Source of the DNA: a virus
Reading direction: 5' to 3' (one strand)
Length of the DNA: 31,469 nucleotides
IMG/VR virus record: IMGVR_UViG_3300001786_000019
Location: 1 to 31,469 of that record
In this document: positions 1 to 31,469 of the stretch, in pieces
Numbering within the stretch: position 1 is the first letter of the stretch
How the letters are laid out: every line of letters begins with the position of its first letter
Program-made: the position numbers and the translations under genes
Notes under the pieces: generated by a model
What the model was told of the DNA's origin: nothing
Databases searched by the model: none
What the model saw: only the letters and a program-made list of their open reading frames with translations

Positions 1-59
1 CCGTCAAGGTAGAGGGTTCTGCCTTCTTCATTTTTGACCCAATTCCAAAATTTGTTCAA
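1..59 (-). CDS. ClpP-like phage head protease, N-terminal fragment
   Basis: The start of a gene that runs off the window edge. A TTG start at 59 follows an AAAGGAGG ribosome binding site about 10 bases upstream, and the 19 visible residues (MNKFWNWVKNEEGRTLYLD) resemble the opening of the ClpP-type serine proteases that mature phage capsids. In HK97-like phages this gene directly follows the portal gene, as it would here without the inserted element. The TTG overlaps the original portal stop codon in the four bases TTGA, the tight coupling used elsewhere in this prophage. No catalytic residues are visible, so the family call rests on the N-terminus and gene order. Confidence 0.75.
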   Translation of the reverse strand, partial: MNKFWNWVKNEEGRTLYLD

Positions 60-98
60 GCTTCATCTGCCTCCTTTCCCGCACTACTTTTATTTGCG
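56..98 (-). pseudogene. Severed 3' end of the portal gene
   Basis: Reading from the five-base repeat at 99-103, this stretch encodes FANKSSAGKEADEA and then TGA, with the first two bases of the F codon supplied by the repeat. Joined to the main portal ORF at the matching repeat (3666-3670), it gives a smooth ...DAGAFANKSS... ending. Its stop overlaps the TTG start of the protease gene. This shows that the recombinase trio interrupted the portal gene about 13 codons before its end. Confidence 0.75.
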
Positions 99-103
99 AA
101 TGC
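99..103. repeat. Five-base direct repeat (left flank of RIT element)
   Basis: AATGC here and at 3666-3670 flank the recombinase trio in the same orientation. Collapsing the two copies restores an open portal reading frame that ends on the TTGA overlap with the protease gene. It is therefore either a target duplication or the shared crossover bases of the insertion. Confidence 0.65.
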
Positions 104-124
104 TTTACATTATGTCGGACTTTC

Positions 125-166
125 CATAAGCGGCGTTATGTGTAGCTGCACATAACGCAGCTTATG
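125..166. repeat. 18-bp arm palindrome at the left RIT end
   Basis: The arms CATAAGCGGCGTTATGTG and CACATAACGCAGCTTATG pair with a single mismatch around the loop TAGCTG. No equivalent exists at the right end. TTATGTCG occurs on both sides of it (109-116 and 162-169). It lies in the 58 bp that make the element asymmetric and could be part of the recombination site or an unrelated small insertion. Confidence 0.6.
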
Positions 167-190
167 TCGAGTAAGTGATTATGTTGAGTA
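162..190 (+). repeat. RIT inverted repeat, left copy
   Basis: Matches the reverse complement of 3637-3665 at 27 of 29 positions, and the inner 20 bases (171-190) match perfectly. The sub-motif GTAAGTGA recurs inverted at 237-244, so the end is an inverted pair, as expected for a tyrosine recombinase binding site. Confidence 0.75.
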
Positions 191-223
191 AAAGAAAAAC
201 ACTGACCGAAATCAGTGCTTTTC
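191..223 (-). terminator. Intrinsic terminator after the recombinase operon
   Basis: On the minus strand GAAAAGCACTGA pairs with TCAGTGTTTTTC (one wobble or mismatch) around the loop TTTCGG and runs into Ts. It lies just downstream of the last recombinase gene and would limit readthrough into the protease gene. Confidence 0.6.
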
Positions 224-250
224 GAGAGCTTTCAATTCACTTACTTAACA

Positions 251-1309
251 TTATTTTTGGCTGAAGTTCTTTAACCATTTAGCCATGTCGTTCTCCACAC
301 TGTTTGCTACGAAATCCAGCGGCGATTCAGGAAGTGGGTCGGAAGGCTCTGGCATAGGAATTTCAGCTTTTGAAAGAGCCTCTCTTTTCATTGCTGTATC
401 TGCACGAGCGTATCGTTCAGTGGTATTTAAATCGGAATGACCCAAAATATCACGTATATAAACGATGTTGTTTCCGGCCTGCAGCATATGCATAGCCTTA
501 CTGTGCCTCAAGGTATGTGGAGAAATTTGTTCAGGAAACAGATAAGGATTATCTTTCTTTCCTTCATTCACGTACTTGTCAAGGATATATTTGACACCGG
601 AACGTGACAGCTTGCCACCGGCCCTATTGGTGAAAACAAACTGCTCTTGAGCATTCCGTAAGTCAATCTTCCCCCGTTTCATGTATTCGTTGAGGTATTT
701 TACTGTTTGCGATAGAAACGGGACAATTCTTGTTTTGTTGCCTTTACCGGTAATCTTAACAATGGGAGGGGCTTCAAAACGAATATCCTTGAATTTTAGG
801 TCTGTTATCTCACTAACTCTGGCTCCGGTATCGTAAGTAAAGGCGAGCAAAGTAAGATCCCGCAGGCCTTCATTCGTGGAAGAGTCAGGCTGCGACAACA
901 GGCATCCCATCGCATCAGTTGAGAGATACGACATGACCGGTTTTGGTGTTTTCTTGAGTTTAACTCCATAAACGTCCTCTGAAAGTTTTAAGAACTGTGG
1001 ATTTTCTGTAGAAAGCCACCTACAGAATGTCCTTAAAACGACAAACCGCTGGTTACGTGAAGTTAATGAGCAACCGCGCTTATCTTCAAGCCACTTAGCG
1101 AACTCCATGAGAAGTTCCTTTGTCAGGAAGGTCATTGGAAGGCGCTCAGGGGTCATTTGCTTTTCTGTTTTCAGAAAAGTGATAAACAGCGAAAAAGTAT
1201 CCCTGTAGGAAAGAATGCTGTTCCTTGAAAGGCCACGCTGACCGGGTAAGTACACCGTAAGATATTTGTTGAGGTATAAGCCAAAGGTTTCTAAGTTAGA
1301 ATTTCGCAT
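251..1309 (-). CDS. Tyrosine recombinase, third gene of the RIT trio
   Basis: A 352-residue site-specific recombinase/integrase. It has an N-terminal SAM-like core-binding domain (roughly 10-110) and a C-terminal catalytic domain. The full catalytic set is visible: Arg in TGARVSEI, Lys in ITGKGNKTRIVPF, HTLRH, the GHSDLNTTERY histidine and the nucleophile Tyr. The start overlaps the end of the preceding gene by 14 bases and has GGAGG about 10 bases upstream, implying coupled translation. By position it would be called RitC, but family subtype was not tested. The three RIT recombinases are thought to act together; the individual role of each is not established. The terminator at 191-223 follows it. 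Confidence 0.9.
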   Translation of the reverse strand: MRNSNLETFGLYLNKYLTVYLPGQRGLSRNSILSYRDTFSLFITFLKTEKQMTPERLPMTFLTKELLMEFAKWLEDKRGCSLTSRNQRFVVLRTFCRWLSTENPQFLKLSEDVYGVKLKKTPKPVMSYLSTDAMGCLLSQPDSSTNEGLRDLTLLAFTYDTGARVSEITDLKFKDIRFEAPPIVKITGKGNKTRIVPFLSQTVKYLNEYMKRGKIDLRNAQEQFVFTNRAGGKLSRSGVKYILDKYVNEGKKDNPYLFPEQISPHTLRHSKAMHMLQAGNNIVYIRDILGHSDLNTTERYARADTAMKREALSKAEIPMPEPSDPLPESPLDFVANSVENDMAKWLKNFSQK

Positions 1310-2288
1310 CGTCTTCTACCTCCGGGAAAACATTTGGAAGATTCATCTGCATCTTGTCTGTAACCGTAGACAGCCTATCCTCGGTGAGCCGTATATACCT
1401 TTCGGTCGACTTAATTCCCGAGTGGCCTAAATACGCAGAAAGAATAGGCAGTGACACATATAAATCATTGCCTGCATCACTCAATCTGTTCATTGTTACA
1501 ACGGCAAAGGTGTGACGGAAATCGTGAACTCTCGGTCCGCGAAGTCTTCCTTCATATGGAATACCGCTTTCCTGTAAAACAAGCCTGAATCTTTTGTAGA
1601 TAGAACAAGATGTCAGCAGTAGACCTTTCCGGTAATAAAAAATCGGCATATCGTCAGTGATTTTATCCATGCAGCCCTCGGCATAATCCTTCAGGACCTT
1701 GGCGATGGAATCGCACATAGGAATAAGGCGCTCCTTGTCAAGCTTCGTGTGTTTTAGCGTTATTACATTGGCATCAAAATCAATGTCTGATGGCGTAATA
1801 GATAACGCTTCAGATATTCTCAATCCACAACTATACAGCAACCTAAACAATACCGGGATACATCTATGAAGATTGGGATACTGTTTTGTTGGCTTGATGT
1901 GATCAACGGTGTTCCAGATTGACTGCAGTTCCGACTCAGTGAATATATGAGGAACAAATGCTGTATTTCTCGAATATCGTACAGATGGGAGCCTCAACTG
2001 GATATATCCGAGGGAAAACATATACTGAGCCCACGCTGTCATGGCGCTTGTGAAGTTTGCCTTTGTTTTCAAACTTCTGTTGTCAGATTCGTCAATCCAA
2101 TTGTATATAGCATCCTCAGGGATGTTGCCATCCGGGCAATGCTCTTTGCAATAACGCATGAAGTAACGAACGGTCCTTTCTTCCGCTGCATATTTAAGTC
2201 CGGTTGACCTCTTGAAATCGATGAAATCCTGCAGTAGGTTTTCAAGTACGTTGATTGATATCGGCATTAATGTTTTTTCATTATTCAT
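1296..2288 (-). CDS. Tyrosine recombinase, second gene of the RIT trio
   Basis: A recombinase of 330 residues when started at MNNEKTLMPIS (2288), preferred over an upstream start because GGAGG lies just before it and the start overlaps the previous stop in ATGAATAA. Catalytic motifs are complete: CGLRISEALS (Arg), LKHTKLDKERLIPM (Lys), HDFRHTFAV (H..R), LGHSGIKSTERY (His and Tyr). The N-terminal part (10-110) resembles a core-binding domain. It sits between the other two recombinases with overlaps on both sides, the standard RIT arrangement, and would be RitB by order. Nothing suggests it is a phage integrase: it is bounded by the element's own ends. Confidence 0.9.
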   Translation of the reverse strand: MNNEKTLMPISINVLENLLQDFIDFKRSTGLKYAAEERTVRYFMRYCKEHCPDGNIPEDAIYNWIDESDNRSLKTKANFTSAMTAWAQYMFSLGYIQLRLPSVRYSRNTAFVPHIFTESELQSIWNTVDHIKPTKQYPNLHRCIPVLFRLLYSCGLRISEALSITPSDIDFDANVITLKHTKLDKERLIPMCDSIAKVLKDYAEGCMDKITDDMPIFYYRKGLLLTSCSIYKRFRLVLQESGIPYEGRLRGPRVHDFRHTFAVVTMNRLSDAGNDLYVSLPILSAYLGHSGIKSTERYIRLTEDRLSTVTDKMQMNLPNVFPEVEDDAKF

Positions 2289-3513
2289 AGTCCGGCACCT
2301 CCAGAGAACAATGACGAAGCTTCTCAATGTCAATACGCAGATAGCTGGAAGCTGAATTCTGGTTCACATGACCAAGGATATTCCCAATCACGTTGACCGG
2401 AGTATCCCTTTCCAACAGTCTACTTGCAAGGCTGTGCCTCAGCGAGTGCAGACCGTGCTGTCTGTTTTCGGGTGCCGTTATGCCGCTGCTCTTATAGTAC
2501 TTGTTGAAGATATGGTACATCATGCTCGTGGAGAGTTTTTGGTAGGGTAGCGTATGCTGTACAAACACTTCCTGGGCAACCGAATTGGGGCGGCCGTTCA
2601 TCCAGTAATCAATAACAGCCTTTCCTATCTGCTCTGTCAAAGGTAGTGTCAGCGGCTCGGAAGTTTTTTGCTGAACCAGGTTTATGCAGCCTTGATTCCA
2701 GATAAAGTTTTCAATCGTCAAACCTGAAATGTCGCCTGTCCGGAGTCCAAGATTGGCGGCAATTGCCATAATAGCGTAGTCGCGTTTACCTGTGGGGTTT
2801 GCACGATCAATTGCATTGAGCATCTGTTCGATCTCTTCTTCGCTCCAAACCTTATCAAGCTTTGCCTTTGCGTAATAACGGACCATTGGTACATATGCCG
2901 AAAGGTCTTCTGAACAAATGCCAGCCTTATAAAAATACCGAAGTGCATGGACAAGCGTAAAACGGACATTTACCAATTGGGCTTTTGAAAAGTGTGCCAG
3001 AGTCCTGAAATATTCATATAAATGAACGGCTTCAAGTTTATCTGGAATAACATATCTGGAATGCAGAAAACAAACAAAATGATATAGATTCAATTCGTGT
3101 TTTCTGCAGGTTTGGTCAGCGTAGCCCAAAGCTTTGCGCTCATCAACAAACCTTACGCTTACATCTTTATATTCAGCCGGCCATTTTACTACTTCACCAC
3201 GTGTATTTCGAGGAATATATCCGTGCAGCTTGAAATCTGTAAGTGCACGGATAGCACGGACCTTCTGATTCATGTAGGGAGACAAAGAAGAATTGTCAAC
3301 TCCATTTTCCCCGAGGGACATGTGGTATTTTTCGAGCATATATTGCTCGGCAAGTTCGGCGCTGTAATGAGTAATGCCCTTACTAAGGGCGAAATTGTAC
3401 ATACTGCGCCACGTACGCACATAGCAAGTCACGGAGGTATAAGTATAGTTATTTGCCTCCATGTGATCCCTTGCCATTTGAATAAGTACTAAGAATTCAA
3501 CATCACTGTTCAT
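2281..3513 (-). CDS. Tyrosine recombinase, first gene of the RIT trio
   Basis: The longest of the trio, 410 residues from the ATG at 3513. That start has GGAGG seven bases upstream, while the longer reading frame from 3585 would read through the promoter region. Residues 1-200 probably carry two helical DNA-contact segments, and the catalytic domain follows: LGLRTGDISGL (Arg), VQQKTSEPLTLPL (Lys), HSLRHSLASRLL, LGHVNQNSASSYLRI (His, Tyr). It is first in the operon and would be RitA by order. The promoter at 3557-3585 and a long dyad overlapping its ribosome binding site (3524-3627) suggest its expression is controlled. Confidence 0.9.
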   Translation of the reverse strand: MNSDVEFLVLIQMARDHMEANNYTYTSVTCYVRTWRSMYNFALSKGITHYSAELAEQYMLEKYHMSLGENGVDNSSLSPYMNQKVRAIRALTDFKLHGYIPRNTRGEVVKWPAEYKDVSVRFVDERKALGYADQTCRKHELNLYHFVCFLHSRYVIPDKLEAVHLYEYFRTLAHFSKAQLVNVRFTLVHALRYFYKAGICSEDLSAYVPMVRYYAKAKLDKVWSEEEIEQMLNAIDRANPTGKRDYAIMAIAANLGLRTGDISGLTIENFIWNQGCINLVQQKTSEPLTLPLTEQIGKAVIDYWMNGRPNSVAQEVFVQHTLPYQKLSTSMMYHIFNKYYKSSGITAPENRQHGLHSLRHSLASRLLERDTPVNVIGNILGHVNQNSASSYLRIDIEKLRHCSLEVPDYE

Positions 3514-3523
3514 GTGATCACCT

Positions 3524-3627
3524 CCACGAACAGTATAATATATTATGTTGAGTAATTTATTACGGAGCAAAAATTGTGCTGTCAAAACCCATTGTTTGTA
3601 AGTGATTATGCGGAAATCTGTTCGTGG
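3524..3627. promoter_or_regulatory. Ten-base dyad bracketing the recombinase promoter
   Basis: CCACGAACAG (3524-3533) and CTGTTCGTGG (3618-3627) are perfect inverted copies about 85 bases apart. They bracket the promoter, and one arm touches the GGAGG of the first recombinase. They could bind a repressor or the recombinases, or pair in a readthrough transcript from the phage to hide the ribosome binding site. The role is inferred. Confidence 0.45.
3557..3585 (-). promoter_or_regulatory. Promoter for the recombinase trio
   Basis: On the minus strand TTGACA (3585-3580), a 17-base spacer and TAATAA (3562-3557) form a good SigA-type promoter ahead of the first recombinase at 3513. It lies inside the element, so the trio does not depend on phage transcription. 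Confidence 0.6.
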
Positions 3628-3636
3628 TGACCGAAC

Positions 3637-3665
3637 TACTCAACATAATCACTTACTTTACATAA
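3637..3665 (-). repeat. RIT inverted repeat, right copy
   Basis: Partner of 162-190 (27 of 29 bases). GTAAGTGATTATG (3598-3610) and its inverted copy (3644-3656) form a 13-base dyad that mirrors the inverted pair at the left end. It directly abuts the AATGC flank at 3666-3670 and supplies the last codons and the stop of the truncated portal ORF. Confidence 0.75.
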
Positions 3666-4864
3666 AATGCTCCAGCATCAGCAAGTTTGGTCATGTTGCC
3701 GTTGATCAGATAGAGATCTCCGCCGAGTTCATCCGGAATCCGATTCAGATTTTCCAGCTCTCTGATATCGTTTGATGACATCCAGCCGTTTTGCCGGCCA
3801 ATCGCATAACCGTTCATTCTGCTTTGATAATCTCCTCGAAGGAGACCGTCTACATTGAACCTGATGAAATAATCCTTCTTCTCAACAGAGGGAAGAAGCG
3901 CCCTTTGCATTGCCTGCTCCCACCTTACAACCCACGGATCGAGCGTATACTTCACAAACTCAAGGCTCTGCTGCTCAATATTAGAGAAGCTGGATTTCTC
4001 AAGATCGCCAATCATGTGCGGCGGTATCCTGAAAATTCTAGCTATCTCTGTAATCTGAAATTTGCGCGTCGCAATGAACTGGGCTTGCTCTGGCGGAATA
4101 CCGATACTTTGAAACTTCATGCCTTCTTCCAAGACTGCTATCCGATGCGCGTTTCCACTACCTTGATAAACCGCGTTCCAGCTGTCCCTTACTCGTTTTG
4201 GGTCCTTGACCACACCGGGATGCTCAAGTACTCCGCCCGGATTTGCGCCGTTTGCGAAAAAAGTGGCCCCATATTCCTCGCAGGCTAGAGCCATACCGAT
4301 AGCATTTTTTGCCATGGCGATGGGAGAGTAACCGACCAGCCCGTCAAAACCAAGCCCTGGAATATGCAAGACATCCTCTTTTCGAAGAATGGCTGAACCG
4401 GTATCCTTTCGGTATTCGTAGTAAAGCTCTCCAGCCTGCGTTCTATCAACCACCATCCTGTCGGGCAGCAGGGGATAGAGTGACAGCACATTTCCCCTGC
4501 CATCGCGAATGATCTGTGCATAGGCGTTTCCCCATAATAAAAGATGACTCATCAGTGTCTCACGAAACACAAATGAAGACATCTCAGGGTTTGGCTCGTC
4601 ATGGAGTAAATGATAGAGGTGGTGATTTGTTGCTTTTTCCTTACCGCGTTCTGTGTGTTTGTAGGTATGAAGCGGCAGGCTCGCTATGGTTTCTGCTAGA
4701 ATCCTAACACAGGCGTAAACCGCTGTGGTCTGCATGGCTGTGCGCTCGTTGACGCTCTTGCCGCTGGATGTTGTGCCGAAGAAGAAGCTGTAAGTAGAGC
4801 CAAACAGGCTGTTTGCAGGTCGGTCTCTGGCTTTAACTAACCAGCGCAAAAAAGGCAGCCTCAT
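3653..4864 (-). CDS. HK97-family portal protein, C-terminus replaced by RIT insertion
   Basis: Portal proteins form the dodecameric ring at one capsid vertex through which DNA is packaged. The 403 residues match the HK97 portal family: an early VNERTAMQTTAVYACVRILAETIASLPL segment, HHLYHLLHDEPNPEMSSFVF, and the conserved FRIPPHMIGDLEKSSFSNIEQQ block. Its start overlaps the DUF3310 gene by ATGA. The last three residues (YVK) and the stop come from the RIT element; about 13 native residues now lie at 56-98. Because the portal tail is often variable the protein may still work, but coupling to the protease gene is lost. Confidence 0.9.
   Translation of the reverse strand: MRLPFLRWLVKARDRPANSLFGSTYSFFFGTTSSGKSVNERTAMQTTAVYACVRILAETIASLPLHTYKHTERGKEKATNHHLYHLLHDEPNPEMSSFVFRETLMSHLLLWGNAYAQIIRDGRGNVLSLYPLLPDRMVVDRTQAGELYYEYRKDTGSAILRKEDVLHIPGLGFDGLVGYSPIAMAKNAIGMALACEEYGATFFANGANPGGVLEHPGVVKDPKRVRDSWNAVYQGSGNAHRIAVLEEGMKFQSIGIPPEQAQFIATRKFQITEIARIFRIPPHMIGDLEKSSFSNIEQQSLEFVKYTLDPWVVRWEQAMQRALLPSVEKKDYFIRFNVDGLLRGDYQSRMNGYAIGRQNGWMSSNDIRELENLNRIPDELGGDLYLINGNMTKLADAGAFYVK
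3666..3670. repeat. Five-base direct repeat (right flank of RIT element)
   Basis: Second AATGC copy, inside the portal coding sequence, matching 99-103. It marks the right insertion junction. Confidence 0.65.
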
Positions 4865-5088
4865 CGCTTTTCACGCTCCTGTTCAAGCTGGATTAGAGCC
4901 TTTAAATAGAACTCGCCTTTTTGCAGGTCCTGCACGCCGCCTTTATGTTTGTAGCGCCACAGGTATTTCATGCAGTTGCCCCTAAGATATCCGGCAAACG
5001 CCTCAGCTGTCATGGAGGCACGTATTGCTTCAATACACTCAATGGTGCCGCTTGTATAATGTTTCGGGTGATTGACCTCATCAGACAC
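4861..5088 (-). CDS. DUF3310 protein
   Basis: A 75-residue protein with the DUF3310 signature: an N-terminal VNHPKHYTSG motif, IECIEAI, GYLRGNCMKYLWRYKHKGG and a Leu-rich C-terminal helix. The GTG start at 5088 is chosen because AAAGGGGG lies seven bases upstream, the product then begins MSDEVNHPKHY as in relatives, and it overlaps the terminase stop by eight bases. A longer frame to 5184 exists but would run deep inside the terminase gene. DUF3310 proteins are small phage proteins, sometimes called nucleotide kinase-like, without a proven role. Here it is coupled to both the large terminase and the portal. Confidence 0.85.
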   Translation of the reverse strand: MSDEVNHPKHYTSGTIECIEAIRASMTAEAFAGYLRGNCMKYLWRYKHKGGVQDLQKGEFYLKALIQLEQEREKR

Positions 5089-6682
5089 TCCAAATCCCCC
5101 TTTCGTCATAGATGCTGCCGCCGGTATTGCCGGAACCGCAGCGGATGGCTCTATCCAGCGCCATAATGGTAGCAACCGCGCCATCGATCCTTTCTGTGCT
5201 TTTTTCTTTGTCCGGCTTGATATTGCCGGCCGGGTCAGTGCGGATGAAGATATTATCCATCATCCAGCGCAAGACCGGCTGACCGCCATGGGCGATTTTC
5301 TCTTCCAAGGTAAGCTTCATCAGTTCCTTTGTCGGCGGCGACATATCTTTAAAGCCCTGCCCGAAAGGAACGACCGTAAAACCAAGACCCTCAAGGTTCT
5401 GTGTCATCTGCACAGCACCCCAGCGGTCAAAGGCGATCTCGCGGATGTTGTAGCGCTTGCCAAGCTCATCAATGAAGCGCTCGATGAAGCCGTAATGCAC
5501 CACATTGCCCTCGGTGGTCAGCAGATGGCCTCGCTTCTCCCAGAGGTCGTACTGCACATGGTCGCGCCGAACGCGCAGTCCGATATTATTTTCCGGCATC
5601 CAGAAAAACGGCAGGACGCTGTATTTGTCGTCCTCATCCGCCGGCGGGAAGACCAGCACAAAGGCGGTAATATCCGTAGTGGAAGAGAGGTCAAGCCCGC
5701 CGTAGCAAACTCGCCCTTCAAGGCTTGCTGAATCTATCGGGAAAGCGCATGCGTCCCATTTCGCCATTGGCATCCAGCGGACGGCTTGCTTAACAGGCTG
5801 GTTAAGATGAAACTGTCTGAAATGGTTCTCCTCCGCCGGATTTTGTTTCGCTGATTCACACATCGAACGAAGGTATTCCTCCTTGACGGTGATCCCGAGC
5901 GACGGGTTGGACAGCTTCCATACCTTAGGGTCTGTCCAGTCAGCATCCTCCGGTGTGCTGAATACGACAGGATAAAAAGTCGGATCTGTCTTGCGGCCAT
6001 TGAGAATATCCAGAGCCTTGGCATAAACCTCATAACAGATTGAGTTTGTATCAGAGCTGACGGTCGTAATGACGAAATTTAGCGGTTGCCTCCTTGCCGC
6101 GCCGGCGCCCTTTGTCATTACATCGTAGAGTTCGCGGTCTTTTTGACCGAGCAGTTCATCAAATACCGTCGCGTGTATGTTCAGTCCGAATTTTGTCGAT
6201 ACCTCGCTCGACAAGGCTTGGTAGTAGCTGCGCGTCGGGTGATAGATGATGCGCTTCGTGGAATCGAGCAGCTTCACACGCCGCTGAAGCGCCGGAGGTG
6301 CCAGTCGGCACATATCTCGCGCCACATCAAAAACGATGGCGCTTTGTTTGCGGTCGTTTGCGCAGCCGTAGACCTCTGCGGCTTCTTCGCTATCTGCGCA
6401 AAGCATATACAGCGCGACAGCGGCCGCAAGTTCGCTCTTGCCGCTTTTTTTGCTGCAGGTTATGAAAGCAGTAGTAAACTGGCGGTTCCCGTCCGGCTTA
6501 ATGACGCCAAAGATATCCCGGATAATCTGTTCCTGCCACGGTAGCAGCACAAACTGTTTCCCTGACCATTCGCCCTTCGTGTGACAAAGCAGTTTGATGA
6601 ACTCTACCGCGTGGTCAGCGCGCTCTTTGTCATACCGCGAAGTCGGCAGCATAAAACGGGTGGGGATAAACTTTTTAGCCAT
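5081..6682 (-). CDS. terL: Terminase large subunit
   Basis: The ATP-driven DNA packaging motor and headful or site-specific nuclease, 533 residues. The N-terminal ATPase has a Walker A variant at CSKKSGKSELAAA (about residues 78-90) and a Walker B at ATVFDELLG (about 172), followed by the coupling motif ITTVSSDTN. The C-terminal RNase H-like nuclease shows acidic residues in GGLDLSSTTDITAF (about 330), EIAFDRWGAVQ and RIDGAVATIMAL. Start at 6682 is supported by AAAGGAGG directly upstream. It lies between DUF4314 and DUF3310 in the usual order before the portal. No lesions are visible. Confidence 0.95.
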   Translation of the reverse strand: MAKKFIPTRFMLPTSRYDKERADHAVEFIKLLCHTKGEWSGKQFVLLPWQEQIIRDIFGVIKPDGNRQFTTAFITCSKKSGKSELAAAVALYMLCADSEEAAEVYGCANDRKQSAIVFDVARDMCRLAPPALQRRVKLLDSTKRIIYHPTRSYYQALSSEVSTKFGLNIHATVFDELLGQKDRELYDVMTKGAGAARRQPLNFVITTVSSDTNSICYEVYAKALDILNGRKTDPTFYPVVFSTPEDADWTDPKVWKLSNPSLGITVKEEYLRSMCESAKQNPAEENHFRQFHLNQPVKQAVRWMPMAKWDACAFPIDSASLEGRVCYGGLDLSSTTDITAFVLVFPPADEDDKYSVLPFFWMPENNIGLRVRRDHVQYDLWEKRGHLLTTEGNVVHYGFIERFIDELGKRYNIREIAFDRWGAVQMTQNLEGLGFTVVPFGQGFKDMSPPTKELMKLTLEEKIAHGGQPVLRWMMDNIFIRTDPAGNIKPDKEKSTERIDGAVATIMALDRAIRCGSGNTGGSIYDERGIWSV

Positions 6683-6782
6683 GCTGCCGCCTCCTTTCAA
6701 GGCAATAGAAAAGACCTCCGTGTTGGAAGTCCTAAAAAGCTATCTGTACGAGAGACAACCCCTTGCGGGGCGTCCTCGGCTG

Positions 6783-7007
6783 CTAGAGCTTTATTACCGC
6801 ATCTTCACCATACACAACACCTAGGGTTGAGCCGCAGGTCCAGATACAAAATATTGTTCCAGCGTCGTCGACAAAATCAACGAACCCCCTTTGGCCTGGC
6901 TTCATATCAGAGTATTGGTCGTTCATCCTGACAAGTTCCACTCGAGTGCCTTGAGGATACTCTTTGCGCAGGCGCTCCACCGTCTCTTTGGAAGGAAACT
7001 TATTCAT
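6783..7007 (-). CDS. DUF4314 protein
   Basis: A 74-residue protein of the DUF4314 type: VERLRKEYPQGTRVELVRM, then MKPGQRGFVDFVDDAGTIFCIWTCGSTLGVVYGED, a compact beta-rich SH3-like pattern. The ATG at 7007 has GGAGGT eight bases upstream and overlaps the previous stop in ATGAATAA; the TTG two codons earlier would sit too close to the ribosome binding site. DUF4314 proteins are common beside terminase genes in Firmicutes prophages and their function is unknown. Confidence 0.8.
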   Translation of the reverse strand: MNKFPSKETVERLRKEYPQGTRVELVRMNDQYSDMKPGQRGFVDFVDDAGTIFCIWTCGSTLGVVYGEDAVIKL

Positions 7008-7863
7008 CAGCAACCACCTCCGTTTTAGACCGGGCGCCGCTCTTAAAAGCGCTGCTTCCGGAGAGGTTCTTCAATAAAATTTTCCGCGCATCTTTGTATG
7101 CATCGCCCACAAATCCAAGTCGGAGGAGGAAGCATCTCATGGCGTACTTTTCATTCTCTGCTGGCTTTTCCCTGCCGGTTACGCGCTTCTGGATTTTCGC
7201 CGCTGCATAAAGCGCACCGATAAAGCGGGAGTATGCGGCGACTGTTGCGCCGTCTATGCCAAACTTAAACCATGGAAACCTGAGCGTCGTTTCCGTGCGC
7301 TCGATAGGGAGTGCTTCCGCGCCGATAGCTTTCTTGATCAGCGCCGCCTTGCTTGCAATTAGCCGCTCAAGGTTCTCAAGCGCCGCATCGGTAAAGCCTG
7401 CAAGCGGCATCTCGATAGTCAGCGTGTCGCAGTGCTCGTCAGAGTCGACTTCCTCTTCCTCGTCAAAGGCAGAAATATCATCCCCGCCGTACTGCCCGCG
7501 ATTTGAGTAATCGGGGACGTTTGCGTCTTCAAGTTTCATGCGGCGCATTTCGCTTTCTGCCCAAAGCTCGTTTAGCCCTTCAATGGAAGGCTTTGCCACC
7601 ATCCCGCCAAGCCCGCTCTCGTAGGTATCGCGGTTGTCATATTCGCGCTCTGTTGCTTCAAAGCCGTGGAGAGCATGTAGGCCTGCCTCAAGGTCAAGGT
7701 TGTCTGGACCTGTAACCACGCCGTTATTGTCGATGTGGTAGCCGCCTACCTCGTAGGCAAATGTCGGTGCTCCGAGGTATTTGGTCGGGGCGTTTAGTTC
7801 CTGACTGATTGCGCCAACCAGTGACTTGCGCTGTGCCCCTGTTACGTTGTAAGTAATTTTCAT
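7000..7863 (-). CDS. Conserved phage protein (often labelled virulence-related)
   Basis: A 287-residue protein starting at MKITYNVTGAQRK (7863), preferred for the GGAGG upstream. The N-terminus (1-100) reads as a DNA- or protein-binding fold with EVGGYHIDNNGVVTG. An acidic linker (ISAFDEEEEVDSDEH) follows, and then a helical C-terminal domain (TIEMPLAGFTDAALENLERLIASKAALIKKAIG ... LPWFKFG-like segment) that recurs in Firmicutes prophages beside methyltransferase and terminase genes. Databases often carry it as a virulence-related protein, but I know of no demonstrated function. It is coupled to DUF4314 by an eight-base overlap. The family match is from memory of the C-terminal pattern. Confidence 0.7.
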   Translation of the reverse strand: MKITYNVTGAQRKSLVGAISQELNAPTKYLGAPTFAYEVGGYHIDNNGVVTGPDNLDLEAGLHALHGFEATEREYDNRDTYESGLGGMVAKPSIEGLNELWAESEMRRMKLEDANVPDYSNRGQYGGDDISAFDEEEEVDSDEHCDTLTIEMPLAGFTDAALENLERLIASKAALIKKAIGAEALPIERTETTLRFPWFKFGIDGATVAAYSRFIGALYAAAKIQKRVTGREKPAENEKYAMRCFLLRLGFVGDAYKDARKILLKNLSGSSAFKSGARSKTEVVADE

Positions 7864-7882
7864 TGTTTCTGCCTCCGTTTTC

Positions 7883-7914
7883 AAAAATTCCGAAGGCTTT
7901 CAGAGGCCTTCCGG
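7883..7914 (-). terminator. Possible intrinsic terminator after the HNH/AP2 gene
   Basis: On the minus strand CCGGAAGGC pairs with GCCTTCGG (one bulged base) across an eight-base loop and is followed by ATTTTTG. The T-run is short, so it may only partly reduce transcription between the endonuclease gene and the next gene. Confidence 0.4.
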
Positions 7915-7975
7915 TGATTACATATATCACTCAGGAGGGCTACAATAGCAAGACATATATGTGCTAAATGTCTAT

Positions 7976-8587
7976 TCATCTTGAATCCTCCATTTTAAAA
8001 GAAAAAACGCCCGTTACCGGACGCCAGTTTCGACGGACAACCATGTTCATGCACCGTTCATAAACCATCATCTTTACATTTTGTGAAGGTTCCGGCACAT
8101 TCTCGTTTAATCTGGCAAATTCTCCAAACATAAGTTGAGCGGCATAATTGTATGCCATAGCGCCTTCTCGCTCTGTTAGGAAAACGCCAAGATGTATTGC
8201 TTTATCGTTATACTTAATTCTCGTCTCCCAAACGTTCTTTCCCTTACGTCGCAAAACGCCTTTGTACTTTGATGTACACAATACGTTAGGTTTGCCTCGA
8301 TTGAACGCGTTTGTCTGAGTGGTCGCTATGCGAAGGTTGGCACGACGATTGTCTAAACCGTTACCGTTTATGTGGTCTGTTTCCAGATCATCATCAACCT
8401 CAAGAATTTGGCGATGCATCGAGATCGTGTGTCGTGGTTTTCCACGCTGTCGGGGCAAGCTGCGAATAGCATATCCCCCGGACTGATAATTGTTGGGCTG
8501 AAATGCCCAGTTAAATTCGCTTAAAATCTCAAAATCCTCATCGTCCACTATCACGCATTTTCCCCGCGTCAGTTGGATGGTTTTAAT
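7976..8587 (-). CDS. HNH/AP2 free-standing homing-type endonuclease
   Basis: An HNH nuclease domain (HRQILEVDDDLETDHINGNGLDNRRANLRIAT) is followed by an AP2-type DNA-binding domain (SKYKGVLRRKGKNVWETRIKYNDKAIHLGVFLTEREGAMAYN...GEFARLN), the usual make-up of phage homing endonucleases. The canonical GTG at 8554 gives 192 residues. However, the in-frame upstream peptide KTIQLTRGKCVIVDDEDFE matches the normal N-terminus of the family, and an ATT codon at 8587 lies eight bases after GGAGGTG, so I extend to an ATT start (203 residues). It overlaps the 3' end of the methyltransferase gene and looks like an intruder in the packaging module. Confidence 0.85.
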   Translation of the reverse strand: MKTIQLTRGKCVIVDDEDFEILSEFNWAFQPNNYQSGGYAIRSLPRQRGKPRHTISMHRQILEVDDDLETDHINGNGLDNRRANLRIATTQTNAFNRGKPNVLCTSKYKGVLRRKGKNVWETRIKYNDKAIHLGVFLTEREGAMAYNYAAQLMFGEFARLNENVPEPSQNVKMMVYERCMNMVVRRNWRPVTGVFSFKMEDSR

Positions 8588-9813
8588 ATTGAGCGCACCT
8601 CCTCGAATGTCAGTCTCTTTCCTTTGCGCTCGAATGTAATTGCCTGATCAGGAAAACTTTCGTGAAATCGTTTGATACTGGCGCTTGCGTATTTCGTGTC
8701 AATTTCCATTGCGTAGCAGATACGATTGGATTGCTCGCAAGCCATCCCGGTTGAAAAACTCCCTGAAAACAGATCGAGCACGATGTTGTTTGCAGTGCTG
8801 CTGTTTTTGATTGGATACGCTAGCAGCGGAACAGGCTTCATTGTACAATGGATATCATTCTTGGCAGACTTGTCAAAATTCCAAATTGTAGTCTGTTTCC
8901 TATCGGAGTACCACTTGTGTTTGCCCTTTACTTTCCATCCAAAGAGGCAGGGTTCATGGCGCCATTGGTACGGTGAACGGCCGAGCACCAGGCTCGGCTT
9001 GACCCAAACGCACGTACCGGACAATTTGAATCCAGCCTCGCGGAACGCCCGTCGGAAGATTTCCCCCTCGGTATCTGCGTGAAATACATAAGCGCTGCCC
9101 TCGTTGTCAAGCGCTGCCTCGGCAGTTGTAAACGCAGCAAGCAGAAATTGATATAATGCTTCACCTCGCAGGTCATCGTTAGCGATTTTCCCCGCCTTGC
9201 CTTCGTATGAAACCCCATATGGCGGATCGGTTAGCAGTAGGTTCGCCCTCTTACCATCCATCAACCGAGAAACGTCTTCTGCCTTCGTTGCGTCTCCTAT
9301 GAGTATCCGATGCTGTCCGAGCGTCCAAAGATCCCCTGTTAAAGCAAACGGCGGCTCGCTTATCGCCTTGTCCACGTCGAAGTCATCGTCCTTAACGTCC
9401 TCAAGGCCGCCCATCAACTTGTTCAGTTCCGCATCGTCAAAGCCAAGGAGTGTGATATCAAAGTCCGAACCCCGCAAGTCAGCTATCTCAATTGCAAGTA
9501 GCTCATCATCCCAGCCTGCGTTTAGCGCAAGGCGGTTGTCGGCAATGATGTAAGCACGTTTCTGAGCTTCGGTCAGATGCTCGACCACAATACAGTTTAG
9601 TTCGGTTAACCCTTCCGCACGCGCCGCAACAAGTCGCCCATGGCCTACAAGCAGATTGTATTTCTCATCAACAACCAGAGGTGCGACCACACCGAATTCT
9701 CGAAAGCTGGCACGAATCTGAGCTATTTGCTCTTTGCTGTGCGTTCTGGCATTTCGAGCAGACGGTACAATTTTATCAATTTTTACTATTTCAGATCGCT
9801 TGGCGAGTATCAT
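8569..9813 (-). CDS. ParB-like/DNA methyltransferase fusion
   Basis: A 414-residue fusion. Residues 1-110 form a ParB/Srx-like nuclease domain (KIVPSARNARTHSKEQIAQIRASFREFG, VGHGRLVAARAEG). Residues about 160-400 form an N4/N6 DNA amino-methyltransferase, with catalytic LLTDPPYGV ahead of the SAM-binding DLFSGSFSTGMACE, i.e. beta-class order. This two-domain protein is widespread in Firmicutes prophages near the terminase genes, where it probably modifies phage DNA against host restriction; the target site cannot be read from the sequence. The start has GGAGG five bases upstream and overlaps the small terminase gene by ATGA. Confidence 0.9.
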   Translation of the reverse strand: MILAKRSEIVKIDKIVPSARNARTHSKEQIAQIRASFREFGVVAPLVVDEKYNLLVGHGRLVAARAEGLTELNCIVVEHLTEAQKRAYIIADNRLALNAGWDDELLAIEIADLRGSDFDITLLGFDDAELNKLMGGLEDVKDDDFDVDKAISEPPFALTGDLWTLGQHRILIGDATKAEDVSRLMDGKRANLLLTDPPYGVSYEGKAGKIANDDLRGEALYQFLLAAFTTAEAALDNEGSAYVFHADTEGEIFRRAFREAGFKLSGTCVWVKPSLVLGRSPYQWRHEPCLFGWKVKGKHKWYSDRKQTTIWNFDKSAKNDIHCTMKPVPLLAYPIKNSSTANNIVLDLFSGSFSTGMACEQSNRICYAMEIDTKYASASIKRFHESFPDQAITFERKGKRLTFEEVRSILKPSN

Positions 9814-10397
9814 TTGTTCCTCCCACCTTTCCTGCCAGAGAGCAGCGCTTCCATAATGTCGTCCTGGGGATTACCCACAAATGCTGTGGTGCAGTTTTGC
9901 TTGACGATGTCAAAAATCTCATACCAGATGAGATTTGCCTGTTTCTGAAACGACTGGCTCATCTGCACAAACGGGCTGCTCATCGCGCCGCCTGTGGTCG
10001 GATGCTTGCCTAAAAGCCCGTAGGTGCTGATTGCTTCCTCGCACTGGATGTAGCGCGTGAAGGCTTGCGCGTATGCTTCAATCAGCCGGGGGTTGACGAA
10101 TTTCTCACACCCGCGCTCTTTAAGCCAGCTCCATGTTTCGATAAACAGCGCGTCCGCGCCAAACGGCTTGCCGTCTTTTTGCCTTGCGCTAAGATAATCG
10201 CTTGGCGCCGGCATATCCTCGCCAGATAAAGCCGCCGCATCACCTAGTTCGCCAGCTTCAAGCTGCGACTCAGTCGGCAGTTCCGGGGCTTCCAGAATCC
10301 GCGCGGCCTTGCCTGCCGTGATTTTTTCCGCAAGGGGCTGCGGTTTATCCCCGGCGCGCACGCGGCGGCCGCCCCTGTTTGTTCCGTCTTTTGCCAC
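9810..10397 (-). CDS. terS: Terminase small subunit, P27 family
   Basis: A 195-residue DNA-recognition subunit of the packaging terminase. The N-terminus is basic and Gly/Arg-rich (MAKDGTNRGGRRVRAGDKPQP), as in the P27 family. The middle holds FIETWSWLKERGCEKFVNPRLIEAYAQAFTRYIQCEEAISTYGLL, followed by the typical SPFVQMSQSFQKQANLIWYEIFDIVKQN helix pair. Start codon is GTG at 10397, nine bases after GGAGGTG. The large subunit is unusually far away (about 3 kb), with the methyltransferase, endonuclease and DUF4314 genes between. Upstream is the inverted toxin-antitoxin cassette. Confidence 0.85.
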   Translation of the reverse strand: MAKDGTNRGGRRVRAGDKPQPLAEKITAGKAARILEAPELPTESQLEAGELGDAAALSGEDMPAPSDYLSARQKDGKPFGADALFIETWSWLKERGCEKFVNPRLIEAYAQAFTRYIQCEEAISTYGLLGKHPTTGGAMSSPFVQMSQSFQKQANLIWYEIFDIVKQNCTTAFVGNPQDDIMEALLSGRKGGRNK

Positions 10398-10545
10398 GCG
10401 TCATCACCTCCTTGCTGTGGTGGGGGTTAATCCCCCGTTTGAACCGGTATTTTTTCACGCGTTGGGCCACGCCCGTTGAATTCCTATAGGATTACAGGTA
10501 TTTAACCCGCCCCCTACCCCATACGCGCATATTTTTAGTTTTGTA

Positions 10546-10574
10546 TTGACAATGTGCATGTCATGCAGTACGCT
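10546..10574 (+). promoter_or_regulatory. Promoter and dyad operator of the antitoxin gene
   Basis: TTGACA (10546-10551) is followed after 17 bases by TACGCT, a weak -10. Between them lies the perfect dyad TGCATG-T-CATGCA (10555-10567). RelB/DinJ antitoxins repress their own promoters through such dyads, so this is a likely autoregulatory operator. An alternative -10 (TATACT, 10578-10583) is too far from the -35. Confidence 0.5.
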
Positions 10575-10609
10575 GAATATACTAACCAATGAATGGAGTG
10601 TGTGATATC

Positions 10610-10882
10610 ATGAATGAAACCACAAACATCAGCATCCGGATAGATGTTCAACTTAAGAAGCAGGCCGAAGAACTCTTTTCGGACCTAGGTCTTAATATGA
10701 CAACAGCCATGACCATGTTCCTTCGTCAGGCTGTACGCAGCCAAGGAATCCCATTTGAGATTTCACGTGTTCCTAACGCGGAAACAATCGCGGCAATGAG
10801 AGAAGCAGAAACCATTGCCCCCGACCCGAACGCACGGGGCTATACCGATCTTGATGCGCTGTTTAAAGATTTGAAAGCATGA
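10610..10882 (+). CDS. dinJ: RelB/DinJ-family antitoxin
   Basis: A 90-residue antitoxin on the opposite strand from the phage genes. The N-terminal ribbon-helix-helix (NISIRIDVQLKKQAEELFSDLGLNMTTAMTMFLRQAVRSQGIPFEI) is a textbook DinJ motif, and the C-terminal tail (AMREAETIAPDPNARGYTDLDALFKDLKA) is the toxin-wrapping part. The ATG at 10610 is preferred over one seven codons earlier because family members begin right before TTNISIR. It overlaps the toxin start by ATGA. It appears intact while its toxin partner is truncated, so it may be an orphan antitoxin able to neutralise related toxins or act as a repressor. Confidence 0.85.
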   Translation: MNETTNISIRIDVQLKKQAEELFSDLGLNMTTAMTMFLRQAVRSQGIPFEISRVPNAETIAAMREAETIAPDPNARGYTDLDALFKDLKA

Positions 10883-11058
10883 AATATACCGTCAAACCCA
10901 CAAGCAGATTCCGCAAGGACTACAAGCTAATGGAAAAACGCAACTTGGAGATGTCCTTGCTATCAGAATCGCGCTCAATAACCGTGAGCAGGCAAGAATT
11001 TATTTGCCACTCCTCCTTCTCAAATGCAGCGCGCAGTGATGAGCTACGCACAGGCTAG
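10879..11058 (+). pseudogene. yafQ: Truncated YafQ-type toxin
   Basis: The first 28 or so residues (MKYTVKPTSRFRKDYKLMEKRNLEMSLL) match the start of YafQ, the ribosome-dependent mRNA nuclease partnered with DinJ. After that the frame diverges and stops at 59 residues. The conserved core and C-terminal catalytic histidines of a roughly 90-residue YafQ are missing. The 3' part has been replaced by sequence that overlaps the end of the HNH gene on the other strand, so the break probably marks the edge of the inserted cassette. Confidence 0.7.
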
Positions 11059-11350
11059 ATAAATTATCGTAATCGTTGGTGCCGCCCACGCTCAGTTCAA
11101 CCTTGTGGTGGACGTGTTTGGCGGGCGTTAATTTGCCCTCGGCTTTACACATCTCGCATAATGGATGCGCCGCGCGGTAGTAGTCGCGTACTTTTCGCCA
11201 AGCACTGCCGTAGCGCTTGCGTGTTGCCGGGTCGCGGTGGTAGCGTTCGTAGCGCCTGGCTTCTTCCTTTGCGTGTTCCTCGCAAAACCTGCCGGCCGAA
11301 AGCTCTGGGCAGCCAGGGTGGGAACAGGGGTGCTTGGGTTTATAGGGCAT
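11000..11350 (-). CDS. Phage HNH endonuclease
   Basis: A 116-residue HNH nuclease of the kind found next to terminase genes, where it supports DNA cleavage at packaging sites. The N-terminus has a Cys/His cluster (HPCSHPGCPELSAGRFCEEHAKEE). A YGSAWRKVRDYYRAAHPLCEMCKAEG zinc-binding part follows, and then the catalytic HVHHKVELSVGG...YDNLSSLCVAHHCALH. In relatives it lies directly before the small terminase gene. Here an antitoxin cassette in the opposite orientation separates them and its remnant overlaps this gene's 3' end by 59 bases. AGGGG precedes the start. Confidence 0.9.
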   Translation of the reverse strand: MPYKPKHPCSHPGCPELSAGRFCEEHAKEEARRYERYHRDPATRKRYGSAWRKVRDYYRAAHPLCEMCKAEGKLTPAKHVHHKVELSVGGTNDYDNLSSLCVAHHCALHLRRRSGK

Positions 11351-11353
11351 ACG

Positions 11354-11524
11354 TTAATCCCCTCTTTCCTGTGGGGATGGAAACAATATCTTCCCGCAGC
11401 GGTCGGGACTGTTCAAGCAGACTCGCATGCATTGAGATTGATGTTTACAGTAAAAACAGCAGGGGTTACTGCCCTTACACTTAAATATCTCACAGCGGTA
11501 TTTTGCTTTCTTTCTTTTGGCCAT
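11354..11524 (-). CDS. Small cysteine-rich phage protein
   Basis: A 56-residue basic, Cys-rich protein starting at MAKRKKAKYRCEIFKCKG with GGAG upstream. Six cysteines are arranged CxxxxC, CCxxC, CxxxC and one more near the end (RCG), suggesting a small zinc-binding fold. It is the first gene after the probable late promoter, three bases before the HNH start, so it belongs to the packaging operon. Function unknown; similar short Cys-rich proteins occur in Firmicutes prophages. Confidence 0.6.
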   Translation of the reverse strand: MAKRKKAKYRCEIFKCKGSNPCCFYCKHQSQCMRVCLNSPDRCGKILFPSPQERGD

Positions 11525-11604
11525 TTCCGTTTCTCCTTTTTTTGGCATAGAAAAAGCCCCCAAAGATTTCTCTTGAGAGCTCAACTATATTTTTCGTCAT
11601 TTTA

Positions 11605-11680
11605 AGTATAGCACAGGTCGATTGACAAAATCTTGACAAAAACATACCAAAAAGTGACGAAAAGTGACCAAAAAGTGACA
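11605..11680 (-). promoter_or_regulatory. Probable late promoter with phased repeats
   Basis: On the minus strand an extended -10 (TGCTATACT, 11613-11605) has no good -35 at the right distance. Instead it is preceded by GTCACTTTTTG, GTCACTTTTC and GTCACTTTTTG (11646-11680), then two weaker versions (GTATGTTTTTG, TCAAGATTTTG), spaced 10-11 bases, about one DNA turn. This is what an activator-dependent phage late promoter should look like. The HTH protein encoded at 12085-12585 is a candidate activator. It would drive the Cys-rich, HNH and terminase genes. Confidence 0.55.
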
Positions 11681-11684
11681 AACG

Positions 11685-12092
11685 CTAATTTTCTACAGCT
11701 GAAGCCTTCTCCATTAGGAGTTTATATTTTAGTGATAGGTAGTATGGTTTTTTATCGACCGCCTTTTTTAACTGTTGCATAATGTCTCTCATCATATCGA
11801 CTCGTTCTTTGTGCCGGCACTTTAAAATAAGTTCCGGCAAATCGAACAGTTCCTCCTTTGCGTGTTCCGGAGCAATATAGACGTAGTGAACATACTTTTC
11901 GGTTTCCAAGCTGTATGCAACATAGTAACGATCGACCCACAGCTGAACCTCTCCACTGTCAATTATAATTGGCATCGGCGGGCTTGTTCTGAGCTCTTTT
12001 AGCAAGCGCTTTTCGTTTATTGGTTGCATTCCCAAGTCCTCGGCCACTATTTTTGCCAGTGTTACAATCGCCGCATACGGTAAATTACGCAT
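11685..12092 (-). CDS. Conserved hypothetical phage protein
   Basis: I take the start as MRNLPYAAIVTLAKIVAEDLG (12092), preceded by GGGGGTG and overlapping the previous gene by eight bases. The longer frame to 12437 merely shadows that gene. The 135 residues include PIIIDSGEVQLWVDRYYVAYSLETEKYVHYVYIAPEHAKEELFDLP, a beta-rich stretch, and a helical Lys-rich end (DMMRDIMQQLKKAVDKKPYYLSLKYKLLMEKA). I do not recognise the family. Its stop lies five bases from the phased repeats, so it is the last gene of the early transcript. Confidence 0.6.
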   Translation of the reverse strand: MRNLPYAAIVTLAKIVAEDLGMQPINEKRLLKELRTSPPMPIIIDSGEVQLWVDRYYVAYSLETEKYVHYVYIAPEHAKEELFDLPELILKCRHKERVDMMRDIMQQLKKAVDKKPYYLSLKYKLLMEKASAVEN

Positions 12093-12585
12093 TTTTTGCA
12101 CCCCCAAATGTAATCTTTTGATATCGCCCGTAGATGGAATTGAGCCTGTTAATTGCCACGTCGCGGGCATAGCGGATGCTTCTTTCAGAGGTCGAGTGTT
12201 CCCCGGCAACCTGTGAGATTGATTTATTCCTAAAATACAGTTCTTTGATAACATCGCACTCTTGGTAGGACAAGCCTTCAACTGCGGTTTCCAGCATCCT
12301 GATTTCACTCTCAAGGGGTACAAGGCTGTTTGTAACTTCTGCTTTGCTCTCGTGATTGACACGCTTGGCATACTCCCGGTAAACAAGCGCCATTCGTCCG
12401 GTCTTATCACGGATGCCACTGCTTTGAACAGGCTCACCGACAGCCTTTCTGAATGCTAGTGCTTCAATGGCTTCTTCGTTTGTCATTCCGTCAAAGTTTT
12501 GCAGCTCCAGTTTCAACATATTAATTGTTGCCACGATCTCTTTGTAATTGCGCAAGAGGTAAACTATATATTCTTTAGCATTCAT
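12085..12585 (-). CDS. Sigma-like HTH regulator (candidate late activator)
   Basis: A 166-residue protein resembling the RinA/ArpU or DUF1492-type regulators of Gram-positive phages. The N-terminal half is helical (EYIVYLLRNYKEIVATINMLKLELQ; YREYAKRVNHESKAEVTNSLVPLESEIRMLETAVEGL). The C-terminal half is a sigma region 4-like HTH: LSYQECDVIKELYFRNKSISQVAGEHSTSERSIRYARDVAINRLNSIYG. The start at 12585 follows GGAGG and overlaps the nuclease gene by 11 bases. Such proteins typically end the early operon and switch on late genes, which fits the phased-repeat promoter 400 bases downstream. That link is inferred. Confidence 0.75.
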   Translation of the reverse strand: MNAKEYIVYLLRNYKEIVATINMLKLELQNFDGMTNEEAIEALAFRKAVGEPVQSSGIRDKTGRMALVYREYAKRVNHESKAEVTNSLVPLESEIRMLETAVEGLSYQECDVIKELYFRNKSISQVAGEHSTSERSIRYARDVAINRLNSIYGRYQKITFGGAKNA

Positions 12586-12883
12586 AAGGCTCATCCTCCA
12601 AGTATTCAAGTATTTTTTTCACCTCTTCGACACTTGACACTTTGTAGGCTTTGCCCTTTGCAGCTTCGATTCTTCGTATCATGATCTCTTGCAGCTTTGT
12701 CAGTTTCCCCGACGGCGTTTTCACCTCGAAGGCGACAAACCTGCCACCAATGCAGCAGACAATATCGGGGATACCGGCTGTGCCATATACTCCGCCATGG
12801 GTTTTCCAGCAAAAGCAGTCCGGCACAGTCTTTAAATGCTTTAGTATCGCTGTTACAATGTTTTTTTCAGCCATAATATCCAT
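12575..12883 (-). CDS. VRR-NUC nuclease
   Basis: A 102-residue (or 99 from MAEKNIV at 12874) minimal nuclease of the VRR-NUC family of PD-(D/E)XK enzymes. The signature GIPDIVCCIGGRFVAFEVKTPSGKLTKLQEIMIRRIEAAKGKAYKV contains the catalytic D in IPDI and ExK in FEVKT. These stand-alone phage nucleases are proposed to resolve DNA junctions or branches during replication or recombination. No good ribosome binding site is visible before either start. The gene lies directly beyond the GC-rich inverted repeats that follow the primase gene. Confidence 0.9.
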   Translation of the reverse strand: MDIMAEKNIVTAILKHLKTVPDCFCWKTHGGVYGTAGIPDIVCCIGGRFVAFEVKTPSGKLTKLQEIMIRRIEAAKGKAYKVSSVEEVKKILEYLEDEPYEC

Positions 12884-12900
12884 GGAACAGGACCGGCGAA

Positions 12901-13018
12901 CCGGGATGACCGGGTAAAATGAAACCCTTTATATATTATCTATTTTTTACTATATATATCTTATTTCTGGTAGTAATGCGAAGGAATAGAGAAAACCCGG
13001 TTTTCCCGGTCATCCCGG
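12901..13018. repeat. GC-rich inverted repeat around AT-rich core (candidate origin)
   Basis: CCGGGATGACCGGG (12901-12914) and CCCGGTCATCCCGG (13005-13018) are perfect inverted copies. ACCGG-type half-repeats sit beside both, and about 60 bases between them are almost pure A/T (from 12921 to 12967). The block lies between the primase/helicase and nuclease genes. Inverted GC-rich sites around an easily melted core beside the primase suggest a phage replication origin; a transcript hairpin is the alternative. Confidence 0.45.
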
Positions 13019-13026
13019 TCATGGAA

Positions 13027-15540
13027 TCAGCTATCCTGCCCCTTTCCTCCTTCACAAAACGAGATCCCTTTCCATATTCTTCGTTTTGAGAGCCTATCTC
13101 TCCCACGTTTGATACCTTGGTGGTTGGTTTCGATTTCTTTATTGAAGTTGGTCTGTGATAAGTGTTTCATGCCGGCGTTGTTGCAATATTCCTTATACCT
13201 TGAAAATAAGTCGTCACGCACCGCTTCGCCATCATCTAAGAGCTCGCAGTATTCCTCCACAAAAGATAGCACACTGTTACTTTCCACCCGGTAACGCTGC
13301 AGCTCCGCTCTAGTGCGCTCAGTCTCAGTGAATTCGTAACTGTTTGCGATGAGGCGCTTTAAACCAATAAGCGCCCACATCAAAATCCCGTCGCGCTCCA
13401 CCGCCAGCTTCTCCCGAAGATTGGGGTCGCGTTCCTTTTTTTGGACCGCTTTGTCAAAGCGGATTATAATTAGCCTGCGATAAAAACCGTCGCTGCGGTC
13501 ACCGTAGTTTCTGGGGATTTCGTTACAGGAGAACAGCAGCCTGGCATAAGGCCTAAATGAAAAAGGGTCCTTGTTTTTTCGCTCACCTGTGATATAGTCC
13601 TCGCCGGTTAATGCCTTAAACATTCCGTTATCGTCGATGCTCTTGGATGGCAGGTCGGCAAAGATGTTGGCCAACTTTCCAAAGAGCTCCGCTTTATTGA
13701 ACCGGTCGCCCAGGCTCTGCCAAGGGATATTGCTGACATTTTCTGCGCCCAGCAGGATCTCCTGCGCCACCGATAAGAGTGTCGACTTGCCTGCATTTGG
13801 CGCTCCCACAAACACAAAGGACTTTTGCGCCTTGTTCACCGGAATCAGCAGATATCCGAAGATTTCCTGCATTAAAAAGATTTCTTCCTCCTGCAGAATG
13901 CTCTTTAAAAAAGCCAGGAAATTAGAACACTTGGCTTCTTTTTGGTACGCGGCCATCATTTGAACTGTTGAATAATATTTGGGTGTGTGGGGTTTAAAGC
14001 TGTCATCTAGCACATTGTAGAGTCCGTTTTGGACGTTAATCATAAAGGGATTGCAGTTGATTTCCCTGACTGGCTTTCGAATCAGCATCTTCCACTGACC
14101 CACCGTATCGTTAATCGCGGTCATGCTGGCATAGCGCGGTATCATAAATTCCCGCACCTTGGCTGCTGCCCACAAATCTTCACTGGCGCCATAAACACCA
14201 CTCTGATAGAAATAATAGCTGCCGGCACCGTAGAAAGCATCCACACTAGCTGCCATGTGGTTGGCAAGAAGCCCTGATATAAACCGTAGTCCGCCGTGCT
14301 CGGTGACCTCATACCATTCCGGCAGCTCAAGCTCTGATGTCTCGCGCCTTGTTTCCCGGCTCTCTGAGTATTTTTTGCAGATATCTTTGTGCAGTGCCAC
14401 CAGGGGCTTCACATCTGAGGCTTTAAGGCCAAAGTGGCTTTTAACCTCGTAGTTGATAAAAGTCTCCGCAATCACCGCTTCAATGTTATACAGGTACTCC
14501 TTCACAAAATCCTGCGCGTTTTGCATATCATCCACGGCTACCTTTTTTGCTTCAATTTCTAGAAGGATTGCTCGCAAATCTTCCACCGCAAGCGGCTTAT
14601 AGCAAAGCGCCGCCGGAGCCTTGCAGCCACAGCTCCCATCATCAATCCGCTGGCACCGGAAGCCTTTTTCAGCGATGGTTCTGCAGGTCATGGGCTTGGT
14701 GCCGCTTTCCAGAAAGTGCTGGATCTTATGCTGTGTTTCTTGGTGTTGATACTTTGGATACTGCTCGGAGAGCTCATGGATCGCTTTGTCGCCATCAAGA
14801 AAGACCGCCAGATTGGTGATCATGGCATACCAGTCGTGCTCCGGCAAGGTAACGCCGTTTTCCCTGCAGTGCTTGATGAAATTGCACCGGCGCTTTACCA
14901 GCGCCAACCCTTTACGGGAGCCCTTGAGCAAGGAAAAACTGCCCTTTGCCGGTTCGTCCTCTACCTGTGGCAATACCGCTTCCAGCGCAGCTTGGGTGTA
15001 GCGGAGTTCCGGATTAAACTTTACGCATTCCACCATGACCGGCTCACCTTTGCAATGGTAAAATCCCGGCAACCGCAAGACCCGGCTCTCGTTGATACAG
15101 GTTTTATCTCCGTTAAACTGCGCAATCAGACGCTTTTGCACCCGGCGAAAGGCGGCTGCCTCGGCGTCCTTCATCAGCCAATAGGTATGCAGGGACTTCT
15201 GTGTCTTAACGATCAAAGATGGTTCAATCGGAAATTTCTCAATCTGATACAACTGTTCGTCAAAGGACAGCTCATCACACTCCATAAACTGGGCGTTGAT
15301 TCTTTTGATGTCGCTGTCTTCATGGCCGCCGAAGTTGACCACAAAGTAAATACCCCGATGCTTGGCGTTGTGTTTTTTTAATGTGTCCGTCATCCTGTCG
15401 ATCTGTGCTACAGTCGTCTCCAACTTGGCCCCTTTAAAGGTGCCGGTCTTGCGATCGTCAAACACGCGAAGGCAGAGCGTTTCTCCTGGGTCAAAGAAGG
15501 GACGCAGGAATTCTTCGATTGGGATATTAAGTGTCCTCAA
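13027..15540 (-). CDS. D5/P4-type primase-helicase
   Basis: A 837-residue replication protein. The N-terminal third looks like a RepB/archaeo-eukaryotic-type primase (VFDDRKTGTFKGAK, NFGGHEDSDIKRINAQFMECDEL, THSYW-like SLHTYWLMKD, RVLRLPGFYHCKGEP). A Cys cluster (CRTIAEKGFRCQRIDDGSCGCKAPAALC) follows. The C-terminal part is an SF3/D5 helicase with Walker A VGAPNAGKSTLLS (about 580), Walker B IFADLPSK and sensor LLFSCNEIP. It makes primers and unwinds the phage origin. The TTG start at 15540 is supported by GGAGGTG upstream and a TTGA overlap with the previous gene, the same device seen at the protease gene. Confidence 0.9.
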   Translation of the reverse strand: MRTLNIPIEEFLRPFFDPGETLCLRVFDDRKTGTFKGAKLETTVAQIDRMTDTLKKHNAKHRGIYFVVNFGGHEDSDIKRINAQFMECDELSFDEQLYQIEKFPIEPSLIVKTQKSLHTYWLMKDAEAAAFRRVQKRLIAQFNGDKTCINESRVLRLPGFYHCKGEPVMVECVKFNPELRYTQAALEAVLPQVEDEPAKGSFSLLKGSRKGLALVKRRCNFIKHCRENGVTLPEHDWYAMITNLAVFLDGDKAIHELSEQYPKYQHQETQHKIQHFLESGTKPMTCRTIAEKGFRCQRIDDGSCGCKAPAALCYKPLAVEDLRAILLEIEAKKVAVDDMQNAQDFVKEYLYNIEAVIAETFINYEVKSHFGLKASDVKPLVALHKDICKKYSESRETRRETSELELPEWYEVTEHGGLRFISGLLANHMAASVDAFYGAGSYYFYQSGVYGASEDLWAAAKVREFMIPRYASMTAINDTVGQWKMLIRKPVREINCNPFMINVQNGLYNVLDDSFKPHTPKYYSTVQMMAAYQKEAKCSNFLAFLKSILQEEEIFLMQEIFGYLLIPVNKAQKSFVFVGAPNAGKSTLLSVAQEILLGAENVSNIPWQSLGDRFNKAELFGKLANIFADLPSKSIDDNGMFKALTGEDYITGERKNKDPFSFRPYARLLFSCNEIPRNYGDRSDGFYRRLIIIRFDKAVQKKERDPNLREKLAVERDGILMWALIGLKRLIANSYEFTETERTRAELQRYRVESNSVLSFVEEYCELLDDGEAVRDDLFSRYKEYCNNAGMKHLSQTNFNKEIETNHQGIKRGRDRLSKRRIWKGISFCEGGKGQDS

Positions 15541-15962
15541 TCTGCCTTCACCTCCGTGCAAGCAACTGAAAAGTACCTGATGGGAATATTACGCTTCTTT
15601 GCCTTAGTGATCTCAACTTTCATGCCCTCAGAGATTATTTCACCAAAACACCAGAGCTCCGCGCACTTTGATAACAGCACAAGCCCCATGAAAAGCCCCA
15701 GATTCCGCTGCTCTTTACAGCCGTCATCCATAAACTGCGGGAACAACAGATGAGGCGCAAGTGGTATGGCATTTTGCGTGACAGCAAAGCGGGAATACCG
15801 TCTGGCCCGTTCAATGTTGGTGGCAATATCGCCTGCAAAAGGTGAGCAGATAAACACAAGCGGCCTAAAGGTACTCTTCTTTACTTGCTTTTCTATATTG
15901 GTTAAGGCCTCGTATGCCGTTGGGTCAAAATAACCCTCGGCATTAAATTTATCAATACGCAT
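15537..15962 (-). CDS. Nucleoside deoxyribosyltransferase-like protein (DUF7768/DUF4406 type)
   Basis: A 141-residue protein. The core FRPLVFICSPFAGDIATNIERARRYSRFAVTQNAIPLAPHLLFPQFMDD ... RNLGLFMGLVLLSKCAELWCFGEIISEGMKVEITKAKKRNIPIRYF follows the pattern of the nucleoside 2-deoxyribosyltransferase superfamily (SPF.G, PHLL.PQ, ELW.FG, S.GM..E). Relatives may process nucleotide-like ligands; a true enzymatic role in phages is unproven. The ATG follows AGGAGG, and it is coupled to the primase by TTGA. It may support nucleotide supply or signalling during replication. Confidence 0.75.
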   Translation of the reverse strand: MRIDKFNAEGYFDPTAYEALTNIEKQVKKSTFRPLVFICSPFAGDIATNIERARRYSRFAVTQNAIPLAPHLLFPQFMDDGCKEQRNLGLFMGLVLLSKCAELWCFGEIISEGMKVEITKAKKRNIPIRYFSVACTEVKAD

Positions 15963-16180
15963 ACAGCACCTCCTAAGCTGAATCGCTGCTTTTGCATACC
16001 TCCTGCAGAAGGGGTGACCATTTCGTGCACCCCTTTGCAGTGATTACAAATGGCTTTTTCGGGGTTTGTATATCCTAGCATCCCGCACTCCGTTGCAGGG
16101 AAGAGTTCCTTACCCTCGGCCACGAATACTCCCAACTCGCCAAATTCAGTGTTTCTAAACACCTGCAAATTATTTAACAT
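15902..16180 (-). pseudogene. Bro-N antirepressor remnant
   Basis: A short frame starting MLNNLQVFRNTEFGELGVFVAEGKELFPATECGMLGYTNPEKAICNHCKGV, which matches the first half of the Bro-N domain found in phage antirepressors. The expected continuation (an EGDLYRLI-type segment and a C-terminal domain) is absent: the frame loses similarity after KQRF and runs into the next gene, whose GGAGG it contains. The start overlaps the polymerase stop, so it was once an ordinary operon gene. It is probably a deletion relic, although a short product could still bind DNA. Confidence 0.65.
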
Positions 16181-18110
16181 ACCATTCATTCTCCAATTCT
16201 TCTAAAGTTCCGTAGCTTGTCCCAACAGCGGCCTCTGCAACAATTGGCACGTCAAATGTTTTGAATGGCTGTGCTTCCATGCAGGCTTTTATAAAAGTGA
16301 CCGCGTCACTAATCTTGTCCTCTGGTAGTTCAAATACCAATTCATCATGAACCTGCAGCAGAGGCCTAAGCCACAGACGCTCCGGTATTCCCTCTATGAT
16401 CCGCACCAGTGCCAGTTTCAGAATATCAGCTGCGGTGCCCTGAATAGGTGTGTTCAGCGCACATCTTTCAGCAAAGCTCTTTTTGCCCCAATCATCGGAT
16501 GTGATGTCGACTAGATACCTGCGTCTGCCAAGCCACGTTTCCGTATATTTTCTAAAGGCAGCGCGATCTTTGACTTCCTCCTGCCACGTTGATAGCGCCA
16601 AGTAGCCTGCCTTCAGATTTGCAATAATCTGTTCACACTCCAACAGTGGTGTATCAAGCCCGGCTTTGAATTTCAAATTCTTTTGCAGTCCCCTCGGAAA
16701 AAGACCGTAGAACACGCCAAAATTGCAATTTTTCGCAATAGCGCGTCGTTCCTTGTAGTACTCGGCGTTCTTGTCCTTGGCCTGCGCAAAGGGAATCCGG
16801 TAAATAACCGCAGTTGTTTGAGCATGGATGTCTCCACCGGTGCGATAGGTCTCAAGCATCGTGTTATCCCGGCAATAGAAAGCACCGACACGCAGTTCGA
16901 TCTGGGAAAAGTCCAGCGACAGGAGCACATTGCCCTCTGGTGCGATGATGAAATCTCGCACACCAATAGGGTCGTTGTCCTTCCTCGGGCAGTTTTGTAA
17001 ATTTGGATTTCTGGCCGCAAATCGCCCCGTCTCCGTGCCAAGCGGCAGCAAATCAGGATGAATCCTGCTTGTTACAGGGTCAATTTGCTGCAGGTACCCG
17101 TCGACGTAAGTGCTTTTGAGCTTGCCCCACTTGCGATATTCCTGCACCAGTTCAAAGAGCGGCACCATCTCCGGTTTGTTTTCCATGCACCACTCGGCGA
17201 GCAGAATCATGGTCTCATCGTCTGCTGCTTCACTGTACTTAGCCGTCGTCTTTAGTACCGGTAGCCCCAGGTCCTTGAAGAGATAATTTTTAAAGGCTGA
17301 TGTACTGGCATTTGCGCCGATGTTCACATCACCGATGATGAAGGCTATGCCCTCTTTGAGCTTTGCCAGATGCTCATCAGCTTCTGCCTGCTTTTTAAGC
17401 ATTAGCTCCTTGTCCATCAGAAGACCGTTATATTTCATCAGTCCGACATACACAGCAGTTGGGGATTCGATTTCCTCCACCAAGAAACGGTGCTTTGGCA
17501 GGTAGCGGTCAAACCAGCCATTGAACAGGTGATACAATCGAAGGGTATAATCCGAGTCGCCACAGGCATAGTGAATTGTTGCAAAATCCTGTGGATCCAG
17601 CTCGTCAAAGCATTTCCCGCCGGTGACCGTTTCAAAGCTTAGCATTTCCGCATCAAACAGTGCCGGAACCAAGGTTTTAAGCCCGCTGTCCGAGAGCTTG
17701 CGAAATTGTGTCCCGCTTTTGAGTGTCAGCTGTGACGCGGCGATGGTATCGTAGACCGGCGGTAAAAGGACGATGCCCAAAGCATAGAGAAACATCGCTT
17801 CAAAGCTGAGGCTATGGGCTACCTTGACCATCTTGGGGTTTTGAAAGACTGCGGCAATGAGATAATCCAGCACTGCCTTTGAATCTTTGACGTTTGTACC
17901 GCAGCGATGCAACAGCGGCACATAGATGGCGCTTCCTTCGGCTACCGAGAAACTGATGCCGACAATGTCTGCTTTGTGAGCATCTAATGCCGCTTTCTTA
18001 TCCTCTCGATACATCTCCTTTGGCGCTGTTTCAAAGTCAAAGGCGATGACTGTGACACCGTCAAAATAAGCGTGGATTTCTTCTATCGTTGTAACGCTCT
18101 TGTATTGCAT
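16170..18110 (-). CDS. Family A DNA polymerase
   Basis: A 646-residue phage replicative polymerase of the Pol I family without the 5'-3' exonuclease domain. The proofreading 3'-5' exonuclease is intact in outline: DFE at residues 25-27, AHSLSFEAMF near 98-107, YACGDSDYTLRLY near 181-193. Polymerase motif A is LLSLDFSQIELR (Asp 400), motif B RRAIAKNCNFGVFYG (455-469) and motif C QVHDELVF (588-590). The ATG follows GGAGGAAGAG. It sits between the conserved 250-residue protein and the Bro-N relic in the replication operon. No lesion was seen. Confidence 0.95.
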   Translation of the reverse strand: MQYKSVTTIEEIHAYFDGVTVIAFDFETAPKEMYREDKKAALDAHKADIVGISFSVAEGSAIYVPLLHRCGTNVKDSKAVLDYLIAAVFQNPKMVKVAHSLSFEAMFLYALGIVLLPPVYDTIAASQLTLKSGTQFRKLSDSGLKTLVPALFDAEMLSFETVTGGKCFDELDPQDFATIHYACGDSDYTLRLYHLFNGWFDRYLPKHRFLVEEIESPTAVYVGLMKYNGLLMDKELMLKKQAEADEHLAKLKEGIAFIIGDVNIGANASTSAFKNYLFKDLGLPVLKTTAKYSEAADDETMILLAEWCMENKPEMVPLFELVQEYRKWGKLKSTYVDGYLQQIDPVTSRIHPDLLPLGTETGRFAARNPNLQNCPRKDNDPIGVRDFIIAPEGNVLLSLDFSQIELRVGAFYCRDNTMLETYRTGGDIHAQTTAVIYRIPFAQAKDKNAEYYKERRAIAKNCNFGVFYGLFPRGLQKNLKFKAGLDTPLLECEQIIANLKAGYLALSTWQEEVKDRAAFRKYTETWLGRRRYLVDITSDDWGKKSFAERCALNTPIQGTAADILKLALVRIIEGIPERLWLRPLLQVHDELVFELPEDKISDAVTFIKACMEAQPFKTFDVPIVAEAAVGTSYGTLEELENEWYVK

Positions 18111-18133
18111 CTCTTCCTCCTTGTCCGCCTCCT

Positions 18134-18162
18134 GTGGGGAGCAGAGGAATCCCTGCTCCCAC
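18134..18162. other. Intergenic hairpin before the polymerase gene
   Basis: GTGGGGAGCAG and CTGCTCCCAC can pair across an eight-base loop, one of few gaps in an otherwise overlapping operon. No T-run follows on either strand, so it is more likely an RNA processing or stability element than a terminator. Confidence 0.4.
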
Positions 18163-18175
18163 GCGAGGCAATTCG

Positions 18176-18928
18176 TTATTTCAAGGGTTCGATCACTTCA
18201 CCGGTTTCGGGATCAACGGAATATTCCACATCAAGTGGCTCAACGTCGTAGCCAACCCGCTGGCTATAGGCCTTCACCTGTTCAGAGAGCTTACTTACCA
18301 GCGCATACTCCTCATTTGCAAGCTCGCGGTCGATGGCAAACTGTGCTTGCGAATAAGCGATGCCGCTGCTATTGGTCGCCTTCTTTAAGGAAAAGCGAGT
18401 CACTACTGCACTTGATTTTTTGCCCTTGGAGAGCAGACGCTTGATATAGCGGGAAAACTCCTTTAGCGAGCCGGTGGGCAGGGACAAGAGCAATGGGAAG
18501 ATTTCGCCCTCGCGTAACACATAAATCCTGCGTCTGTTTTTACATGCCTTGCTGCCATTTTCGCCGGATCCGAACTGATTATTGGGACATTTTGTACAGT
18601 TTCCTCCGGGATTGCCTGCGCCGGTCAAGCCATCAAAGCTGCCGCAATCAGGCGGATTGTTGCCTCCGGCGTACTTGCTCTGGTAGTAGGCATAAAGGGG
18701 GTGATGGTAAAGGATAACGGCCGAGAACTCTTTGGCTGCATCCGGTTCGCCTGGATCAACACCTGGCACTTCAAAGACAGTGCTGCCGGCTGATGGGATC
18801 TTGATGCGCTCAAATCCACTGTCCAAGCCATTTAGTTCTTCTGCTAGGGCGTCGTTCATGTTAAAATCTGCAAGCTGCAGAAAACCCTTTTTTTCGTTGA
18901 TGGTTGCAATTTCTTTCTTTTTAGACAT
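18176..18928 (-). CDS. Conserved phage replication-module protein, possible zinc site
   Basis: A 250-residue protein with GGAGG before the ATG. I see no named enzyme motif. It has a Gly/Asn/Cys-rich centre (NPPDCGSFDGLTGAGNPGGNCTKCPNNQFGSGENGSKACKNRRR) whose cysteines could bind a zinc ion or iron-sulfur cluster. A hydrophobic, phage-conserved stretch (IYVLREGEIFPLLLSLPTGSLKEFSRYIKRLLSKG) and an acidic C-terminus (DVEPLDVEYSVDPETGEVIEPL) follow. An acidic tail and position before the polymerase recall single-strand DNA-binding proteins, but this is only a suggestion. Confidence 0.6.
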   Translation of the reverse strand: MSKKKEIATINEKKGFLQLADFNMNDALAEELNGLDSGFERIKIPSAGSTVFEVPGVDPGEPDAAKEFSAVILYHHPLYAYYQSKYAGGNNPPDCGSFDGLTGAGNPGGNCTKCPNNQFGSGENGSKACKNRRRIYVLREGEIFPLLLSLPTGSLKEFSRYIKRLLSKGKKSSAVVTRFSLKKATNSSGIAYSQAQFAIDRELANEEYALVSKLSEQVKAYSQRVGYDVEPLDVEYSVDPETGEVIEPLK

Positions 18929-19007
18929 TCTCGTTTACCTCCGTAAATTTAGATTGATTTATATTTATCGTTGCTCTTTGCAGCGTTTTTCTTTGTGATG
19001 TGACCGC

Positions 19008-19424
19008 TTACTTAGCAGCTTTGCGGACACCGACCGATGTCTTCTCAAAAATATTGACAAGTCCATCAAGCCAAACAGGCAGTGCATCTTCGTTCTCTGA
19101 AATCTGTTCCCTGACAAAAGCAGACAGGCTGTTGGCATTGACGGTCTCATAGATCAAATCACCAAACCCGCTTTGCCGTAACGCTTCAAATAGCTCGTCC
19201 TTCTTGCCTGTAGTAGCCGATGCTCTGGTGGTCATTGTCAGGCAGAACATGGTGCCGCATCGGGTAAAGTTCTGGGTTTCGGAGTTTGCCATCATTTCAG
19301 AAAGCTCGTAATCAACCGCATCGATTTCAGCGTTTAAGTCCTTGACCCGCTGTTCAGCAGATTTTTTGGCGTCGCGAAGCTCCTTTAGCTTGTCTGCCAG
19401 TTCAAACATTCGCTCAGTGCTCAT
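19008..19424 (-). CDS. Conserved phage protein with N-terminal coiled coil
   Basis: A 138-residue protein with GGAGG before its ATG. Residues 1-45 (MFELADKLKELRDAKKSAEQRVKDLNAEIDAVDYELSEMM) form a clear coiled coil. The rest (QNFTRCGTMFCLTMTTRASATTGKKDELFEALRQSGFGDLIYETVNANSLSAFVREQISENEDALPVWLDGLVNIFEKTSVGVRK) is a compact domain seen in Firmicutes prophages between helicase and polymerase genes. Gam-like nuclease inhibitors also have a long coiled coil, but I cannot support that assignment. Function unknown. Confidence 0.6.
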   Translation of the reverse strand: MSTERMFELADKLKELRDAKKSAEQRVKDLNAEIDAVDYELSEMMANSETQNFTRCGTMFCLTMTTRASATTGKKDELFEALRQSGFGDLIYETVNANSLSAFVREQISENEDALPVWLDGLVNIFEKTSVGVRKAAK

Positions 19425-19441
19425 TGGTTTTCACCTCCTTG

Positions 19442-20925
19442 TCACGCAAACGGATTTTTACCGTTGCGGTAATCATCAACCAGTGTTTTGGCGAGGTTTG
19501 CTTTATTCCTTAAAGCCGTCAACACCTTTTCATCGACAGTGCCTTTGGCCGTAAGATACAAATATGTGCAGGGATATTTCTGACCCACGCGGTGGATCCG
19601 CGCTTTGGTCTGCTCAAAGTTACTCATACTGTAATCCAGCGAGTAGAACACCAGCGTTGAGGCTGCAGTTAAAGTGATGCCAAGCCCGGCGGTTGCGATC
19701 TGTCCCACAAAGACCTGTATCTTGGGATCCGTTTGAAACTGAGACACCTGTGCGTCCCGGTCCAACACACCGCCTCGAATCAGTGAGTGCCTAATCCCCT
19801 TTTTATCCAGCAGCCGGCAGATCGCCGTAAGCTCCGGGATGAAGCGAGCAATAATGACCAGTTTCTGACCTTCATGGAGCACCTCTTCAATGAGGTCTTC
19901 CAACACCGAGAGCTTGGCGTCGCTTACTTTATGGGCGGCCCCGCCGTCGTCATCGCCCAGGAAACCGCCGGTTAGTTGGGATAAACGCAGCAGGCGGGTT
20001 AGGACATTGGTAACAGTAATCTCCGATTTACCTAGCTCAGCGTAGCTATCCTTAACCAGATCTCGATAGAGCTTCATTGCTGCAGGCTCCAGCTCAATGT
20101 GCCGGATAATATCTGTTGTTTCAGGCAGATCGAGGCATTCTGCCTTTGTTGCCCTGAAGGCTATGCTGTGAAGCCTGTCGGTCAGTTCTTTTTCCATCGA
20201 ATGCTTCAGCACCGGTGTGTGGCTACCGTAGCCCACCATATCAAAGTAGCGGTTACGGAATACATAGAAGCTCTGACCGAAGATCTCCGGGTTTAGGAAC
20301 TTGTACTGGGAGAACACGTCAATGGCTTTGTTGGTAATGATTGTCCCGGTCAGCAGCAGCCGATAGCGTGCCTTCGCGCCAAGCTTGTGTATGGCTTTAC
20401 TGGCACTGATATTATGAGTTTTAATCTTATGCCCTTCATCGGCAATGACCAGATCCGCATCCCAGGCCAAAAGCTCTTTCTCCATCCGCCACGCTGACTC
20501 ATAATTGATTACAGCCACCTGCAAAATTGCGCTTTGCATATGGCGCAGGGTGTCAGCTTTCTTTGTGGTGCTGCCGGTAAGAATGGCGAGGGTATAGTCA
20601 AAGGCTGCAAATTTCTCAAACTCCTCCTGCCAGACACCTAGGATGGAAAGTGGTGCGACGATTAGAACGCGCTTGATTTTTCCTAACTGATACATAGCAC
20701 CCGCTACAGCTAGGGTAGTGAGGGTTTTGCCAGTGCCATGGTTAACCCATTTCCATCAGTAAAGCTGCTCCGCGACTTCTGGAAATGTTCATTCTCATCA
20801 CCTCCTGAAACAAGACCGAACTTCTCGCAAACAAAATTAAAGGCTTCGTTTTGGTGTCGGTAGGGGATAGCCCTGATTGGCATCGCTATTTTTTGGGCCA
20901 TTTTCTGCTCAATCACAGCAGTCAC
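19442..20925 (-). pseudogene. SNF2-family helicase broken by two frameshifts
   Basis: A phage DEAD/SNF2 ATPase in three reading frames. The N-terminal piece (from about 20925) reads MPIRAIPYRHQNEAFNFVCEKFG. A middle piece (about 20800 to 20742) reads SRSRGAALLMEMG and then stops at TAA. From 20740 the third frame gives HGTGKTLTTLAVAGAMYQLGKIKRVLIVAPLSI through to the end. In relatives ALLMEMG runs directly into TGKT, so about ten bases appear inserted inside the Walker A motif, plus one further shift upstream. The remaining 417-residue frame keeps IADEGHK, LLTGT and RIHRVGQ but lacks motif I, so the ATPase is probably dead unless these are sequencing errors. Confidence 0.85.
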
Positions 20926-20994
20926 TTCTCTGCGGCAGCGCTCTAAATGACATAGTTTGTTCTTGGTTGCTGTAGTCCAACTGGATTAAACCCA

Positions 20995-21216
20995 TCATTG
21001 ATCCTTCCATCCTTCCCTACTTTCTTCTGCATCAAGAACTTCTTTGATTTCTACAGAGCGCACACTAGGTCCAGGCGAAATAACAAGGATGTTCATTTCA
21101 TCACCAAGAAGCCACCGTAAAAATCTGCGGTGAACCTTGGTCTCTCCCGCTCTAATCGCTGTCTGTGGATGGTTGCCCGGTTTTTTGACTGCGACATTGA
21201 TTTTGTGCTTTAACAT
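20995..21216 (-). CDS. Small hypothetical phage protein
   Basis: A 73-residue basic protein beginning MLKHKINVAVKKPGNHPQTAIRAGETKVHRRFLRWLLGDE and ending MNILVISPGPSVRSVEIKEVLDAEESREGWKDQ. The ATG at 21216 follows GGAGGTGATTCGAGC. The second half faintly recalls the opening of DUF3846-type proteins (short beta strand, SPG, charged turn), but this is not firm. The stretch from its stop to the helicase start (20926-20994) holds only short overlapping frames, none recognised. Confidence 0.5.
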   Translation of the reverse strand: MLKHKINVAVKKPGNHPQTAIRAGETKVHRRFLRWLLGDEMNILVISPGPSVRSVEIKEVLDAEESREGWKDQ

Positions 21217-21400
21217 GCTCGAATCACCTCCATCTCTTCTCTCTTTTAATGGCACGCGTTTTTGCTAAAACTTGTTACTTGCACCATCACCCTCTAGCCT
21301 TTTGGAACGCAAAATTCGTAGCCCCTTGTTGAAAAATATCCTGAGATTCTTGTCCCTTCACTTACTGGCCCCTGAAAAGGGCATATTCGTAGCCCATCTT

Positions 21401-21895
21401 TTACAATTTTTCTTGCATTTCTTTCTTCAGGCGACCATGTATCTTTACAAGCCTGTCCCGGATGGCGCCCTCGGTGACACCTTCCTCGCGGGCAATCTCC
21501 GTGTTGCTAATGCCCTGGTAATATTTTTTAAAGAGCAGTTGCTGCTGCTTTGGCGCTAAAGACTGAATAGCCTCTTGCAGCGCTAGCTGTTGGATAATGC
21601 TTGCTTCCATCGTTTCATCTGCAGTCTGCATTTCCATTAATGCATCATGCTTTTCCTGAACCTTGGCATAGGCTCTGTGATTTTCTATTTGAACCCTATT
21701 GTTGTTGGCTTCAGCTTTGAGCTCTTCATACATCAGCTCATCTACATCCAGACTCAATTCACTCCTTGAAATCACTGTCTTTGGACCACTTGCAAACGTG
21801 TAAACATATTCTGTGAAATCATCCTGCTTTGGGACGCGAGTAGGGAAATCTCCGACCACCTTCATCAAGGGTTTGTTGGTTCTGAGATTTGACAT
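21401..21895 (-). CDS. Sigma-70-like phage regulator
   Basis: A 164-residue protein with AAGGAGG before its ATG. The N-terminal half is unremarkable (VGDFPTRVPKQDDFTEYVYTF; DVDELMYEELKAEANNNRVQIENHRAYAKVQEKHDALMEMQ). The C-terminal half is a clear sigma region 4-type HTH (ALQEAIQSLAPKQQQLLFKKYYQGISNTEIAREEGVTEGAIRDRLVKIHGRLKKEM). There is no region 2, so it is more likely an anti-sigma-like or activator protein than a full sigma factor. It is the first gene after two terminator-like hairpins, which fits control of the early operon by readthrough. Confidence 0.75.
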   Translation of the reverse strand: MSNLRTNKPLMKVVGDFPTRVPKQDDFTEYVYTFASGPKTVISRSELSLDVDELMYEELKAEANNNRVQIENHRAYAKVQEKHDALMEMQTADETMEASIIQQLALQEAIQSLAPKQQQLLFKKYYQGISNTEIAREEGVTEGAIRDRLVKIHGRLKKEMQEKL

Positions 21896-21961
21896 CTGCT
21901 TGTCCTCCTTAAATTTTTTAAAGGCCTAAACGTATATATAAAAAGGCCGTCAGTCACTGCG

Positions 21962-22224
21962 AAAAAAGCAAAAAAACAACCGGACAAAAGCTAAATATTT
22001 AGCTACTGTCCGGCCATTTGGTAGTTCGCATGACTCCGTTGCTCGGTACTTTGGATATTGAGTTTTGAGTAAAAAAATAGCCGGATAACCGCCTTCAAAT
22101 TATGAAAGCAGCTATCCGGCTATTTGGTAGTTCATGGAGCGCTTGTAGGATTTTTTTCCCGCAAAGCTCCTGCAACTGGCCCTTAATATATAGCCAGTTA
22201 CTTATTTGACTCCGTTGCTCGGTA
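21962..22224 (-). terminator. Duplicated terminator units between com and sigma-like gene
   Basis: Two similar units lie head to tail. Each has an 18-base repeat (22207-22224 and 22031-22048), then GAACTACCAAAT (22133-22122 and 22027-22016), then a hairpin ending in a T-run on the minus strand. Hairpin 1 pairs 22076-22087 with 22113-22124 over 12 perfect bases. Hairpin 2 pairs 21980-21986 with 22007-22013 and has an inner AGCTAAATATTTAGCT palindrome. Both look like intrinsic terminators. The first 18-base repeat overlaps the last codons of com, so the array probably arose by duplication of the com 3' end. Confidence 0.6.
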
Positions 22225-22381
22225 TAGCAGACACGCTTCTATAGGTTTTTCTTCCTTTTTCAAGCTTAATATTTGAGACTTTTCTACAATTGGGACATTT
22301 TATTGAAATGCCTCCCACGGCCTCTTCGTCTTTGTCAAATAGCCGTCGTCCACAGCTCTGGCATTTAACCTGTTCGGTCAT
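22202..22381 (-). CDS. com: Com-like zinc ribbon protein
   Basis: A 59-residue protein too short for most gene callers' cut-off. MTEQVKCQSCGRRLFDKDEEAVGGISIKCPNCRKVSNIKLEKG contains a CxxC...CxxC zinc ribbon in the pattern of the Mu Com family, translational activators of the phage Mu mom DNA-modification gene. GGAGGTTACAG precedes the ATG. It is the first gene after the LexA-controlled promoter and lies about 70 bases from the predicted transcript start. No mom gene is nearby; its target here is unknown and could be the downstream leader with its repeated hairpins. Confidence 0.75.
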   Translation of the reverse strand: MTEQVKCQSCGRRLFDKDEEAVGGISIKCPNCRKVSNIKLEKGRKTYRSVSAIPSNGVK

Positions 22382-22458
22382 CTGTAACCTCCTTGGAAGA
22401 ATCTTATGATTGGGTCTGACACCATGGTTTGCTTATTCACACGACAGGTATAATCTAT

Positions 22459-22487
22459 ATTATAAATACGAACACTTGTTCGGTCAA
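22459..22487 (-). promoter_or_regulatory. LexA-box promoter of the phage early operon
   Basis: On the minus strand TTGACC (22487-22482), exactly 17 bases, then TATAAT (22464-22459). The spacer carries CGAACAAGTGTTCG (22482-22469), a full match to the Gram-positive SOS box CGAACRNRYGTTCG with perfect six-base arms. LexA binding there would block RNA polymerase directly, so the early genes should be induced by DNA damage. Confidence 0.75.
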
Positions 22488-22506
22488 TATAAAATATAGC
22501 AACTTT

Positions 22507-22590
22507 TTATTGCCGGAAAGATGTAACCCGCTCTGGAAGCATTGGCTGCCAACCATAGTGTAACTGTAGATAGGCCATTTCCTTGTCCAC
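22507..22590 (-). CDS. Possible 27-residue peptide upstream of the early promoter
   Basis: A GTG start eight bases after GGGAGGGG opens a 27-residue frame (MDKEMAYLQLHYGWQPMLPERVTSFRQ), ending about 20 bases before the LexA-box promoter. The strong ribosome binding site is the only positive evidence. It may be the stub of a larger lost gene, such as part of the missing lysogeny module. Confidence 0.25.
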   Translation of the reverse strand: MDKEMAYLQLHYGWQPMLPERVTSFRQ

Positions 22591-22921
22591 TACGTCTTCC
22601 CCTCCCTAATACAGGTCTTACCTCTGAAAAGGTATTGAAATTCGCTGTTTGCCATTATGCCGTCCATACATAAAGTGATGTAAGGAAACAATCTCCCAAT
22701 CTAAGTATTTTGATGTATTACTCAGAGATATTCGCATAGCCTGTCAATTTCAAATTGAGGTGCCCCCTTGATCCGGACGCTTTACATTAATTCTTTGTTA
22801 CCATCAATCCGCGTCACTCCTTTAATGAAATTTCACTTGCCCTTCTGGTATCAAGCATAATACAATTAATGTAACGTGTGAACCATAACAACCCGTTATT
22901 TTTTGAAGAGGTGGAAATAAA
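22591..22921. other. Gene-free interval before the zinc-finger gene
   Basis: About 330 bases with no convincing gene on either strand. The plus-strand gene at 22922 presumably has its promoter here; a weak candidate -10 is TAATAC near 22858. In most prophages the repressor and integrase would lie around this point, but neither is visible. Confidence 0.4.
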
Positions 22922-23767
22922 ATGGATGAAATTAGAGAATGGGAGCTTTCAGAACAAAGGTTGCATAAGGAGAAATACAACAAACGTGCACCAGGACTGT
23001 TTTCTGGTAATGCTGATTGGCTTCGTTATAGTTGTTATGAAGTCGTTCAAGGAAAGGAAGGGTCGTTATTAATTGTTCCTTCAGATAGCGCCAAAGTAAT
23101 TATTTATAATCCTTTTGATTATTACCCTGAAATATTAAAGGATTTTTTGTCACTAGGGCATTATTTTATACAGCATGCTGATGAAGGTGGTTTTCTGGGT
23201 CAACAGGATATTAAGCTCCCGATTCTGCGTTTTTGCAATAAATACGGTCTATTACGGGAAAGGCCTACTGATCCATATTTCAGGATAACTCCAAAAGAAT
23301 CAGGAGAACCAGTTTTTTCAGAATCAGATGAAGATGTCGAACCCTTGCTGGATTTTGTGAAAAAAGCATATGATTTATATGAAAGAGCTAATCTTTGGAA
23401 CAGATTCAATGAATGCGGTTGTGATCCAGACGATGTTCATTCGACTGTTGTTATAAATGGGAAAAGCACCCCCGTCAGCTGGGCTCTAATTTTGTCCACA
23501 TATATTTGTGTTGATGACATAGGTGCTGAGCTTGATTTTAATGGTAAATGGCAACTCAGTTGGCTTTTCAAAACCTTATTAGAAGCTTTAAAGATAATGA
23601 TTGTTACAAACATTACAAACGAAAGTGATACGTTTAAATTTTGTGCATTTGACCGATGCGGGGAACCATTTATTCCTGTGCACCCACTTCAAAGGTGCTG
23701 CTGTACATCGCATGCAAACGCTAACAGACAAGCTCGACACCGGATTAAGCGAAAAGATGGAATATAA
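22922..23767 (+). CDS. Hypothetical protein with C-terminal CGNR-like zinc finger
   Basis: A 281-residue protein on the plus strand with GAGGTGG upstream. The first 200 residues (DWLRYSCYEVVQGKEGSLLIVPSDSAKVIIYNPFDYYPEILKDFLSLG ...) show no motif I know. The last 45, FCAFDRCGEPFIPVHPLQRCCCTSHANANRQARHRIKRK, read as a treble-clef zinc finger (C....C, C, then N.RQARHR), like the CGNR zinc fingers of putative transcription regulators and related HARE of defence or stress proteins. It could be a regulator. Its AT-rich coding sequence differs from the phage genes. It lies between the phage promoter and the AbiE pair and faces away from the phage. Confidence 0.6.
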   Translation: MDEIREWELSEQRLHKEKYNKRAPGLFSGNADWLRYSCYEVVQGKEGSLLIVPSDSAKVIIYNPFDYYPEILKDFLSLGHYFIQHADEGGFLGQQDIKLPILRFCNKYGLLRERPTDPYFRITPKESGEPVFSESDEDVEPLLDFVKKAYDLYERANLWNRFNECGCDPDDVHSTVVINGKSTPVSWALILSTYICVDDIGAELDFNGKWQLSWLFKTLLEALKIMIVTNITNESDTFKFCAFDRCGEPFIPVHPLQRCCCTSHANANRQARHRIKRKDGI

Positions 23768-23860
23768 TAACTCGTACCGGTCATTGACCGATGACATCCC
23801 ATTTAACGTGTTCCCCACCTTTTTATTGACACTGAGCGTATAGTTGATATTTCGGCAAGA

Positions 23861-23888
23861 AATAAAAAACCGCCCAGTGAGGACGGTT
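23861..23888 (-). terminator. Intrinsic terminator downstream of the abiE pair
   Basis: On the minus strand AACCGTCC pairs with GGGCGGTT (one wobble) across a five-base loop and runs into TTTTATT. It lies about 215 bases after abiEii. Because it has a T-run only on this strand it is not an ideal terminator for the plus-strand gene ending at 23767. Confidence 0.55.
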
Positions 23889-23988
23889 ATCAAATCAAGT
23901 TACTCTTGCCATCTTAATCATACTACCCCGGAAACCGCAATTTCAATAGCAGTGTGTCCGCTATTTATCCGCTTTTTGCTTGGCCGCC

Positions 23989-24108
23989 TCAACTAATACC
24001 AGTATGCTGTGGCAAGATGAGCGAAAACGCAAACTTACTGCATTTCCCGTGCTCTAAAAATTTCTTAAGCAGACGTTCAGTCAACCCGCGATAAGTGTCA
24101 ATATTCAT
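23989..24108 (-). CDS. Small ORF coupled to abiEii
   Basis: A 39-residue frame (MNIDTYRGLTERLLKKFLEHGKC...LPQHTGIS) whose ATG overlaps the abiEii stop by ATGA and follows AAGGG. It looks like the beginning of a third operon gene cut short. There is no recognisable domain. The rest of the interval from 23768 holds the terminator and nothing else I can support. Confidence 0.35.
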   Translation of the reverse strand: MNIDTYRGLTERLLKKFLEHGKCSKFAFSLILPQHTGIS

Positions 24109-24941
24109 CCCTTATCTACCTTCCCGGCCAGGTCCTTCAACGCATTGCCAACAATCTCCCAAGTGATATCGGCGGCGTAGCTGTATTTTTTCTGATACCG
24201 CTGCCACAGGCTGGCCATGACGGTGCTGGTGGTAACGGTCTGGACAACCTCGTCCAGGGCTGCCATTTGTTTTACGGTATTCCGTTTTTCGACCGTCTTT
24301 TTCAACGCCGTACGGAAAATGGATTCTTCAAAAACCTGGGTGGTGGTCAGGACATAAATATCGTAGAAGTTCCTTATGCGGGTGTTAGCGGTACCTCGCG
24401 TGATGACGGTTTCAAACTTCTCAGCCAGCACAGTTTCCAGATTGTATGCCATAATACTGATCGTCCTGTCCTCGAACATTAGCTTAAAGCTGTACTCGAT
24501 CTCCCTCGGCGTGATGAAATCCCCGGTTGTGATGTCTATTTTCAGCGTTTGGCGCGTCTTGTCCAGGACAGCTTCAATGGATACCCGGTATCCGGGGCAA
24601 TCCGCTTCCTCACGGATTTCCTCAATACCCCACAGCGTGAAGGTAACGCTGTCATCAACGCCAACTTTCAGAATATCTTGCACAATATCGGCAACCTCAG
24701 GTTCAGTCAATACTTGGCCTTTAATAGTGGCATCCAAATCCATCGTAGTGCGGCTGTCGATGCCGACCATTGCCGCAATCAGCATACCACCTTTGAGAAT
24801 GAAACTATTCTTGTACTTTGACACGGCCACTCTCTCCAAAAGCCGCTCCAACATGAAGTTACGCAGGATGACTTCTGCTTCCACGTTTTTCAGTTTAGAC
24901 AGATTGCGTACCAGCGCCTTTAACTGGTTCGATGTTTTCAT
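24105..24941 (-). CDS. abiEii: AbiEii/AbiGii nucleotidyltransferase toxin
   Basis: A 278-residue toxin of the AbiE type IV toxin-antitoxin family, which limits phage spread by abortive infection. Family motifs of the DUF1814 nucleotidyltransferase are present: NSFILKGGMLIAAMVG (nucleotide-binding GG), TTMDLDATIKG (metal-binding DxD), LKIDITTGD, and the C-terminal LAEKFETVITRGTANTRIRNFYDIYVL. It overlaps the antitoxin gene by ATGA and has GGAGG seven bases upstream. AbiEii enzymes transfer nucleotides from GTP or similar donors to targets, reported to include tRNA for relatives. It appears intact. Confidence 0.9.
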   Translation of the reverse strand: MKTSNQLKALVRNLSKLKNVEAEVILRNFMLERLLERVAVSKYKNSFILKGGMLIAAMVGIDSRTTMDLDATIKGQVLTEPEVADIVQDILKVGVDDSVTFTLWGIEEIREEADCPGYRVSIEAVLDKTRQTLKIDITTGDFITPREIEYSFKLMFEDRTISIMAYNLETVLAEKFETVITRGTANTRIRNFYDIYVLTTTQVFEESIFRTALKKTVEKRNTVKQMAALDEVVQTVTTSTVMASLWQRYQKKYSYAADITWEIVGNALKDLAGKVDKG

Positions 24942-25531
24942 AGAAGTACCTCCAGATAACTTCGGAGCGGTTTTGTAATGCGGAAGGTTTCCGCCATCTG
25001 CATCAACACGTTCAGGTTCTTATCGTTTCTCCTTGCGTAGCGTTTCATCGCATCGGTAACAACGGCAATGTCCATCTGGTTCCGGCTGCGGATGCTGTCA
25101 CAGATTGTCCGCTCCAAACCGTACGCGGTCACCGTATGTCCGAACATCGTTTCCATCTGAACCGTACCCAGTTCGTGGAGTTCACGTTTGACAGTGAAAA
25201 CGGTAAACCCCTCCTCCCGCAGCTTTTTGGCATTATATCCTGTCGGCACAGTCACGGTATAATTGATTGGATCGCGGTCGGTGAGATCATGAAGGAACAA
25301 CGCCGTTTCATGGGAGTAAATCAGCTTTGGCCGCCTAAGCTGGGCGATATACATCTTGTCAGGAATGTCCTCGGGTGAAATGTATACACCATGTCCTGCC
25401 CGTTCCAGATTGCCGGAACCCACAAGCAGACGCAGCCGCTCATTTGAAAAACCAGCGTCGTTTGCCTGTGCGGTTGTTACGGTACCACCGTTTTGATGCA
25501 ATAGGGTTTGCAATTCACTTGGCAGTGGCAT
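24938..25531 (-). CDS. abiEi: AbiEi-type antitoxin
   Basis: A 197-residue antitoxin and repressor. The N-terminal winged HTH reads GGTVTTAQANDAGFSNERLRLLVGSGNLERAGHGVYISPED, and the rest is the AbiEi domain (HETALFLHDLTDRDPINYTVTVPTGYNAKKLREEGFTVFTVKRE, TVTAYGLERTICDSIRSRNQMDIAVVTDAMKRYARRNDKNLNVLM). In type IV systems the antitoxin does not bind its toxin directly and represses the operon by binding inverted repeats. GGGGG lies eight bases before the ATG. Position next to a prophage suggests superinfection exclusion or stabilisation of the locus. Confidence 0.9.
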   Translation of the reverse strand: MPLPSELQTLLHQNGGTVTTAQANDAGFSNERLRLLVGSGNLERAGHGVYISPEDIPDKMYIAQLRRPKLIYSHETALFLHDLTDRDPINYTVTVPTGYNAKKLREEGFTVFTVKRELHELGTVQMETMFGHTVTAYGLERTICDSIRSRNQMDIAVVTDAMKRYARRNDKNLNVLMQMAETFRITKPLRSYLEVLL

Positions 25532-25568
25532 AACATCAGCCCCCTTTTAATTTGATTTTTATACTCAT

Positions 25569-25597
25569 ATTATATATTATACTTGCATAGAAATCAA
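25569..25597 (-). promoter_or_regulatory. Promoter of the abiE pair
   Basis: On the minus strand TTGATT (25597-25592), 17 bases, TATAAT (25574-25569), about 40 bases before the antitoxin start. A second TATAAT overlaps in the spacer. It lies in a very AT-rich stretch. No clear dyad for AbiEi was found. Confidence 0.6.
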
Positions 25598-25766
25598 GAA
25601 GGCGATAGGTTTATGCTATTGTTACGGTAGCTACCATAACCGCGTCATTACATTTTGATAGCTACGACAACCATAAAATATGCCATATTATTACATTATC
25701 AAATGCCAGAAACCCCCGTGTTTATTGAGTTCTTTCAAATTGCATATTTCGATGCGGCGGAGCCGC
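25598..25766. other. Gene-free spacer between abiE promoter and IS21
   Basis: About 170 bases with no gene I can support. It contains imperfect copies around TAGCTAC (25628-25634 and 25660-25666). A 24-residue plus-strand frame ends exactly in the insertion sequence, but it has no ribosome binding site. Confidence 0.3.
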
Positions 25767-25831
25767 TGGGTTAATGCAAACTGAGCCAGGCTGTTAATTA
25801 AATAGGGCCAGCGTGTTAAGGGGGAGCCACC
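25767..25831. repeat. IS21 left-end repeats
   Basis: Three TTAA...GAGCCA-type repeats at 22-23 base intervals, the last ending in GAGCCACC. They mirror the right-end set and are the expected IstA binding sites. Confidence 0.65.
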
Positions 25832-25872
25832 AAAGATTGCCTCGATGGCTCCGGGTTTAGTGGCATTGCTTC

Positions 25873-26616
25873 TTACTGTTGAATCCCTTTTCTTTTACGC
25901 ATTGAATCTTCTCCGTCTATGATGAGTTGGTATGAATCGTGGACGATTCGATCAAGGATGGCATCCGCTATTGTGCTTTCACTGATTTTTGTGTGCCAGC
26001 CGGCCGGTGCGAACTGTGAAATGAATATAGTGGAACCGCATTGATGCCTGGCCTCGATAATTTCGAGTAGATCCCGGGATTCAGTTTCTGATAGAGGGAC
26101 CAGGAGCCATTCGTCAAAGATAAGTAAGCTAACTTTTTTATACTGGGTAATAATTTTTTTGTATGTTCCATCACCTCTGGCAATGGCTAAATCCGTTAGC
26201 AATTCTGGTAGTCTAATGTACTTGGCGGTAAAGAAATTTCGGCATGAAGCAATGCCAAGCGCGCAACCAAAATAGGTCTTGCCAGCGCCGGATGCGCCCA
26301 TGACAATTACATTATGCTTTTCATGAATGTAGTTACAGGTTGATAACCGTAATATTAGAGCTTGGTCCAGTTTCCGATCCGCATGATACTCAATATCCTC
26401 AATGCAGGCATAAGGAAACTTAAAATTAGCCTTTTTAATGAGCCGGCTCAGGCGGTTGTTCTTGCGTTTTGACCATTCTGCATCGACAATTAGTCCGAGC
26501 CGTTCCTCAAATGACAGCGTGGCAAAGGATGGATTCTTCATCTGCTCACGAAGTTGCTCTGACATGGTGCTTAGACGCATTTCATTAAGCTTGTTGATCG
26601 TTGTTTCGTTAAGCAT
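25873..26616 (-). CDS. istB: IS21 helper ATPase IstB
   Basis: A 247-residue AAA+ ATPase that assembles on DNA and recruits the transposase. It starts LNETTINKLNEMRLSTMSEQLREQM and has Walker A VIVMGASGAGKTYFGCALG (about 105-115), Walker B VSLLIFDEWLL (about 163) and the FISQFAPAGWH segment, all typical of IstB. Its ATG shares one base with the istA stop (TAATG), with GGGAGG upstream. It appears intact at normal length. No variation suggests a change of function. Confidence 0.95.
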   Translation of the reverse strand: MLNETTINKLNEMRLSTMSEQLREQMKNPSFATLSFEERLGLIVDAEWSKRKNNRLSRLIKKANFKFPYACIEDIEYHADRKLDQALILRLSTCNYIHEKHNVIVMGASGAGKTYFGCALGIASCRNFFTAKYIRLPELLTDLAIARGDGTYKKIITQYKKVSLLIFDEWLLVPLSETESRDLLEIIEARHQCGSTIFISQFAPAGWHTKISESTIADAILDRIVHDSYQLIIDGEDSMRKRKGIQQ

Positions 26617-28169
26617 TATGAATTCCTCCCGTAGTACACAGCACCGCGTGTAAAGCTGTGGGTGTTCTGGGAGTCATTATTTTTAGCGGTCACGGATTGT
26701 TTTTGCTCTATGGTGATGGTATCTTGGTCAGATTTTAGGATCGTACTGACGTTTTTGTAGCTAGGATTAGGCGTGTAGCTCAAGGCTTTTGCACAGGCAG
26801 CTTCCACGCGAGGCAAAGAGTATCTGTCGGCCAGTTTAAGAACTGCCATACAAGCCTTGTAGCCTTGCTGCTCGATCCTGTGGAAAGTTAGTATTGCTTT
26901 AATCACTGTGGTCGTGTTCGGTCCGACAGTGTGTGCCCACGAAACGAACCTCTCAGCATTCCACTGTGTATATTGCTTGTGTTTTTCAGGCATGTGGTCT
27001 TCAACTGTGCTGTACTGTCCAAAGCGACCATAAAGCCTAGGGTGTGAGCAAACTCTATGGTTTTTGTAAAAAACTTCTATGACACCCCGAGTGATACGGA
27101 CGTCGACTTTGTGCTTAATATACTCGTAGGGAACACTGTAGTGCATATTGTCGACAGATATGTGATAATTGAACTGTACGGTTGCAATTTTCCAGGTTGC
27201 CAATTCGTACGCTGAGGCCGGCAGGGGCTGTAGTGCGCATTTCTCCTCTTCGAGAAACGTACTTATTCTGCTGCCCGGCTTCTTCTGAAAAGGTCTATTG
27301 TTGAATTCATCAAGCTTTTCAGAGATTGCGTCATTTAAATCAGCAAGAGAAAAGTAGGTTTGATTTCGTAACGCGGCGAGAATCCAAGTGGATATGACAC
27401 CTACAGCACCTTCTGCATTAGGCTTATCCTTAGGCTTTCTGACCCGTGCAGGAATTACTGCAGCACCGTAGTGCTCCGCCATTTCATGGTACGTCTTGTT
27501 TATTACCGGAGTGTGTGAAGATGTTTTTTCAACACCGGTCTTAAGATTGTCCGGCACAAGTATCCTGGGAGCTCCGCCATAAAACTTGAAGCCATTTACG
27601 TGTGCCGTGATCCAGCTTTCCTGGTTTTGTGATAAAAAGCCCTCTACATAAGCATATTGGCTACTAGAAAGCGCTGCTACGAAAATGTAAACCGGGATAA
27701 TTTCACCGGTATTCCGGTCAACAATTCCAGCTGTTTGGCCAGCCCAGTCTACCTCCAACAGTTCTCCCGGTTTCCGCTTAATGTGCATTGTAGCTTTTGT
27801 CGTGGCTGCAAATTTCCGATAGTAATTGCAATACTGAGTGTACTTAAGAGGAATCTCATTACTGAGGCGACAGGAATCGCAGTATTCGCTCCAAAGCAAG
27901 CTAAGTGTAACGCCACTCTTGGCCAGCTCCCGATGAATGTACTCAGAGTCAGGGATATTACGTGATGATGGCTGAACCTTGTCCGGGAATAGCATGTGCT
28001 GAAGATCTGCGTCTCCAACATCTTCCGGAAGTGGCCATGACAGCCCTCTCTCGTTGGCACGGGTTAACACATTTGACACTGTGTTGCGTGAGCACTGACA
28101 ACTGGATGCAATGCTCCGCTGGCTCAAACCCATGCTGCTTAGCCGTAGAATTTCTCGATACTTGGTCAT
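26616..28169 (-). CDS. istA: IS21 transposase IstA
   Basis: A 517-residue DDE transposase. The start at MTKYREILRLSSMG (28169) follows GGGAGGTCACTAAA; an in-frame extension to 28304 lies in the end repeats and is not used. An N-terminal HTH (GLSQRSIASSCQCSRNTVSNVL) is followed by the catalytic core: D in LLEVDWAGQ (about 141), D in ILVPDNLKTG (about 203) and E in KPNAEGAVG (about 253), and a Mu-like barrel after that. It is transcribed inward from the right end. All catalytic residues are present, so the element may be active. Confidence 0.95.
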   Translation of the reverse strand: MTKYREILRLSSMGLSQRSIASSCQCSRNTVSNVLTRANERGLSWPLPEDVGDADLQHMLFPDKVQPSSRNIPDSEYIHRELAKSGVTLSLLWSEYCDSCRLSNEIPLKYTQYCNYYRKFAATTKATMHIKRKPGELLEVDWAGQTAGIVDRNTGEIIPVYIFVAALSSSQYAYVEGFLSQNQESWITAHVNGFKFYGGAPRILVPDNLKTGVEKTSSHTPVINKTYHEMAEHYGAAVIPARVRKPKDKPNAEGAVGVISTWILAALRNQTYFSLADLNDAISEKLDEFNNRPFQKKPGSRISTFLEEEKCALQPLPASAYELATWKIATVQFNYHISVDNMHYSVPYEYIKHKVDVRITRGVIEVFYKNHRVCSHPRLYGRFGQYSTVEDHMPEKHKQYTQWNAERFVSWAHTVGPNTTTVIKAILTFHRIEQQGYKACMAVLKLADRYSLPRVEAACAKALSYTPNPSYKNVSTILKSDQDTITIEQKQSVTAKNNDSQNTHSFTRGAVYYGRNS

Positions 28170-28240
28170 TTTAGTGACCTCCCAATGTTTATTTGCGCTT
28201 CTGAGGATTCCAGCCGCACATACATCCATTTTAACTGGAT

Positions 28241-28338
28241 TAAACATTGAGTGGTTCTCTAAATTAACAGAGTGGCTCTGTGATATTAACATGGTGGCTC
28301 TCAAACATTAACTTAGTTGCTCAACTGGCGTTAACTTA
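28241..28338. repeat. IS21 right-end repeats
   Basis: Four or five copies of a TTAA-led repeat with a GAGCCAC core, evenly spaced by 22-23 bases on the minus strand (from 28334 inward). The array lies upstream of istA, so IstA binding may also control its own transcription. Confidence 0.65.
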
Positions 28339-28357
28339 TTCACAAATCACATAAACT

Positions 28358-28380
28358 AAAAAAACCTTGTCTGACAAGGT
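28358..28380 (-). terminator. Intrinsic terminator at the transposon's left edge
   Basis: On the minus strand ACCTTGT-CAG-ACAAGGT followed by seven Ts. The last base of the stem (28380) is the first base of the transposon, so the terminator is mostly flanking DNA that stops transcripts leaving the ATPase gene. Confidence 0.65.
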
Positions 28381-28435
28381 GTTACTGCTAACGCATAATG
28401 TCCAGAACTTGACGTAGTTATTTGTCCCGAAATTG
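28380..28435. repeat. Transposon left end with two binding-site repeats
   Basis: TGTTACTGCT end followed by TGTCCAGAACTTG (28399-28411) and TGTCCCGAAATTG (28423-28435), exactly 24 bases apart. Spacing and position match the right end. Confidence 0.65.
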
Positions 28436-28466
28436 CTTGATTACCTGTCAGGGGAAAAAGGGAGAA

Positions 28467-29267
28467 TTAAAGCAACTCTCCCTGAATCACCAGCTTAATC
28501 ATATGGTCGTCAATGATCCGCCGTCCATTTTGTGCGCCATAAATCATACACTGGGTACATACTTTGTTGACCAGTCGAGCTGACCCACCAGAAAAGCGGA
28601 ACACCTCATCGATTGCACTATCGGAGAAAATATCCTGGGTTGCACCACCGTAATCTAAGTGACGCTTCATGTACTCACCAACCTGAGCACGATCCAGGTG
28701 CGTCAGTTTACACTGCAGATCAATCCGTTGCCGTATGGCGGCGTATGACTGCAGTTGGAACTTATCTCGCAGCTCACTTTGGCCTACGAGGATCAGAGTC
28801 ATGGGGCTTTGCGCATCCATCTTAAAGTTAAGGAGAAACCGAACTTCCTCTAGCATCTCGCGGTCGAGAAGGTGCGCTTCATCCACGATCACGACGGGTT
28901 GTAGTTTGTGGATTCCTCGCATCAGTTCGATTTCCCGGTGCAGTTGGCGCTTCGCATCGCCACGATAGAATTTAGACTCACAGCCTAACTGTTCTAGTAG
29001 CCCTTTGTAAAAATGCCTTGGTGTTAGCTTGGAGTCTGCCAGATACATCACTGTGAATTTAGCAGGATCCAAGGTGTCTCTAAAGCGACGAATTGTAGTG
29101 GTTTTACCCGTACCACAATCACCGGTGACCACGGCAAATAACTGGCGCTGCGCTGCGTACTCCAATCGTCCAATCGTCTCTTCAAGCATGATGGATGGGT
29201 AAAGTTCATGGGTCGGAATCCCTCTGGAAAACGGTGTTTGAGCTAAGCCATAAAAAGCCTCAAACAT
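28467..29267 (-). CDS. ExeA/TniB-like AAA+ ATPase of the transposon
   Basis: A 266-residue AAA ATPase starting at MFEAFYGLAQTPFSRGIPT (29267), which overlaps the transposase stop by eight bases; relatives start at this residue. Walker A is VVTGDCGTGKTTTIRRF (about 48-60) and Walker B is PVVIVDEAHLLD (about 125), with a sensor LILVGQSEL and an arginine in IRQRI. It belongs to the MuB/TnsC/TniB-like helpers that select target DNA and activate the transposase. Translational coupling to the transposase supports that. Confidence 0.9.
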   Translation of the reverse strand: MFEAFYGLAQTPFSRGIPTHELYPSIMLEETIGRLEYAAQRQLFAVVTGDCGTGKTTTIRRFRDTLDPAKFTVMYLADSKLTPRHFYKGLLEQLGCESKFYRGDAKRQLHREIELMRGIHKLQPVVIVDEAHLLDREMLEEVRFLLNFKMDAQSPMTLILVGQSELRDKFQLQSYAAIRQRIDLQCKLTHLDRAQVGEYMKRHLDYGGATQDIFSDSAIDEVFRFSGGSARLVNKVCTQCMIYGAQNGRRIIDDHMIKLVIQGELL

Positions 29268-30615
29268 GGTTTTCACCATCCTTCTTTACCGTCCGATAAG
29301 ATATGGCAGGAGCTTGATCGATTTTCCGTTGTTCATTTTTCTTTGCAGCTGCGACCAGGAGCCTTGAACTCTGGGCCGGTTGTGGTTGTAGCTGCGGGGG
29401 TAGTGCGGGACGAGGACCGCTTTTTTCACCTATGACTAACCGTTTGGCTGTCCAGGATGGATGACCATCGTATTCAATAGTTAACTGGCTAATGTCAACC
29501 GGATCATAGACAACGTCAACTTTACATCCGATAAAGGAAAGACCCACTTCATACTTTTCACCCTGAAAACTGATACAGCCGACTTTATCGACTTTGCGCT
29601 CCTCAGAGTGCAAGAAAGCGTTCGCAATCGTTTGTGGATCGAGAAACTTTAAAGCCTTCTTGTCACTACGATAAGCCGTCGCTGGGCTCAGTTTTTGCTC
29701 TAATGCACTATGGGTCTTGTTCTGGTAACATTCCTCGAGCCAGACCCAAAACAAGTGATTGAGCTTATCTAATGTTTGCGGCTTCTCTAAGGCCACTTCA
29801 CTTAGAAACGAATCAACGACTCGATTAAAACGCTCGACCTTTCCGGTCGATTCTGGCGAGTAGGGTTTGGCAAACAGCAACCGGATGCCCATTTTAGAAC
29901 AGGCTCGGTTCATCCATTTGGTTTTGTACTGGCTACCGTTGTCAAAAAACACGGAATCAGGTACGCCGTACTTTTGAACGGCCTGGCGAAAACAGTCTTC
30001 GACAATTACTTGATCGAGTATGGGGTAGAACTCCCCGTGAAGAAGGAAACGTGTTGCGTCATCTAAAAATGTCACTAGGAAAACCTGTTTCTTCGCTCCA
30101 TCTTTACCGATGGGCAAGTAGGGTCCGTATTTGATATCCGAATGCCATAGTCGGTTACGGTACTTTTGTTGAAAGCGTCTGGCCGCTGTTCCTGATGCGG
30201 CATACATCTGCATGTGACGGGTACTGTAGCCACGCTGTGTTAGTTTATCCTGGAGTGTGCTCCGCTTAATCTGTCCGGGTTGCGTTAATCCTTCCCATTC
30301 GAGGATTTGGATGATTTGGGCCACACTGCGCCCAGGCACTTCACGACGTAACAAGATCGCTTGTTCCAGAATGTGAAGGGGGATGGTTTCCTCTGTCTGT
30401 GGCCGGCCTTTCCCTTTAGGCTTTAGACCACCAAACCCTTCCGCTTGGTACCTAGCCACGTACCTACGCAAGGTGCGCTCGGATAAACCTGTTTGTGCGC
30501 AGATTTGAGCCTTGAGTTGCGTCACCTTTGCAGAATCGAGACCTTCTACCAACAACGGTGACAGAAGCTGCATACGATCGGCCGCAATGGATTCAGCTTT
30601 CTTTTGATCTCTCAT
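29260..30615 (-). CDS. DDE (rve-type) transposase of the transposon
   Basis: A 451-residue transposase with N-terminal helix-turn-helix segments (CAQTGLSERTLRRYVARYQAEGFGGLKPK; RSVAQIIQILEWEG; RSTLQDKLTQRG), an RNase H-fold core and a Mu-like barrel. The catalytic residues are D in WHSDIKYGPYL (about 157), D in VFFDNGSQYK (about 223) and E in SPESTGKVERFNR (about 258). Start 30615 is seven bases after GGAGG; the ATG two codons earlier is too close. The C-terminus is Pro/Gln/Lys-rich (PQLQPQPAQSSRLL), a likely ATPase contact tail. Intact. Confidence 0.95.
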   Translation of the reverse strand: MRDQKKAESIAADRMQLLSPLLVEGLDSAKVTQLKAQICAQTGLSERTLRRYVARYQAEGFGGLKPKGKGRPQTEETIPLHILEQAILLRREVPGRSVAQIIQILEWEGLTQPGQIKRSTLQDKLTQRGYSTRHMQMYAASGTAARRFQQKYRNRLWHSDIKYGPYLPIGKDGAKKQVFLVTFLDDATRFLLHGEFYPILDQVIVEDCFRQAVQKYGVPDSVFFDNGSQYKTKWMNRACSKMGIRLLFAKPYSPESTGKVERFNRVVDSFLSEVALEKPQTLDKLNHLFWVWLEECYQNKTHSALEQKLSPATAYRSDKKALKFLDPQTIANAFLHSEERKVDKVGCISFQGEKYEVGLSFIGCKVDVVYDPVDISQLTIEYDGHPSWTAKRLVIGEKSGPRPALPPQLQPQPAQSSRLLVAAAKKNEQRKIDQAPAISYRTVKKDGENHV

Positions 30616-30661
30616 GTTCATTCCTCCTAAAATCAGGTTTCAACATGAGTTTACCGCTTCT

Positions 30662-31195
30662 CTATTCGGACAGGAATGCAGAACGGGTCTGTACCCAATA
30701 ATTTGCATTCACGATGGGTCGGACAGTTCTAGCAAGCCAGCGGGGAGCATCCCCTACATGCTGCCAAATCCGTTGGAGCGACGACTGGGGAGGGTTGGAT
30801 CTTCCTTCCGCAGATTCTGCGCCAAAACATAGAACAATGGAGACAAGAGCACCTGCGAAGCAATTGGATACCTCCAAAAACCACCGCTTCCATCGACGTA
30901 TGGTGGATTCATCGGCCGCCACAGTTAACGTATCTTCTTCGCCTATAACTGCTTCAATACTTTCGCTCCCGTAACGCTTGTAGGGAACTAAGATATCCGG
31001 AAGTTCATGATGCACTCTTTTACAAAGTGAGCAACGAAGCCTGCGAATCATCAGAGCTACGTTGTCTCCAATCCCATTGATGTACTTTCTCACCCGGTTC
31101 CCGATAACTTGAAGTACGCTACCGCAACAGGGACAAGAGTTCTGCTCACCGCTCCTTACAAAAAACACCCGTTTCGGGGTTTTCAACCAGCTCAA
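30662..31195 (-). CDS. DUF6431 zinc-ribbon protein of the transposon
   Basis: A 177-residue protein, first gene of the transposon. A zinc ribbon is formed by CPCCGSVLQVIG and RLRCSLCKRVHHELPDILVPYKRYGSESIE, matching DUF6431. An HTH-like stretch follows (ADESTIRRWKRWFLEVS) and then a basic tail. The TTG start at 31195 has no convincing ribosome binding site, so the true start may be the ATT just before or translation may be restrained. Zinc ribbon plus HTH suggests a DNA-binding targeting or regulatory subunit, but this has not been shown. Confidence 0.75.
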   Translation of the reverse strand: MSWLKTPKRVFFVRSGEQNSCPCCGSVLQVIGNRVRKYINGIGDNVALMIRRLRCSLCKRVHHELPDILVPYKRYGSESIEAVIGEEDTLTVAADESTIRRWKRWFLEVSNCFAGALVSIVLCFGAESAEGRSNPPQSSLQRIWQHVGDAPRWLARTVRPIVNANYWVQTRSAFLSE

Positions 31196-31205
31196 AATCT
31201 GTTAG

Positions 31206-31304
31206 AATGACCATAGGTTGAGTTGGGCGCCCCTAGTGCTACTGTTGTAGGCAGTAGTGCATTTTACGGGGGCGTCTTTCCTTTCTCTTAACTCTATGGT
31301 CATT
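31206..31304. repeat. Nested inverted repeats in the transposon leader
   Basis: AATGACCATAG (31206-31216) and CTATGGTCATT (31294-31304) are perfect inverted copies. Inside them CGCCCC (31228-31233) pairs with GGGGCG (31269-31274), and CTACTG pairs with CAGTAG nearer the centre. The outer arm overlaps the -10 box, so it is likely a DNA operator. The inner stems would be in the mRNA leader of the DUF6431 gene. Confidence 0.55.
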
Positions 31305-31330
31305 ATATCGAGCAACTTCCGGTCAGGCAA
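31302..31330 (-). promoter_or_regulatory. Transposon promoter containing an end repeat
   Basis: On the minus strand TTGCCT (31330-31325), 17 bases, TATAAT (31307-31302), about 105 bases before DUF6431. The spacer is the inner right-end repeat (GACCGGAAG...), so transposase bound to the end would shut off its own promoter. Confidence 0.6.
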
Positions 31331-31368
31331 TACCGTTAGCTTTCGGTCCTTTTAGTTCAGCGTAAACA
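31313..31368. repeat. Transposon right end with two binding-site repeats
   Basis: On the minus strand TGTTTACGCT is followed by GACCGAAAG and GACCGGAAG, 21 and 45 bases in, the same register as the left end. The terminal TG is at 31368 and abuts the interrupted istA codons. Confidence 0.65.
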
Positions 31369-31370
31369 CT

Positions 31371-31436
31371 TGAGGCTATGCTGCGTTGGCTGATCCCCTG
31401 ATGGAAAAGCCGAAGAATTTCCCGGTAGTTAGTCAT
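31371..31436 (-). pseudogene. istA N-terminal fragment of a second IS21-type element
   Basis: An ATG with AAAGGAG upstream opens MTNYREILRLFHQGISQRSIAS, closely matching the first residues of the complete IstA in this window (MTKYREILRLSSMGLSQRSIASS). After 22 codons it runs into the transposon end and then a stop. The remainder of this istA is not on the other side of the transposon, so the insertion was accompanied or followed by loss of DNA. Confidence 0.75.
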
Positions 31437-31469
31437 ACAATGGTCTCCTTTAGAACGTATTTACACTGC

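Follow-up and report, generated by a model that had tools for sequence, protein, structure and literature searches.

A Three-Gene Transposon Family of Bacillota With a Predicted +1 Ribosomal Frameshift at the Start of Its DUF6431 Gene

A mobile three-gene transposon family of Bacillota, which is defined here from its sequences and combines an IS481-like DDE transposase with a MuB/TniB-like ATPase and a zinc-ribbon protein of the DUF6431 family, carries a conserved start codon that in most copies lies outside the frame of the DUF6431 domain. Taken as a whole, the arrangement is probably best explained (probability about 0.72) by a transposon family that regulates its own promoter, makes DUF6431 by a +1 frameshift and, in some lineages, possesses a leader that locks out translation from external transcripts. 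That a three-gene bacterial transposon exists, is widespread and has exactly mapped ends is firmly established.

The Element and Its Ends

The window analyzed here is an entire virus record of 31,469 bases (IMGVR_UViG_3300001786_000019); related copies were sought elsewhere and were obtained from genomes (70) and viral contigs (2). The transposon occupies positions 28380–31368 on the minus strand (2989 bp, TGTT…AACA), with one TGTT at 28380 and the other read inward from 31368, which appears as AACA on the right. The original prediction of ends that are exact to the base is borne out by the family: copies with defined ends share TGTT…AACA, related copies terminate at the same bases, and perfect target duplications of 5–8 bp surround 21 of the 33 copies for which both flanks are available (6 bp in 15, 7 bp in four, 8 bp in one, and 5 bp in one). 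No clear target-site consensus was found among the 15 six-bp duplications compared. The most direct case is provided by Syntrophomonas DTU019 UFZ-1H11, in which five copies are identical or nearly so out to TGTT and AACA, each flanked by a different perfect 6-bp duplication (CTTTCC, GTATAC, CCTAAA, AATAAA, and CCTTGC); these copies measure 3005 bp, or 5463 bp in the two that have received an inserted IS21. Copies L022 and L067 carry an IS21 within their left end, from which it is predicted that a left end of about 76 bp would suffice. For work on an almost undescribed transposase-ATPase system, the exact ends are thus supplied.

The copy in the window lacks a target duplication (ACAAGG on the left vs. 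CTTGAG on the right), which the first reading had missed, and its left end is therefore placed by homology with other copies. The interrupted istA, which was expected to define the right end independently, does so to within one base. IS21 sequences flank the window copy on both sides. The missing duplication might be due to recombination between copies, to an adjacent deletion, or to a contig misjoined through the repeat. Four other contigs (L047, L050, L053, and L059) are made up of the element over their whole length, as would be the case for collapsed multicopy repeats.

Gene Content and Relation to Known Transposons

Three genes only, all on the minus strand, lie between the ends, and no TnsA, TniQ, resolvase or phage genes were found within the element. 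IS481 profiles come closest to the DDE transposase (29260–30621), whose C-terminal domain is of the Mu type; the AAA+ ATPase (28467–29279), whose gene overlaps that of the transposase by 20 bp, is AAA_22/TniB/ExeA-like, with profile matches to AAA_22 (2.1e-25) and TniB (6.6e-6) and with MuB as its sole sequence match in the PDB. The DUF6431 zinc-ribbon protein (30662–31159, in the +1 frame; Pfam PF20020, 1.4e-29) would become part of a fusion product of 183 amino acids, P0001. No NCBIfam model matches DUF6431, nor does its sequence match the TniQ/TnsD, TnsA or resolvase families of Pfam. Comparison of its structural model with PDB folds returned nothing below E 0.001, and the best match in a second look, the NrdR zinc ribbon (Z 4.8 over 45 residues), is too weak for a claim. 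Judging by its zinc ribbon and its position in the operon, DUF6431 most likely acts as a DNA-binding regulator or assists transposition.

The gene trio is constant, as had been proposed, with DUF6431 accompanying the transposase except where copies are truncated. The description of the family as poorly described also fits, in that a single paper in the open-access literature searched mentions DUF6431. With more distant subfamilies included, DUF6431 was detected in 95 of the 398 genomes sampled from the phylum of genome G001 and in 31 of 198 genomes from the order of genome G002; it was found in 0 of 14 control genomes.

An assignment to a Tn7/Mu-type family, by contrast, is not upheld, given a duplication of mostly 6 rather than 5 bp, the lack of TnsA, TniQ and resolvase, and a transposase nearest to IS481 profiles. 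By duplication length and gene content, the element is not a member of Tn7, Mu or Tn5053. It does share with Tn5053/Tn402 (TniA-TniB-TniQ), Tn7 (TnsB-TnsC) and Mu (A-B) a DDE transposase with a Mu-type C-terminal domain, a partner AAA+ ATPase and arrays of repeats at both ends; however, those systems generate 5-bp duplications, whereas 15 of 21 duplications here are of 6 bp. By its transposase, the element is a relative of IS481 and not a member of that family: the IS481 model of NCBIfam is the best among all IS models, yet the score of 180 bits remains below the cut-off of 224. The TGT…ACA ends and short target duplications are further likenesses, but IS481 elements have a single transposase gene, in contrast to the three genes, three repeats per end and approximately 3 kb found here. 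IS21 (IstA-IstB) likewise pairs a transposase with an ATPase, but differs in gene content and ends, and its profile matches the transposase only weakly (47 bits).

An Out-of-Frame Start of the DUF6431 Gene

A conserved ATG at 31214, located between the promoter and the domain, opens a peptide of the form MVIVSxYELIExPxxGVF, and its frame differs from that of the DUF6431 domain in most copies. In the window, this zero-frame start of the gene (31161–31214, minus strand; MVILTDFELVENPETGVF) ends in the putative slip codon TTT at 31163–31161, behind which base 31160 would be skipped. Among 97 distinct copies, the domain lies in the +1 frame in 66, in the -1 frame in 11 and in frame with the ATG in 11, while nine have no usable start; this count combines a first set with independent genome draws, and the copies are related rather than independent events. 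Of the new distinct copies with a recognizable start from the independent draws, 20 are +1, two are -1 and three are in frame, and the tree indicates that the -1 arrangement arose several times. The out-of-frame start had gone unnoticed in the first reading of the sequence.

Both frames bear the marks of coding sequence. Across 30 disjoint sister pairs, 50 of the 128 codons with a single change in the zero frame are synonymous vs. 22.7% expected (p 2.4e-5), which argues that the zero-frame piece is translated; the synonymous share in the other two frames is 0.269 vs. 0.194 expected and 0.096 vs. 0.198 expected. In the frame of the DUF6431 domain, 76% of changes are synonymous vs. 24% expected, and selection of this kind argues that the copies are not pseudogenes. 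Moreover, the zero-frame peptide resembles the N-terminus of relatives in which start and domain share a frame (L110, L023, L005, L109, and L118), the first of which is also the nearest relative of the DUF6431 protein in the window. In an AlphaFold model of the fusion P0001 (moderate, pLDDT 76), the junction is located within a β-strand formed by residues 16–21.

The slip site itself is conserved. Each of the 66 +1 copies has TTT or TTC as its last zero-frame codon, while the overlapping codon of the DUF6431 frame varies between Phe, Leu, and Ser. In these copies, pairing with the anti-Shine-Dalgarno sequence averages -3.55 kcal/mol for 8-mers that end 1 nt before the slip codon, compared to -0.7 to -1.4 kcal/mol further upstream; the Shine-Dalgarno-like stretch abutting the slip codon is an average feature that is missing in some copies, and another such peak occurs just downstream of the slip. 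Directly behind the slip codon stands NGT, TAT or similar, and no stop codon. A zero-frame stop follows two codons past the slip in 44 of the 66 copies but is not at that place in the remainder. The five near-identical, duplication-flanked copies of Syntrophomonas are all of the +1 type, and their perfect duplications indicate that the frame arrangement belongs to the mobile element.

Ribosomal Frameshifting and Competing Explanations

The mechanism that we favor is programmed frameshifting by the ribosome. Translation would start at the ATG at 31214 and proceed through 18 zero-frame codons to GUU UUU, where some ribosomes would skip one base and continue in the +1 frame to yield full DUF6431, aided, as in release factor 2, by the Shine-Dalgarno-like stretch directly upstream; ribosomes that do not shift would terminate shortly after, and DUF6431 might thereby be held at a low, controlled level. 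The model for this is the +1 frameshift of prfB, with which the element shares a short zero-frame start, a pyrimidine-rich slip codon, a Shine-Dalgarno-like stimulator just upstream of it and a main gene in the +1 frame. However, in prfB a stop codon follows directly after the slip codon, which the element lacks, and the shifted gene of the element belongs to a mobile element.

As the cause of the frame change, the ribosome is favored over RNA polymerase at odds of roughly 4 to 1. Slippage of the polymerase on the run of T residues (programmed transcriptional realignment), as known from several IS families, is nevertheless the strongest competitor, if an unlikely one. The occurrence of both +1 and -1 versions within one family would suit it, since shifts in both directions are interpreted in a published survey as pointing to transcriptional slippage (PMC3711429), and there is a precedent for +1 slippage in Firmicutes with IS1447 of the IS3 family, for which seven identical bases are sufficient and were reported as required (PMC6211511). 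In contrast, the T-runs of all 66 +1 copies comprise only four (n=8), five (n=16) or six (n=42) bases, i.e., at most five in 24 of them, and a Shine-Dalgarno-like stretch in a fixed place by the slip codon would have no role in slippage. Somewhat less probable again is that the zero-frame reading frame constitutes a leader peptide and that DUF6431 is made separately by ribosomes that re-initiate at a non-standard start codon. Such a mechanism would tolerate +1 and -1 arrangements alike, and it would fit the stop two codons past the slip in most +1 copies, as well as the AGGAG that follows the stop in many copies. Six copies (L058, L059, L062, L071, L066, and L143), however, lack both a nearby zero-frame stop and any ATG, GTG or TTG upstream of the slip in the frame of DUF6431, and the zero-frame peptide resembles the N-terminus of in-frame DUF6431 proteins and forms strands in the model.

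The remaining two explanations dispense with the upstream ATG or with a functional gene altogether. If DUF6431 initiated at a TTG or GTG within its own frame, the ATG would be irrelevant; this is in agreement with RefSeq, which places the start of DUF6431 internally on two plasmids, and with a possible TTG start in its frame at 31195 of the window copy, but upstream of the slip that frame is devoid of ATG, GTG and TTG in 19 of the 66 +1 copies, and the coding constraint on the zero frame also speaks against it, which makes this reading improbable, more so than re-initiation. Decay of the +1 copies is the least credible of all and close to negligible: a frame break usually signals decay, and three copies (L045, L070, and L071) also carry breaks in the transposase, yet constraint is strong on both frames, the slip site is conserved in 66 distinct copies, and near-identical fresh insertions are of the +1 type.

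Ribosomal frameshifting would also be new for this kind of element. According to a review of 2016, no IS element with +1 ribosomal frameshifting was then known (PMC5009743); the later open-access literature yielded +1 transcriptional slippage instead, and no +1 ribosomal frameshifting for such elements. We think it rather probable, with a little less assurance than for the explanation as a whole, that this is the first bacterial insertion-element family in which prfB-like +1 programmed ribosomal frameshifting, conserved in Clostridia, Paenibacillaceae, and Bacillaceae, determines how much of a transposition regulator is made, and in which it is combined with a promoter inside repeats of the transposase type and a leader that guards against transcription from outside. 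With dozens of natural variants (+1, -1, and in frame) of one slip site, the family allows rules of shift direction and efficiency to be tested directly, and the starts of DUF6431 proteins are probably mis-annotated in such elements.

End Repeats and a Built-In Promoter

The right end (31302–31368, minus strand) consists of TGTT followed by repeats from 31348 (offset 21) and 31324 (offset 45), with a third, GACC, from 31301 (offset 68); the left end (28380–28454, plus strand) has the corresponding repeats from 28400 and 28424 and a degenerate one from 28447. The expectation of repeats at offsets 21 and 45 of both ends was confirmed across right (n=48) and left (n=35) ends, in which GNCC begins at offsets 21, 45, and 68; the third repeat had been overlooked. 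Right and left ends resemble each other only in register (0.545 vs. at most 0.275 when slid), and the 24-base step recurs in other copies, where self-similarity of the ends is maximal at 24.

The inner right repeat overlaps a promoter (31302–31330, minus strand) with a -35 box TTGCCT (31330–31325, offsets 39–44), a spacer of 17 bases and a -10 box TATAAT (31307–31302, offsets 62–67). These positions are conserved in other right ends, and they are absent from left ends in spite of the same repeats, a difference that separates the promoter from the binding-type repeats. As evidence for the promoter, this difference between the ends weighs more than the conservation of the -10 box, which is partly built in because the search pattern for right ends demanded a TATAAT-like box; a loosened search showed only a few degenerate boxes (L005, L017, L036, and L039). 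If the transposase binds the end repeats, it would cover its own promoter, and autoregulation through such putative binding is plausible.

A Leader Hairpin and a Possible Lock Against Read-Through

The leader (31226–31285, minus strand) comprises a Shine-Dalgarno-like GAAAGGAAA at 31285–31277 and a hairpin at 31276–31226, which would thus sit between the ribosome-binding site and the ATG. In single-sequence folds, for which no pair-by-pair covariation was counted, a long stem between the GAAAGGAAA-like stretch and the ATG is present in all 59 distinct leaders (median z -3.6), and its 5' arm occurs in 37 different versions. RNAalifold found no consensus fold on a MAFFT alignment of the 59 leaders, as these are too diverged to align, and Rfam gave no match in 30600–31469. 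The hairpin had escaped the first reading as well.

An outer inverted repeat (31203–31307, minus strand), in which 31294–31307 pairs with 31203–31216, joins the -10 region to the start codon and represents a possible read-through lock. Pairing of these two regions is below -8 kcal/mol in 34 of the 59 leaders, and is weak or absent in Bacillaceae copies. In lineages with the outer repeat, transcripts that enter from outside would fold back and hide the ATG, while those from the element's own promoter would begin too late to do so; the outer arm could therefore block translation of read-through transcripts in many lineages. IS10 and IS50 are protected from read-through in this manner, by an inverted repeat that spans both the promoter start and the start codon and hides the latter only when the transcript originates outside. 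The outer repeat of the element likewise spans the -10 region and the start codon, but the putative lock occurs in only part of the family, the gene it would protect is the first of three and not the transposase, and an additional inner hairpin is universal.

Relatives of the transposon

In two related copies of the transposon, L022 and L067, the left end, i.e., the end beyond the ATPase gene, holds the same IS21 (about 7184-9640). Each of these IS21-bearing copies is flanked by its own, separate and perfect 6-bp duplication, which argues that the transposon probably moved there with only about 76 bp of its left end.

Another group of relatives (L030, L031, L033, L034, L035, and L023) forms a clade in which a -1 shift between the conserved ATG and the DUF6431 domain frame falls at GTT TTT ATG TAA; L023 is its in-frame member. 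The clade with its in-frame member is a natural switch series.

Some copies carry additional genes or candidate genes. In L036, the interval between the right end and DUF6431 holds a further open frame, about 258 codons long (about 3640-4417), and L005 is similar; in this lineage, DUF6431 is in frame and the -10 box is lost. The frame is a candidate passenger gene, and a Pfam search with its first 83 aa returned no match. In other copies (L051, about 7130-7380; L164, 4655-4891), the ATPase gene is followed by a fourth gene, which is small and belongs to the DUF5348 family.

Genomic surroundings in the window

A perfect palindrome, CCTTGTC-T-GACAAGG (28365-28379), abuts the left end of the window copy and is accompanied by a run of A, resembling a terminator on the minus strand. 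The 5' start of a second, different istA, interrupted by the transposon, lies at 31369-31437; the rest of this gene is absent from the opposite flank.

Elsewhere, a tandem run of three tyrosine recombinases (352, 345 and 434 aa) that overlap at their ends occupies 251-3585. All have Phage_integrase matches in a Pfam search; together they resemble a recombinase-in-trio element, and phage portal and terminase genes adjoin them. An AbiEi/AbiEii-type toxin-antitoxin pair (24105-25531) lies between phage genes on one side and an IS21 element on the other.
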